From Pediococcus acidilactici (GTDB lineage Bacteria > Bacillota > Bacilli > Lactobacillales > Lactobacillaceae), in assembly GCA_024970065.1 (NCBI GenBank), contig CP103908.1, positions 682,001 through 746,000 of the forward strand: a DNA stretch of 64,000 nt. The letters are read 5' to 3'. A program made the position numbers and the translations under genes. Shown here in pieces: positions 1 through 64,000 of this stretch (position 1 is the first letter of the stretch; each line of letters begins with the position of its first letter). Under the pieces are notes generated by a model. That model was given only the letters and a program-made list of their open reading frames with translations, had not been told where the DNA came from and did no database searches.

Positions 1-533
1 TGGAGGCAACCAACCTTGATTTCATCATTTATAACATTCCCCAAACAACTGGATACGCACTGTCTGAGAACCTATTTAAGAAGATGATGGCTAAGGAACA
101 GGTAATCGGGGTTAAGAATTCTTCCATGCCGGTAATGGACATCAACATGTGGAAACTACGTGCTCCAAAAGAAAATATCATTTTTAACGGCCCTGATGAA
201 CAATTCGTTGGCGGTCGTGTAATGGGCGCAGATGCTGGAATTGGCGGAACGTACGGCGTTTATCCAGAGTTACTTTTAGAAGCTGACCGCTGTGTACGAG
301 AAGGCGAATTAGATAAGGCGTTGGAAATTCAGTTATGCGTCAATGATTTAATTTCACAATTAACTTCATTTAAAGGAAATCTTTACGACGTAATGAAGTT
401 AATTCTGGCGCAAAGAGGGGTTGCTGTGGGCCGCGCCCGTTATCCATTACCACACGTTGAAGAAAGCGAAATGGATCGAGTTACCCAAGTACGGGAAAAT
501 ATTGATAAGGCGATTGAAAAATACGTTGGCTAG
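1..533 (+). CDS. nanA: N-acetylneuraminate lyase-like aldolase, 3' part
   Basis: This is the C-terminal part of a class I aldolase of the DHDPS/NanA family. The gene starts before the window and is read in the frame of base 3. Such enzymes split N-acetylneuraminate into pyruvate and N-acetylmannosamine in the cytosol. The YNIP motif with the catalytic tyrosine codon at 30-32 is visible, followed by VIGVKNSS with the Schiff-base lysine codon at 114-116, then a GADAGIGGTYG segment typical of sialic acid lyases rather than dihydrodipicolinate synthases. An internal ATG at 84 is not the start, because conserved family sequence continues upstream to the window edge. The gene ends in a strong terminator. 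Other DHDPS-family aldolases cannot be fully excluded without the N-terminus. Confidence 0.85.
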   Translation, partial: EATNLDFIIYNIPQTTGYALSENLFKKMMAKEQVIGVKNSSMPVMDINMWKLRAPKENIIFNGPDEQFVGGRVMGADAGIGGTYGVYPELLLEADRCVREGELDKALEIQLCVNDLISQLTSFKGNLYDVMKLILAQRGVAVGRARYPLPHVEESEMDRVTQVRENIDKAIEKYVG

Positions 534-556
534 AAGCTAATCGAGGTTTTTGTATA

Positions 557-590
557 AAAGAGTTAGGGAAAAATTCCTAACTCTTTTTGT
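557..590 (+). terminator. Rho-independent terminator after nanA
   Basis: An inverted repeat built on AGAGTTAGG / CCTAACTCT is followed by a T-run. It lies 24 bases after the aldolase stop codon and separates it from the GH3 operon. Confidence 0.85.
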
Positions 591-745
591 TTTGGCTAAA
601 CGAAGGATAGGTTAATAAAGTGGTTAAAGGAGCGGAATCTAAAAATATAGGGGGTTTTTATTTATGATGAACTTTTTTGATATAAACGCTACTTTACTGA
701 TATATTTTGAAAATAAAATCAACTATACTGCAACTATAAGAGGAT

Positions 746-759
746 TGAAAACGATTACT
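746..759 (+). promoter_or_regulatory. cre-like CcpA site before GH3
   Basis: TGAAAACGATTACT fits the cre consensus TGWAANCGNTNWCA except at the last base. It sits just upstream of the ribosome binding site of the GH3 gene, where CcpA would act as a roadblock. This suggests glucose repression of the glycoside operon. I did not find a clear -35/-10 pair. Confidence 0.6.
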
Positions 760-775
760 TATGGGAGGCAGTCAT

Positions 776-2983
776 TTGAAGGAAGCAGAATTAAAAAAAT
801 TATTCAATGATTTAAGCGATGAAGAAAAGGTTAGTCAAACCGTCCAGTTAAACGGTGATTTATTTGTGGAAAGTGGGGTGATGAGTACCGGCCCTAAAAC
901 TGATTTAGGATTTCCTGTCAATTTTAATTATTACGAGATTGGCTCGATTTACAACGTCAACGACCACCAAAAACTAAAACAGTTGCAAACGGAAGTATTG
1001 GAAAAGAGTCGTCATCGGATACCGCTATTATTTATGTCAGATATTATTTATGGATTTCGGACGATTTTTCCGATGCCGTTAGCACAAGCAGGCTCGTATA
1101 ACTTTGATTTAATTCAACGAGCGGCAGCGGTAACTGCAAAAGAAAGTTACCAAAATGGTCTTCACGTTGTTTTTTCGCCCATGCTAGATTTGGTTCGGGA
1201 TCCGCGTTGGGGAAGGGTAATGGAATCGCCTGGGGAAGACGTTTACACAGCTAAAGAATTTGGACGCAGCGTTGTTCATGGATACCAGGGAGATATGAAC
1301 GGCGGAAAAATTGGACCAAACCACGTTGCCGCCTGTATCAAACATTTTGCGGCATACGGTGCACCAGAGAGCGGTCGAGAATATAATTCCGTTGAGCTTT
1401 CCGAACAAAAACTTTACAACGAATATTTACAAGCTTACCAAGCCGCAATTGAAGCCCGGGCCCAGGTGGTAATGACTGCCTTTAACCTATTAAATGGGGT
1501 ACCCGCGACTGGTAACCAGTGGTTAAATCGAAAAATTTTACGAAAACGGTTTGGATTTAATGGAGTACTTGACGCTGATTATGCAGCAGTTGCAGAATTG
1601 GTGGCTCATGGTTATGCAACAGATTCCGAAGATGCCGCACAAAAAGCGCTACGTGCGGGAGTCGATTTAGACATGATGACTGCAACTTACGCTAATGGAT
1701 TACCAAAACTCCTCAAGAATCCAGAGATGCGAAAGCTATTAGATGAAGCAGTTTGGCGAATTTTGGTTTTGAAAAACAAATTAGGCTTATTTGAGAATCC
1801 TTTCCGGGGGCTGGATGAACCTACTACTGGTGAAGTACTTGCCCAACAAGATCGCGCGCTGGCCACCAAACTAGTTGAGGAAAGCTGTGTTTTATTAAAA
1901 AATAAAAGCGCTTTACCACTACGACAAGATCAAAAAATTGCGGTGATTGGGCCGTACGCGGAAAGCAAACTGACCCTTGGCTTTTGGGCCTCGGTAAGTG
2001 GCAAAGCTACTGACGTAGTTTCTTTAAAAGAAGGGCTTCAACAAGTATTTAAGCCCGAACAGCTATCATTTAGCCGCGGATTTAACCTATTTGACTCTTA
2101 TGCGCCCTTTGGACCCTTGAAAAAGGGCCTTGAACTGGTGAATGGACCAATTGAAGATGAAGCAATGCTTTTAAAGCAAGCCGAAAAACAAGCAGCCACG
2201 GCGGACGTTGTAGTGCTAACCATTGGTGAAAACTTTTTGGAAAGTGGGGAGGGTGCCGCTAAAGCTCATTTGACTTTACCAGCGAAACAAAAGCAACTCA
2301 TTCAAGCGCTTGCTAAGCTAGGCAAACCGATTGTTGGAATCATTTATACTGGACGCCCACTCGTTTTAACTGACGTTGAACCATATTTTGATAGTTTGCT
2401 ATTAGCTTGGTATCCCGGAATTATGGGAGGCGTGGGGATTGCTAATTTACTATCTGGTAAAGCAAGTCCTTCAGCTCGATTATCAATGACTTTTCCGCGG
2501 AGCGAAGGCCAACTTCCGATTTATCTAGCAAGAACTCCTACTGGTCGTCCGTTAGGTAAAACTAATCATTCAGAACGGTTTGTATCCAAATATATTGATG
2601 AAAGTAACGAACCCCTATATCCATTTGGTAGCGGGCTTAGTTACGCAAAATTTGTCGGTAAATGGCGGAATTTATCTTACGAGGCGGGTAATTTAAAAGG
2701 CCAATTTGAGGTAAAAAATCTTAGTGAACGAACTGCGGATGTGGTTGCCCAGATTTACCTTAAGCAATTTCCTGCAGAAATTGTTCAGCCGGTCAAACGA
2801 TTAATTAAAACCGTTAAAATTCAGTTTTCAGGCTCTGGTAAACAGGTGGTTGATTTTGAATTGCCAGTAGAGGAGTTAGCTTACTTTGACAACCAAGGCC
2901 AAAAACACCTTGAACACGTCCAATACCAGTTCCAACTTGATATTTTAGGAGAAACCGCAGATATTGACTTGAAATTAAACTAA
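776..2983 (+). CDS. Glycoside hydrolase family 3 beta-glucosidase
   Basis: This is a GH3 beta-glucosidase of the BglX type with about 735 residues. It has the N-terminal TIM barrel, the alpha/beta sandwich domain (from about residue 360) and a C-terminal fibronectin III-like domain. Visible motifs are DPRWGRVMESPGED, CIKHFAAYG and LDADYAAV, where the aspartate of the usual SDW motif (codon 1577-1579) is the expected nucleophile. There is no signal peptide, so it acts in the cytosol. I place the start at the TTG at 776: GGGAGG at 763-768 is then a ribosome binding site 7 bases away, whereas the ATG at 761 would put that site inside the gene. It heads an operon with a PTS permease 23 bases downstream. 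It may hydrolyse unphosphorylated glycosides, beside the GH1 enzyme that handles phosphorylated ones. Confidence 0.9.
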   Translation: MKEAELKKLFNDLSDEEKVSQTVQLNGDLFVESGVMSTGPKTDLGFPVNFNYYEIGSIYNVNDHQKLKQLQTEVLEKSRHRIPLLFMSDIIYGFRTIFPMPLAQAGSYNFDLIQRAAAVTAKESYQNGLHVVFSPMLDLVRDPRWGRVMESPGEDVYTAKEFGRSVVHGYQGDMNGGKIGPNHVAACIKHFAAYGAPESGREYNSVELSEQKLYNEYLQAYQAAIEARAQVVMTAFNLLNGVPATGNQWLNRKILRKRFGFNGVLDADYAAVAELVAHGYATDSEDAAQKALRAGVDLDMMTATYANGLPKLLKNPEMRKLLDEAVWRILVLKNKLGLFENPFRGLDEPTTGEVLAQQDRALATKLVEESCVLLKNKSALPLRQDQKIAVIGPYAESKLTLGFWASVSGKATDVVSLKEGLQQVFKPEQLSFSRGFNLFDSYAPFGPLKKGLELVNGPIEDEAMLLKQAEKQAATADVVVLTIGENFLESGEGAAKAHLTLPAKQKQLIQALAKLGKPIVGIIYTGRPLVLTDVEPYFDSLLLAWYPGIMGGVGIANLLSGKASPSARLSMTFPRSEGQLPIYLARTPTGRPLGKTNHSERFVSKYIDESNEPLYPFGSGLSYAKFVGKWRNLSYEAGNLKGQFEVKNLSERTADVVAQIYLKQFPAEIVQPVKRLIKTVKIQFSGSGKQVVDFELPVEELAYFDNQGQKHLEHVQYQFQLDILGETADIDLKLN

Positions 2984-3006
2984 ACTTAAGTAAAGGAGTA
3001 TCAAAA

Positions 3007-4362
3007 ATGAACAATTTAGAGAAGTTTTTAAACGACAAGCTACTACCAATTTCGGAAAAATTACAAAAGAATAAAGTCCTGGCGGCCCTAATGGAAGGAT
3101 TTATTCGGACCAGTCCAATCACGTTGGGAATTGCGTTAATCACCATTATCGGGAACTTTCCGGTTCCGGGTTGGACTCAATTTTTAACTAAGATTGGGAT
3201 TTTCCAACATGTCGAAGCGATTACTAATGGGGCTACCGGAGTTTTCTCGCTATACGTAGTGTACAGTTTAGCCTTTTCTTACGCGAAGCAATTGAAAACT
3301 AACGAACGGAATGCTTCATTAATTTCGTTAGCCAGTTTCATCATGTTAATGCCGCAATCGGTTACCACCACGGTAATGAAGAGCGGCCACGCGACTAGTC
3401 AAGCAATTGGAGCATTAAAACTTGATTACTTAGGCGGACAGGGGCTATTTATCGGAATGATTTTAGCATTGGTAATCACCCGACTTTACGCAGCCCTTTC
3501 CAAAAAGAACTTGATGATCAAGCTTCCCGAAAGCGTTCCGCCAATGGTTACCCAATCTTTATCCCCAGTGTTCGTTGTTACCATCATCTTCGTACTAGTA
3601 TTCATCGTTCGGGTATTGTTTGGGTTGACGCCATCAGGAACCATCTTCCAATTCTTCGTTGACGCAATTAACGCTCCGTTGAACTCCTTAGTTGCTAGCC
3701 CGCTTTCAATTATCTTGATAATGGAACTCTTAGCAATTTTCTGGTTCTTCGGAATCCACAACGCTGTTTTACAAGGACCTTTAGGCGCAGTTAGCATGAC
3801 CATGATCGTTGGTAACATCACGGCTTTCCAACATGGTCAAAAATTACCGTACTTGTTACCTTCCGTAATTTACATGGGAATGTACGCAGCGGGATTCATG
3901 GGCTTAGTTACTTTTGTAATGATTCGCAGTAAGTCAACCAAGATGAAGCAATTAGGTAAATTAGCATTTATTCCATCACTTTTTAATATTTCAGAACCGA
4001 TTATGTTCGGGATGCCAATTATTTTGAACCCGCTCTTCTTTATTCCGCAAGTATTTACGCAATTAATTGCGGGCTTTGTAACCTGGGGCTTAACGACCAC
4101 TATTTTACCAATTTCACTTAACCCAACGATGTCGCTACTCCCATGGACTACACCAACTTTCGTTAAGATGCCATTTTCAGGGGGTCTAAACTACACCATC
4201 CTAATGGTGATTTGTATGGCGATTGGAATTTTAATGTGGTACCCATTCATTAAGGTTGCGGACAACAAAGAATACCGCTTAGAAATGGAACTCGCAAAAA
4301 AAGAACAAACTGAAACTGAAGCAGAAAAAGAAGCGGAAGCAGCGGAAGCAGTTACCGAATAG
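3007..4362 (+). CDS. PTS EIIC permease, cellobiose/lactose class
   Basis: This 451-residue membrane protein is the sugar-translocating EIIC subunit of a lactose/cellobiose-class phosphotransferase system. It has about ten membrane segments and the class signatures FWFFGIHNAVLQGP and NISEPIMFGMPI. The last 20 or so residues are a charged tail rich in Glu and Ala. The ribosome binding site AAAGGAG lies 9 bases before the ATG. No EIIA or EIIB partner is encoded in this operon, so it must borrow them from elsewhere in the genome. It is embedded between GH3 and a ROK kinase with short gaps. The specificity is probably a beta-glucoside or related disaccharide, but this is inferred from the class and neighbours only. 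Confidence 0.9.
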   Translation: MNNLEKFLNDKLLPISEKLQKNKVLAALMEGFIRTSPITLGIALITIIGNFPVPGWTQFLTKIGIFQHVEAITNGATGVFSLYVVYSLAFSYAKQLKTNERNASLISLASFIMLMPQSVTTTVMKSGHATSQAIGALKLDYLGGQGLFIGMILALVITRLYAALSKKNLMIKLPESVPPMVTQSLSPVFVVTIIFVLVFIVRVLFGLTPSGTIFQFFVDAINAPLNSLVASPLSIILIMELLAIFWFFGIHNAVLQGPLGAVSMTMIVGNITAFQHGQKLPYLLPSVIYMGMYAAGFMGLVTFVMIRSKSTKMKQLGKLAFIPSLFNISEPIMFGMPIILNPLFFIPQVFTQLIAGFVTWGLTTTILPISLNPTMSLLPWTTPTFVKMPFSGGLNYTILMVICMAIGILMWYPFIKVADNKEYRLEMELAKKEQTETEAEKEAEAAEAVTE

Positions 4363-4384
4363 TTTAAAAGCGTGGAGAAGACAG

Positions 4385-6629
<2,245 letters not shown>

Positions 6630-6648
6630 TTTAAGGAAGGGGGTTCCG

Positions 6649-7593
6649 ATTATCAAAAAAAGTAATTACGTATTTGACGAGTCAGCCAATACGGGAATGA
6701 CGGTGTATTTACAAACGAATTTAAGTGCTCCCCAGCCGCTAATTTTAATAATTCCGGGAGGCGGTTACAGTTTTTGCAGTGAACGGGAAGCTGAACCGGT
6801 GGCTTTAGCTTTTTTGGCAAAAGGCTACCATGCCGCAGTATTACGTTATCACGTGGGAGAATTTCGCAATTTTCAAGCAGCTTTAAATGATGGCCAACTG
6901 GCTTTACGACAGATTAAACAAATTGCTTCGGACGCTGCAATTGATGTGGATAAAATCGCGGTAGTGGGCTTTTCTGCAGGTGGGCATTTAGCGGCGGCAA
7001 CGTCGACAATGCTAAGCGAAAAGCCTAGCCTATGTGTTTTAGGCTATCCGGCAATTTTAGATTCGTTTGTCGAGGTAATGCAGGTGCAAGCCCCTTCCTT
7101 AGACCAGCAAGTTACCGCAACGACTCCGCCAACCTTTTTATTTACCACCTTTCAAGATAATGTGGTACCGGTGGAAAATTCGTTGTTGTACCTGCGAGCT
7201 TTAGAGGAACACGACGTTTTGTTTGAGGCCCACGTTTTTCAAGAAGGTAAGCATGGACTTTCGTTGGGGACAGCGGCAGTGGAAAAAAATGACCCGCGGT
7301 TTGCCCGGTGGTTTGACTTATGCTGCGAGTGGATGGAAATTAATTGGCAGAAGACGTCTAAGCCGGCGGAGTATCCGGATGTTTTAACCATGCCGGTCGG
7401 CGAACTAATGCGTAACGTAGCTAATAAAAAAATTCTCTTAGAGTATTTTCCAGTTTGGCAAGATCGTAGCCGGTATAAAATCGTTCGTAAGTTTAACCTT
7501 ACGGAACTTCACGAGGTGGCGCCGCAAATTTTTAATGCAACGATTCTGCAACGACTACAAAGTAAATTAACAATGGGGGAAGGAGCAAATTAA
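6649..7593 (+). CDS. Alpha/beta hydrolase, BD-FAE/acetylesterase-like
   Basis: This cytosolic serine esterase has an oxyanion-hole segment LIIPGGGYSF, the nucleophile serine in VGFSAGGHLAA (codon 6973-6975), an aspartate in FQDNVVP and a C-terminal histidine in GKHGLSLG. It resembles carbohydrate acetylesterases and would deacylate glycosides entering the operon's pathway. The start is unusual. AGGAAGGGGG at 6634-6643 is a strong ribosome binding site, but the next in-frame codons are GTT, CCG, ATT and ATC. The best spacing gives ATT at 6649. A TTG at 6622 is in frame but would put the site inside the gene. The C-terminal 70 residues after the hydrolase core are not recognised. Confidence 0.8.
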   Translation: MIKKSNYVFDESANTGMTVYLQTNLSAPQPLILIIPGGGYSFCSEREAEPVALAFLAKGYHAAVLRYHVGEFRNFQAALNDGQLALRQIKQIASDAAIDVDKIAVVGFSAGGHLAAATSTMLSEKPSLCVLGYPAILDSFVEVMQVQAPSLDQQVTATTPPTFLFTTFQDNVVPVENSLLYLRALEEHDVLFEAHVFQEGKHGLSLGTAAVEKNDPRFARWFDLCCEWMEINWQKTSKPAEYPDVLTMPVGELMRNVANKKILLEYFPVWQDRSRYKIVRKFNLTELHEVAPQIFNATILQRLQSKLTMGEGAN

Positions 7594-7595
7594 TA

Positions 7596-9305
7596 ATGAA
7601 AAGTATCATCACCGACGAAAGTTGGCGGCCGACGACTGCGCTTAACCAACCACTTCCGCCGTCCATTGCACAAGTGCATAGTTTCAAAAACAGTAAAGCA
7701 GCATTTATGCTGTTGCTTAACGACGGACACCGTAATCACTATACGTTAGGCACCCAGTTTTCAATTCCAGACGATTTGGAAACTCCGATGTACCGTATTG
7801 CGTTTGAAACTGAGTTACCTTTGATATCTAATTTTGTGGAATATTATTTGGGGAAGGATGACGTCGCCTATGCCGATAAACTTTTAAGCGAGGCCAGTCA
7901 TACCTATCCAGGAAACCAGTGGGCCCCGATTTATGTAGAAATTCCGATTAACCGAGATTTAAAAGCAGGAAACTATCCCGTAAAAATTAAAGTATACCAA
8001 ACTAGCCTAACTGGATCAGAAGTTTTGGTAGTCGAAAGTAAACTCCAAATCGTGGTGGCTAATTTTGCCTTATCACCCAATCCGGCAAAGGACTTTCATC
8101 TCGATGTCTGGCAGCAGCCCTCTAATTTAGCCCGCACGTTCCACGTACCCATGTGGGGCGACCAGCACTTTGCGTTAATTGATGAAATGGCCGAAAAACT
8201 AGCGCAAATTGGACAAAAAACAGTAACGGTGATTGCGGGTGAAATTCCTTGGAAGGGATGGTTTAACTACATTGTCAAGGACTACCCCGCAAACCTGTAC
8301 GAATATTCGATGATCCAGGTCAGCAAAGACTCCGCAGGTAAATTGAAATGTGACTTTACCGTTTTGGATCGTTACCTTGCTAGCTTTGCTAAATGGGGTG
8401 TTGACCAAGAGATTGAAATTTTTGGCTTACTAGGAGTTTGGAAACCACCGTTCTTTCCACAGGTAACCATTAAAGATTACCCAGAAAATTTAGTGGTTCG
8501 TTATCTAGACGAAGTTACGGGAACAATGCAATTTATCGATAACGTAGCAGATTTAACGAACTATGTTATAACACTTTGTGATCATTTAAAGGACTTGCAA
8601 GTTTGGAAAAAAGTTCGGCTAATTGCGGACGAACCTAAACAAGCACAGTTAAAAGAATTTAAGGATGCGTTATCTGCGTTGAAGCAAATGGTGCCAGATC
8701 TCAAGGTTAAGGTTGCTTTTGATAAGGAGCCGATCCTAAACGAATTAGCTCCGCTAGTAGATACCTTGGCAACTTCGTTTTATTGTACTAGTCAATTCGG
8801 CAGTCAATTGCAGGCCAGTCATCCTGGGGAAGTCCAGTATTATATTTGCAATTACCCAGACCACCCCAACACCTTCTTGCACAGCCCGTTATTGGAAACC
8901 CGGTTGCAAGGTACGTTGACGGCATTCTTACCGGTAAATGGCTTGTTACGGTGGGCGTTTAACTGCTGGCCAAGCAACGCCCGCGAAGATATTCGTTACA
9001 ACACCAGTTCGTTGCCGATTGGGGACAATTGTTTGGTATATCCCGGGGAAAACGGTCATTTATTATTATCGTTGCGCTATAAGCAGTTGGAACGGGCGGT
9101 CGAGGACTTTAGTTTAATCAAGTCTGCAAAGGCTAAGGATGAAACAAGGACCACGGCAATATTAGAACATTTTTTTGGGGAAGCGGATTCTCGGAAATGG
9201 ATGGAAGATAGCCATTGTGCAGCGCCAAAATTGTTTAGGCAAACTGCGGACGATTTTAAGCAAATGAGGGATGAATTAATTGCGGTAATCAATAACGACG
9301 TTTAA
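7596..9305 (+). CDS. DUF4091 glycoside hydrolase-like protein
   Basis: This 569-residue protein has an N-terminal beta-sandwich region (about residues 1-155) and a barrel-like region beginning FHLDVWQQP. It ends in the pattern LLRWAFNCWPSN, then LVYPGENGHLLLSLR and RAVEDFSLI, which is characteristic of DUF4091 proteins related to GH123 N-acetylgalactosaminidases. The enzymatic activity is not established for this member. It has no signal peptide, so it works inside the cell. It starts two bases after the esterase stop, with AGGAG upstream of the ATG. In this operon it is likely to attack an unusual glycoside bond, possibly one involving an amino sugar, but this is inference. Confidence 0.75.
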   Translation: MKSIITDESWRPTTALNQPLPPSIAQVHSFKNSKAAFMLLLNDGHRNHYTLGTQFSIPDDLETPMYRIAFETELPLISNFVEYYLGKDDVAYADKLLSEASHTYPGNQWAPIYVEIPINRDLKAGNYPVKIKVYQTSLTGSEVLVVESKLQIVVANFALSPNPAKDFHLDVWQQPSNLARTFHVPMWGDQHFALIDEMAEKLAQIGQKTVTVIAGEIPWKGWFNYIVKDYPANLYEYSMIQVSKDSAGKLKCDFTVLDRYLASFAKWGVDQEIEIFGLLGVWKPPFFPQVTIKDYPENLVVRYLDEVTGTMQFIDNVADLTNYVITLCDHLKDLQVWKKVRLIADEPKQAQLKEFKDALSALKQMVPDLKVKVAFDKEPILNELAPLVDTLATSFYCTSQFGSQLQASHPGEVQYYICNYPDHPNTFLHSPLLETRLQGTLTAFLPVNGLLRWAFNCWPSNAREDIRYNTSSLPIGDNCLVYPGENGHLLLSLRYKQLERAVEDFSLIKSAKAKDETRTTAILEHFFGEADSRKWMEDSHCAAPKLFRQTADDFKQMRDELIAVINNDV

Positions 9306-9340
9306 GAAAATAATCCTAGTGAAAATGGAAGATACCAATT

Positions 9341-10338
9341 ATGCGATGGATAAAACGACTGTTAATCATAATACCAGCTTTGTTAATTTTATTAATTGGC
9401 GGAGCAATGCTAATTAACGCGTTAACGCCCCGACCAATTAGTTTATTAACCCGGCAACAATTTGATACGTCCAAAAAACATCAAGTGTACCCCCGGCCCA
9501 AAAGGTTCAAGCAAAAAACGGCTGAGCTAACGGTGCAAAAAACGTTAAGTACGGAAAGCACTTGAACAGGAGCGCCATGGACGTGTACTTACCGCCCAAT
9601 GCTAGTAAAAGGCCCGTGCTTTTCTGGATGCACGGTGGTGCCTATGTCGGCGGGGATAAACGCGATTGTCAGGATTATCTAAAACTTTTGAGCGCGGATA
9701 CTAACCAAGTCGTGGTGAATATTAACTACGCTCTTGCACCAGAAAGTCATCATGCGACACCAGTTAGACAGATCAACCAAGCTGTTCAGACAACCAAGCA
9801 AAAATACGGAAAACAAATTGATTGGTCCAAGGTCACCATTGGCGGAGATTCAGCTGGGGCGCAAATAAGCAGTGAATATGTTTTAACTTTGCAAAATAAA
9901 AAGATTCGTAAGATGGATCAAGTGCAGCCGGTTTTAAAAAAGCAGCAAGTTAAAAAGTTTGTGTCGTTATCGGGATTGCTAGAACCCCAAAAGTTTACCC
10001 AAGTTAGTGATCGCACATCTAGCTTCCTATACGCTAAATGCGGCTGGGCGTATTTTGCCGACAAGCATTTTGAAAAAAAGAAGTCCATTCGTGATTTATC
10101 AATTATCAGTAACGTTAACGATTGGACGCCGAAGACTTTTTTGACTGATGGCAACACAAATACCTTTACAAAGCAAATGAATGCCACTGCTAAAGCAATT
10201 AGTGACCATAATGGACAGGTGACTAAAGTAAGTTACCCGAAGAAAACCGCCAAGTTGAATCACGAGTATCAATTTGATTTTAGTAATAAAGAAGCCCAGG
10301 AAACCTATGCTAAGTTGGTGGATTTTTTAAGCGAATAG
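9341..10338 (+). pseudogene. Membrane-anchored alpha/beta hydrolase, frame-broken
   Basis: Two frames together form one alpha/beta hydrolase of about 330 residues. The first part (9341-9565) has an N-terminal membrane anchor, LLIIIPALLILLIGGAML, and stops after 74 codons. The second (from about 9562) carries WMHGGAYVGGDK (oxyanion hole), GGDSAGAQ (nucleophile) and a late histidine near NHEYQF. The frames differ by -1. Reading one more A in the A-run at 9537-9542 would join them smoothly, so a one-base loss in a homopolymer or a sequencing error is likely. A TTGA stop/start overlap at 9562-9565 could allow coupled translation of the second part, but that part would lack the anchor. It resembles cell-surface esterases of lactobacilli. 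Confidence 0.7.
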
Positions 10339-10398
10339 CTATTAAGGGGGCTTAACGCTGGCGATAAATTTTTTGTGTTTTAAAAGCGGCTAACCATG

Positions 10399-10440
10399 AG
10401 TACTTCTCAAGAAAGTGAAAATTCTTGAGAAGTACTTTTT
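10399..10440 (+). terminator. Terminator of the glycoside operon
   Basis: A 15-bp perfect stem, AGTACTTCTCAAGAA with TTCTTGAGAAGTACT, is followed by a T-run. It ends the operon before the PRD regulator. Confidence 0.9.
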
Positions 10441-10494
10441 AGTTCCTATATAAAAATAAGTCCTTTACAGAAGTTGCAACATTAATCATGCAAT

Positions 10495-10508
10495 AGAAAA
10501 CGTTTTCT
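10495..10508 (+). promoter_or_regulatory. cre-like palindrome before PRD regulator
   Basis: AGAAAACGTTTTCT is a perfect 14-bp palindrome close to the cre consensus, about 50 bases before the regulator start. It probably brings the PTS operon under CcpA control. Confidence 0.55.
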
Positions 10509-10559
10509 GGAAGCCGATAAGCACGTATAGTACGTATTGGAAGGAGGTGAGTCGACATA

Positions 10560-12470
10560 ATGCATGATCGGGAAGCAGAAATTGTCGAATTTTTAATTCA
10601 TCACGGAGTGGTTCATTACGAACAAATCGCTAAAGCGACCAAGTTGTCGAAAAGAAGTATTGCAAATTACCTAGATATTATCGAAAATGACGCTCAGCCC
10701 TTTAACTTGAAACTAACGAGAAAGCCAAACGTCGGAATTTATTTAAACGGACAGTTACGCAATAAACAAGATTTCTTAGCGGCGTTGAAGCTTCATAGCG
10801 GTTTTACTTCGAAGGAAGCACGGATTCGTTATCTACTAATCAAATTGCTGGATGCGGACCGAAGCTATACGTTAAACGAGCTAGCTGATGACCTATACGT
10901 TAGTCGGAGCACTTTAGAAAGCGACTTCAAGCAGATTCGGGAATTCTTTAACGAACATCACGTTAAGATCAAGCGGGGAGCAAATGGGATTGCCATTCGG
11001 GCTTCTGGCGAACAACGCGAACGGTTGATGGCTAAAATTTTGAAAACATACTGGGGACAAAATATCTCCGTGATTCGGGATGGTGATGGACAAATTGCTT
11101 CCACCCTTAAATTGCCAGATTATTTACTAAATTTTTTTCCTGCCGACCTTGTCCAGGCGGTTTTGGCCGGAATTACGGATTTTATGGTAGCAAGCCAGTT
11201 GGAATTAACTGACTATGATCTTCAGTCTTTAGCAATCCACTTAATCATTAACACGGATGAGAATGCTACCCAGAGCATACCCCAAAACTTGCTATCCGAA
11301 ACAAAGCAATTGTTGGCCGCAATAGAAAAGCGACGGCCCATTAATTTTTCGTTAACGGGACTCCAGCGGGTGAATGGATATCTTGAAGTAATCGTGGCAC
11401 GGCAAAAAAATAGCTATTTAATTTCCGACGTGTCCCAAACTGAAAAGCAATACTACCAATTTTTGTTGGATAAATTAGCGGAATTGGAGCCTGACGAGGT
11501 ACTGCTGCGAGATTTAGCAGTTCACTTAGCAACTGCGGTCGATCGTTTAAAAAAAGGGATCGTAATCGATAACCCCTATACGAACGAAATTAAAATGAAT
11601 TTGCCGATTGCTTTTGACGTGGCAATCCAACTGGGAGAAGCGGTAGAAGCCCAATATCCAGTCCAGCTTCACGACGCAGAATTAGGATATTTAGCCCTTC
11701 ATTTTGAAGCCTTTTTCGAACGCTGTCATTTACACGCTCCAATTGAAACGGTGGTGGTTAGTTCTGCCGGAGTCGGAGCATCCCAGCTATTAGCCCAACG
11801 ACTTGAGGAACGTTTCAACAACAGTTTGAAAGTTACCCGAATTTTAGATCTGGCGACGGTCATGAAGACTAACTTAGCGGAAAAAATGGTGGTTAGTACG
11901 ATTCCCATTTACGGGTTAAAACAACCAGTGATCTTGGTTAGTCCGCTTTTACCACCTGAGGATATCCAGCAAATCAATCATGCAATTATTAACCTGACTA
12001 AAAATAAACATTCAAATTCATTTTTTAATTTGTTGGATCCGCAGTTAATCCAGGTTGGTACAACGAAAAAATCCTACGGAACAGTGCTGGAAGAGATTGT
12101 TAAGGCGCTTACTACGCAGGAAATTTTGGTGAATAACCCTAAAATTTTGGAAATGCTAGTGGCGCGCGAGAAAATGGCGACCACCGCGCTTAATGCGGTA
12201 GCAATTCCACATATTGCTCCCAATTACGTACAAAAATCGGCCATTGCTTTGTGGCTTATTCCCCAAGGAGTGCAGTGGTTGGGCAATACGGTTTACGTGG
12301 TTATCTTTTTAGCGTTGACCCGGGAACAAGTTGCTGCAAGTCGAGAGGTTTATAAGCTTTTAAATCGGCTGGTTGAAAATCAAGATTTCTGCCAGCAGTT
12401 ATCCCAAGCAACAACGCCGACTGATGCAATGGAGCAAATTCAAAAATTTATACAGAAAGAGGGAGAATGA
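10560..12470 (+). CDS. BglG/MtlR-type PRD transcriptional regulator
   Basis: This 636-residue multidomain activator of the LicR/MtlR type has the following domains: an N-terminal HTH (about residues 1-60), a second HTH with LADDLYVSRSTLESDFKQI (about 100-120), two PRD domains (about 190-405, with histidines in LAIHLIINTD and YLALHFEAFFE), an EIIB-like domain (about 415-490) and an EIIA-like domain with AIPHIAP (about 500-636). Phosphorylation of these by the PTS sets its activity. It lies directly before an EIIA gene (3-base gap) and an EIIBC gene, which it most likely controls. AAGGAGGTGA at 10541-10550 is the ribosome binding site of the ATG at 10560, at rather long spacing. Confidence 0.88.
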   Translation: MHDREAEIVEFLIHHGVVHYEQIAKATKLSKRSIANYLDIIENDAQPFNLKLTRKPNVGIYLNGQLRNKQDFLAALKLHSGFTSKEARIRYLLIKLLDADRSYTLNELADDLYVSRSTLESDFKQIREFFNEHHVKIKRGANGIAIRASGEQRERLMAKILKTYWGQNISVIRDGDGQIASTLKLPDYLLNFFPADLVQAVLAGITDFMVASQLELTDYDLQSLAIHLIINTDENATQSIPQNLLSETKQLLAAIEKRRPINFSLTGLQRVNGYLEVIVARQKNSYLISDVSQTEKQYYQFLLDKLAELEPDEVLLRDLAVHLATAVDRLKKGIVIDNPYTNEIKMNLPIAFDVAIQLGEAVEAQYPVQLHDAELGYLALHFEAFFERCHLHAPIETVVVSSAGVGASQLLAQRLEERFNNSLKVTRILDLATVMKTNLAEKMVVSTIPIYGLKQPVILVSPLLPPEDIQQINHAIINLTKNKHSNSFFNLLDPQLIQVGTTKKSYGTVLEEIVKALTTQEILVNNPKILEMLVAREKMATTALNAVAIPHIAPNYVQKSAIALWLIPQGVQWLGNTVYVVIFLALTREQVAASREVYKLLNRLVENQDFCQQLSQATTPTDAMEQIQKFIQKEGE

Positions 12471-12473
12471 GTA

Positions 12474-12926
12474 ATGAATTCAGACGTAAAATGCGCAGCT
12501 TTTATTGATGTGAAGGTAGCACCGCAAAAAGAGGCGGCGTTAGCGACCACGGCCGAATTACTAGCAAACCAGTGGTCGATTGATGGTAAAGAATTGTATG
12601 CCAGCTTTGTTAACCGGGAGGCGGAAAGTTCGACAGGATTCGGGGACGGAATTGCTATTCCCCATGCAAAGGTTTCTGGGTTAGAAGTTCCGGTAGTGGG
12701 AATTTTAACGTACGCTGACCCAGTTGAGTGGGCGGCAATTGATGAACAGCCAGTTTCGCTTGCGATTGCGTTAATCGTACCTACTAAGGCAGATCAAGTT
12801 CATTTGCAGTTGCTTTCTAAGCTGGCTCGTAAATTAGTCGATCATGATTATGCAGAAGGGCTTCGTCGATCCGCGCACGATGCTGTGCAACTCACCCAAC
12901 AGGTTCAACAAGCTTTAGCAGAATAA
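12474..12926 (+). CDS. PTS fructose-type EIIA subunit
   Basis: This 150-residue soluble EIIA of the fructose/mannitol class has the phosphoryl-accepting His64 in GFGDGIAIPHAKV. It passes phosphate from HPr to the EIIB domain of the next gene. It begins 3 bases after the regulator stop and lies 24 bases before EIIBC, so all three genes form one transcript. The exact sugar is not evident from sequence. Confidence 0.88.
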   Translation: MNSDVKCAAFIDVKVAPQKEAALATTAELLANQWSIDGKELYASFVNREAESSTGFGDGIAIPHAKVSGLEVPVVGILTYADPVEWAAIDEQPVSLAIALIVPTKADQVHLQLLSKLARKLVDHDYAEGLRRSAHDAVQLTQQVQQALAE

Positions 12927-12950
12927 ACGTTCAGGAAAGAAGGTAATGAA

Positions 12951-14384
12951 ATGAAAAAAATTGTTGGCGTAACTAAGTGTCCGGTGGGAATTGCCCATAC
13001 GTACATGGCGGCCGAAAAGTTAAAGGCAGCGGCCGAAGCAGCCGGATACGAGGCTAAGGTCGAAACGCAGGGCGCTTCGGGAACCGAAAATCCGTTAACT
13101 CAAGCCGAAATTGATGCTGCAGATTACGTAATCTTAGCGGTTGACGTAGCAATTGACGGGATGGAACGATTTAACGGGAAAAAGGTTTTATTCAGCAAAA
13201 CTTCGGCAGCCATTAAGGATTCGGCAGCGTTAGTTGAGAAAGTTACCGATGCTCCGGTATACTATGCTGAAAAAAATGCGGCAGTCGCAGCGCAAAGCAC
13301 GGACAATGCCAAGGGACAAAATCCAGCAATTAAACAGTTGTTAAACGGGGTTTCGCACATGATTCCGTTCGTAGTTGTCGGCGGATTGTTTATCGCCCTT
13401 TCGATTGCTTTAGGTGGCCATCCAACTGCCAATGCCGGAATGGTGGTTACTCCCGGAACCATTTGGAGTTCAATGAATCAAATCGGAACCTTAGGCTTCA
13501 CCTTAATGATTCCAATTCTTGCAGGATTTACAGCTCATGCAATTGCGGGACGGGCTGCGTTAGCCCCCGCCATGATTGGTGCCATGGTTGCCAATTCACC
13601 AGATATTTTGGGAACCAAGGCGGGAACTGGATTCTTGGGAGCTATTCTAGTTGGCTTTGCAGCTGGATACTTAGTTAAATGGATGAACTCCTGGCCAATC
13701 CCGAAAAACTTGCGGTCCGTCATGCCGATTTTTGTAATTCCGCTTTTAGGTACCGCGATAATTTCGGCAGCGTTTATTTACCTATTGGGTGGTCCAATTT
13801 CTGCGTTGATGACGTTACTGCAAAACATGCTCGATACGCTATCGGCGAGCCCGTCAACTTCGGTATTACTCGGATTGATTTTGGGCGCGATGGTAGCGAT
13901 TGACATGGGTGGTCCGATTAACAAGGTAGCCTTCCTGTTTGGAGTAGCTTCAATTACCGCAGGAAATCCCATGATTATGGGTGCCGTGGCTTGTTCAGTT
14001 TCGGTTCCACCACTTTCTTCGGGGCTTGCAACCTTAATTCGCCCGGATTTAAACGTCAATGAAGAAGAACGGTCGGCGGGAATTTCTGCCATGTTAATGG
14101 CGTTGATTGGCATTACGGAAGGGGCCATCCCACTGGCAACGACCCGGCCAGGACAAGTATTTCCGGGCATTATCATCGGTTCAGCAGTTGCCGGCGCCAC
14201 CGGGATGATTTTTAAGATTACGGACGCGGTTCCCCATGGCGGCCCGATTGTCGGTGTGCTTGGGGCAACCAATAATTTAGGGTTATTTATTATCGCAATC
14301 TTGACTGGTACCGCGGTTTCCGTTTTGATTATTGCTATTTTAAAAATCCGAGCGGGTAAAAAGGCGGCTAAACAACTTTCTTAG
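12951..14384 (+). CDS. PTS fructose-type EIIBC permease
   Basis: This 477-residue fusion has an N-terminal EIIB domain (residues 1-100) with active Cys10 in TKCPVGIAHTYMAA, then an EIIC membrane domain (about 120-470) with the conserved MGGPINKVAF and TEGAIPLA segments. It transports and phosphorylates a fructose-class substrate, such as fructose or a mannosyl or glucosyl glycerate-like compound. AAAGAAGG precedes the ATG. No hydrolase or phosphofructokinase follows, so the substrate is left open. It is the last gene of the regulator-EIIA-EIIBC operon and is followed by the GAGTGGGACA element. Confidence 0.88.
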   Translation: MKKIVGVTKCPVGIAHTYMAAEKLKAAAEAAGYEAKVETQGASGTENPLTQAEIDAADYVILAVDVAIDGMERFNGKKVLFSKTSAAIKDSAALVEKVTDAPVYYAEKNAAVAAQSTDNAKGQNPAIKQLLNGVSHMIPFVVVGGLFIALSIALGGHPTANAGMVVTPGTIWSSMNQIGTLGFTLMIPILAGFTAHAIAGRAALAPAMIGAMVANSPDILGTKAGTGFLGAILVGFAAGYLVKWMNSWPIPKNLRSVMPIFVIPLLGTAIISAAFIYLLGGPISALMTLLQNMLDTLSASPSTSVLLGLILGAMVAIDMGGPINKVAFLFGVASITAGNPMIMGAVACSVSVPPLSSGLATLIRPDLNVNEEERSAGISAMLMALIGITEGAIPLATTRPGQVFPGIIIGSAVAGATGMIFKITDAVPHGGPIVGVLGATNNLGLFIIAILTGTAVSVLIIAILKIRAGKKAAKQLS

Positions 14385-14442
14385 AAAATTAATTGAAAAA
14401 AGAGAGTGGGACAAAAGTCGGGTAGTTTGCGAACATTAACTG

Positions 14443-14486
14443 AAATTTGACCATTATGCCTGTATTTGGCGTAATGGTCAATTTTT
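14443..14486 (+). terminator. Terminator after fructose-type PTS
   Basis: A long stem (14443-14460 with 14468-14485) and a following T-run lie about 60 bases after the EIIBC stop, inside the GAGTGGGACA element. Confidence 0.75.
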
Positions 14487-14544
14487 GGTTAAACGGAACA
14501 AACTGACTTTGGGTACACGTTTGGGCTCTATTGAGGTTAAAATG

Positions 14545-14583
14545 ACTTTTTAAGGACCTTTTCATCCTTGAAAAGTATTTTTT
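14545..14583. terminator. Second hairpin, likely ends the leftward operon
   Basis: ACTTTTTAAGGA (14545-14556) pairs with TCCTTGAAAAGT (14565-14576) and is flanked by A/T-rich tracts. It lies just past the 3' end of the amidohydrolase gene and may work in both directions. Confidence 0.55.
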
Positions 14584-14616
14584 CCAACCTCTTTTTGTAT
14601 TGGGATAGTATGTAAT

Positions 14617-15915
14617 TCAATGGTGGCACGCGTAATTGCGAGCTTCAGCGATAATGCGTTCTTGATCGAGAGTGAGTACTTGCCGATTTCGCATCAAGAA
14701 CTGTCCGTCAACCATCGTATCCGTGACGTCGTTAGCGTTGACACACTCTAACAGGGTGTTTTGCCAATTACTGGAAGGGTAAAGATGGGGCTGGTTAAGG
14801 TCAATTGCAATTAAGTCGGCTTTGTAACCGGGTTGAATTTTACCTAACTGCCCAGCGTGGTTTAATGCGGCGGCGCCACCTTCTAAGAGCATTCGAAAAA
14901 TTTGAGCAGCGGGCATGACGTTAGGTTGCCGTAATCGAAGACCGTGGGTAGCAACCATTAGGGAGCGAAAAATTTTAATCTCGTTCCAAAGGCTTAAACC
15001 ACCGTGAGCGGCGCCATCGGTTCCAAACCCAATGGAAATTTGATTTTGAAGTAACTCGGGAGTAGTGGGAACTCCTTTTCCGGCGTTACTAAACGGGCAA
15101 TGACAAAGTTTAACCCGGTATTTTTTAATGAGTTCTTTTTCGTGGTTAGATAGGAAGAGGCTATGGGCACCTAAAAAATGGTTACTGAGTAAGTGACGCT
15201 TAGCTAACCATTCGAAGGGCCGTAATCCGGTTCGTTGAATAATGTTGAGTATTTCGGTGGGGTATTCGTTCATGTGCGCGGTTAAAAAAGTGTGGTGTGT
15301 TTGAGCAGCCTCAGCAGCAAGGTCAATTAATTCATCGGAACAAGCGGTGAGGGCGCGTAGCGAATAGTAAACTTGCAAACGATCTTGGTGATGAAATTGC
15401 TGATATAGTTGGGTGGTTTGGTTGACGGCTTCGCGGGCGCTCATTTTAATTGACGCTGGTAGCTGGGAATCGTCCATGGTGGAGGCAGTTAATGTGCCAC
15501 GCAACCCACTATGAGCGTAAACTTCTGCAGCACTTTCCATGTGGTAGCTCCCCGCTTCTACAAAACCGGTGGTTCCGCCAGTAATCATTTCTAAAGCAGC
15601 TAATTCTGCGCTTAGTTTCATCTGGGATGCGGTTAGTTGACTTTCGAAAGGTAGCATAATCCGGGTCCAAATTACTGGTTTAGCGTCAAGTACGCGCCCC
15701 CGCAAAAGTTGCTGTCCAGTATGTAAGTGACTGTCAATTAATCCCGGAAGGTAAAGGTGGTCGGCCCCGTCAATAATCTCGCCCGTAAACTTAGGAGGCC
15801 GAGGAAAATTGCCAACTTGTTGGATACGGTGGTCATGAATCCAAATTGACTGTTTGGTGTTAATCTGTCCGGCTTGTTTTAGAATGGTGGCATTTGTAAT
15901 TAAAATATCAGACAT
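14617..15915 (-). CDS. Amidohydrolase (TRZ/ATZ or SsnA-like deaminase family)
   Basis: This metal-dependent amidohydrolase of about 432 residues has the metal-binding LPGLIDSHLHTGQ motif near residue 60, then LTAHMNE, GAHSLFLSNHE and FGTDGAAHGG, as in cytosine/guanine deaminases, chlorohydrolases and SsnA. It would hydrolyse or deaminate a nitrogen heterocycle in the cytosol. I choose the ATG at 15915 (MSDILITNATIL), with GAGG about 10 bases upstream. Longer in-frame sequence reads back into the upstream membrane gene and is not conserved-looking. It is the last gene of a leftward operon with two membrane proteins, which suggests that they import its substrate. Confidence 0.82.
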   Translation of the reverse strand: MSDILITNATILKQAGQINTKQSIWIHDHRIQQVGNFPRPPKFTGEIIDGADHLYLPGLIDSHLHTGQQLLRGRVLDAKPVIWTRIMLPFESQLTASQMKLSAELAALEMITGGTTGFVEAGSYHMESAAEVYAHSGLRGTLTASTMDDSQLPASIKMSAREAVNQTTQLYQQFHHQDRLQVYYSLRALTACSDELIDLAAEAAQTHHTFLTAHMNEYPTEILNIIQRTGLRPFEWLAKRHLLSNHFLGAHSLFLSNHEKELIKKYRVKLCHCPFSNAGKGVPTTPELLQNQISIGFGTDGAAHGGLSLWNEIKIFRSLMVATHGLRLRQPNVMPAAQIFRMLLEGGAAALNHAGQLGKIQPGYKADLIAIDLNQPHLYPSSNWQNTLLECVNANDVTDTMVDGQFLMRNRQVLTLDQERIIAEARNYACHH

Positions 15916-15932
15916 TGTTATTATTAACCTCG

Positions 15933-16379
15933 CTAAAGTAATTTGGTTAAGCCTAGCGTGAAGGAATCCCATAAACAAGAACCTAAGAAAGTTCCGGTCA
16001 TGACTAAAATTCCCACGATAATGTATTTCCATCCTTGACTAACAAAGCGCTGTAGTTGGTCACTAATGGCAATTCCAGCAAAGGAGCCCACGATGGTGAA
16101 GGGGGCCGCAAATTCAATAGCGTTCGCGCTACTGATTAGCCAAGCATGGATGGGCGAAAAAGGGGCCGCTCCCAATAGCCCTAAAATTGAACAGTAGGCA
16201 ATTAGCGGAAGCTTGAGGGGCAGGTATTTTACGCAAAGCACTGCTAAAAGCGTGATCACGGTTAATGCGACGATGCCGTTAAGGCTTTTTTGAAATGAGA
16301 TACCGTAACCAATCCAATTGGCTAATCCAGTACCAATGCCACACATAATTAATAGGAAAGTCCATTCTCGATAACGCAT
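15933..16379 (-). CDS. Small membrane protein, partner of DUF3100-like protein
   Basis: This 148-residue, strongly hydrophobic protein has about four or five membrane segments and no cytosolic domain. I do not recognise its family with confidence. It stands 3 bases after the DUF3100-like gene and 17 bases before the amidohydrolase start, so all three are co-transcribed. The tight pairing suggests a two-subunit transporter. Confidence 0.7.
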   Translation of the reverse strand: MRYREWTFLLIMCGIGTGLANWIGYGISFQKSLNGIVALTVITLLAVLCVKYLPLKLPLIAYCSILGLLGAAPFSPIHAWLISSANAIEFAAPFTIVGSFAGIAISDQLQRFVSQGWKYIIVGILVMTGTFLGSCLWDSFTLGLTKLL

Positions 16380-16382
16380 GTT

Positions 16383-17231
16383 TTAACCTCGGTTCAGTTT
16401 AAGATGCTGTTGAGTTGGTAAACGGAAGATTTTACAAAGTAAGGAGTAATACTTTTCGGTTAGGGGAAGGGCCAGCCACATGGTGATGTAGATTCCAGTA
16501 ATTCCGGCAATTGTGTTACTAGCGGAAGCCATTGTGGTGATTACCGCGGCGTGGGCAGGAAAGGCGTTTGCTAAACTAGCACTCGCACTTGCCATGAAGA
16601 TTCCCGCTCCAACTCCGGAAGCCATCCCGAGTGCTTGGGGAGCAAACCAACCGGTGCTGGCAATTAAGGAAGCCATGATGCCAAAGTATATTGCTCCGAT
16701 CATGCCGCCGACGATGTAAAGGGCTAAGCTACCGTTGCTTTCGGCAGATTCCGCACCGTACGCGTTATTAATCACGGCCAAGTGGTATTCACGATTTAAG
16801 GAGCTGCAGGCTCCGATGGTTTCACGGTGTAGACCAAGTAACATCGCAATTGGAAGAGCTACAATTGGACCAAGGAGACTCCCAAAACCGTGTAGCAACA
16901 GGGCGGGACCGGCGTTTAAAATTAAATGAAGGTTAGCTCCCGCGGTAATGCCAAGTTTAACGATAAAGGGACAGATGCCAACTAAAACAAGTTTTCCAGC
17001 AGCCGTAGTTTCGGCAGGCCGGATTAATTTTAAAACCTGGGGACCGAGCATAATTCCTAAAATAATTGCGTAGAAAACGGGAAAGAAAATAATTACCCCG
17101 TTGCCAATTTTAAGGGTGACCTCGCCAATCCCGTCGGCAATTAACACTAAGACCAAACTAATTAGGTAAATTTTCTTTTCACTTTTAATGCGCTGCCAAA
17201 GGGATGAATAATCATCGACGGATCGTTTCAT
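16383..17231 (-). CDS. DUF3100-like membrane protein
   Basis: This 282-residue polytopic protein resembles DUF3100 proteins, with IGEVTLKIGNGVIIFFP near the N-terminus and HRETIGACSSLNRE in the middle. It has about eight hydrophobic segments, including a Gly/Ala/Ser-rich stretch GVGAGIFMASASAS. The molecular function of the family is not known to me. It is first in a leftward operon with a small membrane protein and an amidohydrolase. A role as permease for the amidohydrolase substrate is an inference from context. AAGGAGTG precedes the ATG. Confidence 0.65.
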   Translation of the reverse strand: MKRSVDDYSSLWQRIKSEKKIYLISLVLVLIADGIGEVTLKIGNGVIIFFPVFYAIILGIMLGPQVLKLIRPAETTAAGKLVLVGICPFIVKLGITAGANLHLILNAGPALLLHGFGSLLGPIVALPIAMLLGLHRETIGACSSLNREYHLAVINNAYGAESAESNGSLALYIVGGMIGAIYFGIMASLIASTGWFAPQALGMASGVGAGIFMASASASLANAFPAHAAVITTMASASNTIAGITGIYITMWLALPLTEKYYSLLCKIFRLPTQQHLKLNRG

Positions 17232-17472
17232 TCAAAGCACTCCTTCCTGAATCTTAACTATGCTTTGAGTTTAACATGTTATATTTAGCAATAAAAGAAC
17301 TTTTAATGTTATTTTTATATTTATAGTTCGTGTTTATCAAAAAATAAATAAGTCTGCTTTAAGTTAGGAAAACGCTTGCTTTTTAAAAGGGCTCCTGTAT
17401 AGTGGGAAGAGACTGATTTTTGCCGATCAAATCGTTACCTATTTCTAACGAATAGAATGTACAATCTTTATT
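17232..17472. promoter_or_regulatory. Promoter region of the DUF3100 operon with cre-like box
   Basis: This AT-rich stretch upstream of the leftward operon has no open frame of note. A cre-like box, GGAAAACGCTTGCT, lies at 17367-17380. It is a weak match and about 140 bases from the start codon. I did not identify a convincing -35/-10 pair. Confidence 0.35.
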
Positions 17473-17479
17473 TGGTAAA

Positions 17480-17521
17480 TAAAAACCCGTAATTATTAGA
17501 AAACAATCTAATAATTGCGGG
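17480..17521 (-). terminator. Terminator of galM
   Basis: CCCGTAATTATTAGA (17486-17500) pairs with TCTAATAATTGCGGG (17507-17521). On the minus strand the stem is followed by a T-run, 22 bases after the galM stop. Confidence 0.85.
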
Positions 17522-17542
17522 AATTTATGGTTTAAAAATTAG

Positions 17543-18574
17543 TTAATTACCTTTTAAATAGCGATAAGTGATGGTGTAAGATTGAGGTTCGTTAGCTGGC
17601 AAAGTGATATCGCCAAAACCGGGATGGTTATGGGTGTCTGGCAGAGTTTGAGCTTCCATAGCGATCCCCATTTGAGGGCGTCCCGGTCTCCTAGTAAAAC
17701 TTAGGGCATCGTCGAGGGCGTTAGCGGTGTAAACCACTAGACCATTGCGTTTAGAATAAATTTCGAGAGCATCTTTACTATCTAAGTCTTGTAGTTTCGC
17801 GATTGGAGCGGCGTTTTCGTTAATTTTAAAGATGTCATCAAGGCCCTTTTCCGGGGTATCCTGCAAGGCGGCAATGGTGTCTTGCAGCTTTACCGGTTGA
17901 CGGAAATCGTATGGAGTACGTTCGGTGGCAAGAAACTCTCCCGTGGGGACCTTTTGCTGATCAACGGCTAAATACTGGGCACTATCAATCGTCAACTGAT
18001 GGTTCAATACATGGTCACGATTACTTAAGTTAAAGTACGCATGACAAGTTGGATTGAAAAGCGTTGGTTGATCAGCAGTTCCTTGATAAGTAATGATAAC
18101 TTGGTCGTCGTTAGTAAGCTTAAACGTAATGGCAACATCAATGTTTCCTGGATAGCCGTCGTCGCTTTCTTTGATTTGATGAGTAAAGGTGACGGACAAA
18201 AAGTCTTCACCCTTTTGCAGATGGTAATCCCAGAGGTAATTAAAGAAGCCGTGGGGACCGCCGTGGTGAGTATTATTATTTTCGTTTGTTGGTAAATGAA
18301 CCACACCTTTTGTTAACGGCATGGTTCCGTCCTTAATGCGTCCCGCGGTTCGACCAATTGCCATTCCAATGTAAAAGGGATTATCGTAGTACTTTTTAGT
18401 TTGGTCAAAACTAAGCACGAGATTTTTTCGTCCATCAGTCTGGGGAACCGAAAATTCATTTAAGATGGCTCCCATGGTGAGCACCCCAACGGAAACATCG
18501 TGATCATTAGTTAAGCGAATTTTTTCAACCTGATGACCGCGAAATTGATCGAACTTAAGTATATCAATGTGCAT
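17543..18574 (-). CDS. galM: Aldose 1-epimerase (galactose mutarotase)
   Basis: This 343-residue mutarotase interconverts alpha and beta anomers of aldoses. It shows the family segments MAIGRTAGRI, THHGGPHGF and NPTCHAYFNLS, with the catalytic histidine in the last, and a glutamate in the C-terminal MAIEAQTLPD. It is cytosolic. It is transcribed away from araR. Its promoter carries a sequence matching the AraR box of the araE promoter, and a cre-like site lies downstream of it, so it probably belongs to the arabinose regulon. It would then supply the anomer needed by arabinose isomerase. A GGAGGTAC ribosome site precedes the ATG. Confidence 0.93.
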   Translation of the reverse strand: MHIDILKFDQFRGHQVEKIRLTNDHDVSVGVLTMGAILNEFSVPQTDGRKNLVLSFDQTKKYYDNPFYIGMAIGRTAGRIKDGTMPLTKGVVHLPTNENNNTHHGGPHGFFNYLWDYHLQKGEDFLSVTFTHQIKESDDGYPGNIDVAITFKLTNDDQVIITYQGTADQPTLFNPTCHAYFNLSNRDHVLNHQLTIDSAQYLAVDQQKVPTGEFLATERTPYDFRQPVKLQDTIAALQDTPEKGLDDIFKINENAAPIAKLQDLDSKDALEIYSKRNGLVVYTANALDDALSFTRRPGRPQMGIAMEAQTLPDTHNHPGFGDITLPANEPQSYTITYRYLKGN

Positions 18575-18593
18575 ATTTATGTACCTCCATGTT

Positions 18594-18607
18594 TGAAACC
18601 GTTATCA
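18594..18607 (-). promoter_or_regulatory. cre-like site of galM
   Basis: TGAAACCGTTATCA fits the cre consensus at every defined position. It lies between the galM promoter and its start codon. Confidence 0.65.
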
Positions 18608-18616
18608 TTATCCTTA

Positions 18617-18645
18617 ATCCTAAAATTTGTCCGGATAAATGTCAA
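18617..18645 (-). promoter_or_regulatory. galM promoter with AraR operator in the spacer
   Basis: On the minus strand, TTGACA (18645-18640) and TAGGAT (18622-18617) are 17 bases apart. The spacer holds ATTTGTCCGGATAAAT (18625-18640, plus-strand reading), a near-palindrome that matches the box in the araE promoter at 14 of 16 positions and resembles the known AraR operator pattern. AraR binding there would block RNA polymerase. Confidence 0.7.
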
Positions 18646-18768
18646 TGATTTTAACGACGAATGCATAGAATTAAAAAAGAATCGGCATTATAGATTTATC
18701 ATTTAAAAATAAGTGATAACATTTTACTTATCGTATAATAAATTTGCTGTAGTAGAGGAGGAGCAATC

Positions 18769-19854
18769 ATCGAAAAGAAGTACGAACTGGTTAAACAAGA
18801 TTTGAAGGAAGAAATTTTATCGGGGAGTTATTCAATTAACGATAAATTGCCAACTGAATCAGAGTTGATGGAAAAATATGACGTGAGTCGTTATACAATT
18901 CGGCGCGCGGTTGGCGACTTAGAAAACGATCATTACATCTACCGGGTGCAAGGCGGGGGAATGTTTGTTGACGACTGGCAGAAATACGTAAACCAAAAGG
19001 TAGAAAATAAGGTGATTGGCGTCATCACCACCCACATTGCGGAGTACATCTTTCCATACATTATTACAGGTATTGACCGGTTGATTTCCTCACGTGGTTA
19101 TTCAATCCTCATTAGCAATACGCAAAATGATCCTGCTCGAGAAAGAAAAAGCGTCCAAAAGATGATGGACAGTAATTTATCAGGGTTGATCGTGGAACCC
19201 ACCCAGAGTGCTTTAGGCAACCCTAATCGTGATTTGTACGAGAAGATTAAGGAATCTAAGCTGCCCACCGTGTTTATTAACGCGCATTATCCTGAATTAG
19301 ATTTTCCATACGCAGAAATGGCCGATACCCGGGCGGAAAAAATCATTACTAATAAATTGATTAGTATGGGTCACCAGAAAATTCTGGGCGTTTTTAAGGT
19401 GGATGATCAACAGGGAGTTCACCGGATGAACGGGTTCATTCAAGCTTATAAAGAACACCAAGATTTGGTTTATCAGAGTGAAATTGTAATGTACCAAACT
19501 TCGGATAATATGCGGTCGGTATTTACGAAGATTGAACAAATCTTGAGTCGTTCGCCAAATGAACGTCCGACCGCAATTATCTGTTACCATGATCAGATTG
19601 CCATTCAAGTGATGGCACTAGTGCGGTCCTTAGGCTTACGTATGCCAGATGATATCTCCATCTTTGGATTCGATAACTATAAGCTATCAAAGTACATGTC
19701 TCCACAGCTAAGTTCTGTAGAGCATCCTAAAGAAAAATTAGGGCGGGACGCAGCCAAGATGATTTTTGATATGATTGATGGTAAGACGGATATTAAAAAT
19801 AAAATCTACGAACCCGAGATTATCTATCGGGAGTCAATTAAGAAATTATCGTAA
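18769..19854 (+). CDS. araR: AraR, arabinose-responsive GntR/LacI-type repressor
   Basis: The protein has a GntR-type winged HTH at the N-terminus (PTESELMEKYDVSRYTIRRA) joined to a LacI-like sugar-binding domain (from about residue 75, with GVITTHIAEYIFPYIITG). This is the architecture of AraR, which releases its operators when L-arabinose binds. The helix KYELVKQDLKEEIL needed for the HTH begins upstream of the first TTG (18802). AGAGGAGGAG at 18754-18763 points to ATC at 18769 as the initiation codon, since no ATG, GTG or TTG is suitably placed. TATAAT at 18734-18739 is a probable -10. The adjacent galM and araE promoters carry its likely operators. Confidence 0.88.
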   Translation: MEKKYELVKQDLKEEILSGSYSINDKLPTESELMEKYDVSRYTIRRAVGDLENDHYIYRVQGGGMFVDDWQKYVNQKVENKVIGVITTHIAEYIFPYIITGIDRLISSRGYSILISNTQNDPARERKSVQKMMDSNLSGLIVEPTQSALGNPNRDLYEKIKESKLPTVFINAHYPELDFPYAEMADTRAEKIITNKLISMGHQKILGVFKVDDQQGVHRMNGFIQAYKEHQDLVYQSEIVMYQTSDNMRSVFTKIEQILSRSPNERPTAIICYHDQIAIQVMALVRSLGLRMPDDISIFGFDNYKLSKYMSPQLSSVEHPKEKLGRDAAKMIFDMIDGKTDIKNKIYEPEIIYRESIKKLS

Positions 19855-19877
19855 CAGTCAATTGATTAGATAAATTT

Positions 19878-19917
19878 AGAGGTGTAGTACCGATCGTTGG
19901 TATTACACCTCTTTTTT
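19878..19917 (+). terminator. Terminator of araR
   Basis: AGAGGTGTAGTACC pairs with GGTATTACACCTCT and a T6 run follows, about 25 bases after the araR stop. Confidence 0.88.
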
Positions 19918-19963
19918 AATATCCATAAGTTAAATTGATGCTAATAAATTTTTAAAAATTATG

Positions 19964-19992
19964 TTGACTTGTCCGTATAAATATTCTAATAT
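19964..19992 (+). promoter_or_regulatory. araE promoter with AraR operator
   Basis: TTGACT (19964-19969) and TAATAT (19987-19992) are 17 bases apart. ACTTGTCCGTATAAAT (19967-19982) overlaps the -35 and fills the spacer. It matches the galM box closely and is the likely AraR operator. Confidence 0.75.
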
Positions 19993-20039
19993 GAAAGCGT
20001 GTTAATGAATACGTTTTCAAAGAAATGGAAACGGTTTAA
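19992..20039 (+). promoter_or_regulatory. Three tandem cre-like boxes before araE
   Basis: TGAAAGCGTGTTAA (19992), TGAATACGTTTTCA (20006) and TGGAAACGGTTTAA (20026) follow each other between the -10 and the ribosome site. The middle one is the best match. They suggest strong glucose repression of the arabinose genes. Confidence 0.5.
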
Positions 20040-20050
20040 GGAGGAATAGC

Positions 20051-21421
20051 ATGGGCAAGGAAAAGAAAATTCCAAGTGGATTTATTTACTTCTTCGGTTC
20101 ATTTGGAGGAATTTTGTTTGGTTATGACATTGGGGTAATGACCGGGGCACTCCCGTTCTTACAACATGATTGGAATTTATACGGTGACGCCGGTGTAATC
20201 GGCTGGATTACTAGTGCGGTAATGTTTGGAGCTATTTTTGGAGGCGCTTTAGCCGGTAACTTATCAGATCGACTTGGTCGGCGGAAAATGATTTTGATTT
20301 CATCATTAATTTTCGTAATTGGTTCGCTATTATCTGCATTATCGCCACATGATGGTCAAATTTATCTGATAATTGTCCGTATTTTCTTAGGATTGGCAGT
20401 AGGAGCAGCTTCAGCGCTAGTCCCAGCGTACATGTCTGAAATGGCACCTGCTCGTTTACGGGGGCGGTTATCTGGAATCAACCAAACGATGATCGTTTCG
20501 GGAATGTTGTTATCTTACATTGTGGATTTCTTACTTAAAGATTTGCCTGAAACAATGGCATGGCGGTTGATGCTTGGTTTAGCTGCGGTTCCCGCAATCA
20601 TCCTTTATTTTGGGGTGTTACGACTACCAGAATCACCTCGTTTCTTAGTTAAGAGCAACGACGTTGAAGGTGCACGGCGGACATTGACTTATATCCGTAA
20701 CGAAGCGGAAGTAGAACCCGAATTGAAAACGATTCAAGAGACTGCCGCCGAAGAAGCAAGTGCCAACGAAAAATCATCCTTTGCACAATTGCTAAATGGT
20801 AAATATCGTTACCTAGTAATTGCCGGGGTCGGCGTGGCTGCCTTCCAGCAATTCCAAGGTGCTAACGCAATCTTCTACTACATTCCATTAATTGTTGAAA
20901 AAGCTACTGGTAACGCTGCTAGCTCAGCCTTAATGTGGCCGATTATCCAAGGGGTGATTTTGGTATTAGGTTCGTTAGTCTTCTTATGGATTGCTGATAA
21001 ATTCAAACGGCGGACGCTTTTGACGATGGGGGGCACCATTATGGGATTATCGTTTATCCTCCCAGCAGTCTTAAATATGTTTATCAAGGACATGAATCCA
21101 ATGATGATTGTAGTCTTCCTATGTATTTACGTAGCATTTTACTCGTTTACTTGGGCTCCACTAACTTGGGTAATTGTTGGGGAAATCTTCCCGCTAGCTA
21201 TTCGTGGTAAAGCATCTGGGGTTGCATCTTCATTCAACTGGATCGGTTCATTCTTAGTTGGTTTATTATTCCCAATTATGACGGCAAACATGCCCCAAGA
21301 AGCAGTGTTTGCAATCTTCGGAATCATTTGTTTATTAGGTGTATTGTTTATCAGAACTCGGGTACCCGAAACCAAGGGTCACAGTCTAGAAGAAATTGAA
21401 GAACAAGGACTTAGAAAATAA
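20051..21421 (+). CDS. araE: Arabinose:proton symporter, MFS sugar porter
   Basis: This 456-residue major facilitator of the sugar porter family has twelve membrane segments. Its signatures are GYDIGVMTGALPF, DRLGRRK after segment 2, PAYMSEMAPARLRG, RLPESPRFL and the C-terminal PETKGHSLEEIE. It imports a pentose with a proton. Its promoter has the AraR box, and it is followed by araB, araD and araA, so L-arabinose is the likely substrate. AAGGAGG lies 7 bases before the ATG. Orthologues in lactobacilli are also called araT or araP. Confidence 0.88.
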   Translation: MGKEKKIPSGFIYFFGSFGGILFGYDIGVMTGALPFLQHDWNLYGDAGVIGWITSAVMFGAIFGGALAGNLSDRLGRRKMILISSLIFVIGSLLSALSPHDGQIYLIIVRIFLGLAVGAASALVPAYMSEMAPARLRGRLSGINQTMIVSGMLLSYIVDFLLKDLPETMAWRLMLGLAAVPAIILYFGVLRLPESPRFLVKSNDVEGARRTLTYIRNEAEVEPELKTIQETAAEEASANEKSSFAQLLNGKYRYLVIAGVGVAAFQQFQGANAIFYYIPLIVEKATGNAASSALMWPIIQGVILVLGSLVFLWIADKFKRRTLLTMGGTIMGLSFILPAVLNMFIKDMNPMMIVVFLCIYVAFYSFTWAPLTWVIVGEIFPLAIRGKASGVASSFNWIGSFLVGLLFPIMTANMPQEAVFAIFGIICLLGVLFIRTRVPETKGHSLEEIEEQGLRK

Positions 21422-21440
21422 GAATTTGGAGATTTTGAAA

Positions 21441-23036
21441 ATGAATATTGTAGAAATATCAAACCAAATCGAACAAGGAAACGTCGCCCTCGGAATTGAG
21501 TTAGGTTCCACCCGAATTAAAACGGTTTTGATCACTAACGACTATAAGACGATTGCTTCTGGTAGTTTTGTTTGGGAAAACCAATATAAAGACAACATTT
21601 GGACGTATTCGCTTGAAGATGTTTGGAAAGGAATCCAAACCAGTTATTCAAAGATGGCGGCCGAAGTCAAAAGCAAGTATCACAAGCCCTTAACCAAAAT
21701 TAAGTCGATTGGGATCAGTGCGATGATGCACGGTTACTTGGCCTTTGACCAAAGCGGTGACCTATTAGTGCCGTTCCGGACGTGGCGGAATAACATCACT
21801 GAAGAGTCGGCAGCTAAATTGACCGAAGCATTTAATTTCAACATCCCCCAACGTTGGACAATTGCTCACCTATATCAAGCTATTTTAAATGGCGAAGAAC
21901 ACGTTGAAAATCTGGATTTCGTCACTACCTTAGCCGGTTACGTACACTGGAAATTATCGGGCGAAAAGGTGTTAGGAATTGGAGATGCTTCCGGAGTCTT
22001 TCCAATTGATGAACAAACTGGCTATTACTCAGAAGAAATGTTAGCAACCTTTGCTGACTTGCCAGAAGTTAAACCATTTAACTGGGATATTAAGCACGTT
22101 TTGCCAGGTGTTAAAAAGGCTGGTGAAAATGCAGGAAAGCTATCCGCTCAAGGCGCTAAACTATTAGACCTTACGGGCAACTTACAAGCGGGTAGTTTGA
22201 TGGCTCCTCCAGAAGGGGATGCTGGAACCGGAATGGTTGGAACTAACAGCGTTCGTAAGCGGACCGGAAATATTTCGGTTGGTACTTCCGCCTTTTCGAT
22301 GGTTGTTTTAGAAAAACCGTTGAAATCTGTTCACCGGGATATTGACGTAGTTATGACACCAGATGGGGCAGCAGTGGCAATGGTTCACGTTAATAATTGT
22401 TCCTCAGATATTAACGCCTGGGCCCAAATTTTTAACGAATTTGCGACTCGACTGGGGATTAACTTAACGCCGGATAAGTTGTACGAAGCACTGTTTTTAG
22501 AGGCAGCTAAAGCGGATCATGACCTCGGCGGATTGGTCAACTACAGTTACCAGTCTGGTGAAAATATCACCAATATCAAGGCGGGTCGGCCACTGTTTGT
22601 TCGGAAGCCAGACAGCCACTTTAACTTGCCAAACTTCATGCAAACCCAACTTTATTCCGCATTTGCGCCACTAAAAATCGGAATGGATATTTTGAGTAAG
22701 GAAGAGAATATTAAAACCGACGTAATGATCGCGCAAGGCGGGTTGTTCCGGACAGCCGTAATTGCACAGCAAGTTCTGTCAGACGCCCTCAACACCCCAA
22801 TTACCGTAATGAGCAACGCTGGTGAAGGTGGGCCATGGGGAATGGCAATCTTGGCAATGTACGCTGCCGATAACCAGGGACAAAGCTTAAGTGATTATTT
22901 AGACTACAACGTCTTTAACAATCCAGAAAGCATGACTTTGAGTCCCGAACCAGAAGGAGTGGCGGCTTACAACGAGTTTACTAAGCAGTATGAAGCGGGC
23001 TTGCCAGTTGAAGCGCGTGCCGGTGAAGTGATTTAG
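21441..23036 (+). CDS. araB: Ribulokinase, FGGY family
   Basis: This FGGY kinase of about 531 residues phosphorylates L-ribulose to L-ribulose 5-phosphate in the cytosol. It shows the N-terminal phosphate loop LGIELGSTRIKTVLI, the mid-protein SIGISAMMHGYLAFD, VGTSAFSMVV and the C-terminal GGLFRTAV. I place the start at the ATG at 21441, preceded by TTGGAGAT. The longer in-frame extension overlaps the end of araE and is not needed. It belongs to the atypical AraB type found in lactobacilli, which looks more like a divergent xylulokinase than E. coli AraB. The position between araE and araD supports the assignment. Confidence 0.88.
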   Translation: MNIVEISNQIEQGNVALGIELGSTRIKTVLITNDYKTIASGSFVWENQYKDNIWTYSLEDVWKGIQTSYSKMAAEVKSKYHKPLTKIKSIGISAMMHGYLAFDQSGDLLVPFRTWRNNITEESAAKLTEAFNFNIPQRWTIAHLYQAILNGEEHVENLDFVTTLAGYVHWKLSGEKVLGIGDASGVFPIDEQTGYYSEEMLATFADLPEVKPFNWDIKHVLPGVKKAGENAGKLSAQGAKLLDLTGNLQAGSLMAPPEGDAGTGMVGTNSVRKRTGNISVGTSAFSMVVLEKPLKSVHRDIDVVMTPDGAAVAMVHVNNCSSDINAWAQIFNEFATRLGINLTPDKLYEALFLEAAKADHDLGGLVNYSYQSGENITNIKAGRPLFVRKPDSHFNLPNFMQTQLYSAFAPLKIGMDILSKEENIKTDVMIAQGGLFRTAVIAQQVLSDALNTPITVMSNAGEGGPWGMAILAMYAADNQGQSLSDYLDYNVFNNPESMTLSPEPEGVAAYNEFTKQYEAGLPVEARAGEVI

Positions 23037-23050
23037 AAAGGGGAGATTTG

Positions 23051-23779
23051 ATGCTAGAAAAACTTAAACAAGAAGTTTACGAAGCTAATATGCAGCTGCC
23101 GAAGTTGGATTTAGTTACGTTTACCTGGGGAAACGTCTCCGGGATCGATCGCGAAAAGGGATTATTCGTTATTAAACCTTCGGGAGTCTCGTATGAAGAA
23201 ATGAAACCCGAAGATATGGTGGTAGTTAATTTAAAGGGGGAAGTTGTTGAAGGGGATATGAATCCTTCTAGCGATACACCAACCCACACTGTTTTATATA
23301 ACGAATTTCCGGACATTGGAGGAATCGTGCACACCCACTCTCCATGGGCAGTTTCATTTGCAGCAGCCGAAATTGACGTGCCCGCTTTGAGTACGACCCA
23401 TGCCGACACATTCTACGGCGACGTACCGGTAACTCCAGCCTTAACTAAACAAGAGATTGAAGAGGCGTACGAAGAAAATACTGGTAAAGTAATCGTTCGA
23501 GAATTTAAGGAACGGAATTTGGATCACAATGCGGTTCCTGCTGTATTGGTTAGCCAACACGGACCGTTTACCTGGGGTGCTACACCGGACAAAGCGGTTT
23601 ACAACGCTAAAGTATTGGAAGTCGCTGCTGAAATCGACTATCACGCTTTACAAATGACCCGGCGGAATATCGAAGTTCCTCAATACTTATTAGATAAACA
23701 CTACTACCGTAAACACGGTAAGAATGCTTATTATGGGCAAAATAATGCCAAATCTAAAGAACACGCACAAAGAAAATAA
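23051..23779 (+). CDS. araD: L-ribulose-5-phosphate 4-epimerase
   Basis: This 242-residue class II aldolase-fold enzyme converts L-ribulose 5-phosphate to D-xylulose 5-phosphate, which enters the pentose phosphate or phosphoketolase route. It shows GNVSGIDRE, IKPSGVSYEE, SSDTPTHTVLY and the zinc-binding GGIVHTHSPWA. The ATG at 23051, 5 bases after GGGGAG, is preferred over an adjacent TTG. It follows araB by 14 bases and precedes araA by 33 bases. Confidence 0.94.
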   Translation: MLEKLKQEVYEANMQLPKLDLVTFTWGNVSGIDREKGLFVIKPSGVSYEEMKPEDMVVVNLKGEVVEGDMNPSSDTPTHTVLYNEFPDIGGIVHTHSPWAVSFAAAEIDVPALSTTHADTFYGDVPVTPALTKQEIEEAYEENTGKVIVREFKERNLDHNAVPAVLVSQHGPFTWGATPDKAVYNAKVLEVAAEIDYHALQMTRRNIEVPQYLLDKHYYRKHGKNAYYGQNNAKSKEHAQRK

Positions 23780-23812
23780 AAATATTTTTAATTAGAAAAG
23801 GAGCGTTTTAAC

Positions 23813-25237
23813 ATGAAAAAAATGCAAGATTATGAATTTTGGTTTATTACAGGTAGTCAATTCCTATATGGTGAAGAAACCCTTCGTTCAGTAGAAAAGG
23901 ATGCTCGCGAAATCGTTGATAAATTAAACGAATCCAAGAACTTACCTTATCCAGTTAAATTCAAGTTGGTAGCAACCACTGCTGAAAACATCACCCAAGT
24001 AATGAAGGATGCTAACTATAATGACAAGGTTGCCGGGGTAATTACCTGGATGCACACCTTCTCACCAGCTAAAAACTGGATCCGTGGTACTAAGTTATTG
24101 CAAAAACCATTGCTTCACTTAGCAACTCAATTCTTAAACCACATTCCATACGACACCATTGATTTTGATTACATGAACTTAAACCAATCTGCTCATGGTG
24201 ATCGTGAATATGCATTTATCAACGCACGTTTGCGGAAGAACAACAAGATCATCACTGGTTACTGGGGTGATGAAGATATTCAAAAACAAATCGCTAAATG
24301 GATGGACGCTGCCGTTGGTTACAACGAATCATTCGGTATCAAGGTAGTAACCTTTGCTGACAAGATGCGTAACGTTGCGGTTACTGACGGTGATAAGATT
24401 GAAGCACAAATTAAATTTGGCTGGACCGTCGATTACTGGGGAGTTGCGGACTTAGTTGAAGAAGTTAATGCTGTTTCTGAAGACGACATCAACAATAAGT
24501 ACGAAGAAATGAAGAAGGAATACAACTTCGTTGAAGGAGAAAATTCTTCAGAAAAATTCGAACACAATACTAAGTACCAAATTCGTGAATACTTTGCATT
24601 GAAGAAGTTCATGGACGATCGTGGATACACCGCCTTCACAACTAACTTTGAAGACTTAGCTGGTTTGGAACAACTTCCAGGATTGGCTGTTCAAATGTTA
24701 ATGGCTGAAGGCTATGGCTTCGCTGGTGAAGGGGACTGGAAGACCGCTGCTTTGGATCGCTTAATGAAGATCATTGCGCATAACCAACACACTGCCTTCA
24801 TGGAAGATTACACCCTTGACCTCCGTAAGGGTCACGAAGCAATCCTTGGTTCACACATGCTAGAAGTTGACCCAACGTTAGCTAGTGATACGCCACGGGT
24901 CGAAGTTCACCCACTTGACATCGGTGGCAAGGATGACCCAGCACGCTTTGTCTTCACTGGTATGGAAGGCGACGCGGTTGACGTTACGATGGCTGACTAC
25001 GGTGATGAATTCAAGCTAATGTCTTACGATGTTCAAGGCAACAAGCCTGAAAAAGAAACACCACATCTCCCAGTTGCTAAACAACTTTGGACACCAAAAC
25101 AAGGTTGGAAGAAGGGTGCTGAAGGTTGGCTCACACTTGGTGGCGGTCACCATACCGTACTTTCCTTCAATGTGGATGCTGAACAATTGCAAGATCTCAG
25201 CAATATGTTTGGTTTGACATACGTTAACATCAAATAA
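23813..25237 (+). CDS. araA: L-arabinose isomerase
   Basis: This 474-residue isomerase converts L-arabinose to L-ribulose, using a divalent metal. Its length is normal for the family. Expected catalytic residues are present: a glutamate in [13 protein letters not shown], a glutamate in [14 protein letters not shown] with the neighbouring histidine, and the C-terminal [22 protein letters not shown] near residue 85 is also typical. AAAAGGAGCG precedes the ATG. Codon use here is more biased than in neighbours, as expected of a strongly expressed gene. It is the last gene of the araE-B-D-A operon and ends at a terminator. Confidence 0.97.
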
Positions 25238-25261
25238 TTGTTTACTAAAATAAATGTTTCT

Positions 25262-25298
25262 AAAAGAACTGATCGTTAAAGCGACCGGTTCTTTTTAT
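25262..25298 (+). terminator. Terminator of the arabinose operon
   Basis: AAAGAACTGATCG pairs, with two G-T pairs, to CGACCGGTTCTTT and a T-run follows, about 25 bases after araA. Confidence 0.82.
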
Positions 25299-25594
25299 TG
25301 TGATTCTTTAACGGGGGTAAAAGTACCGACCGAAAAAATATTAGTAGATAAATGTTAATAGTACGGATTTAAGGGCGTCGCAAAGGATTATTTTTTGTGA
25401 ATGTGAACCCATTGTTTTTAACACCCTTAAAGTATTTTGTGACATTTTATTCGTTGATTCGGTACCGATAAAGTGAAAAATGTTAATTAAACCCATAATT
25501 TATTATTTTTGTTTTTAATATAAAAGATGTGTAATTTTGATTACAATGTGCAATAATGTATGGGTAGTTAAATAAATCACAAGGAAGTGTCTTT
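25299..25594. other. Long leader region before ald with inverted repeats
   Basis: About 300 bases without a gene. TTAAGGGCGT (25369-25378) can pair with ACACCCTTAA (25421-25430), and a perfect 8-bp palindrome CGGTACCG lies at 25460-25467. TACAAT at 25542-25547 is a possible -10 for ald. I see no T-box or known riboswitch signature. A regulator site or structured leader is possible. Confidence 0.4.
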
Positions 25595-26701
25595 ATGCAA
25601 ATTGCTGTTATTAAAGAACAAAAAGAAGGGGAAGGCCGGGTAGCGGCCACGCCGGAAAATGTTCAAAAAATGGTTGATGCCGGTAATGAAGTCTTAGTTG
25701 AAAAGGATGCCGGAATTGGCGCAGGCTTTTCTAACGAAGAATTCGAAAAAGCTGGTGGGAAGATCGTTTCTCATGAAGATGCATGGAAAGCGGAGTTATG
25801 TATTAAGGTCAAAGAACCTGATGCTGAAGAATACCAATATTTTGATAAAGGTAAAATTATTTGGGGATTCCAACATCTAGCATCTTCTAAAACAACTGTT
25901 GAAGCAATGATGAAGGCCGGAGTTACTGCAATTGGTGGTGAAACCATTGTTAAAGATGGCAAATTAGAGTTGTTAGCACCGATGAGTCAAATTGCGGGAC
26001 GTCGTTCAGTAATCATGGGAGCTTATTACCTTGAAGCACAACATCAAGGAGAAGGGATTTTAGTTTCTGGAATTCCTGGAGTAATCCCTGCTGGACACGT
26101 AGTAATTTTTGGTGGTGGAAACGCTGCGACTGGTGCTGCGGACACTGCTTTAGGCTTAGGATGCTCAGTAGTAATTATTGAATTAAAGGACGATCGAATC
26201 GCTCAATTGGAAGAACAATATAAGGGTAAAGATGTTCGCGTAGTTAAATCGAACGAAGAAAATCTTGCGAAAGAAATCAAAGATGCAGATATCTTTGTAT
26301 CCACAATCTTAATCCCAGGTTCTAAGCCACCAAAGTTGGTTAAAGAATACATGGTAAAAAGTATGAAGAAGGGGTCAGTAATTGCTGATATTGCAATTGA
26401 CCAGGGGGGAACGGTGGAAACCATTGATCATCCAACCACAATCGATGACCCAGTCTTCATTAAAGATGGTGTAATTCACTACGCCGTTCCTAACCAACCT
26501 GGTGCCGTTCCACGGACTGCTACGATGGCGTTGGCAGCTGGTAACCTTGACTACATTTTGGAAATTGCCGATAAGGGAATTGAAGGAGCAATCAAGGAAG
26601 ATAAAGCTTTAGCATCTGGAGTTAACCTCTATGAAGGTAAGGTAACTAACAAGGGTCTTGCAGATTCATTAGACCTTCCTTACATTGAGTTAAACATATA
26701 A
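25595..26701 (+). CDS. ald: Alanine dehydrogenase
   Basis: This 368-residue NAD-dependent enzyme interconverts L-alanine with pyruvate and ammonia. It shows the N-terminal KEQKEGEGRVAATPENV, KVKEPDAEEY, the substrate-binding WGFQHLASS, PMSQIAGRRS, a Rossmann segment VIFGGGNAATGAADTALGLG and NQPGAVPRTATMALA. The length is standard. AAGGAAGTG precedes the ATG. It is followed 35 bases later by threonine ammonia-lyase, a peptide transporter and a dipeptidase, so it opens an amino-acid catabolic operon that would turn imported peptides into pyruvate and ammonia. Confidence 0.94.
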   Translation: MQIAVIKEQKEGEGRVAATPENVQKMVDAGNEVLVEKDAGIGAGFSNEEFEKAGGKIVSHEDAWKAELCIKVKEPDAEEYQYFDKGKIIWGFQHLASSKTTVEAMMKAGVTAIGGETIVKDGKLELLAPMSQIAGRRSVIMGAYYLEAQHQGEGILVSGIPGVIPAGHVVIFGGGNAATGAADTALGLGCSVVIIELKDDRIAQLEEQYKGKDVRVVKSNEENLAKEIKDADIFVSTILIPGSKPPKLVKEYMVKSMKKGSVIADIAIDQGGTVETIDHPTTIDDPVFIKDGVIHYAVPNQPGAVPRTATMALAAGNLDYILEIADKGIEGAIKEDKALASGVNLYEGKVTNKGLADSLDLPYIELNI

Positions 26702-26736
26702 ATGATTATTAACTTTTAATTTATGGGGTGAAAGAC

Positions 26737-27789
26737 GTGAAAAATAACGAACCAAGAAATGAAGTAGTTGCTCAAACTTATGACTTATTAAATTTAAACC
26801 AAATTGAAGAAGCACGCAGAGTAATCAGTAAATATGCTCGTCGAACTCCGTTGGTTCAATCGATGTTTTTAAGTAATAATGTTGCCCATGCAGATGTGTA
26901 TTTAAAACTTGAGAATATGCAACTTACCGGTTCATTTAAATTCAGAGGAGCTAATAATAAGATTAACCATTTATCTGATGAAGAAAAGAAGCGTGGAGTA
27001 ATTACAGCTTCAGCTGGAAACCATGCGCAGGGAGTTGCCTTAACTGGCAAGCTTTCTGGAATTGACACCACGGTCGTAATGCCAGACGAAGCTCCTCAAA
27101 TGAAGCGAGATGCTACTCGTGGTTACGGAGCTGAAATTGACATTCACGGAGCAACTTTTGATGATGCTCACGATTGGATGCTTGAAAGAGCCAAAAGAGA
27201 AGGTAAAACCGTTGTTGATCCATTTAATGACTCGCTCATTTGTGCTGGACAAGGAACTATTGGCCTAGAAATTCTTGAAGATTTAGTGGACGTAGAGACT
27301 GTTATTGTGCCAGTTGGTGGTGGTGGATTAATTGCAGGAATTGCTACGGCAGTTAAGTCAATCAACCCTTCCATTCACGTAGTTGGGGTACAATCCGAAA
27401 ACGTTCACGGAATGAAAGCTTCGGTAGACGCAGGCAAGATTGTAAAACATCATGATGACTTTACCCTTGCTGATGGCACTGACGTAGCTACACCTGGTGA
27501 CATTACTTACGGAATTGTTTCTAAGTTAGTTGATGAAATTGTCCTAGTTAGTGAAGAAGAGATTTCTATGGCAATGAAGGACTTGATGCAACGGACTAAG
27601 ATTGTTGCAGAAGGCGCTGGCGCATTACCAACTGCTGCACTTGAAGCAGGCAAGATTGATAAGAAGTGGATTGAAGGTAAGAAAGTCGTTGCCTTGGTTT
27701 CGGGTGGTAACGTTGACCTTCAACGTGTTTCACAAATTATTGATCACTTCTTCTCCCCAGTTGATACACACAAAGTTGGGATTGGATAA
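26737..27789 (+). CDS. tdcB: Threonine ammonia-lyase (catabolic type)
   Basis: This PLP enzyme of about 350 residues converts threonine to 2-oxobutyrate and ammonia, and may act on serine. It shows LTGSFKFRGANNK, with the PLP lysine, and the phosphate-binding VPVGGGGLIAG. It lacks most or all of the C-terminal ACT regulatory domain of biosynthetic IlvA (about 500 residues), so the catabolic type is likely. I choose the GTG at 26737, with GGGGTGA 5 bases upstream; the GTG at 26728 overlaps that site. It lies between ald and an OPT peptide transporter gene. Confidence 0.9.
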   Translation: MKNNEPRNEVVAQTYDLLNLNQIEEARRVISKYARRTPLVQSMFLSNNVAHADVYLKLENMQLTGSFKFRGANNKINHLSDEEKKRGVITASAGNHAQGVALTGKLSGIDTTVVMPDEAPQMKRDATRGYGAEIDIHGATFDDAHDWMLERAKREGKTVVDPFNDSLICAGQGTIGLEILEDLVDVETVIVPVGGGGLIAGIATAVKSINPSIHVVGVQSENVHGMKASVDAGKIVKHHDDFTLADGTDVATPGDITYGIVSKLVDEIVLVSEEEISMAMKDLMQRTKIVAEGAGALPTAALEAGKIDKKWIEGKKVVALVSGGNVDLQRVSQIIDHFFSPVDTHKVGIG

Positions 27790-27833
27790 GCCTATTAGGT
27801 GTCAGTGGCTATTAAAGAAAGGGATTGAATTGG

Positions 27834-29768
27834 ATGGCACAAAATGTTTCTAAGAAAGATTATGGTGGTAATGGTAAGGATAAATACGTTCCTTACGTTA
27901 CTAAAAAAGGGCATGGTGGAAGTATTGCCATTTTGATTATGGGAATTATTTTAGCCGTGATTTTTGGAGCGTCAACGGCGTATTCAGGGATGAAGGCCGG
28001 ATTGACGGTAGCAGCAGGAATTCCTGGGTCGATCATTGGTTCAGGTTTGGTAAGCATTTTCGCTAAGAAAAAAGGAATTCTTGGTAAAAATATTTTACAA
28101 GGGATGTCTAGTGGTGGTGAAGCTGTCGCTAGTGGAATGATTTACGTCCTTCCAGCAATTATCTTAATTGGTGGGCGCGTTAACTTTTTTACTGGCGTAA
28201 TGGTAGGCGCTTTAGCCGTGATGTTTGCCATCGGGAGTGCCTCGTTAGTGCAAAATTACCTGATTGTGGAAGAACACGGTCGGCTGGCGTATCCCGAATC
28301 CATGGCGATTACCGAAGCGTTAGTGGCTTCGGAGAGCGGTGGGGATTCACTAAAATTTCTGGGCGTCGGCTTTGGAATTGGTGGCTTAATCACCTTGTTT
28401 ACTTCCCAGGTTTTTGGCTGGGTGAACAGTATGATCACGTATACCGGGAACTCATTTTACCGTTGGAAAATGTCAACAGAAGTTAACCCTATGCTAGCCG
28501 GAATCGGGTTTGTCGTTGGCTTAGAAGTGGCAATGACTATGTTTGCTGGGTCAATCTTATCAAACTTTGCGGTGGTGCCTTTAGTTAGCTACTTTGCACA
28601 AATGGCAGGCAGCGGGGCGCACGTTTGGAATGATGCCGCATTAAACATCTCACAAATGAGTGTCGATGACGTCGCGGGGTCTTACGTTAAATACATTGGT
28701 GCTGGAATGATGCTTTGTGGAGGAATTATCGGAGCAGTCAACTTGATCCCCGTAATCTGGACTTCAATTAAAAAGGTACTTAATGCGCGGAATAGCACTA
28801 CGGAAGACAAAAACGCTTTAGGATTAATTGCTCTATTAGCTTCAGTAATTGCTATTTTTATCGCTGGTTTCATTATTTCTGGTTCCGTCATCGTTGCTTT
28901 GCTTGGCGGAGTTTTAACTTTGATTTTATCGTTGTTGTTTGTAATTGTTTCCGCTCGACTTGCGGGGACGATTGGTTGTTCTAACGAACCGGTGTCAGGA
29001 ATGACCATCGCATCGTTAGTAATTATGACTTTAGCCTTTGTATTGATGGGCTGGACTACTAAAAATTACACAGAGATCTTACTTTTGTTTGGGGTATTTA
29101 TCGTTACCACGGTTTCGGTTGGTGGCGGTTATATGCAAACCCAAAAAGTTAACTACATGATTGGCGGCTCGAATAAGGAAATGATGAAGTACTACATGAT
29201 TGCAGGTTTCGTAGGAGTTCTCACCGTAATTGGAACTACGGTACTTTTAGAACCACAATTGCGAATCACGGGTTCCAACCCACCGTTTGGACTGCCACAA
29301 GCTAACTTAATTGCAACTTTAACGTCTGGCATCATGTCTGGAGATTTACCATGGATTATGATTATCGTTGGAATTGTGATGGCTTTAGTTTTCTGGATGC
29401 TAGACTTGCCAATTATGACGGTTGCACTAGGTTTTTACTTACCAATTTCAACTACTTCAATTATTTTAGTAGGGGCATTATTAAAACTTTTGATCAATAA
29501 GACTACTAAAGACAAAGAGTTACGTGACAAACGGGTACAAAGCGGCGTTAGTCTTTCTTCAGGATTAATTGCTGGTGGTTCAATTATTGGCCTCGTAGGA
29601 ATTATTTTCCACGTTACTGGTATGTTGGGTAATAGCGCACCAAGTGGCTTTTTAGCAAGCAACGAAATGGGACTAATAATGTTAGCAATCATGGCGGCTG
29701 CAATCATAATGCCACTGTACATGATTAAAAAGACTGGCAATCAAAAGAAGGTTAAGAGTCGTGAGTAA
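27834..29768 (+). CDS. OPT family oligopeptide transporter
   Basis: This integral membrane protein of about 644 residues has some 14-16 hydrophobic segments. The OPT family signatures are visible as STAYSGMKAGLTVAAGIPGS near the N-terminus and as GCSNEPVSGMTIAS in the middle. The family imports oligopeptides, or metal chelates in the YSL branch, with protons. Next to a dipeptidase and amino-acid-degrading enzymes, peptide import is likely. The ATG at 27834 has AGAAAGGG about 10 bases upstream. Its 3' end overlaps the PqqD-like gene by 8 bases. Confidence 0.9.
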   Translation: MAQNVSKKDYGGNGKDKYVPYVTKKGHGGSIAILIMGIILAVIFGASTAYSGMKAGLTVAAGIPGSIIGSGLVSIFAKKKGILGKNILQGMSSGGEAVASGMIYVLPAIILIGGRVNFFTGVMVGALAVMFAIGSASLVQNYLIVEEHGRLAYPESMAITEALVASESGGDSLKFLGVGFGIGGLITLFTSQVFGWVNSMITYTGNSFYRWKMSTEVNPMLAGIGFVVGLEVAMTMFAGSILSNFAVVPLVSYFAQMAGSGAHVWNDAALNISQMSVDDVAGSYVKYIGAGMMLCGGIIGAVNLIPVIWTSIKKVLNARNSTTEDKNALGLIALLASVIAIFIAGFIISGSVIVALLGGVLTLILSLLFVIVSARLAGTIGCSNEPVSGMTIASLVIMTLAFVLMGWTTKNYTEILLLFGVFIVTTVSVGGGYMQTQKVNYMIGGSNKEMMKYYMIAGFVGVLTVIGTTVLLEPQLRITGSNPPFGLPQANLIATLTSGIMSGDLPWIMIIVGIVMALVFWMLDLPIMTVALGFYLPISTTSIILVGALLKLLINKTTKDKELRDKRVQSGVSLSSGLIAGGSIIGLVGIIFHVTGMLGNSAPSGFLASNEMGLIMLAIMAAAIIMPLYMIKKTGNQKKVKSRE

Positions 29769-30114
29769 GTCGCCTAAATTAACGGACGCTGATTTAAAGG
29801 AATTGATCTTTAAAAAAAATCCACAAGTTGATTATAAAGTTGAGGGTGAAAAAGTAACTATCATTCGCGCCCAGAATCATTGGATTCAACAGTTTTTACG
29901 AAAATTACATTTTAAAATTCCAGAATATACTTATCTGGATTTGGATGAATACGGAAGCTTTGTATTTCGCCAAATTAACGGACAGCGTAGTGCGTACGAA
30001 ATTGGTCAGAATTTAGGCGCTCATTTTGAAGAAGCGAATGATTATTTATATAGTCGACTTTTACTATATTTGAAACAATTAGAAGTTAACGAACAGATTA
30101 TTGAACGAGTTTAA
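29761..30114 (+). CDS. PqqD-like small protein
   Basis: This 117-residue protein has a C-terminal half (about residues 55-110) that matches the PqqD/RiPP-recognition fold pattern: LDEYGSFVFRQINGQRSAYEIGQNLG followed by two helices. PqqD proteins bind precursor peptides and hand them to modifying enzymes. Here no radical SAM enzyme or precursor is nearby. The GTG start overlaps the OPT transporter gene by 8 bases, and a C69 dipeptidase starts 24 bases later, so it is translated with a peptide transporter and a peptidase. A peptide-binding helper or regulator of the transporter is a fair guess. The first 50 residues are basic and unassigned. Confidence 0.7.
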   Translation: MSKSPKLTDADLKELIFKKNPQVDYKVEGEKVTIIRAQNHWIQQFLRKLHFKIPEYTYLDLDEYGSFVFRQINGQRSAYEIGQNLGAHFEEANDYLYSRLLLYLKQLEVNEQIIERV

Positions 30115-30138
30115 AGAAATTTAAAAGGAGGATTTATC

Positions 30139-31566
30139 ATGACGGATAGAATTGAAATGTCAGCATGTACTTCAGTAATGGTTGGAAAAAAGGCTTCGCT
30201 CGATGGTGCAACCTACATTTCCAGAAATGAAGACCGGTTAGTAGCTATTCATCCAAAACGCTTCTTGGTTCAACCAGCCGTCTCAGGCCGACAAGAAACT
30301 TATAAATCACCATATAACGGGTTAACCGTGCCATTACCAGAAAGTGGGTACCGTTATACTTCAACACCTAACGCAGATGAGAGCGAAGGACCTAACGAAG
30401 AAGACGGATTCAATGAAAAGAACGTTGGTGAAAGTGCCACGGAAAGTGTTTACGCTAACGAACGAGTTTTAGCGTACGATCCATTTGTTAAAAATGGTTT
30501 AGCAGAAGATTCCATGACTACGTTAGTATTACCATTCATTGATTCTGCTCGGGATGGGGTTCGTTACCTAGGCGAACTGGTGAAAAAGTACGGTTCAGCA
30601 GAAGGTAATGGCGTCCAATTTAATGATGCTGACGAAGTGTGGTACATGGAGATTGTTACGGGTCATCAATGGGTTGCCGTTCGGATCCCAGATGATTGCT
30701 ATGCCGTGGCAGCTAACCAAATTGCGATTGAAGATATTGACTTTAACGATCCTGACAATTATATGTGGGCGGACGGCATTCAAGAATTTGTCGAAAAGCA
30801 TGGTTTGAATCCTGACGAAGATCGCTGGAATTTCCGGCACATCTTTGGAACGGATACGGAAAAGGATCATCATTACAATACTCCTCGGGTTGGGTTTGCT
30901 CAACGTTACTTAAACCCGGAGATTGAACAAGATCCTGAATCACCAGATCTACCGTTTATTCGGAAAGCTAGTCGAAAGATTTCGGTTGAAGATATTCAAT
31001 ATATTCTGAAGTCGCACTATAACGAAACTAAGTACGACCCATTAGGAAGTGGTAGCGAACACGATCGGAAGACGTACCGGGCAATTTCCTTATCTCGAAC
31101 GGCCAATTCACATATTTTACAAATGCGGGATAGCCATGAAAATGAAGCCGCGGGAGTTCAATGGATTGGATTCGGGGTGCCGAGCTTCTGTCCACACGTG
31201 CCATTCTTTACCAACGCTAACGATACTGACATCTCCTACCGCGAATTACCCGAAGAAATGTCGTTAGATAGTGCATACTGGTTATACGAAGCTTTGGCAA
31301 TGGTGGTGGAATCCCACTATGCTGAATTTATTCAGGATGATTTAGATTATCAAAAGGAATTATCACAATGGGCACGGACTAAAATTGAGGAAGTTGATCA
31401 AGTAGCTAAGGAAATGTCGGGTGAAAAATTGACGGAATACCTTACCGAACAAAATCACCTGATTGCACAACATTACAATAAAGAAACCAAGAAACTTTTA
31501 GCTAAGCTAACTAAGCAAGGCGCAGAATTATCAAAACTGACGTTTAAGATGGATCCTAATTTGTAA
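30139..31566 (+). CDS. pepD: C69 family dipeptidase
   Basis: This 475-residue Ntn-hydrolase of the PepD/C69 family cleaves dipeptides. The catalytic cysteine is Cys10 in MSACTSVMVG, which becomes the N-terminus after processing in this family. DGATYISRNED follows, as in lactobacillar PepDA. There is no secretion signal, so it acts on imported peptides in the cytosol. AAAGGAGG precedes the ATG. It closes the ald-tdcB-OPT-PqqD-like-pepD operon. Confidence 0.92.
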   Translation: MTDRIEMSACTSVMVGKKASLDGATYISRNEDRLVAIHPKRFLVQPAVSGRQETYKSPYNGLTVPLPESGYRYTSTPNADESEGPNEEDGFNEKNVGESATESVYANERVLAYDPFVKNGLAEDSMTTLVLPFIDSARDGVRYLGELVKKYGSAEGNGVQFNDADEVWYMEIVTGHQWVAVRIPDDCYAVAANQIAIEDIDFNDPDNYMWADGIQEFVEKHGLNPDEDRWNFRHIFGTDTEKDHHYNTPRVGFAQRYLNPEIEQDPESPDLPFIRKASRKISVEDIQYILKSHYNETKYDPLGSGSEHDRKTYRAISLSRTANSHILQMRDSHENEAAGVQWIGFGVPSFCPHVPFFTNANDTDISYRELPEEMSLDSAYWLYEALAMVVESHYAEFIQDDLDYQKELSQWARTKIEEVDQVAKEMSGEKLTEYLTEQNHLIAQHYNKETKKLLAKLTKQGAELSKLTFKMDPNL

Positions 31567-31927
31567 TCTGAAAGTAGATTGAAGGATTCATGAATGGTGA
31601 GATCAATCCATGGATTGACCTCATTTTTTATTTTTTAAAATTAAAGCTTCTGTGTGGATGAAAAATTTTATGCGGAGCACAAATAAAGTGGCCGCTAGGA
31701 TCTACTAGGATCCTGGCGACCATTATTTTCTTTGTAATAATGCCAAATTGCAAAAAATGGTAAAGATTAATCTATATAAATTTGGTTAAAATGTTGTCTT
31801 TTTTTGGTAAGTTTACTATTTTAATAAACTGACTTCGTAGTGAGAAAAACTTTATTAGGTTAGCCATGGTAATAGTTTAAATATAAAAGATTATATCAAA
31901 GATGCATTACTGCCTTATGTTAAGGTG
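31567..31927. other. Intergenic region with two hairpins
   Basis: The pepD terminator is at 31598-31630 (TGAGATCAATCCA with TGGATTGACCTCA, then T-run). A second hairpin at 31689-31722 (TGGCCGCTAGGATC with GATCCTGGCGACCA) resembles one at 38162-38200. The remaining 200 bases are very AT-rich, with no gene I can support. Confidence 0.6.
31598..31630 (+). terminator. Terminator of the peptide operon
   Basis: A 13-bp stem with one G-T pair is followed by a T6 run. It lies about 30 bases after the pepD stop. Confidence 0.82.
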
Positions 31928-34207
31928 CTATATAATATTTTTTACTATAAAAAGTTCCATTGCATTATAAGTTAAACATTCAGCTATTTGTAAAGAATTG
32001 ATAGTTTTCGTTTCGTATACCGAAAGTTTAGGAGTTGCGTGTTGGGAAACATAATCAATCGTTTCTTTATCCATTCCAGAAGGTGTCTGCAAACTGTTTG
32101 TTAGATAGTACAGTGCACCATGTAACATATCAAATTGGTACTTTTTTATACGATACTTTGAATTAGGTAGGTTATTTAAAATGATATTTAATTTTATTTC
32201 TTCCTCCCGAAGTAATATTTTATTATTTGATAATTTAGGGTCAAAGATTGTAGGGTTCAACAATAATAACTCAAAGCTATCGTTATTGGTGGTAACTAAA
32301 ACATGGTTATTACAGAAAATTAATTGGCCTCTTAGTCTACTGAGTAGTGATAAGGAATAAAATGCAGGTCTTTTTCCGTTATGGTAATGCATTAAGCTAA
32401 TACCTAGTCCATTAGTTTTGTTACCATTTGCAAATTCTAATATTTCTGTATTAATCCAAAATCCAATGCCATCAATTTCTCCAAGTCGATCAATGATATT
32501 TTTTGCAATTAATGCTCCTCTAAAGAAGTGCCCGTTGGTAAATTCTGTTTGACCTGTTATAGTGTTCCAATTAAGCAAATAGATTGGAGCATTAAATTTT
32601 AGTATTTTCAAAACTTTTTTTATTACTTTTAGCTTTTGATCATCATTTTCAGCACTTAAGAAATGTTTATCACTATCTACGTCGTCATTCTGATTCAAAC
32701 TGTAGTCTAGAAAATCGATTGAGGTCTGAGATTGCACAATGGGATGTAATAAATCTAAGCAAGCTTTTTCTCTTACGGCATTTCCTAATGAAATGCCATA
32801 TTTGCTTTGGGTAAAGAACTTATTGAATAGGTTAACAAATTTTATAAATGCTTTACTTGTTATATGAGTTTGGCTGGATTCAGAAGGTTTAAATAGAAAT
32901 CTCCAATTTTGGTGGGAATTTTCGGTATTTAATAAATTTGAAAAATGAACACAAAATTCTTTAAATAGAGGAATATTTTTAATGAAATTTTCTTCGTGAA
33001 CGATCATCAAAGGCGCAATGTTTTGAGTCGTTAAATAATTAAAGATTTCATCCCATACTTCAAAAATTGAGCTTATAGTTTTAAGATTAGAATCTTTTTG
33101 TGGTGAAAAGGAGTTTGTATTTAAGTCCATGCAGATTGAAAAAGGTCTAATTGATTTTGTGATTTCAGATAATTGTTTTTGAACGTTTTTTCTAAGCAGT
33201 TGGTGTGGATTTCCAATAATGATGAATACCTTTGGTAATTGAAATTGGGGGTATCTTTTAACATTACTTTCTAAAAAATCAACAGAGTAAGAATATTCTG
33301 TTTTTTTTACGGAGTTTATTTTGGAGGTTGAATATTCTGGTGCTTCTAAATACTTTTTTAAAAAGGTGATAATATTTTTGTTTGATTCTATTGAAAGATT
33401 AAGATGTCTTTTTTCATTACCATATAATTCTCTATATTCTGAAGGGGATAGATTGGTAATTTTTTTGAAGAGCCTGTCAAAAGTACGGGTGTTGTTAAAG
33501 CCAATTTCGGTTGCTATAAAATCAATATCTTTATTAGTTGTAGTTAATATATTAATTGCCTCTGCAATTCTTAATCTAGATAAAAAATTATGCAATTTTA
33601 TTCCTGTAGATTTAGAAAAAAGACGTGATATGTATGAATTAGATAGATAAAAATTGTTTGAAATATTTTGCAAATCAATTGGTCTATTATAGTTAAGCTT
33701 AATGTATTTTATGACGTCGGAGATGATTCTATTTTCAGAATTGAGTTCACTAAAATATTTTAAATTAAAGTTCAAAAATTCAAGTGCTTTTCTTTCAAAA
33801 GTTGAAGAATGACCATTTTCGGAAATCCAAAGTAAAATTAATTTAGCAAAGTTTTGTTGTGCTGTTTGATAATAATTCTTAAAAAAAGATGTATTTTCTT
33901 TTGGGGCAATAGTAAATAGTATTTGGGGAAGATCTGGTATTTGTTTTTCACAATACTGAATTGGAAAAATTAAGATACAGCCAAGAGAACCACGTTTTGC
34001 AGTTAATTTGTAAATGCCTTGAGAATTTAACGAAAAAATCTCTCCTTCCGGGATGCAGGTGTTGAAGCTACCATCACGGGAGATTTCTTCTACTTCTAAA
34101 GTTCCCTTTACAGCAAAAATGAAAGCGGTATCAAAAATGTTGAAACGTTGTTTTTCATTAATAAACAACAGATAAGGAGCTAAAGTAATTTTTTTTAGTG
34201 CAGACAA
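31928..34207 (-). CDS. AraC-family regulator with GH39-like C-terminal region
   Basis: This 759-residue protein has an N-terminal cupin-like sensor region (about 1-150) and a complete AraC-type double HTH (residues 162-260, ending TNLSPSEYRE). A C-terminal region of about 430 residues looks like a degenerate GH39-type barrel, found in similar long AraC regulators of Firmicutes, in which it probably senses a ligand rather than cleaving it. The start is TTG at 34207, with GGAGGTG 7 bases upstream. The gene is visibly AT-rich compared with the flanking arabinose and rhamnose genes. It is divergent from an MFS exporter and two M20 peptidase genes, its likely targets. Confidence 0.78.
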   Translation of the reverse strand: MSALKKITLAPYLLFINEKQRFNIFDTAFIFAVKGTLEVEEISRDGSFNTCIPEGEIFSLNSQGIYKLTAKRGSLGCILIFPIQYCEKQIPDLPQILFTIAPKENTSFFKNYYQTAQQNFAKLILLWISENGHSSTFERKALEFLNFNLKYFSELNSENRIISDVIKYIKLNYNRPIDLQNISNNFYLSNSYISRLFSKSTGIKLHNFLSRLRIAEAINILTTTNKDIDFIATEIGFNNTRTFDRLFKKITNLSPSEYRELYGNEKRHLNLSIESNKNIITFLKKYLEAPEYSTSKINSVKKTEYSYSVDFLESNVKRYPQFQLPKVFIIIGNPHQLLRKNVQKQLSEITKSIRPFSICMDLNTNSFSPQKDSNLKTISSIFEVWDEIFNYLTTQNIAPLMIVHEENFIKNIPLFKEFCVHFSNLLNTENSHQNWRFLFKPSESSQTHITSKAFIKFVNLFNKFFTQSKYGISLGNAVREKACLDLLHPIVQSQTSIDFLDYSLNQNDDVDSDKHFLSAENDDQKLKVIKKVLKILKFNAPIYLLNWNTITGQTEFTNGHFFRGALIAKNIIDRLGEIDGIGFWINTEILEFANGNKTNGLGISLMHYHNGKRPAFYSLSLLSRLRGQLIFCNNHVLVTTNNDSFELLLLNPTIFDPKLSNNKILLREEEIKLNIILNNLPNSKYRIKKYQFDMLHGALYYLTNSLQTPSGMDKETIDYVSQHATPKLSVYETKTINSLQIAECLTYNAMELFIVKNII

Positions 34208-34388
34208 CTGGAAACACCTCCAATATTAAATAAATTATACACCAGAAGACAAAAATTGCTCTAGCAGAAAAAATATTTGAAATAAGAAATATTAAGGGAA
34301 AAATATGTAAATTAATGGCCACATAAAGGATTGTGAACAGACTATAATTCGAATTGTAATATTTTTTGACAATTTAGAGGTGAATGAT

Positions 34389-35762
34389 ATGCAAAATAGG
34401 ATTGTAAATAAGAATAAACAACGAGCGATGCTATTAGGAATTGTTCTATCCGTCTTAACATATTGGTTATTTGCACAATCAATTGTAAATGTTATTCCTG
34501 ATATACAAGAAAGCCTAGGAATAGATTCATCAGTGGTGAGTTTGGCAGTCAGTTTAACTTCTCTTTTTTCTGGCTTATTTGTTGTTTTAGCAGGCTATCT
34601 TGCTGATAGGATCGGACGAGTTCGAGCCACGTACATTGGACTTTTTTTTAGTTTAATGGGTTCAGGTTTAATTAGTATATCTCAAGGACCTACCTTATTA
34701 ATTATTGGCCGTATTGTACAAGGCCTTTCTGCGGCTTTTATTATGCCTGCAACACTTGCAATTATAAAGAACCAATTTATCGGCGATAGACGAAAAAATG
34801 CGTTGAGTTACTGGTCAATGGGGTCATGGGGTGGATCTGGAATATGCACTTTCGCTGGCGGAGTGATTGCAACAATTTTATCATGGCGTTGGATTTTTAT
34901 TTTTGGAATTTTTTTTACATTAATAGCGATGGTATTACTGTGGGGAACGGAAGAGTCAAAAGTTGTATATAAAAATCATATAGCATTTGATTTCCTGGGA
35001 CTTACATTTTTTTTGATTTCAATTTTGTCTATTAATATATATTTGTCAAAAGGAGCTGCTTGGGGGTGGGGTAGCCTTCCTTCATTTTTAATTATCTTTA
35101 TTGCAATAATAGTTGGTATCTTTTTTGTTGTTACAGAAAAGAGAAGGGAAAAGCAACCATTCGTAGACTTTAAATTGTTTAGAAATATAAAATTTACAAT
35201 TGCAACACTTTCAAATTTTGTATTAAATGCGGTAGCAGGCTCTTTAGTAATTATTAATACGTTTATTCAACGTAATTATGGAATTTCTCCATTGGAAACG
35301 GGATATTTATCTATACCTTATTTTTTAACTATTTTATTTTCAATAAAAATAGGCGAAAAAGCAATCAATAAACGAGGTTATGTATTTCCAATGGTTTTAG
35401 GCAGTCTAATAGCGAGTTTCGGTGTTTTACTGAGCTCCCTTACTTTTCTCGATAGAAATTTATATTTTATTTTTGTGTTTTTCGGATATACGTCACTTGG
35501 AATAGGGTTAGGGTTATACGCAACTCCGTCAACCGATCTTGCCTTATCTAATGTTCCCGATGATCAAGTAGGAACAGTCTCAGGTATCTATAAGATGGCG
35601 AGCTCTTTAGGCGGTGGCATTGGAAATGCAGCCTCGCTAGCCATTTTTTCAAGCTTATCAACAAGGGGGTTAGTTGTTTCAGCGAAGTGGTCACTCCTAT
35701 TTAATGTAGTTCTTTGCATAATTCCAGCACTTCTAGTGTATATGTCACTTAAGAAAAAATAA
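34389..35762 (+). CDS. MFS transporter, drug:proton antiporter-like
   Basis: This major facilitator of about 457 residues has the DHA-type motif A, LADRIGRVRATYIG, after the second segment, and a motif C-like region around GSWGGSGICTFAGG. It has twelve to fourteen membrane segments. Such proteins usually export small molecules. Here it is followed 17 bases later by two M20 peptidases, so an amino-acid or acyl-amino-acid substrate is possible. The ATG at 34389 is chosen because AGAGGTGA (34376-34383) lies 5 bases before it. A TATAAT at 34343-34348 is a possible -10 of this operon. Confidence 0.82.
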   Translation: MQNRIVNKNKQRAMLLGIVLSVLTYWLFAQSIVNVIPDIQESLGIDSSVVSLAVSLTSLFSGLFVVLAGYLADRIGRVRATYIGLFFSLMGSGLISISQGPTLLIIGRIVQGLSAAFIMPATLAIIKNQFIGDRRKNALSYWSMGSWGGSGICTFAGGVIATILSWRWIFIFGIFFTLIAMVLLWGTEESKVVYKNHIAFDFLGLTFFLISILSINIYLSKGAAWGWGSLPSFLIIFIAIIVGIFFVVTEKRREKQPFVDFKLFRNIKFTIATLSNFVLNAVAGSLVIINTFIQRNYGISPLETGYLSIPYFLTILFSIKIGEKAINKRGYVFPMVLGSLIASFGVLLSSLTFLDRNLYFIFVFFGYTSLGIGLGLYATPSTDLALSNVPDDQVGTVSGIYKMASSLGGGIGNAASLAIFSSLSTRGLVVSAKWSLLFNVVLCIIPALLVYMSLKKK

Positions 35763-35779
35763 AATGGAGGATAGAAAAT

Positions 35780-36940
35780 ATGAATAAGATAAAAAACAAC
35801 TGTTTTTCAGACCAGGAGAAGGTAAACATCCTTAAAGATTTAGTAAATATTAATACAAGTAATGGGAATGAAATTGAAGCCGCAAAATATATTAAAGAAT
35901 TGCTAGAAAAGTTTGGAATAAGTTCAACGATAATTCCTATTGTAAATAAACGGGTTGATTTAGTAGCGGAAATTGGGACTGGTAAACCGATTCTTGGCAT
36001 CTCAGGTCATATGGACGTTGTGCCTGCGGGTGATGAAAGTAATTGGAGTAGCGACCCGTTTAATCTTGAAGAACGTGATAATAAATTATACGGACGTGGA
36101 GCAGCAGATATGAAGTCGGGATTGGCAGCGATGATCATTGCTATGATTCAAATTAAGGAAAGTAATTTGTTATCACATGGAACCATTCGTTTGATGGCTA
36201 CGATGGGTGAAGAAGTTGGGGAATTAGGTTCGCAGAAACTTTATGAAAACGGTTATATGGATGATGTGGATGCGCTTGTAATTGGTGAACCATCAGGTTA
36301 TATGGTGGTATATGCTCACAAAGGTTCTATGGATATTAAACTAGAATCTCAGGGTAAGGCGGCACATAGTTCGTTACCTGAAGAAGGATTTAATGCCATT
36401 GATCCATTGATAACGCTTTTAAACAAGGCAAATATGGTATTTAAAAATTCTAGCTACCAAAATCCTCTATTGGGTAAAGCAACGTTTAGCACAACTATTA
36501 TTAAAGGCGGAAATCAAGTTAATTCAATTCCAGAATTTGCAAGTGCTGAAATGAATATAAGAACGATACCGGAGTTTGACAATCAAGAAGTAGAAAAAGT
36601 TATGAAAGAATTAGTTCATGAACAAAATGAAACTGGAGCAGAAATAACGATGGATATTTATATGTCACAGCCCTCAGTTGAAACGAATAGTAGTTCGTCA
36701 TTAGTTGAGCTAAGTAAAACTTTAGGTACGAAATACGCTGGTTTTAAAGTTGAGGCAGTTGCTATTCCTCCAGTTACGGATGCTTCTAATTTATTGAAGG
36801 GTAAATCAAAGAGTTTTCCACTAGCTATTTTCGGCCCTGGAAGCGATACTCCCCACAAAGTTGATGAATATGTTGATAAGCAAATGTATCTTGATTTCAC
36901 GCGCTTATATGTTGATCTATTTACATCATATTTGAATTAA
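35780..36940 (+). CDS. M20 family peptidase/deacylase, first copy
   Basis: This 386-residue M20 metallopeptidase is of the ArgE/DapE/carboxypeptidase G2 type. Metal ligands are expected in GHMDVVPAG (His), LYGRGAADMKSG (Asp), ATMGEEVGELGS (two Glu) and near the C-terminal FGPGSDTPHKVDEY (His). The dimerisation domain lies at about residues 180-290. Possible reactions are hydrolysis of N-acyl amino acids, succinyl-diaminopimelate or dipeptides. It is followed 14 bases later by a clearly related second copy. Both are AT-rich. There is no signal peptide. Confidence 0.88.
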   Translation: MNKIKNNCFSDQEKVNILKDLVNINTSNGNEIEAAKYIKELLEKFGISSTIIPIVNKRVDLVAEIGTGKPILGISGHMDVVPAGDESNWSSDPFNLEERDNKLYGRGAADMKSGLAAMIIAMIQIKESNLLSHGTIRLMATMGEEVGELGSQKLYENGYMDDVDALVIGEPSGYMVVYAHKGSMDIKLESQGKAAHSSLPEEGFNAIDPLITLLNKANMVFKNSSYQNPLLGKATFSTTIIKGGNQVNSIPEFASAEMNIRTIPEFDNQEVEKVMKELVHEQNETGAEITMDIYMSQPSVETNSSSSLVELSKTLGTKYAGFKVEAVAIPPVTDASNLLKGKSKSFPLAIFGPGSDTPHKVDEYVDKQMYLDFTRLYVDLFTSYLN

Positions 36941-36954
36941 GAAAGAGTGATAAC

Positions 36955-38133
36955 ATGACTGAAAGCATTGAACGTAAGTTTTCGGATGATGAGAAACTTG
37001 AATTATTAGCTGACTTGATTTCATTTAGGACAGTCAATAATAATGAATTTAGTGTTGCGAAATATATACAAAATAAATTGGCACAATATAAAATCGATTC
37101 AGAAATTTTACCTGTATCAGAAAATCGTGCAAACATCATTGCTGAATTAGGAAAGGGAAAACCTATTATTGGAATTTCTGGGCACATGGATGTAGTCTCA
37201 GAAATCGATGCCAGTAAATGGCAAAGTGATCCATTTACCATGACTGAAAAGAATGGTAATTTGTATGGTCGGGGAACGGCAGATATGAAATCCGGATTAG
37301 CAGCAATGATTATCACGTTGATCGAATTAAAACAGCGTGATTTACCAAAGAATGGCACAATCCGATTTATGGCAACGGTCGGAGAAGAAATTGGAGGAAT
37401 AGGGGCAAATAAACTTCATAAGTATGGTTATACGAGGGATATAGACGCATTAATAATTGGAGAGCCATCTAATCATGAAATAATTTATGCTCATAAAGGA
37501 TCGATGGATATAAGACTTACTTCTTATGGGGAAGTAGCACATAGTTCAATACCTGAAAGTGGGTTCAATGCGTTAAATCCAATTATATTAATATTAGCGG
37601 AAGCCAAAAAGATTTTTGATTCAGTAACGGTGTCTAATGAAACTTTAGGTGATTTGAAATATAATGCTACAATTTTACATTCGGGTGATCAGGTAAACTC
37701 GATACCTGATAAGGAGTTTGCGGAGATGAATGTAAGAACGATACCTGAGTATTCAAGTGAAAAGGTTGAAAAAGTTTTTCAAAAATTAGTCGAGGAACAA
37801 AATAAACAAGGCGCTAAAGTGAAAATGGATATATATATGGTAGAAGAACCGGTATTAAAAAGCTCCCGTAACAGACTTATTGAATTAGCAACTTCAGAGG
37901 CAAAAAGGACTTTAGGAATTGAATATAAAACGACAGCAAGTGTTGGTGTAACGGACGCTTCTAATTTACTAAAGGATCATTTAAATGTAGACTTTCCATT
38001 TATAATGTTTGGACCAGGAGACTATCGAGTTGCCCATAAAATTAATGAATACGTGAATAAAAAAGAATATTTATGTTTTTCAAACATTTATAGCAATCTT
38101 TTAATTAAGTATTTAGAACCACGGACAGATTAG
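36955..38133 (+). CDS. M20 family peptidase/deacylase, second copy
   Basis: This 392-residue paralogue of the preceding gene has the same layout: SGHMDVVSEID, LYGRGTADMKSG, VGEEIGGIGA, HKGSMDIRL and the C-terminal FGPGDYRVAHKINEY. All expected metal ligands are kept, so both copies should be active. The two proteins differ throughout, which points to an old tandem duplication with a shift in substrate rather than a recent copy. It ends the MFS-M20-M20 operon, just before a hairpin. Confidence 0.88.
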   Translation: MTESIERKFSDDEKLELLADLISFRTVNNNEFSVAKYIQNKLAQYKIDSEILPVSENRANIIAELGKGKPIIGISGHMDVVSEIDASKWQSDPFTMTEKNGNLYGRGTADMKSGLAAMIITLIELKQRDLPKNGTIRFMATVGEEIGGIGANKLHKYGYTRDIDALIIGEPSNHEIIYAHKGSMDIRLTSYGEVAHSSIPESGFNALNPIILILAEAKKIFDSVTVSNETLGDLKYNATILHSGDQVNSIPDKEFAEMNVRTIPEYSSEKVEKVFQKLVEEQNKQGAKVKMDIYMVEEPVLKSSRNRLIELATSEAKRTLGIEYKTTASVGVTDASNLLKDHLNVDFPFIMFGPGDYRVAHKINEYVNKKEYLCFSNIYSNLLIKYLEPRTD

Positions 38134-38161
38134 TCTTTAAAATTTTAAAAGTGTCATAATT

Positions 38162-38205
38162 AAGCGGCCGACGGGATTTACTGAAATCTTGTCGGTCACT
38201 TTTTG
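38162..38205. terminator. Hairpin between converging genes
   Basis: A long G-C-rich stem begins at AAGCGGCCGACGGGATTT, closes with AAATCTTGTCGGTCACT and is followed by T5. It ends the M20 operon and possibly the leftward AraC gene. It resembles the hairpin at 31689-31722. Confidence 0.75.
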
Positions 38206-38209
38206 TTAG

Positions 38210-39202
38210 TTAGTATAAATCATCTCGATTTTTGATTAATTCGGTTTTATAGCTAATGGGGGTGGTATTCACGTATTTTTTGAATAATCGATTTAGTGAT
38301 GACGGGTTTTTATAACCGATTCGTTGAGAAATTTGATCGAGAGATAAATTAGTTTGAAATAAAAGCTCTTGGGCTGCGTAAAGCCGACGCTGTTCAATTA
38401 ATTCTTTAAATGTTTGGCCAGTAGCTGCTTTAATTTTATTACTAAGATAATTCATGTTATATCCAAAATGCTTACTTGTATACTGCAAATTAGTGGTCGA
38501 GTAATGCTGCTCAATATATTTTAGAATTGCGAGTAATTCAACATTGCTGTCCGCAGTAAAATTAAGGTGGTGATGACTAACCAACGGAGGTAATTGCGTA
38601 ATTAAAGTTGAAAAGAGTAATTCTAAGACATGATTATTTATCGTATGAGCAGACACAAATACTGCGTAAAATAAATCCATAATTAAACTACGAGACAACG
38701 ATTCTGCTGGCAAATCAAAGATCATGAAGTTATGGTTCGTGGTTTTTAAATTGCAATTTTGTAAAAAGTCTGTCACTGGGTTAGTTTGACCCGCAAGTAA
38801 TTCTAGTAAATGAGTAACGGTCAGCGAGTTTTTTAGTAGGATGTTAATTATAGTGTCATTTTCTCCAGTATAGCCAATCTTTTGAACAGTATTTTTATCC
38901 ATTAATAGTAATTGACCTTGTTTGAATTCAAATTGTTCGTTGTTTAACGATTGAATACAGTTTCCAGAGTACATATAGTTAAGTTCGATAAAGTCATGAG
39001 TATGGGCGGGAACATAAGAAAAACGATTTCCCTTAACGATGGTTAAATCACCGTGCTTGAAAAAATTATATTTAGGCATTTTGGGAATTGGACTTTCCTT
39101 AAAGTTAAGCTTCATATAATTATAATTTGCATGATTTTTCCGTTGAGTTTCCTCTACGTAGTTCAAGTCACGTATTTTTTTATCTAAAGCAATAAAATCC
39201 AT
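38210..39202 (-). CDS. AraC-family regulator, probable rhamnose/rhamnoside activator
   Basis: This 330-residue regulator has an N-terminal cupin (PAHTHDFIELNYMYSGN near residue 65, QGQLLLMD) and a C-terminal AraC HTH pair (about 225-325, with FGYNMNYLSNKIKAATG and RIGYKNPSSLNRLFKKYV). It is similar in layout and in several motifs to the regulator at 60398-61372. It is divergent from an MFS porter and a GH78 alpha-rhamnosidase, so it probably activates these in response to rhamnose or a rhamnoside. AAAAGGAG precedes the ATG. Confidence 0.85.
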   Translation of the reverse strand: MDFIALDKKIRDLNYVEETQRKNHANYNYMKLNFKESPIPKMPKYNFFKHGDLTIVKGNRFSYVPAHTHDFIELNYMYSGNCIQSLNNEQFEFKQGQLLLMDKNTVQKIGYTGENDTIINILLKNSLTVTHLLELLAGQTNPVTDFLQNCNLKTTNHNFMIFDLPAESLSRSLIMDLFYAVFVSAHTINNHVLELLFSTLITQLPPLVSHHHLNFTADSNVELLAILKYIEQHYSTTNLQYTSKHFGYNMNYLSNKIKAATGQTFKELIEQRRLYAAQELLFQTNLSLDQISQRIGYKNPSSLNRLFKKYVNTTPISYKTELIKNRDDLY

Positions 39203-39273
39203 TATAAACTGCTCCTTTTAACTACCTGTAGTTTTGCAATTATTCGGGTGGACTGGAGATATTGTAGCACTTA

Positions 39274-39287
39274 TTTTAAGCGCTTAC
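39274..39287 (+). promoter_or_regulatory. cre-like site before MFS/GH78 operon
   Basis: TTTAAGCGCTTACA matches cre at all but the second position. It lies just upstream of the ribosome site of the MFS gene. Confidence 0.6.
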
Positions 39288-39315
39288 AATGAGACTAGTT
39301 AAGGAGGAGAGATAT

Positions 39316-40581
39316 ATGCAAAAACAAAGTGATATTTTAGTGAAAAAGTACCGACCTTTAGCTACAGCAGCAGGGATCGGTTCAATTTTGGGCTCTGGAA
39401 TCATTGTTGGATTATCGGCAACTATTACGGTATGGCAACAGGGATTAGCGCTATCAAACACACAGGTTGGAGTGATTTCTGGAGCATTAACTTTTGCAAT
39501 TGCGATTGGTTCATTAATTGCTGGATGGATTACCAATATTTTCGGGTTAACTCGATCATTTAACTGGTTAAATTTAGGTTACGCAATTGGAGCATTAATA
39601 TGTGTTTTAGCTAACAGTTATGAAATCTTATTAGCAGGAGTTATCATCGCTGGATTAGCTTCAGGAGCAGACCTACCAATTAGCTTAACGGTTATTTCAC
39701 ATGACGTACCGGACGATAAAGCTACGGCAAAATTGGTGTCTTTTACCCAAATTTTTTGGCAAATTGGGGTGTTTTTCTCTTACGGCTGTGCTTTTTTAGT
39801 TTCTAAAATGACGGGGGCAATTGGTGCGAGAATTGTTTTTGCTATTTTAGCAATTTGTGCCGCAGTTACTTTTATCTGGCGGACATTATCACCCCGATTT
39901 AAAAATTTTCATTACGAAGCCAATCAACGAATTAATCAGTTACAGCCAACGAAAAGTACTGAATCTGGTTCATTAATAAGAATACTTCGGCAAAATCATA
40001 AATATAGCTTATTCTTTATTTGGATTATGATCTTCTATTGTTGTTGGAACTTGCTGGCAAATACATTTGGACAATTTCAAACATTTACTTTGGTACAAGC
40101 GCACGCTACTCAAAGTTTTGCTACTGGAGCAGGATTAATATTAAACGTAATTGCCTTGCTGGCGTCGATTTCGTTTGCATCAGTAGCAGGTAGTCGTTAC
40201 CGAAATAAATTTTTTATAGTTGGTTCCATTGTTGAACTATTTGCTATGTTAGGCTTGGCGTTAAGTAGTCACGCATTATGGCCAATTGTAATTGCTATTG
40301 GATTCTATAATTTAGGTAATAATATTGCTGGTGAGGCCATGTATAAAGTATGGACACAGGAATCTTTCCCTATAGACAGTCGGGCTTCGGTACAGGGATT
40401 TATTAATGGATTTTCTCGTTTCTTATGTGGGATTTTTGCATTTGTTACACCTACGCTAGTTTTACCAAGCCACATCCGTATAACCATGTTTGGCTTTGCT
40501 GGAGTTGTTGCTGTGTGTTTGGTTGCGGGACTGATAATGATTCATCTACAAAAAAAGTACCAGATTAACGTTGAGGAGTGA
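39316..40581 (+). CDS. MFS sugar transporter next to rhamnosidase
   Basis: This major facilitator has about 421 residues and twelve membrane segments. It starts at ATG 39316, 8 bases after GGAGG. It is probably a proton symporter for a rhamnoside, since GH78 follows 6 bases later and an AraC regulator is divergent. It is of the same general MFS type as the protein at 61491-62756, which sits with rhamnulokinase. The substrate is inferred only from context. Confidence 0.8.
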   Translation: MQKQSDILVKKYRPLATAAGIGSILGSGIIVGLSATITVWQQGLALSNTQVGVISGALTFAIAIGSLIAGWITNIFGLTRSFNWLNLGYAIGALICVLANSYEILLAGVIIAGLASGADLPISLTVISHDVPDDKATAKLVSFTQIFWQIGVFFSYGCAFLVSKMTGAIGARIVFAILAICAAVTFIWRTLSPRFKNFHYEANQRINQLQPTKSTESGSLIRILRQNHKYSLFFIWIMIFYCCWNLLANTFGQFQTFTLVQAHATQSFATGAGLILNVIALLASISFASVAGSRYRNKFFIVGSIVELFAMLGLALSSHALWPIVIAIGFYNLGNNIAGEAMYKVWTQESFPIDSRASVQGFINGFSRFLCGIFAFVTPTLVLPSHIRITMFGFAGVVAVCLVAGLIMIHLQKKYQINVEE

Positions 40582-40587
40582 AATACG

Positions 40588-42165
40588 ATGGCATTTACGT
40601 TTCAAATTAATGATAATGTAGAATTCAACCATGATAAATTACTACTAAAAAAAGCAGATGATAACGTTCCCGAATTAGTTAAGCAAGTGGTAACTCCAAC
40701 AAAACTAGTTGAGACGGTAGCTAATGAAGGACTATTAGATAACGTGGGGATACAGAAGGTGGCCGATATTGCTCAGCTTAGTCAAATGAGACTCGGTAGA
40801 GATGAACGAGTGATTTTAGATTTTGGAGATCACTATGTCGGGCGTTTCTCAGTTAAAATTAAATCAGTTGGATCGCCCATGGATGCCCCATTAACATTAA
40901 AATTAAAGTTCGCTGAGTTACCCACTGAATTAAACCAAGAGAGTAAGGATTACCATGGCTGGTTGAGTCGTTCGTGGATGCAAGAAGAAGTCATTCACTT
41001 GGACGAATTACCTACAAAACTATCGTTGCCTCGCCGATACAGTTTTCGATATGTGGAACTTAAAGTGGTGGATACTTCTCCTAAGTGGCAAGTTAGCTTC
41101 TTTGAGCCCACGTTAATTGCCGAAAGTACAGCACATGGGATACCTACTCAGTTTGTTACTAACGACGTCCTTTTAGAAAAGATTGACCAAGTAGGGTTAA
41201 AAACACTTGCTGATTGTATGCAGAATGTTTTTGAAGATGGCCCAAAACGGGATCGACGACTTTGGATTGGAGATTTAAGGTTACAAGCATTAGCAGACTA
41301 TGAAACTTTTGATAACCGACGATTGGTTAAAAGATGTTTGTATTTGTTTGGAGCGCTAACAGCTAAAGATGGGCGAATACCTGCTAACGTTTTTGTGAAA
41401 CCGACTTATACACCAGATGATACCTTTCTACTCGATTACAGTTTATTTTTCGTTAGTATTTTAGACGATTATTTCCGTCATACTGCTGATCAAACGATGT
41501 TGGACGACTTATACCCAGTAGCTAAAAAGCAAATTGACTATGTAATAGAAAATATGGTTCAAGAGGATGGTAACGTCATATTTGATGAAGATTATCCAGT
41601 TTTTATTGATTGGTCTAACGAATTTAACAAGGATACCGCGGGAATTGCCATTATTATTTACACTTTAAGACAGTTTATACATTTGGCAAGGCATCAAAAG
41701 TTACCTACTATTAACCACTACAAAAAAAAGTTGGAACAGATTGTAAATTATGTTAAACAAAACCTTTTTGACGAAGAAAAGGGATTATTTATCTCTGGTC
41801 CCAATCATGAAACTAACGTTGCTAGTCAAGTCTGGATGGTTTTAGCTCAAGTAATGACTCCTGAAGAAAGCCAACGATTGATGACTAATACGGTCAAAAA
41901 ACTATTTCCAATTAAGGGGATTGCAACTCCGTATATGTATCACCACGTTACTCAAGCACTTTTTGAAGCCGGATTAACGGATGTGGGAGTTCAATTACTA
42001 AAAGACTATTGGGGAAAGATGATTAATTTAGGGGCTGATACATTTTGGGAAGCTTTCGATCCTACAAGACCTAGCTACTCACCATACGGTAGCTCAATGG
42101 TTAATAGTTATTGCCACGCATGGAGTTGTACGCCAGTATATTTAATGAGAAAATATTTAAATTAG
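40588..42165 (+). CDS. Alpha-L-rhamnosidase, GH78
   Basis: This 525-residue GH78 enzyme has a short N-terminal beta-sandwich part (about 1-190) and an (alpha/alpha)6 barrel. The signature EDGPKRDRRLWIGDLRLQALADY holds the acidic residues expected at the active site. It has no signal peptide, so it releases L-rhamnose from imported small rhamnosides such as rutinose or flavonoid glycosides. It is shorter than many GH78 proteins (600-1000 residues) because accessory domains are absent. The rhamnose would feed the rhamnulokinase cluster at the right end of the window. Confidence 0.85.
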   Translation: MAFTFQINDNVEFNHDKLLLKKADDNVPELVKQVVTPTKLVETVANEGLLDNVGIQKVADIAQLSQMRLGRDERVILDFGDHYVGRFSVKIKSVGSPMDAPLTLKLKFAELPTELNQESKDYHGWLSRSWMQEEVIHLDELPTKLSLPRRYSFRYVELKVVDTSPKWQVSFFEPTLIAESTAHGIPTQFVTNDVLLEKIDQVGLKTLADCMQNVFEDGPKRDRRLWIGDLRLQALADYETFDNRRLVKRCLYLFGALTAKDGRIPANVFVKPTYTPDDTFLLDYSLFFVSILDDYFRHTADQTMLDDLYPVAKKQIDYVIENMVQEDGNVIFDEDYPVFIDWSNEFNKDTAGIAIIIYTLRQFIHLARHQKLPTINHYKKKLEQIVNYVKQNLFDEEKGLFISGPNHETNVASQVWMVLAQVMTPEESQRLMTNTVKKLFPIKGIATPYMYHHVTQALFEAGLTDVGVQLLKDYWGKMINLGADTFWEAFDPTRPSYSPYGSSMVNSYCHAWSCTPVYLMRKYLN

Positions 42166-42191
42166 TTACTTGTGTTAGAAATAGGACACTA

Positions 42192-42236
42192 AAAAAGCGT
42201 TTGAAATCCCTTGGGAGGGAAGTGAACGCTTTTTTG
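42192..42236. terminator. Bidirectional terminator between GH78 and GH29
   Basis: AAAAAAGCGTT pairs with AACGCTTTTTT around an inner CCCTTGGGAGGG hairpin. It serves both converging transcripts. Confidence 0.8.
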
Positions 42237-42241
42237 AATAT

Positions 42242-43519
42242 CTAAAATAAATCTGTAACCGGGTTATCCATGGTGATTTTTAAGCCCATTATCGGATCAG
42301 ATAAACTATTGTTAGCCATATTTTGTTGACTAACCACGTGGGAAGCCAAATTTTTAAGTTGTAGGTTGCGTGGGTGAAAGTATTTCTTTTCAGCGAAAGC
42401 GTAAATATAGCGGTCTTTTGCGGTAAAATACCAATTATTCTGTTTTAGATTAGGAACGGCTCGGGTACCATATATGCCGTCACCGTAGGTTACCAACCAT
42501 TTTCCTAATTGATGAATCAGTTTTAGAGCAGGCGTTGGTAAAGTGCCATCAGGTTTAGGCCCGATGCCCAAAATGATGTTTCCACCCAGTGAAACAATCT
42601 TTACAAGATAGTGTAAAATCTCTGGAAACGTTTTGTAAACGTCATTAGGAACGTAGCCCCAGTTTTTTGCTAAAGGGAGGTTACTTTCCCAGACCTTATG
42701 TGGAATTACCTCCGGAACTTTTCGTTCGGGAGTTACATAATCTTCATATTTGCCACCAATGGTGCGATCAACAATTAGAATTTGTGGCTGAGATTGTTTG
42801 ATCTGGGGAACAATACTGTCCATGTCTAAAAATTCATGGTGTTCGCTATTTACCCAACCACCGTCTAGCCAAAGAATATCAACTTTACCGTAATTACGAT
42901 TAATTTCCAGTAGTTGATTTTTAACAAAGTCGTTAAATTTTACCCATCGTTGAGGATTGGAAAGCGGGTCATACGAAGCATAACGGCCCCGGGGATCAGA
43001 ACCAGGAGTCCAATAGTAAGGACAGTGCCAATCGGCCTTAGAGTAATAGGCTCCTACTGCGATATTATGAGCATTAAAGCTCTCGGCAAATTCTTGGAAA
43101 AGGTCTTTTCCAGTGTAATGAGTCACGTTGTAGTCTGATTGTTGAGTGGCATACATATTGAATCCGTCATGATGCTTGGTAGTAAAAATTGCATAACGAA
43201 AGCCAGCATTTTTAATTTCAACAGCCCATTTGTCTGGATCATATTTAAGCGGGTTAAAGGAATGGGCTAGATTCCAATAATCTCGGCGAAGGGTGGTAAG
43301 ATCGCTTCTCCAAGGCTTTTTGCGAGCCCAGGTGTCTTCTTTGGAAAGTTGCCATGACTCAACAATTCCAGCCACTGAATAGAGGCCCCAATGAAAAATG
43401 ACCCCAATTTTTTGGTCTTGAAACCAACTAAGCTGTTGTTGTTGGGAATCGGTAAGCGAAGCGTATTCTTCAGTGACAGATTTCTGATGTTCAACGATAT
43501 CTTGTCGAATTTTTTTCAT
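42242..43519 (-). CDS. Alpha-L-fucosidase, GH29
   Basis: This 425-residue GH29 enzyme shows GVIFHWGLYSVAG, the family motif FTTKHHDGFNMY, and the nucleophile Asp219 in VDILWLDGGW. It is cytosolic (no signal peptide) and retains the barrel, but has only a short C-terminal part. It would cut alpha-fucosyl linkages from oligosaccharides brought in by the PTS permease that precedes it by 15 bases. The released fucose fits the fuc genes 2.5 kb to the right. GH29 proteins of lactobacilli include enzymes acting on fucosyl-alpha-1,6-GlcNAc. Confidence 0.9.
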   Translation of the reverse strand: MKKIRQDIVEHQKSVTEEYASLTDSQQQQLSWFQDQKIGVIFHWGLYSVAGIVESWQLSKEDTWARKKPWRSDLTTLRRDYWNLAHSFNPLKYDPDKWAVEIKNAGFRYAIFTTKHHDGFNMYATQQSDYNVTHYTGKDLFQEFAESFNAHNIAVGAYYSKADWHCPYYWTPGSDPRGRYASYDPLSNPQRWVKFNDFVKNQLLEINRNYGKVDILWLDGGWVNSEHHEFLDMDSIVPQIKQSQPQILIVDRTIGGKYEDYVTPERKVPEVIPHKVWESNLPLAKNWGYVPNDVYKTFPEILHYLVKIVSLGGNIILGIGPKPDGTLPTPALKLIHQLGKWLVTYGDGIYGTRAVPNLKQNNWYFTAKDRYIYAFAEKKYFHPRNLQLKNLASHVVSQQNMANNSLSDPIMGLKITMDNPVTDLF

Positions 43520-43534
43520 TTTACATAACCTATA

Positions 43535-44851
43535 TTAAATTTTTTTGCTACGATTACTGGCAATAACGAATGGTAAATACAAGAAAATATCTAAAATAAA
43601 TAAGAATGCAGATAATAAAGTTGCCGGTATATCACCCGCAGTTGTCACCCAGGCGGTTAGTACTGGCGGCAAAGTCCATGGCGGAATTACCACGCTTTTA
43701 GCTACGAGACCTAGGGCAGTTAGGGGATAAGCAATTGCTAAATTGATGATGGGTACAAATAAAAATGGCACCGCAAAAAATGGATTCATTACGACGGGCA
43801 TCCCAAACATAATTGGTTCAGAAATGTTAAAGAAACTAGGCAGTAGTCCAAGCTTAGCAACGTTGCGGTAGTCTTTTCGTTTAGAGCCCCAGAATATGGC
43901 AATTAAGAATGGCAAAATTGCACCAGTTCCTCCGAGCAATGTATACATACCAATCCATGGATTAGTAACAATGTTAGGAACGGTATGGCCAGCGTTGAAA
44001 GCATCGATATTTTGCTGAATAGCAACTAGCATTGAGGGAGAGGTCACGGAAGAAACGATGTTTTGACCGTGTAATCCAAAGAACCATAAAATTTGGGTTA
44101 GAATTTGAACTACAAAAAGTCCTAATGGAGATTCTAAAGCAACTTGTAAAGGTAGGGAGATTACGTCGGTAATTAATTGCGGCACGTTTTGCCCCGCAAT
44201 TTGAGTATAAGTAAAGGTTAAAATGGCAAATAAAATGATTACTAATGATTCAGGAATTAATGTATTGAATGATTGAGCTACTGCAGGAGGTACTGAATCG
44301 GGCATCTTAATTTGAAACTTCTTTTTACTAGAAATCCAAACTAGTAGCTCGGTACTTAATAGAGCCGCGATAATTCCTACAAACATTCCTCCAGAAGAAG
44401 TTAACGTTTGGGCATAAATACCAGCGACTTGGACGGGCTTAGTGGCCCCCACGGGAATAACGTCATTGTAGAGAGGAAACATGATTAAAGTAGTTGCTAA
44501 ACTCAAAATTCCGGCATGAAGTGGGTTGACTTCTTTAGAATCAATTCGGCCATTAGCAATGTAAAAATTAGTTAACCGATAACCGATTAAAAATGAAAGC
44601 AATATAGTCATAATTCCCATAGTTCCTTGATTTACCATGGTACCAATGTCAACTAATTTAGTTGCGTAAGGGAACGCCTTCACTACGGTTGCATTAGTGA
44701 AAACCAGAGAATTAAGCAAAATAAAAAGTGAATTAACCATAATAATTGGCATAATGTCAATAAAAGCATCCCGGATAGCAACTAGGTGCCGTGATTCGGA
44801 CACTTTAGTAGCTACAGGAATCAGCCACTTGGTAATATATTTGGTAAGCAC
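43535..44851 (-). CDS. PTS EIIC permease, cellobiose class, with GH29
   Basis: This 438-residue EIIC of the lactose/cellobiose class has about ten membrane segments and the signatures ILWFFGLHGQNIV and NISEPIMFGMPVVMNP. The start is GTG at 44851, with AGAGGTG upstream. No EIIA or EIIB genes lie next to it, as with the permease at 3007. Co-transcription with alpha-fucosidase and divergence from a GH18 enzyme suggest import of fucosylated or GlcNAc-containing oligosaccharides. If so, the product would be phosphorylated. Confidence 0.88.
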   Translation of the reverse strand: MLTKYITKWLIPVATKVSESRHLVAIRDAFIDIMPIIMVNSLFILLNSLVFTNATVVKAFPYATKLVDIGTMVNQGTMGIMTILLSFLIGYRLTNFYIANGRIDSKEVNPLHAGILSLATTLIMFPLYNDVIPVGATKPVQVAGIYAQTLTSSGGMFVGIIAALLSTELLVWISSKKKFQIKMPDSVPPAVAQSFNTLIPESLVIILFAILTFTYTQIAGQNVPQLITDVISLPLQVALESPLGLFVVQILTQILWFFGLHGQNIVSSVTSPSMLVAIQQNIDAFNAGHTVPNIVTNPWIGMYTLLGGTGAILPFLIAIFWGSKRKDYRNVAKLGLLPSFFNISEPIMFGMPVVMNPFFAVPFLFVPIINLAIAYPLTALGLVAKSVVIPPWTLPPVLTAWVTTAGDIPATLLSAFLFILDIFLYLPFVIASNRSKKI

Positions 44852-44891
44852 GGGCTTGCACCTCTTTTCAAATATAGTGAAAAATTAAATG

Positions 44892-44903
44892 TGAATCGAT
44901 TCA
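44892..44903. promoter_or_regulatory. Palindromic operator candidate
   Basis: TGAATCGATTCA is a perfect 12-bp palindrome in the divergent promoter region of the EIIC/GH29 and GH18 genes. A TATAAT lies 8 bases to the right at 44911-44916. It may be the site of a LacI-type regulator encoded elsewhere. Confidence 0.5.
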
Positions 44904-44931
44904 AGAGTAGTATAATGGATTAAAATATTTT

Positions 44932-44945
44932 TGCAAGCGCTTTCT
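44932..44945 (+). promoter_or_regulatory. cre-like site before GH18
   Basis: TGCAAGCGCTTTCT matches cre well and lies between a TATAAT and the ribosome site of the GH18 gene. Confidence 0.62.
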
Positions 44946-44969
44946 TAAGCGCGAGGAGGAGGGATTTTC

Positions 44970-46007
44970 TTGACCGTATTAATGGCATACCTACATGGAA
45001 GACAAAACTGGCAAATCAATCAGATTCCAGGAGAACAATTAACACATTTGAATTATGCGTTCGCAAAAATTGACGGGAAGAATTTAGTGGATAAAGGGGC
45101 CCACATTAAACGAATTGCAACGATAAAGCGGCGCTTTCCAAATTTAAAGGTTAACATTAGCATTGGTGGATGGGGCGCAGAAGGATTTTCAGATGCCGTT
45201 TTAAACGCTGATAGTCGAAATAAATTTGCAACCAATATAATTAATTTTATACAGCAATATGGCTTAGATGGGGTTGACTTTGATTGGGAATACCCTGGTT
45301 CTGCATTAGGAGGAATTAAATCACGCACTCAAGATGCAGAAAATTTTTACGCCTTTTTAAAGGTATTGCGAGAAAAATTGGCAAGTTGTAGTGATGAATA
45401 TGAAATTTCTGCTGCAATAGCGGGAGATCCCAGTTTATTGACTAGTTTGATAAGCGGCGAAAAACTCAGCATAGCAGAGTATCTAGATTACCTTAACGTA
45501 ATGACTTACGATTTACGGGGAAGTTGGACTAATATTACGGGCCATCAAACCAACCTATATCCCTATGAGGCCATGGAAGGTGAGCTTAGTATTGATACTA
45601 CGGTTAAGTATTTAATCGCTAACCAAGTTCCAGCAAATAAAATCGTGATTGGTAGTGCAGCGTATAGCCGAAACTGGTTAGAAGTAGATAAGGAGGCGCG
45701 TTCGCCTGTAGGAGCACTTGCTAAGGAAAAGGGAATCCAAACTACTCCATATCAAAAAATTGATCAATTAATTGCCCAAAAACCCAAAAATTACTTTTGG
45801 GATGCACAAGCGTCAGCACCATACTATTTTGATAAACAAGTATTTATGTCATTTGACGATAAAAAGTCTATGAAAAATAAAGCTATGTATGCAAAGGAAC
45901 ACCACCTGGGAGGATTGATGTTGTGGGAATTATCGCTGGATCCACAAAATCAGCTGATTTTAGCTGCTGCTAATGCGCTCAGGGGTGATGGACGAGAGAT
46001 TAAGTAA
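44970..46007 (+). CDS. GH18 family glycosidase, cytosolic
   Basis: This 345-residue GH18 enzyme has the family motif GVDFDWEYPGS with catalytic Glu107, SIGGWGAEG near residue 65 and VMTYDLRG near residue 175. It starts at TTG 44970 with GAGGAGGAGGG upstream. It lacks a signal peptide and any chitin-binding domain, so it should act on imported chitobiose-type or N-glycan-core oligosaccharides rather than on polymeric chitin. It is divergent from the fucosidase operon and shares its control region. Confidence 0.87.
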   Translation: MTVLMAYLHGRQNWQINQIPGEQLTHLNYAFAKIDGKNLVDKGAHIKRIATIKRRFPNLKVNISIGGWGAEGFSDAVLNADSRNKFATNIINFIQQYGLDGVDFDWEYPGSALGGIKSRTQDAENFYAFLKVLREKLASCSDEYEISAAIAGDPSLLTSLISGEKLSIAEYLDYLNVMTYDLRGSWTNITGHQTNLYPYEAMEGELSIDTTVKYLIANQVPANKIVIGSAAYSRNWLEVDKEARSPVGALAKEKGIQTTPYQKIDQLIAQKPKNYFWDAQASAPYYFDKQVFMSFDDKKSMKNKAMYAKEHHLGGLMLWELSLDPQNQLILAAANALRGDGREIK

Positions 46008-46032
46008 CGCAATGAATAAAATATAGCACAGC

Positions 46033-46066
46033 AAAAAGTTGGAGAAACGGGTCTCCAACTTTTTTA
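46033..46066. terminator. Bidirectional terminator after GH18
   Basis: AAAAAGTTGGAGA pairs with TCTCCAACTTTTT, followed by T-run. It lies between GH18 and the leftward aldolase gene. Confidence 0.88.
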
Positions 46067-46115
46067 TATAAGACGCCCCATACATACAAATTTCACGGTA
46101 CTAGAAGCGCGAAAG

Positions 46116-46880
46116 TTACATTAAATCTGCTGGTCGTTGGGGATGGGGTGGAAATTTCATTGGTGTAGCAGTTATTGGAATTTCGGGCATGGCAATTGGT
46201 GGAACACTAGGAAGGGCCTCTTTATAACTAGCGCCGCAAGAACGATAATCGGATAGCAGACCAAGTTTAATAAAAAGGGCTTGTTGAAAAGCTATCTTGG
46301 CATTCCACTCCAAGGTTTCTAGAATACGAGCGGCGACGTGCAAGTCAGTAGAAGTGATGACTACGCCGTGGCTATTTAGCAAAAAGACGTTTTCCATGGC
46401 TTTATCACCAATTTCTTTAAGATTTTTAAATACAATGTCGGCTAAAGCTTGGCTAGTGGCAGGAGCAAAGGGGAGTACCTTAATTTTGCCTAGTTCTCGC
46501 GTTGCTTCAGTTACGTTAGGCATATCTAAACCAGAGGTAGCCCAAAACATGGATTCTTCGGCGTGAGAATGGTAGACACATCGAATTCCTGGATGAGCTT
46601 TGTACGCTTCTTTATGCAAGTTGATTTCTCGTGTCACGTCTCCTACACCATCAACCTTTTCGCCAGTTTCTTCATCAATCACTAAAATTTGTGCTGCGTG
46701 AAGTTCAGAATAATAGGTTTCTGACATAAAAGTTGGAGTCATGATAATATAAGGGTGCATTTTTGGATCGAAAACTTTGATCGACATGTTACCACCGGCC
46801 ACGTTGGTATTTTTACGATCAAACATTTTTTGTACGGTATGGGCTAAGTCGATTCGTTCTTCTTCAAACATCATTTTCAT
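46116..46880 (-). CDS. fucA: Class II aldolase, probable L-fuculose-1-phosphate aldolase
   Basis: This 254-residue zinc-dependent class II aldolase has NTNVAGGNMSIKV near the N-terminus, the metal-binding CVYHSHAEESMFW and LLNSHGVV. It would split L-fuculose 1-phosphate into dihydroxyacetone phosphate and L-lactaldehyde. Rhamnulose-1-phosphate aldolase belongs to the same family. Fuculose is preferred because the gene is divergent from fucR and fucI. AGGAGG lies 9 bases before the ATG. The C-terminus ends in a Pro-rich tail. Confidence 0.82.
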   Translation of the reverse strand: MKMMFEEERIDLAHTVQKMFDRKNTNVAGGNMSIKVFDPKMHPYIIMTPTFMSETYYSELHAAQILVIDEETGEKVDGVGDVTREINLHKEAYKAHPGIRCVYHSHAEESMFWATSGLDMPNVTEATRELGKIKVLPFAPATSQALADIVFKNLKEIGDKAMENVFLLNSHGVVITSTDLHVAARILETLEWNAKIAFQQALFIKLGLLSDYRSCGASYKEALPSVPPIAMPEIPITATPMKFPPHPQRPADLM

Positions 46881-46971
46881 AATTAAATTCCTCCTAAATT
46901 TAAAGTGCTAAATCACTCTATGGCCTCATTATACTGACAACTGTATTGAAAATTAGGACTGGCCTAGATTT

Positions 46972-47005
46972 ATGAAATACCTTCAAAATAATAGAAGTAT
47001 TTCAT
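46972..47005. promoter_or_regulatory. Inverted repeat, probable DeoR-type operator
   Basis: ATGAAATACCTTC (46972-46984) faces GAAGTATTTCAT (46994-47005) in the divergent region of fucA and the DeoR gene. Further TTCAT or ATGAA motifs follow up to 47050. It is likely bound by the neighbouring regulator. Confidence 0.55.
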
Positions 47006-47065
47006 TCAAAGTGCTTCATAAGTCTTCATTTTCAATGAATTTAATGAAAATCGAGGAGGAAAGTA

Positions 47066-47821
47066 ATGTTTAAGAACGAACGTTTTTTGACTATTTTGGA
47101 TTTATTACAAAAAAAGAAGGTTATGCGGATTAAGGATTTGCAAAAAGAACTATTTGTCAGTGACTCCACTATCCGACGTGATTTAATAGCATTGGAAAAG
47201 ATGGGCAAAGTTACCCGTAAATTTGGACGAGTTGAATTAGTTAAGGCGGATAATATTGAGTTATCCTTTCTGTTTCGCCAACAAGAGAATAGTGAATCTA
47301 AAAAATATATCGCTGAAATTGCAAGTACGTTTTTAGGGGACAACGAAGCTATTTTTGTAGATTCCAGCAGCACTACGTCCTTTTTAGCTCCTTTTTTTGA
47401 AGGATTGACAAACTTAGTGGTAGTCACCAACAGTTTAAAACTGGCAATCAAATTAGACGAAATTCCAACAGTAAAAACGTTCATTGCGGGCGGACGACTT
47501 CGTTCAGGGACTGGTTCAATTCTGGGCGATATTTCGCTAGATTTTTTTAGTGATTTTCGAGCAGACTTAGTGTTTCTATCCTGTTCTTCAATTAATGCCA
47601 ATGACGTTTATATGTCCAGTGAAGAACAATCGGGAGTTAAACGAAGGATGATGGAAAATGCTGAAAAGAAAATTTTACTATGTGATCAGTCAAAGTTTAA
47701 CGTCAAAGGATATTACCGATTGTGCGATGTAAATGACTTTGATGTGATCATTATGGATCAACAGCCACCGGAAGAAATTATGGCGGCTTGGTCCCATAAA
47801 AACGTAGAGGTTTTGTATTAA
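47066..47821 (+). CDS. fucR: DeoR-family regulator of fucose genes
   Basis: This 251-residue DeoR regulator has the N-terminal HTH (RIKDLQKELFVSDSTIRRDLIAL, residues about 17-40) and a C-terminal sugar-phosphate-binding domain with FVDSSSTTSFLAPFF and SCSSINANDVYMSSEEQ. The effector is probably fuculose 1-phosphate or a related phosphate ester. It is divergent from the aldolase gene and precedes fucI. GAGGAGG lies 8 bases before the ATG. It ends at its own terminator, so fucI uses a separate promoter. Confidence 0.88.
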   Translation: MFKNERFLTILDLLQKKKVMRIKDLQKELFVSDSTIRRDLIALEKMGKVTRKFGRVELVKADNIELSFLFRQQENSESKKYIAEIASTFLGDNEAIFVDSSSTTSFLAPFFEGLTNLVVVTNSLKLAIKLDEIPTVKTFIAGGRLRSGTGSILGDISLDFFSDFRADLVFLSCSSINANDVYMSSEEQSGVKRRMMENAEKKILLCDQSKFNVKGYYRLCDVNDFDVIIMDQQPPEEIMAAWSHKNVEVLY

Positions 47822-47841
47822 AAATTTAAATGATTTTGTAG

Positions 47842-47864
47842 CCGGGAAGTTCCCGGTTTTTTTG
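47842..47864 (+). terminator. Terminator of fucR
   Basis: CCGGGA and TCCCGG form a short G-C-rich stem with a T-run of seven, about 20 bases after the stop. Confidence 0.82.
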
Positions 47865-47957
47865 TTAAATGAATGAAAATGATGAATGCTTTTGAACAAA
47901 AAGATGCAAAAAATATGAAGAACTTTCAGAAGGCGTGAAACACCTTCCAAATGCTTA

Positions 47958-47971
47958 TGGAAGCGGTTACT
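47958..47971 (+). promoter_or_regulatory. cre-like site before fucI
   Basis: TGGAAGCGGTTACT is a good cre match 67 bases before the fucI start. Upstream at 47880-47950 lie ATGAA and CCTTC motifs like those at the fucA/fucR region, possible regulator sites. Confidence 0.55.
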
Positions 47972-48037
47972 ATGAGGGCGAAAAGAAATTATGTATTTCT
48001 TTTAACAAACAGTTCAAATAATTTAGGAGGTTAGGAC

Positions 48038-49825
48038 ATGTTAAAAATTAATTATCCCAAAATTGGAATACGTCCAACAATTGATGGTCGGCGTAAAGGT
48101 ATTCGTGAATCATTAGAGACGCAAACGATGGATATGGATAAAGCGGTTGCTGAATTGTTGGAATCAAAATTATTTTATCCTGATGGTACCCCAGTAAAAA
48201 CCGTTATTTCTGATTCAACTATTGGGGGAGTAAAAGAGGCAGCAGCTTCGAAAGAAAAATTTGATAAGGAAAATGTTTGCGGAACCATCACGGTAACTCC
48301 TTGCTGGTGCTATGGAAGTGAAACGATGGACATGACCGCTGATATTCCTCACGCAATTTGGGGATTTAACGGTACTGAACGCCCTGGAGCAGTTTACTTA
48401 GCGGCAGTTTTAGCAGCGCATGCGCAAAAAGGAATTCCTGCTTTTGGGATTTACGGAGCGGACGTTTGTGATGCCGATGATAAGTCAATTCCAGATGACG
48501 TTGCCAAGAAACTTATTCGTTTTGCTAAGGGTATTCTTGCAGTTGGCATTATGCGCAACAAATCTTACTTATCGATTGGTAACGTAGCAATGGGAATTGG
48601 TGGTTCAATGGTTAACGCCGATTTCTTCCAAAACTATTTAGGTATGCGAAACGAATATGTAGACATGACTGAAATAGTTCGGCGCTGGGATGAAGGGATT
48701 TATGACAAAGAAGAGTTTGAAAAAGCCATGAAATGGGCTGAAAAGCATACTCCAATCGGACCAGATCTATATAATAGCGAGGACCCTAATCGATTTACAG
48801 ACAAAGAAAAGAAAGCACAGTTGGCGGATTGCGTTAAGATGGCCATCATTGCTCGAGACTTAATGGAAGGAAACCCGAAGTTAGCTGAAAAAGGATTTGT
48901 TGAAGAAGCCGACGGGCATAATGCAATTGCTGCGGGATTCCAAGGACAACGGCAGTGGACCGATCATTTTCCAAACGGCGATTACATGGAGGCCTTTTTG
49001 AACTCTCAATTCGACTGGAATGGCATCCATGCGCCGCACGTATTTGCAACGGAGAACGATAGCTTAAATGGAGCTTCGATGTTGCTTAACTACTTACTGA
49101 CTAACACACCTCAAATTTTTGCCGACGTACGGACCTTCTGGAGTCCCGAAGCAATCAAACGGGTTACTGGAACCGAGTTAACCGGATTAGGAAAAGATGG
49201 TTTCCTTCATCTCAGTAACTCTGGCGCGCAAACCTTGGACGCGACTGGCGAGGAAAAAGTGGATGGCAACCCTGCCATTAAACCGTTCTGGCAAGTTACC
49301 GAAGATGAAGCAAAACGTAGTCTAGAAAAAACACGTTGGATTCCTGCAAATATCGGTTACTTCCGGGGTGGCGGCTTCTCTAGCAACTACCTTACTAAAG
49401 GTGGTAGTCAAGGTATGCCCGTAACGATGTCACGGATTAATTTAGTTAAGGGTGTAGGACCAGTTCTTCAAATTGCAGAAGGTTATGCAATTGATTTACC
49501 TGAACAAGTCTTTAACGTGATTAACGAACGGACTGATAAAGGCTGGCCTTCAACATTCTTTGCGCCAATTTTAACCGGGCACGGAGCGTTTAAGAGTGTT
49601 TATGACGTAATGGACAACTGGGGAGCAAATCATGGTGCAATCAGTTATGGACATATTGGTGCAGATTTAATTACGTTGGCATCCATGTTACGGATCCCAG
49701 TTAACATGCATAACGTGCCCGAAGATAAGATTTTCCGTCCACGGGTATGGTCATTGATTGGAACGGAAAATCAAGAAGCAGCGGACTTTAATGCTTGTCA
49801 AACTTTAGGTCCTTTATATAAATAG
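48038..49825 (+). CDS. fucI: L-fucose isomerase
   Basis: This 595-residue manganese-dependent isomerase converts L-fucose to L-fuculose. Family segments are [20 protein letters not shown] at the start, [31 protein letters not shown] and the late [11 protein letters not shown]. The length matches FucI (about 590). AGGAGG precedes the ATG. It opens the fucI-kinase-porter-fucU operon. The very high similarity to the FucI pattern leaves little doubt, although these enzymes may also accept D-arabinose. Confidence 0.96.
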
Positions 49826-49838
49826 CGTGTGATGAAAT

Positions 49839-51341
49839 ATGGAAAAAGTGAATGTAATTGCAGTAGATTTAGGGGCGAGTTCTGGTCGCGTAATTTCCGG
49901 TCAGTTTGATGGAAAACAAATTAAACTAAAGGAGCAGTACCGGTTTTCCAATCACCCCGTCGAGATTAATGACCGACTTAATTGGGATTATTTAAAGATT
50001 TTTCAGGAAGTAAAACGTGGTTTAGCGTTAACAATGCGAGGCCTAGGACATCTAGATAGTTTGAGCGTAGATACTTGGGGCGTCGATTATGGCTTGTTGA
50101 CTAAGGAAGGAGAAGTACTTTTTGCTCCTCATTGTTATCGGGATAGCCGCACAGCTCCTTACGAAGTGGAATTTGCAGAAAGACTGCCAGCCCTGCAATT
50201 GTACAAGATGACTGGAAACGTTCCTGATCGAATCAATACTAATCTGCAGGTCTTTGCAGATTTGCAACGGGCGCCTTTTTTAAAACAAACGGTTGATCAG
50301 TTATTAATGATGCCTAGTTTGATTGAATACTTTTTTAGTGGGGTCAAACAAAACGAATTTACCATTGCCAGTACTACGGGGCTCCTTGACGTGCAAACTA
50401 AGAATTGGAATACAAAGGTCTTAAATACTTTGGGAATTCCAGCTGAATGGTTTGCAGACGTTGTTATTGGGGGAGCCGATTTAGGCCCGATTCGTCAAGC
50501 AATTAGTGAAGAGATTAAGGTTTCTGCTGAAATGCGGGTTATTTCAGGTGTTGGTCATGATACAGCAGCAGCGTTAATGGCATTGCCACTAAACGAAGCA
50601 GAACGTAAACAAACCGCATTTATTAGTTGCGGAACATGGTCGATTGTGGGATTACAAAATGACCAGCCAATCATTAGCGAAGCAGCTTTTGAAATGGGGT
50701 TGACGAATGAAGGTTGTTTTGATGGTTCTAACCGGGTGTTAAAAAACATTACCGGCTTGTGGGTAATTCAAGAACTACAAAAAGAATGGACGTATACGGG
50801 TGCAGAGATAAGCTTTGCTAAGATGCAGGATGAAGCTGCAAAAGCGTACTCAATCAATTCCTTTATTGACTTAGCAGACGTGCGTTTTGCCGAACCTGGG
50901 CAAATGGAAGAAAAGATTGTGGCCTTTCTTAAAGAAACCCATCAAACTTTACCGAAAAATCGGGGACAGTTGATCCGGGTGGTATTAGAAAGTTTAGCTT
51001 TTTCCTACCGACAGGTGATTGAAAAGTTAGAAAAACTTACTGGAACAACCTTGCAAAAAGTTCATATGTTCGGCGGAGGTATTCAAAACCAGTTATTAGT
51101 TCAACTAACCGCAGATTTTACACAGCGCAAGGTGGTTACTGGACCAGTCGAAGCAAGTGTTTTGGGAAATGTAGTCGCCCAATTAAAGGTTCTCGGTAAG
51201 ATAACTGACCCGGTTAAACTAGATGTTTTAGTGAATACGGTTGATGTACAAGATTTTAATCCAACTGAAATTCCTGGTTTAGAACAGAAGTATGCCCAAT
51301 TTATGAGGATATTAGCTGCAAATAATACGGAAGGAAAATAA
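49839..51341 (+). CDS. FGGY kinase, probable L-fuculokinase (rhamnulokinase-like)
   Basis: This 500-residue FGGY kinase has the N-terminal VDLGASSGRVISG, SVDTWGVDYGLL, SCGTWSIVGL and GGGIQNQLLVQLTA segments. These are closest to rhamnulokinases, and the gene at 62782 is a relative. In this position, 13 bases after fucI and before a sugar porter and fucU, it most likely phosphorylates L-fuculose at C1. Fuculokinase activity in rhamnulokinase-type proteins is plausible but not shown by sequence. The ribosome site is weak (GTGATG). Confidence 0.84.
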   Translation: MEKVNVIAVDLGASSGRVISGQFDGKQIKLKEQYRFSNHPVEINDRLNWDYLKIFQEVKRGLALTMRGLGHLDSLSVDTWGVDYGLLTKEGEVLFAPHCYRDSRTAPYEVEFAERLPALQLYKMTGNVPDRINTNLQVFADLQRAPFLKQTVDQLLMMPSLIEYFFSGVKQNEFTIASTTGLLDVQTKNWNTKVLNTLGIPAEWFADVVIGGADLGPIRQAISEEIKVSAEMRVISGVGHDTAAALMALPLNEAERKQTAFISCGTWSIVGLQNDQPIISEAAFEMGLTNEGCFDGSNRVLKNITGLWVIQELQKEWTYTGAEISFAKMQDEAAKAYSINSFIDLADVRFAEPGQMEEKIVAFLKETHQTLPKNRGQLIRVVLESLAFSYRQVIEKLEKLTGTTLQKVHMFGGGIQNQLLVQLTADFTQRKVVTGPVEASVLGNVVAQLKVLGKITDPVKLDVLVNTVDVQDFNPTEIPGLEQKYAQFMRILAANNTEGK

Positions 51342-51343
51342 TT

Positions 51344-52681
51344 ATGGAAGAAAATCTATCTACTAAACCAAAAACTAAAGGGATTGTTTACCTATTTGCT
51401 ATTTTAGGAGGATTTGCCGGGTTACTTTACGGATACGATTCGGGAGCAATTTCGCTAGCACTGCCATCGATTACTACTGCTTTTGGGCTAGATTCGGTTC
51501 AAAAGGGGCTGGTGGTTAGCTTTCTTCTTTTCGGCGCGTTGCCTTCAATCGTCGTATTTACTGCGTTAGAAAAGAAAATTGAGCGACGCAACGTCTTGAT
51601 TGTCGCTGGGGTGGTATTTTTAGCCGGAAGCTTGTTAAGCGCAATTGCAACGGGAACTTTTTTCCTCATGATGGCACGTTTCGTTTTAGGAATTGCGGCC
51701 GGAATTGCGAATATGTACGGTTTGATTTATTTATCAGAGCTAGCGCCAGCCCACATTCGGGGATTAATGTCTTCACTTTACCAGTTAAGTGTTAACGTGG
51801 GGATTTTGGTTGCGTATGCAGTTGGAGCCTACAATTTACCACAAGATAACTGGCGGTGGACTTTAGGATTAGGGGTGGTGCCAGCCCTGATACTGACGAT
51901 TGGGATGGTAATGAGTCCCCAAAGTCCCCGGTGGTTGATCCGGGATGGTAAAGTTGAACGAGCGCGAAAAGTTTTGACTAAAGTCCGGTTCACCAACACG
52001 GAAGTAGAATCTGAAATTAAAGATATCCAAAATAGCCTGAAAACAAAAGAAGCGGGTCTAAATGAACTATTTGGCACATTCCGGCCAGCCCTTACCTTAC
52101 TAATTATTTTAACTATTTTTCAAGTGTTTACCGGAATTAATGCCGCCGTTTACTATGCACCAGAAATTTTTCATAATTTAGGAATGGCAAATTCTAGCAT
52201 TGTCGCTGATTTTGGGGTGGGAATTGCTTTAGTCGTCTCGACCTTCGTTTCTTTGCCCTTCATTGACAAGTTGGGACGAAAAAAATTATTAGAAATCAGT
52301 TTGGGTGGTCAAGTCCTACCAGCGATTGCGCTATGTATTTGGTCAGACAACGTAATTATCGCGGTTATTTCGATTTTTCTGTACGTGTTTATGTTCGGTT
52401 TTGGGCTTGGTCCGGTGTTTTGGTCTTACGTTCCAGAAATCCTGCCTTTAAAAGCGCGTGCTTTAGGGATGGGAGTAATCACCTTTACTCAATATCTTTT
52501 AAACGCTATTTTCTCGTTGATTTTTCCAATTTGTTTAAGCATTGTCGGAATAAACATTTTCTATTTCTTCGCATTTTTATCCGCTTTTTCGGTTTGGTAC
52601 ATCCATAAGTATGTTTTAGAAACTAAAGGACGGTCGTTAGAAGAAATTGAAGCCTATTGGGAATCAAGAAAGAAGGAATGA
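51344..52681 (+). CDS. MFS sugar porter, probable L-fucose importer
   Basis: This 445-residue sugar porter has twelve membrane segments. Visible motifs are LYGYDSGAISLALP, LIYLSELAPAHIRG, SPQSPRWLIRDG and the C-terminal ETKGRSLEEIE. It belongs to the same family as araE at 20051 and not to the FucP family used by E. coli. The location two bases after the kinase and before fucU supports L-fucose import by proton symport. It overlaps no gene; fucU starts 3 bases after its stop codon. Confidence 0.84.
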   Translation: MEENLSTKPKTKGIVYLFAILGGFAGLLYGYDSGAISLALPSITTAFGLDSVQKGLVVSFLLFGALPSIVVFTALEKKIERRNVLIVAGVVFLAGSLLSAIATGTFFLMMARFVLGIAAGIANMYGLIYLSELAPAHIRGLMSSLYQLSVNVGILVAYAVGAYNLPQDNWRWTLGLGVVPALILTIGMVMSPQSPRWLIRDGKVERARKVLTKVRFTNTEVESEIKDIQNSLKTKEAGLNELFGTFRPALTLLIILTIFQVFTGINAAVYYAPEIFHNLGMANSSIVADFGVGIALVVSTFVSLPFIDKLGRKKLLEISLGGQVLPAIALCIWSDNVIIAVISIFLYVFMFGFGLGPVFWSYVPEILPLKARALGMGVITFTQYLLNAIFSLIFPICLSIVGINIFYFFAFLSAFSVWYIHKYVLETKGRSLEEIEAYWESRKKE

Positions 52682-52683
52682 GA

Positions 52684-53121
52684 ATGTTAAATCGAGTACC
52701 TAAAAATCTATCGCCGGAGCTAATAAAGACGCTAATGGAAATGGGACACGGGGATGAAATCTTGTTGGCGGATGCCAATTATCCTGCGGTGTCCAATAAC
52801 AAAAAAATTATTCGAGCAGATGGTTTAATGATTCCAGAATTACTTGATTCAATTTTAAAATTGATGCCGTTAGATAGCTATTCTGATTACCAAGCAATTT
52901 TCATGCAAGTCGTACCTGGAGATCAGAACGTTCCCAATGGTACCCCACCGATTTGGGAGAAGTACCGGGATAGCATTGGAAAAAGCTTTAAAAATTATAC
53001 GGTAAAACAAATTGAACGATCCGCTTTTTACGAGTATTCGCACCAATGCTTTGCCATTGTACAGACGGGCGAAAAAGCACTGTATGGTAATTTAATTTTG
53101 CGAAAAGGCGTAGTGATGTAA
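52684..53121 (+). CDS. fucU: L-fucose mutarotase
   Basis: This 145-residue protein of the RbsD/FucU family interconverts anomers of L-fucose. It shows LIKTLMEMGHGDEILLADANYP, with the catalytic histidine, and the tyrosine-containing HQCFAIVQTGEKALYGNLILRKG near the end. The ATG at 52684 is preferred: AGAAGGA lies about 6 bases before it, and the upstream in-frame start overlaps the porter gene. It ends the fuc operon. Confidence 0.92.
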   Translation: MLNRVPKNLSPELIKTLMEMGHGDEILLADANYPAVSNNKKIIRADGLMIPELLDSILKLMPLDSYSDYQAIFMQVVPGDQNVPNGTPPIWEKYRDSIGKSFKNYTVKQIERSAFYEYSHQCFAIVQTGEKALYGNLILRKGVVM

Positions 53122-53406
53122 AATTCCTCTTTTGAGAAATAAATCAGTCATCACAAGCTAATTCTGAAAGATGAAGACCCTATCTAATTACGATTTTTCG
53201 TAGTTGGGTAGGGTCTTTATAAAAGAAAAAGATTATTCTAATTTAAAAAGCGTATTTAGAGTAATTACAGATTGATTATTTAGCTAAGAAGATAAAAACC
53301 ATAGTGATTTTGTCTTTTTATTATGTAGTTTACATACTGCCACAGGTATTTTTATGTTTTTAAATTGGTGATACGTATAGAATTTGAGCTATATTTTAAC
53401 TTTAAT
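53122..53406. other. Spacer holding the fuc operon terminator
   Basis: A strong terminator lies at 53174-53220: AAGACCCTATCTAATTACGA pairs with TCGTAGTTGGGTAGGGTCTT. The rest is AT-rich with no supported gene. Confidence 0.7.
53174..53220 (+). terminator. Terminator of the fucose operon
   Basis: A 20-bp stem with a T4 loop and G-T pairs lies 53 bases after the fucU stop and is followed by a short T-run. Confidence 0.85.
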
Positions 53407-53451
53407 TTGACTTAAAAACAGCATTATAGTTTAATATACCCATGGAGGTAT
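53407..53451 (+). promoter_or_regulatory. Promoter and probable CstR operator of the sulfur operon
   Basis: TTGACT (53407-53412) and TTTAAT (53430-53435) are 17 bases apart. Directly after the -10 lies the interrupted palindrome ATACC-CATGGA-GGTAT (53436-53451), a layout like operators of CsoR/CstR repressors. It covers the likely transcription start and the ribosome binding site GGAGG. Confidence 0.65.
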
Positions 53452-53460
53452 TTTGAAAGA

Positions 53461-53772
53461 ATGAAACTACCATTTTGGGGATATAATACTATTAATATTA
53501 GTGCAATTGCAGAACGTAAAGAGGATTTCGAACTAATTGATGTACGTACACCTGTTGAATTTCGGAGCGGACATATTAATTATGCAAAGAACGTTCCCTT
53601 AGATAAAATTAATCGATTTTCTGGCAGAAAAGATCAACCCATTTATGTGATTTGCCAATCGGGGATGCGCAGTAAGCGGGCGGCTAAATTTTTGCGTAAC
53701 CAAGGCTATGATGCTAAAAGTGTTCGTGGAGGAATGAGCCAATGGGATGGCCCGGTAAGAAAGGGGAAGTAA
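53461..53772 (+). CDS. Single-domain rhodanese
   Basis: This 103-residue rhodanese has the active Cys65 in the loop CQSGMRS and the N-terminal ELIDVRTPVEFRSGHI. It carries a persulfide on the cysteine and moves sulfane sulfur to acceptors. It is first in an operon with a flavoprotein, another rhodanese and a CstR-like repressor, and stops 1 base before the flavoprotein start codon. About ten hydrophilic residues precede the domain; there is no membrane anchor. Confidence 0.88.
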   Translation: MKLPFWGYNTINISAIAERKEDFELIDVRTPVEFRSGHINYAKNVPLDKINRFSGRKDQPIYVICQSGMRSKRAAKFLRNQGYDAKSVRGGMSQWDGPVRKGK

Positions 53773-53773
53773 A

Positions 53774-55438
53774 ATGAGTAAAGTAGTTATTGTTGGCGGG
53801 GTTGCCGGTGGTATGTCAGCAGCGACCCGGTTACGCCGATTAGCGGAAGATGCTGAGATTATCGTTTTTGAGAAGGGACCGTACGTCTCGTTTGCCAATT
53901 GCGGATTGCCGTACCACCTTTCGGGAATGATTCCAGAAAGAACTTCACTAATGGTTCAAAGCCCGGAAGCATTATGGAACCGGTTCAGAATCGACGCATG
54001 GCCCAACCACGAAGTTATTAGCATTCACCCTCAAGAAAAAATAGTGGAAGTACGGCATCGAGGAAAGGTTTTCCAAGAAAGTTACGATGAATTAATATTA
54101 GCGACCGGAGCTAGCGCAATTATTCCGCAAATTGAGGGGCTTGCACAGGCTGAAAATGTGCATACCTTAAGGAACATTCCCGATATGGACGAGATTTTAA
54201 ACCAGTTGGAGCAAGGAGTACGAAACGCAACGATAGTAGGAGCGGGATTTATCGGCGTGGAAATGGTTGAAAATTTACATAAGCGGGGAATTCACGTTGC
54301 TTTGGTAGAAAAAGCTGCCCACGTTTTGCCTAACCTGGATGTTGAAATGGCAGCTTTTGTGGAAGAAGAGTTGTTAAAAAATAACGTAGATCTTCACCTT
54401 TCTAAGTCAGTTGCCGAAATCAAGGATAATGGAACTCGCCTTGTTTTAGATGACGGAACTCAGATTAACTCCGACCTAACGATCCTATCCGTTGGAGTTC
54501 AACCCAATAGTAGACTCGCAGAAAATGCTGGTCTTCAGTTAGGTTTGAAAAAGGGCATTATGGTGGATGAAAACTATGAAACGAGCGTGAAGCATGTTTA
54601 TGCGGTTGGTGACGTAGCGGTGACCAAGCAGCAGATTACAAACGAGCCAACCTTAATTCCGTTAGCTTCTCCAGCAAATCGACAAGGGCGGCAAGTTGCG
54701 GATGTGCTAGCTGGTTTACGCCGGATAAATCAGGGGAGTATCGGTACGGCAATTGTGCGAGCGTTTAATTTGAGTACGGCTTCCACCGGGTTAAATGAGC
54801 ATGCGGCACGACAGAAATTCGCTAATGTCTTAGTTGCTCACGTGAGCGGAACGGACCATGCGACCTACTATCCTGATAGTCAGGCGATGTGGCTTAAATT
54901 AATTTTCGATGGAAAGACGGGGCAAATTTATGGTGCTCAAGCAGTTGGCGCGAATGGTGTCGATAAACGAATCGACGTGTTAGCGACGGCAATTAAAGGG
55001 AATCTTTCGGTGTTTGATTTACCAGAGCTAGAATTAACTTATGCACCGCCGTTTGGCACGGCAAAAGACGTTGTTAATATGGTTGGTTACGTTGCAACCA
55101 ACCTGGTTGAAGGATTAAGTAAAAATATTCAATGGCATGAGTTATCTGCTGAATTAGCAAAGGGCAAACGGTTACTTGATTTGCGTAATCCAGAAGAAAT
55201 TGAAAGGGACGGCCGGATTAGGGGAGCAACCAACATTTCTTTAAAACAATTGCGAAATCAAATTGGTCGGTTGGACCCCCGCCAGGAATATATTCTTTAC
55301 TGTCAAAGCGGGCTACGAAGCTACGTTGGAGAACGGATTTTACGACAAAAAGGATTTAAAGTTGAAAATTTAGATGGAGCATTTGGGTTGTATAAAATGA
55401 TAATGAAAGAGGAAGTTGAACGAATTGAAGAGTATTAA
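53774..55438 (+). CDS. CoA-disulfide reductase-like flavoprotein with rhodanese domain
   Basis: This 554-residue protein has a pyridine nucleotide-disulfide oxidoreductase part (about 1-445) fused to a rhodanese domain (about 455-550). FAD binding is seen in VVIVGGVAGGMSAATRLRRL, the redox Cys43 in FANCGLPYHLSG, NAD binding in ATIVGAGFIGVEM and FAD binding in VYAVGDVA. The rhodanese cysteine is Cys510 in YCQSGLRS. This is the CoADR-RHD architecture, known to reduce CoA disulfide, CoA persulfide or polysulfide with NAD(P)H. Together with two rhodaneses and a CstR-like repressor, a role in clearing reactive sulfur is likely. Confidence 0.9.
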   Translation: MSKVVIVGGVAGGMSAATRLRRLAEDAEIIVFEKGPYVSFANCGLPYHLSGMIPERTSLMVQSPEALWNRFRIDAWPNHEVISIHPQEKIVEVRHRGKVFQESYDELILATGASAIIPQIEGLAQAENVHTLRNIPDMDEILNQLEQGVRNATIVGAGFIGVEMVENLHKRGIHVALVEKAAHVLPNLDVEMAAFVEEELLKNNVDLHLSKSVAEIKDNGTRLVLDDGTQINSDLTILSVGVQPNSRLAENAGLQLGLKKGIMVDENYETSVKHVYAVGDVAVTKQQITNEPTLIPLASPANRQGRQVADVLAGLRRINQGSIGTAIVRAFNLSTASTGLNEHAARQKFANVLVAHVSGTDHATYYPDSQAMWLKLIFDGKTGQIYGAQAVGANGVDKRIDVLATAIKGNLSVFDLPELELTYAPPFGTAKDVVNMVGYVATNLVEGLSKNIQWHELSAELAKGKRLLDLRNPEEIERDGRIRGATNISLKQLRNQIGRLDPRQEYILYCQSGLRSYVGERILRQKGFKVENLDGAFGLYKMIMKEEVERIEEY

Positions 55439-55718
55439 AGCAACGGATTTAATGAAGAAAATTGAAAATAAGAAAGTAAACGTAATTGATGTGCGGGAAA
55501 GTTTTGAATTTAAGATGGGACACATTCCAGCTGCAAAGAACCTACCCTTGAGTAGCTTACAAGACACCGCCAAAAGCCTAGATAAAAATCGGACTTACTA
55601 TGTCATTTGTCAATCGGGAGCACGTTCAGCCAATGCTTGTGGTTATTTAAACCAACTTGGATTTGATATAATCAATGTTGAAGATGGAATGAATGCTTGG
55701 CAAGGAGATAGGGAATAA
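55425..55718 (+). CDS. Second single-domain rhodanese
   Basis: This rhodanese of about 97 residues shows NVIDVRESFEFKMGHIPAAKNLPL and the active-site loop CQSGARS (cysteine codon 55608-55610). It overlaps the end of the flavoprotein gene. The start is TTG at 55425 or TTG at 55416. AGAGGAAG lies at 55408-55415, and spacing favours 55425. It follows the same pattern as the rhodanese at 53461 and probably passes sulfur to or from the flavoprotein. Confidence 0.85.
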   Translation: MKSIKATDLMKKIENKKVNVIDVRESFEFKMGHIPAAKNLPLSSLQDTAKSLDKNRTYYVICQSGARSANACGYLNQLGFDIINVEDGMNAWQGDRE

Positions 55719-55979
55719 ATGGCTACGTGTGATCAACAAATTTTAAACCGATTAAAGCGGGCAGAAGGACAGATTCGTGGAATTCAAAAAATGATTGCGG
55801 ATGGAAAAGAATGCTCGGAAATAATTCCACAATTAAACGCGGTGAAGTCTAGCGTGGATCGAATTAAAGGAATCATGGTTGCTGAAAATCTAAAAAATTG
55901 TTTAGAAAATCCAACCAACGACAAGGAAGCTCAAGATGAGAAAATCGCTCGAGCAATTGAAATGATTGTAAAAAAATAA
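55719..55979 (+). CDS. cstR: CsoR/FrmR-family repressor, CstR-like persulfide sensor
   Basis: This 86-residue all-helical repressor of the CsoR/RcnR family begins directly after the rhodanese stop. Cys32 (KECSEII) and Cys61 (ENLKNC) correspond to the two conserved cysteines. The copper-sensor histidine four residues before the second cysteine is replaced by Asn57. That pattern fits CstR, which senses persulfides and polysulfides, and not CsoR, which senses Cu(I). An additional cysteine is at position 4. Being last in a rhodanese/CoADR operon, it probably autoregulates it through the palindrome at 53436-53451. Confidence 0.85.
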   Translation: MATCDQQILNRLKRAEGQIRGIQKMIADGKECSEIIPQLNAVKSSVDRIKGIMVAENLKNCLENPTNDKEAQDEKIARAIEMIVKK

Positions 55980-55995
55980 ATTTTAGATGGCATAT

Positions 55996-56050
55996 TAAAA
56001 AGACGAAGTTTAGAATTCGAGTTGAATTCAACTTCGTCTTTTTTAGCTAA
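55996..56050. terminator. Bidirectional terminator between cstR and fucO
   Basis: AAAAGACGAAGTT pairs with AACTTCGTCTTTT around GAATTC-containing inner arms, with T-runs on both sides. Confidence 0.88.
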
Positions 56051-56055
56051 AATTT

Positions 56056-57225
56056 TTATTTTGCGTCATAGGCAGCTTGGAATAACGCAACGATTTGTTC
56101 CTTCGTGGCTTTCCGCGGATTTGAGAAAGCATTGCCATCTTTTAATGCGTTTTCGGCCATTAGTTCGAAATCTTTGGGGTCGGCGCCAAGATCTTTAATA
56201 CTCCGCGGAATACCCACGTCGTCGTTAAGTTGTTGCATAGCATCGATTGCTTTATCGGCAGCTTCTCGAACGGAAAGCCCGTCGATATTTTCGCCCATCG
56301 CAACCGCTAAATCGGCAAACCGTTCGGGGCAAGCAATAATGTTAAAGCGTTCCACGATTGGAAGTAGTACTGCACAACAAACACCATGCGGAGCGTCATA
56401 TTGGCCGCCTAATTGATGAGCCATTGCGTGCACGTAACCAAGGTCAGCATTATTAAAGGCCATTCCGCCAAGCATTTCTGCTTCAACCATCTTTGTTCGG
56501 GCTTCGAGATTGTCCCCATTAGCTACCGCTTCGCGTAAACTTTCTTCGACTAAGCGAATTGCTTGGAGACATTGTCCATCCGTAATATCATTGTGATTAG
56601 TCGAAACATAGGGTTCGATTGCTTGTACAAAGGTGTCCATTCCGGTGGCAGCGGTTAATTTTGGTGGTACGCCCAGCATTAATTTCGGATCGTTAAACGA
56701 AACTAGTGGGACGTTCCGCCAAGAAACTACGACAAACTTTAAATGGGTTTCTTCATTAGTGATCACACAGTGACGAGTTAGCTCGGAAGCTGTTCCCGCA
56801 GTTGTGTTCACGGCAATCAGTGGTGGAAGTGGGTTATCTAAAGTTTCGATTCCCGCCAATTTAGTAATGTCATCGCCGTTCGTTAAAATTATGCCAGTTC
56901 CTTTCCCAGTATCATGGGCAGAGCCACCACCCACGGTAATGATGCCATCACAGTCGTTATCTAAATAGACTTGTTTGGCTTCCTTAATGTTCCTTACCTT
57001 AGGATTCGGTTCAACTCCGTCATAAATAGCGAAATCTACATGAGCTTCCTTAAGAGAATTAACGGTTTGCTCTACTGGACCGTCTGCCATTTTTTCTAAA
57101 AATTGATCAGTTACTAATAATGGTTTCTTCATATTCACCATTTTTGCGCGTTCACCAATTTTATTAATTACACCTGCGCCAAAAAAGTTAACGCTCGGCA
57201 TTAAAAAATCAAAGTTTTCTTTCAT
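56056..57225 (-). CDS. fucO: Iron-containing alcohol dehydrogenase, probable lactaldehyde reductase
   Basis: This 389-residue group III dehydrogenase has the NAD-binding GGGSAHDTGKG, a metal-binding aspartate near TFVQAIEPYVS and the histidine-rich VHAMAHQLGGQYDAPHG. Family members reduce lactaldehyde (FucO), 3-hydroxypropionaldehyde or other aldehydes with NADH. Lactaldehyde reduction to 1,2-propanediol is likely because fucose and rhamnose pathways flank it. 1,3-propanediol dehydrogenase is the main alternative. GAGGAGG precedes a GTG (57228) and an ATG (57225) by 5 and 8 bases; I choose ATG. Confidence 0.8.
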   Translation of the reverse strand: MKENFDFLMPSVNFFGAGVINKIGERAKMVNMKKPLLVTDQFLEKMADGPVEQTVNSLKEAHVDFAIYDGVEPNPKVRNIKEAKQVYLDNDCDGIITVGGGSAHDTGKGTGIILTNGDDITKLAGIETLDNPLPPLIAVNTTAGTASELTRHCVITNEETHLKFVVVSWRNVPLVSFNDPKLMLGVPPKLTAATGMDTFVQAIEPYVSTNHNDITDGQCLQAIRLVEESLREAVANGDNLEARTKMVEAEMLGGMAFNNADLGYVHAMAHQLGGQYDAPHGVCCAVLLPIVERFNIIACPERFADLAVAMGENIDGLSVREAADKAIDAMQQLNDDVGIPRSIKDLGADPKDFELMAENALKDGNAFSNPRKATKEQIVALFQAAYDAK

Positions 57226-57577
57226 CACGAGGACCTCCTCAGGTACGCTTTAATAACTTTGTACACTTTTATGGTAGCACTTTAATGAAAACGCTTCAAT
57301 GAATAATCTGTAGAAAAGCATAGCGATAACTAATCGGATTCAGTAGATAAATTTTAACGTATTTAAGTTTCACAGGGTGTTATTAATCAGCAACGATCAA
57401 TAATAAAGACTAGTAATGAGCAATCTGATTTTACCTATTAAACTTGTTAATTATACCGCAATCGGGTAATATGAATGGGTTTGCCAGCCTGACTGAACAC
57501 ACGCAGGAAGGTTGAAAAGGGGATTAAATCAACAATTGAAGCAATTGCAAAGAGCAATAATTTTGTTGGAGTGCTTT
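57226..57577. other. Control region of fucO and upstream region of the recombinase
   Basis: On the minus strand, TTGAAG (57299-57294) and TACCAT are 17 bases apart, a candidate fucO promoter. The -35 overlaps the cre-like box. The rest, up to the inverted site at 57578, has no gene; the recombinase promoter must lie here, but I could not define it. Confidence 0.45.
57286..57299 (-). promoter_or_regulatory. cre-like site of fucO
   Basis: Read on the minus strand, TTGAAGCGTTTTCA is a cre-like box overlapping the proposed -35 of fucO. Confidence 0.55.
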
Positions 57578-57595
57578 TTTATGGTACACCCTAAA
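57578..57595 (+). repeat. Recombination or operator site 1 (near-palindrome)
   Basis: TTTATGGT-AC-ACCCTAAA has 8-bp arms around a two-base core. It is the inverted counterpart of the site at 58329-58346, with 17 of 18 positions equal after reverse complementation. It lies 26 bases before the recombinase start. Confidence 0.7.
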
Positions 57596-57621
57596 AGTTC
57601 AAAAAATTAGGAGGAAGAAAA

Positions 57622-58218
57622 GTGAAATACGGGTATGCAAGAGTGAGCTCAAAAGATCAAAACCTTGCACGACAGTTAGCAAGGTTAAAAGAAGTCGGCG
57701 TTAATCGAATATACAAAGAAAAGATTTCAGGCGCGATTAATGACCGCCCAGAACTTGCCAAAGTGCTGGATGTTTTAAAGCCTGGTGACGAACTGTATGT
57801 ATTAGAAATGGAGCGTCTAGGAAGAAATAATAAGTTTTTGACCCATATTTTTATGGAAGTTTATTTGCGGGAAGCAAAGCTGATTATCCTTGATTTACCA
57901 ACCTTTGACGATATTGATGATGAAAATATGCGGAATTTTTTACAGAATATTTTTATTGAAACCAAGAAATTTCAAGCAGAGTCAGAACGGCAACGAATCC
58001 GAATCCGCCAACGACAAGGAATTGAATTGGCTAAAAAACGCGGTGTATATAAAGGGCGTCCAGTTTTGTATGGTCCAGACGTTAAAAATCCGAGTCGCCG
58101 GAAGATTTATTTTGATATCCGTGACAATCTAGAAGCAGGCAAAAGTATTATGGCAATCAAAAGAAAATTAGGGGTTAGTCGCACTTTAATTTACCGAATT
58201 AAATCTGAAATGTCATGA
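57622..58218 (+). CDS. Serine recombinase, resolvase/invertase family
   Basis: This 198-residue small serine recombinase starts MKYGYARVSSKDQN, with catalytic Ser9, and has EMERLGRNNKFLTHIF and, after the E-helix, the C-terminal HTH (about 165-195, SIMAIKRKLGVSRTLIYRIK). The length equals Pin/Hin/Tn3-resolvase-type enzymes, which cut both strands at a two-base core in palindromic sites. Start GTG at 57622 follows AGGAGG by about 5 bases. Two matching near-palindromic sites bracket the gene. It may invert its own segment, or bind these sites as an autoregulator. The terminal stretch between domains has an insertion with KNPSRRK. Confidence 0.9.
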   Translation: MKYGYARVSSKDQNLARQLARLKEVGVNRIYKEKISGAINDRPELAKVLDVLKPGDELYVLEMERLGRNNKFLTHIFMEVYLREAKLIILDLPTFDDIDDENMRNFLQNIFIETKKFQAESERQRIRIRQRQGIELAKKRGVYKGRPVLYGPDVKNPSRRKIYFDIRDNLEAGKSIMAIKRKLGVSRTLIYRIKSEMS

Positions 58219-58328
58219 AATTAACACTGTTAACAATTTACTTAACGTAAGTGATATGATTTTGGTGTACAATTAGATAAAATGTTAGCGACGGTTTAAG
58301 GGTTAAATGCGGTTATAATTGATGTCTT

Positions 58329-58346
58329 TTTAGGGTGTACCCTAAA
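58329..58346 (-). repeat. Recombination or operator site 2 (perfect-arm palindrome)
   Basis: TTTAGGGT-GT-ACCCTAAA has perfect 8-bp arms. Its core GT is the reverse complement of the AC core at site 1, so the two sites are inverted to each other. It lies 50 bases before the AP2/zinc-ribbon gene. A TATAAT at 58314-58319 sits just upstream, inside the bracketed segment. Confidence 0.7.
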
Positions 58347-58396
58347 GAGACACTTTCAAACAGAAAATAAGATACCAAAATTTGGGGAGGATTACG

Positions 58397-59035
58397 ATGA
58401 GAATCCGTATCGATATCACTGGAAAACGTTTTGGAAAACTTGTAGCACAGTACCCAGTTAGGTCGTCTAAGACCGGTAAATTACAATGGCATTGTCAATG
58501 CGATTGTGGTAGGGCGACTAACGTTGACTTACAACATTTAAAAACTGGTAATACTAGAAGCTGTGGGTATTGTACAAGGGTACGCTATGATTTAACAGGA
58601 AAACGCTTTGGCCGGTTAGTGGTAACGGGACGGGCTGATCGTAAAAGTGCGTCGGGAAACTATTATTGGACTTGTCGATGTGATTGTGGACGTCAAGTGG
58701 ACGCGGAAAGCTATCTGCTTCGGCACGGAAAAGTTAAGAGTTGTGGATGTTTACGAAAAGAAAAGTCTGCCGAACGTTTGAGAAGTAACCAAAAAATAAC
58801 TGCTAAAATGGGGGCAAAGGATGCATTTCGAGATTCCAACGGTAATCCGATTCAATCGGTAGTTGCTAGCTCACGTAACCAATCTGGAGTAGTTGGAGTT
58901 TCCTTTAATTCTACTGGTGGAAAGTGGGTTGCTCGCATGATGGTTAACGGTGAAATGGTATTAAACGAAGCTTACAATGATTTTGATGACGCGGTTGCTG
59001 CTCGGCGAAAAGCAGAATTAAAGTATTTAAAGTGA
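58397..59035 (+). CDS. AP2-domain protein with two zinc-ribbon repeats
   Basis: This protein of about 212 residues has two copies of a repeat. Each begins with DxTGKRFGxLV, and each has a four-cysteine ribbon: CQCDCG...SCGYC (about residues 35-65) and CRCDCG...SCGCL (about 90-120). A C-terminal AP2-like DNA-binding domain follows (about 155-210, SGVVGVSFNSTGGKWVARM then AYNDFDDAVAARRKAEL). Such AP2 modules usually occur with HNH nucleases in phages and mobile DNA, but no nuclease motif is seen here. The start is ATG 58397 after GGGGAGG. It is probably a DNA-binding protein linked to the neighbouring recombinase. Confidence 0.78.
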   Translation: MRIRIDITGKRFGKLVAQYPVRSSKTGKLQWHCQCDCGRATNVDLQHLKTGNTRSCGYCTRVRYDLTGKRFGRLVVTGRADRKSASGNYYWTCRCDCGRQVDAESYLLRHGKVKSCGCLRKEKSAERLRSNQKITAKMGAKDAFRDSNGNPIQSVVASSRNQSGVVGVSFNSTGGKWVARMMVNGEMVLNEAYNDFDDAVAARRKAELKYLK

Positions 59036-59060
59036 TTTATAAAAAATGATTTTGACAACG

Positions 59061-59101
59061 TAAAAAGGAGTTTTCAGTTTTAATACTGGAAACTCCTTTT
59101 G
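59061..59101. terminator. Bidirectional terminator after AP2 gene
   Basis: AAAAGGAGTTTTCAGT pairs with ATACTGGAAACTCCTTTT. It separates the AP2 gene from the leftward dehydrogenase. Confidence 0.88.
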
Positions 59102-59125
59102 GTTATCTTCAATTATTTAAATGAA

Positions 59126-60247
59126 TTATTTGCCCGGAACGTAGTCAGGGTCAATAATCAAAACTGGTTTAATCACTTCGCCGGAACGGGATGCTTCGTT
59201 AGCTTGCTTAATATCTTCAAATTTGAAGAATTTCTCAGTTTTATCAAAATCAAACATGCCAGCTTTATAGAATTCAATTAAACGAGGAATGTCAATTTGA
59301 GGAATGGAATCGCCCATGTTGACCCCCACAATCTTCTTGTCATCTACACAAAGGTCGTTCCAAGTATCTAAATCGATGTGATTTGGTGTGACGGCAATGG
59401 TTGCGGTAGTGCCACCTTGGGTGAGGACTTGGATAGATTGTTCCATCACTTGGGTGATTCCAGTGGTGTCGACGGCCCAGTTAACTCCGCGACCATCCGT
59501 GAGCTTCTTGACTTCTTCAACTACGTCTACGTTGCGACTATTAATCACGTCGGTAGCACCCAATTCCTTAGCCAATTCTAGCCGAGAATCCACAATATCA
59601 ATTCCGATTACCTTAGTGCACCCAGAAATTTTACCAGCCATCATGGCAGCCAGTCCAACCGCTCCGGTACCAAAAACGGCAATTGTGTCACCAGGCCGTG
59701 GTTTGAGAGTATTAAGCACGGTTCCTGAACCAGTAACGTATCCACAACCAAGCGGGCCTAATTTACGAAGATCGAGTTCGTCATCGACCTTAACAGCGTT
59801 CCGTTCCCGGACCACGGTGGTGGTGGTAAAGGAGCTTTGATCAAACATGTCCGCAACGTGTTCACCATTTTCAGTGAAGTGATTAGAACCATCGGGACGT
59901 ACCCCAGAAAGATTGTTGGCAGCGTAATTACGGCATTGGGTAGGGATACCTCGTAAACAATTATCACAATTACCACAAGCGTAGAAACTTAAAACTACGT
60001 GATCACCAGGTTTAAATTGGGTAACTTCTGGGCCAACTTTTTCAACAATTCCTGCGCCTTCATGGCCAAGAATAATTGGATAATCAATTACTGCGTCACC
60101 AACTCGCAAGGCTTCGTCGGAGTGACAAATCCCACTAGCAACCATGTGAACTTGAATATCATCCGCACCCATGGGAGCCAGTTCAATATCGTCTTTGATG
60201 GTAAAATCTGCGTTTTGTTTTTCAACAACTGCTGCTTTAATTTTCAT
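59126..60247 (-). CDS. Zinc-dependent alcohol dehydrogenase
   Basis: This 373-residue medium-chain dehydrogenase has catalytic zinc ligands in SGICHSDEALR and GHEGAGIVE, the structural zinc motif CGNCDNCLRGIPTQC, and NAD binding in VFGTGAVGLAAM. CGYVTGSGTVLNT resembles aryl-alcohol dehydrogenases. The substrate is uncertain. In a region rich in deoxysugar genes it may reduce lactaldehyde or another aldehyde, but a broader role is equally possible. AAAGGAGA precedes the ATG. A cre-like site lies upstream. Confidence 0.86.
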   Translation of the reverse strand: MKIKAAVVEKQNADFTIKDDIELAPMGADDIQVHMVASGICHSDEALRVGDAVIDYPIILGHEGAGIVEKVGPEVTQFKPGDHVVLSFYACGNCDNCLRGIPTQCRNYAANNLSGVRPDGSNHFTENGEHVADMFDQSSFTTTTVVRERNAVKVDDELDLRKLGPLGCGYVTGSGTVLNTLKPRPGDTIAVFGTGAVGLAAMMAGKISGCTKVIGIDIVDSRLELAKELGATDVINSRNVDVVEEVKKLTDGRGVNWAVDTTGITQVMEQSIQVLTQGGTTATIAVTPNHIDLDTWNDLCVDDKKIVGVNMGDSIPQIDIPRLIEFYKAGMFDFDKTEKFFKFEDIKQANEASRSGEVIKPVLIIDPDYVPGK

Positions 60248-60301
60248 AGTAACAAATCTCCTTTGTGCTTTTATGTTTTGACAGGTTCATTATTTCACAA
60301 A

Positions 60302-60315
60302 AGAAAGCGTTTGCA
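60302..60315 (-). promoter_or_regulatory. cre-like site of the zinc dehydrogenase
   Basis: On the minus strand TGCAAACGCTTTCT matches cre well, about 55 bases upstream of the start codon. Confidence 0.6.
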
Positions 60316-60397
60316 AAGAGAAAATTTGATGAATTTCTTTCAGAAAAAGGTGAACATTAATGCATTAGATGAAGAAAAATTTTCAAAAAAATTAAAA

Positions 60398-61372
60398 TTA
60401 ACGATCGTCTCCTGGTTTACCATGGTAGAATTCTTCGTATTTTTTATAAAAAAAGGTTTTATTTGTGATACCAACTTGGTGCATGATTTCGGTAATGGGA
60501 AGGTTAGTTGAAGAAATTAGATTACGAGCTTGAATCAGACGTTGTTGCGTGACTGCTTGCGTGAACGTTTTTCCGGTAACTTCTTTGAACAGGTTACTAA
60601 GATAATTTTTACTGTATTTGTACTTTTGTGCTAAATCATCAAGTCGAATTGTTTGATAGTTTTCGGCAATTTGCTTAAGGATTTTGGTGATTAGGATTTG
60701 TTGCTTGGTAGGATGCTGTCCAATGTCGAGAGGATAGTGGCGGACAAGAAGAACAAATAAAATTTGAAGATAGGATTTAATGATTGAGTTAGAAAAATCT
60801 CGTTTTAAGTAATATTCTTCGATAATTTTATCTAAAACGTTAGAAATTTCGTGGCCAGATTTATGTTTAAATAATAAAAAATTTTTCGTGCCAGTTGCAT
60901 CGTCAATGGCTCGATCGATTAAGAATTCATGCAAAATACTGTTACTACGCCGAATATCATTTAATAAGTTGATGCTAATGACTTGTCTCTTGAAAAGAAT
61001 GTTAACCAAGATATCGTGATCATCTAACGCAGCGATCTGGTGCTTTGCGCCAATATCTAAAAGCAATAAATCCCCCGTTTGTAGTTCAATTCGTTGATCA
61101 TTAACAATCTCGGTTGCATGACCTTGAAGCATGTAATTCATTTCAAAAAAGGTGTGCGTGTGTGCGGGGTAGGGAGCATAGCGGTTATGACGGCTAATGT
61201 AAACATCCCGATTCTTAAATAAATTATTATTTAGAGTTTGAATCTTATCATCGCTTAATTCACCAGTTTGAAGAACGTAAGATGGCATGTCTTCGACAAA
61301 GGAGTGCTTAATCTTCTGCTTTTCTTCAATCATATTAGTTTGTGACAGCATGTGCAAGGCTCTAGGATTCAT
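60398..61372 (-). CDS. AraC-family regulator of the rhamnose cluster
   Basis: This regulator of about 324 residues has an N-terminal cupin (YAPYPAHTHTFFEMNYMLQG, LQTGDLLLLD) and the C-terminal AraC HTH pair (about 215-315). It shares the PAHTHxFxExNYM motif and layout with the regulator at 38210-39202. ATG 61372 is chosen: AGGAGG lies 7 bases upstream, while the longer reading overlaps that site. It is divergent from an MFS porter and rhamnulokinase and probably activates them when rhamnose is present. Confidence 0.86.
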   Translation of the reverse strand: MNPRALHMLSQTNMIEEKQKIKHSFVEDMPSYVLQTGELSDDKIQTLNNNLFKNRDVYISRHNRYAPYPAHTHTFFEMNYMLQGHATEIVNDQRIELQTGDLLLLDIGAKHQIAALDDHDILVNILFKRQVISINLLNDIRRSNSILHEFLIDRAIDDATGTKNFLLFKHKSGHEISNVLDKIIEEYYLKRDFSNSIIKSYLQILFVLLVRHYPLDIGQHPTKQQILITKILKQIAENYQTIRLDDLAQKYKYSKNYLSNLFKEVTGKTFTQAVTQQRLIQARNLISSTNLPITEIMHQVGITNKTFFYKKYEEFYHGKPGDDR

Positions 61373-61432
61373 CAAAATACCTCCTGTAAATATGATACTT
61401 TTCATGAAGAACTAGGATATTTTATCACCCTT

Positions 61433-61446
61433 TGTAAACGATTACA
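61433..61446 (+). promoter_or_regulatory. cre site before the rhamnose operon
   Basis: TGTAAACGATTACA fits the cre consensus fully and is almost a perfect palindrome. It lies between the divergent AraC gene and the MFS porter. Confidence 0.72.
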
Positions 61447-61490
61447 ATTCAGGATGTAAGCAAATACAAATGATTTGGGGAGGTATTGAA

Positions 61491-62756
61491 ATGAGTGAAG
61501 AACAAGGTTCGGTGAAATCAACCATTGCCGTGTCAATCACAAATTTTTTAGATTCGGGTTCAATTGTTGCCGGAGCCAGTGGATTGACATTTTGGACAAA
61601 GGAACTAGGTCTTTCTAGTTTCCAAGTGGGGCTTTTAGGAGCGTTAAGTGCCAACGCATTTGGCTCGGCGATCGGTGCGTTGATCGGTGGACATCTATCG
61701 GATAAGTTTGGTCGAAAAGTAATTTACACTTATGACATGTTAGTTTACATGTTAGGAACTGCTATTATTGCTTTTTCAATTAATTTTCCAATGCTTTTGG
61801 CCGGCTTTTTGATTACGGGGATTGCCGTAGGAGCTGGAGTACCCGCGTCATGGACTTATATTTCAGAAACGTCAGGTTCAACTGATCGAGCAAAGAATAT
61901 TGGGATTTCCCAATTTGCTTGGTCAATGGGACCGGCAATTATTTTTATTGCGGGGACCATTTTAGCTCCCATCGGTTTGCTGGGAAATCGACTTTTATTC
62001 ATTTTCTTAACGATTGTGGCGTTTATTGCGTGGCGATTGCAAAGTAAATTGGAAGAGTCTCAAGTTTTTGAAGAGCAAAAACAGGCCGAAAAAGACAGTG
62101 GGATTACCTCACATCCGTATAAAGATTTATTTTCTAACATGGTTAACATCAAATCACTGCTCTTTTTGATTGGTGTTTACATGTTCTGGAATTTAGTTGC
62201 TGGAGCAATGGGATTCTTCATGCCGTATGTTTATGAAACGGTTGGGGGATTAACCAACATGCAAGCTAACTTGTTGCAAGCGGTACTTTGGATTTTAACT
62301 GCTTTGGGTACCTATGTCGGATTTGCTAAATTTGGTGATCGAGCAAACCACCGAATTTTCTACTTTGTTGGGGCAGCAATGGCGGCAGCTTCATGGATTG
62401 TATTAACTTATGCGGGAATGAATTGGACCAGCTTATGGCTTTTCGTAATTCTTTGGGGAGTGTCTGCTGGAATTGGTGCGCAAGCTTGGTATGCATTATG
62501 GGCTACTGAATTGTTCCCGACTCGCTATCGGGCGGGGTCGCAAGGCGTAATGTTTTTCGTTGTGCGAGGATCCGCTGGAATATGGTCAATTATTTTTCCA
62601 ACTATCTTAACCAGCATGGGCTTTAAGGCTGCCGGAACTTTCATGATTGCACTATTGATTGTTTCCTTAGTGATTGGGACGGTTTGGACACCGCATACTC
62701 GAGGAAAATCTTTAGAGCAAATTAGTAAGGAACGTTACGGTAATGACCAAGTTTAG
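61491..62756 (+). CDS. MFS transporter, probable L-rhamnose importer
   Basis: This major facilitator has about 421 residues and twelve membrane segments, with [13 protein letters not shown] after segment 2 and [14 protein letters not shown] in the second half. The start is ATG 61491, 7 bases after GGGGAGG. It is followed by rhamnulokinase and preceded by an AraC regulator, so L-rhamnose import by proton symport is likely. It is of the same broad type as the porter at 39316. Confidence 0.82.
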
Positions 62757-62781
62757 TTTGAAAAGAAGGTTGGTGGAAAAG

Positions 62782-64000
62782 ATGAAGACATACGTTGCCG
62801 TTGACATCGGCGCATCCAGTGGCCGGCTGATGCTAGCTCAACCCACCGCGGATGGGGGGCTTACTTTAGAAGAGGTCCATCGATTTACTAACGGTTTCAA
62901 ACTTAAAGATGGACATGACCGTTGGGATATTGACCATTTGATTCACGAGATTCTCGTGGGGTTAACCAAGGTCAAGGCGCGGGGGATTAACGCCATTGAA
63001 TTAGGCATTGACACTTGGGCAGTTGACTATGTTTTAGTAGGTTTTAACGGTCAGAAGTTAGAAGATCCAATCAGTTACCGGGACCGGCGAACTTCCCAGG
63101 CGATTACCGAATTAACCAGTGAATTGCCGAAGGAATACATTTATGAAAAAACTGGAATCCAGTTTCAAGACTTTAACACGTTGTATCAGCTTTACAAGAC
63201 TGATCGAGCATTGCTAGCTAAAACGGACAAAATCATGATGATTCCCGACTACATTGGTTACGTACTAACTGGGAATGCAGTTACTGAAATTACCAATGCG
63301 TCCACCACGCAGATGTTAAATTTACGGGTCGGTTTGTTTGATAAAGACTTGTTGGCCAAAGTTAACGTCTCTCCAGACCAATTTCCTCGGTTAGTTGAAT
63401 CAGGAACAGTTTTGGGCAACTTAGGTCATAAATGGCATCGCCAATTCGATTTGCCAGAAACTGAAGTGATCACGGTAGCGACCCATGACACGGCTTCAGC
63501 AGTAGTGGGAACTCCGGGCCAGGGCGATCGCTGGGCATTCTTAAGTTCGGGGACCTGGTCGCTTCTGGGCACCGAGCTGAACGTTCCGGAAAATGGTTTG
63601 GCTGCCTTCCATGAAAACTATACAAACGAATGGGGAGCTTACGGAACTTACCGTTTCTTAAAGAACATCATGGGGTTGTGGATTGCGCAATGCGTTCGTC
63701 ACGAATTAGCAGATGAAATTAGTTTTGGAGAACTTGCTAAGCAAGCGGAAGCAGTCCGCCCGTTCCAGCAGTTCATCGACATTAATGATCCCCGATTTGT
63801 TAATCCAGCAAACATGACGGCCGAACTGAAAAATTACTGTCGGGAAACTCAACAACCAGTTCCAGAAACGCCGGGAGAACTTTTCCAAGCGATTTACAGT
63901 AATTTATCGTTATATTACGCAAATGAGCTTCAAAAATTAGATCAAATTTTAAACTATCATATTGAACGACTTAACATCGTTGGCGGGGGCAGCAACGTTG
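62782..64000 (+). CDS. rhaB: Rhamnulokinase, 5' part
   Basis: About 406 codons are present and the gene runs off the window. This FGGY kinase starts [19 protein letters not shown] and shows [35 protein letters not shown] and GGGSNV at the edge. It would phosphorylate L-rhamnulose at C1. The translation was made from the sequence; no stop interrupts it. It follows the MFS porter by 25 bases, with a weak ribosome site (GGTGG). It is a relative of the kinase at 49839. Rhamnose isomerase and rhamnulose-phosphate aldolase may follow beyond the window. Confidence 0.93.

Follow-up and report, generated by a model that had tools for sequence, protein, structure and literature searches.

Inverted sites around a Sin-like serine recombinase gene suggest a self-inverting DNA switch in Pediococcus acidilactici and related Lactobacillaceae

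In Pediococcus acidilactici, a small serine recombinase gene lies between two inverted copies of a short site and is followed by an AP2-like gene (Table 1). This raises the question of whether the unit is a DNA switch that inverts itself. In the window, i.e., the whole stretch of 64,000 nucleotides analysed here, this is the reading that we favour, with a probability of about 0.8. The recombinase would bind two 26-bp sites, cut at their AC/GT cores and flip the segment of about 751 bp that holds its own gene. As the unit stands in the window, the AP2-like gene is downstream of the recombinase and co-directional with it; in the flipped form, both genes would be divergent, and the flip would turn transcription of the AP2-like gene up or down. 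We infer that the recombinase is active in this strain, that its inversion moves a promoter and that the AP2-like gene, with its regulon, is affected.

Table 1. Features of the recombinase unit (positions in the window).
Feature	Position	Strand	Remarks
Candidate external promoter, TTGTTA-17-TAATAT	57444..57472	+	Left of site 1; weak, 8/12, by eye; a similar one in P. acidilactici L037
Left recombination site, 12+2+12	57574..57599	+	Core AC at 57586-57587; 18-bp core site 57578-57595; same site in P. acidilactici L037
Predicted invertible segment	57587..58337		About 751 bp core to core; recombinase gene inside; opposite orientation relative to the AP2-like gene in L038 and L039
Serine recombinase gene, Sin-like (PF00239)	57622..58218	+	198 aa; GTG start; located within the segment predicted to invert
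Block similar in P. acidilactici L037	58240..58273	+	Dyad ACTTAACGTAAGT at 58240-58252, TACAAT at 58268-58273; putative promoter/regulatory element or degenerate accessory site
Right recombination site	58325..58350	-	GT core at 58337-58338, reading AC on the opposite strand; 18-bp core site 58329-58346
AP2-like protein gene	58397..59035	+	Encodes 212 aa; N-terminal part with two repeats containing cysteines (by eye), AP2-like C-terminus; predicted target of the switch

The left 18-bp site, TTTATGGT-AC-ACCCTAAA, ends 26 bases 5' of the GTG start of the recombinase gene, and the right one, TTTAGGGT-GT-ACCCTAAA, begins 110 bases 3' of its stop codon. They are inverted and identical at 17 of 18 positions, so that the positions, spacing, AC and GT cores and degree of match given in the preliminary description are borne out. 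The value of 17 is also the top match of all inverted 18-mers between 57229-57621 and 58219-58396. In 100 dinucleotide shuffles, the top match was 12 (four times), 13 (61 times), 14 (32 times) or 15 (three times) and never exceeded 15/18; the pair is thus beyond chance. The number of matches is ordinary, since four are found in the window at up to three mismatches and 25 of 100 shuffles reach four; what is unusual is the closeness of the sites to each other and the bracketing of the gene.

In the window's own genome (1,995,187 bases in one contig), the 18-bp pattern with up to two mismatches gives nine matches in six places, versus 1 and 1 for the reversed pattern. These places are the pair described above, at 0-1 mismatch, and four others at two mismatches. 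The search for more copies of the site, proposed in the preliminary description, therefore gave no second close pair in this genome at up to two mismatches but did give one, with a different core, in P. acidilactici DSM 20284 (see below). Comparison with relatives suggests that the full site may cover 26 bp (12+2+12). The site of P. pentosaceus L009 reads CTTTTTTAGGGT-AC-ACCCTAAAAAAA.

Other pediococci carry the unit in two orientations. Recombinases 96%, 80% and 79% identical to that of the window are found in P. acidilactici DSM 20284 (L037), P. pentosaceus DSM 20336 (L038) and a Pediococcus MAG (L039, whose contig ends inside the recombinase). In the window and in L037, the site, the recombinase, the second site and the AP2-like gene follow each other in one direction. 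In L038 and L039, the AP2-like gene is on the strand opposite to the recombinase and divergent from it, its start being about 59 bp and 70 bp, respectively, from the site adjoining the start of the recombinase. This layout is as expected if the segment has been inverted, and it is the form that the preliminary description had proposed to look for in related genomes. The far-side neighbours differ between the P. acidilactici and P. pentosaceus units, so that this comparison of orientations uses the AP2-like gene as its marker; the spacers between this gene and the site do not align (scores of 12 and 15 versus up to 22 for shuffles, 51 of the 59 bases of L038 being used). The left site of P. pentosaceus DSM 20336 (L038:3940-3959) has two extra core bases (ACAC), which may lock the switch in this strain.

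A clean inversion distinguishes Paucilactobacillus vaccinostercus (L041) from a metagenomic contig (L320). The recombinase of L041, about 50% identical to that of the window, is flanked by inverted sites whose starts are 841 bp apart, and the unit adjoins the gene of a surface protein with a KxYKxGKxW signal. The segments of L320 and L041 align in the same orientation, with 92% identity across 874 columns, whereas their flanks align reversed. On one side, the reversed alignment comprises 208 columns (85%) adjoining the segment and 199 columns (88%) farther out; on the other, it is a single stretch of 126 columns (70%). Segment and flank alignments share 29 bases, i.e., the site and a few bases beyond. 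Furthermore, the left site of L320 is a composite of two L041 arms, the outer one of the right site and the inner one of the left site, which places the exchange within a 23-bp interval around the core. The self-inverting switch first suggested in the preliminary description is thus supported both by the opposite orientations in L038 and L039 and by an exchange inside a site.

The association of such recombinases with inverted sites extends to other Lactobacillaceae. At E 1e-44, 71 of 397 genomes contained a total of 81 matches to the recombinase; all 81 flanks, including L037 and L038, were used, and six other loci, two of them duplicates, brought the set to 87. A rule blind to the core detected a site pair in 18 of these loci (17 distinct) and none in 69. 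Cores are complementary in all 18 paired loci (AC/GT, AA/TT, AG/CT or TT/AA), but many of the 17 distinct loci are related and do not amount to as many independent trials. Other approaches showed pairs that this rule had overlooked in L233, L236, L265 and L298, the last two with a diverged motif. In L258 and L300, a generic scan detected an inverted match of one arm only, the cores not being complementary. A sensitive scan of 22 loci (seven whose recombinase has a non-aromatic residue 52, 12 others lacking a pair and three known) revealed pairs in L265 and L298, the latter already in the generic scan; among the 12, it found the one-armed match of L258 alone. The recombinases of L265:2900-4644 and L298:1776-3365 have sortase-like neighbours (by eye).

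Controls were run outside this set. With the core-blind rule, neither a further 73 recombinase loci (L044-L116; 498,074 bases) nor 53 viral loci (306,253 bases) yielded a pair. The exact site patterns occur in 8 and 1 stretches of viral contigs. Similar DNA was found in one plasmid record, over 6% of the query. At the protein level, the best identity to the recombinase among the plasmid matches listed is 51%, and the 204 phage records are all below 60%.

The alternative that survives best is that both sites are operators through which the protein, no longer recombining, represses its own gene and the AP2-like gene, the unit being a frozen switch. The spacing suits repression, as 26 bp separate site 1 from the start of the recombinase gene and 50 bp separate site 2 from the AP2-like gene downstream, and a change in the active site could point the same way. 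All 21 inverted-pair rows conserve Ser9, Arg7, Gln18, Arg66 and Arg69 (Sin numbering). In the LDRLGR motif, the catalytic Asp (Asp65) is replaced by Glu in the Pediococcus recombinases (window, L037, L038 and L039) and in L041; six of the 21 rows, one of them a duplicate, have this Glu. The single orientation seen within one species (window and L037) and the disrupted core of the left site of P. pentosaceus also suit operators. However, the orientation of the recombinase relative to the AP2-like gene differs between Pediococcus species; L041 has the same Glu, yet its close relative L320 is inverted; and cores stay complementary though they differ among loci, which repression does not need. We consider this explanation improbable. 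An operator role could be additional to inversion.

It could also be proposed that the AP2-like gene and the recombinase form a mobile element, the orientations seen in Pediococcus resulting from separate insertions or rearrangements. This would fit the different neighbours of the P. acidilactici and P. pentosaceus units. In the same way, dha is found without adjoining adh in other pediococci. A dha match at E <= 1e-100 is present in six of 12 Pediococcus genomes, including those of the window and of P. acidilactici; the dha stretches of the four others have no adh, recombinase or AP2 match, three of them being informative and the fourth stopping some 100 bp short of dha on its upstream side, and no empty site was found. 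By contrast, no transposase is seen between dha and adh in the window (by eye), and in L041 and L320 the near flanks are kept and the site-bounded segment alone flips. Since two other families of loci, in genera g47 and g20, behave likewise, this explanation appears slightly less probable still than operators.

In genus g47 (14 genomes), six genomes have a closely related recombinase (69-100%) that adjoins a segment of 164-190 bp flanked by inverted sites. An EAL gene follows in five of the six (tested in L159 and L233, by eye in the others); in genome G320, a WxL- and DUF916-looking pair takes its place (by eye). The segment is inverted relative to the recombinase-EAL axis between G265 and G307 (local score of 104 inverted versus 41 in the same orientation, shuffles <=36), between G152 and G293 (201 versus 22) and between G152 and G098 (208 versus 22). 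The segments of G293 and G098 share the same orientation (340 versus 31), and that of G320 has no clear likeness to any other. Near the segment edge, a promoter is found, with the form TTGACA-17-TATAGT in G152, G293 and G098; in G265 and G307, it reads TTGACA-17-TAGTAT. By orientation, it is directed toward EAL in G152 and G307 and toward the recombinase in G265, G293 and G098. In G320, the recombinase and an inverted AA/TT pair (L236) are located beside flagellar-type genes as well as the WxL/DUF916-like pair (by eye).

In genus g20 (15 genomes), five genomes have a recombinase that is at least 84% identical and lies inside the segment. In G230, it is in the other orientation relative to the kept flank, which scores 111 against G261 (shuffles <=28), 123 against G246, 96 against G145 and 31 against G168. 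Both G230 contigs end within the segment, and no far flank was detected adjoining it; a 74% stretch is on another contig. It should be added that relatives do not always differ in orientation, as G174 and G151 of genus g46 agree (182 versus 26). Another arrangement is seen in G249 (L278:3303-4443), where one site of an inverted TT/AA pair is in coding sequence. The start of a surface protein gene, with its signal peptide, is inside the segment, the rest of a surface protein gene is outside, and GKPTYP occurs on both sides; inversion could fuse the two. More generally, a pattern search of the 397 Lactobacillaceae genomes with up to one mismatch gave a match in 16, some of them in unrelated genes.

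The protein belongs to the lineage of a resolvase. The recombinase of the window matches PF00239 (E 3.6e-27), and its nearest solved structure is not Hin or Gin but Sin (PDB 2r0q, 144.6 bits, E 3.1e-41, residues 3-196), deposited as "Putative transposon Tn552 DNA-invertase bin3"; chain 4m6f, named DNA-invertase, gives 57.2 bits (E 2e-14). According to PMC2764113, Sin from Staphylococcus aureus is selective for direct repeats; a site II with a regulatory function and an architectural protein are also involved, and F52 and R54 of Sin make the contact between the site I and site II dimers. This paper also names a Sin substrate resF-AC, whose AC core is also that of the window sites. Unlike the direct repeats of Sin, the window sites are inverted, and F52 and R54 are replaced by V and K, so that the residues of the regulatory interface are absent. 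A resolvase of the Sin lineage would have become an invertase with the loss of contact residues that tie Sin to the resolution of direct repeats.

A single similar dyad within 220 bp upstream, which fits the expectation for resolvases, accompanies 34 of 54 recombinases without a pair versus two of 54 control stretches downstream. This count and the kinship with Sin would suit a unit whose sites serve plasmid or transposon resolution, the inverted pair being a by-product of a second res site, but this is very unlikely given two sites in inverted orientation, V and K in place of F52 and R54, and the absence of replicon genes from the ORFs in 52000-64000, judged by eye. In the resolvase-like relatives (L274, L276, L277, L281, L284 and others), the right arm of the upstream dyad, ACCCTATTGTA, is kept and the left arm is variable, as if sites had swapped partners at the core.

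The interface residues follow the presence of a pair in the whole set. At Sin position 52, an aromatic residue is found in none of 22 inverted-pair recombinases versus 52 of 57 others; at position 54, Arg is found in none of 21 inverted-pair rows, and Arg or His in one of 22 inverted-pair recombinases versus 54 of 57 without a pair, the latter group having been searched unevenly for pairs. The association of residue 52 amounts to four to six independent pairs, for which a sign test is not significant. Several recombinases with a non-aromatic residue 52 have no detected pair (L241, L250, L259, L268 and L040, the last being the same as L242). On a quick recombinase tree, in which several branches are long, the inverted-pair label has to change six times and the aromatic residue three times. 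This suggests, though not firmly, that inversion may have arisen more than once among Sin-like recombinases. Position 77 was rejected as a telling change, Ile being present in 12 of the 21 rows with an inverted pair and in 45 of the 60 others.

The gene that would be switched encodes what was called an AP2 protein in the preliminary description. Its C-terminus is indeed AP2-like, but the Pfam AP2 match is below the cut-off (E 0.14; a shorter relative reaches 2.5e-5, likewise below the cut-off) and AP2-like is the safer name. Nine such proteins align with 35 invariant columns, and 11 of 12 Pediococcus genomes encode them. The protein is probably a DNA-binding regulator. AP2-like genes are present on 16 of the 87 surveyed recombinase stretches (two rows being one locus), including the four Pediococcus units, L240, which has a site pair and an insertion-type gene between the recombinase unit and the AP2-like gene (by eye), and L040, which has no detected pair. 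They are also found near seven resolvase-like recombinases without a pair (L274, L276, L277, L279, L285, L290 and L292), which weakens the case for AP2 as the proper target. The AP2-like gene would therefore be a plausible target of the switch, not a specific one. In genome G180 (L167:6210-6916), a single AC-core site is found upstream of an AP2-like gene, followed by the gene of a large secreted-looking protein (by eye); this stretch has no recombinase of the Sin-like family.

As for the promoter, the TATAAT hexamer that the preliminary description assigned to the AP2-like gene does exist (58314-58319) but was rejected, as it is absent at the aligned place in P. acidilactici L037. A consensus promoter scan of 57220-59130 gave six matches versus a shuffle mean of 5.5, and no strong promoter was found in the segment of the window (four matches at 9/12); a clear promoter is found only in the EAL-type relatives (TTGACA-17-TATAGT). 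The candidates for the moved promoter in the window are the TACAAT block and the external promoter of Table 1.

A second pair of sites suggests that one enzyme could serve more than one switch. In P. acidilactici DSM 20284 (G004), an inverted pair with AA/TT cores and 208 bp between the sites (L156:5510-5753) is followed after 36 bp by a second AP2-like gene (L156:5790-6251), without an adjoining recombinase. The single recombinase of the window clade in this genome is 35 kb from this pair, and the other match is 29% identical. We infer that the recombinase may act in trans on the AA/TT pair, the cores preventing crossing with the AC/GT sites. At the scale of the family, Lactobacillaceae could hold a set of Sin-derived invertases that lost the resolvase interface and switch the phase of surface proteins, EAL/WxL operons, sortase-like genes and AP2-like regulators, one enzyme possibly serving several switches separated by their cores (AC/GT and AA/TT in P. 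acidilactici). To this broader proposal, we give even odds.

Several known systems resemble this unit. The Hin/hix flagellar phase switch of Salmonella has its recombinase gene inside the segment, inverted dyads and a 2-bp core. The unit of the window shares these features, together with a small serine recombinase and a neighbouring gene as target, but its recombinase is closer to Sin, its target is an AP2-like protein and its relatives use different cores at different switches. The Hin system also has a Fis enhancer, as indicated in PMC3798978. Among NCBIfam models, the match of the window recombinase to the Mpi-type PRK13413 (E 3e-13) reaches 49.9 bits versus a cut-off of 272, and that to XisF is slightly better but also far below its cut-off (57.4 versus 375). 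Mpi-type master DNA invertases are single serine recombinases acting on several invertible promoters, a likeness with the one enzyme suggested for the two P. acidilactici pairs. The invertible promoters, or invertons, reportedly described by Jiang et al. in 2019 are also comparable, being short segments between inverted repeats that flip and are often promoters.

In a read-based inversion survey (PMC5903667), one signature is given for Bacilli (n = 22 samples, 18 species), unlike the set proposed here in Lactobacillaceae with a Sin-like enzyme. The main text of PMC11892184 does not mention lactobacilli. Among the matches listed and the accessible portions of the open-licence literature, no description of such a switch in Lactobacillaceae was found, which is not proof of novelty. 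The mechanism is already known; the lineage, the targets and the use of the cores would be what is new.

If this reading is true, phase variation by DNA inversion would be a common trait in food and probiotic lactic acid bacteria. The passage from resolvase to invertase would constitute a natural experiment with named residues. Furthermore, core dinucleotides may keep the several switches of one enzyme from crossing, which makes them a system to study. Finally, a phase-variable AP2-like protein would, if true, offer a handle on the function of AP2-like proteins in bacteria.
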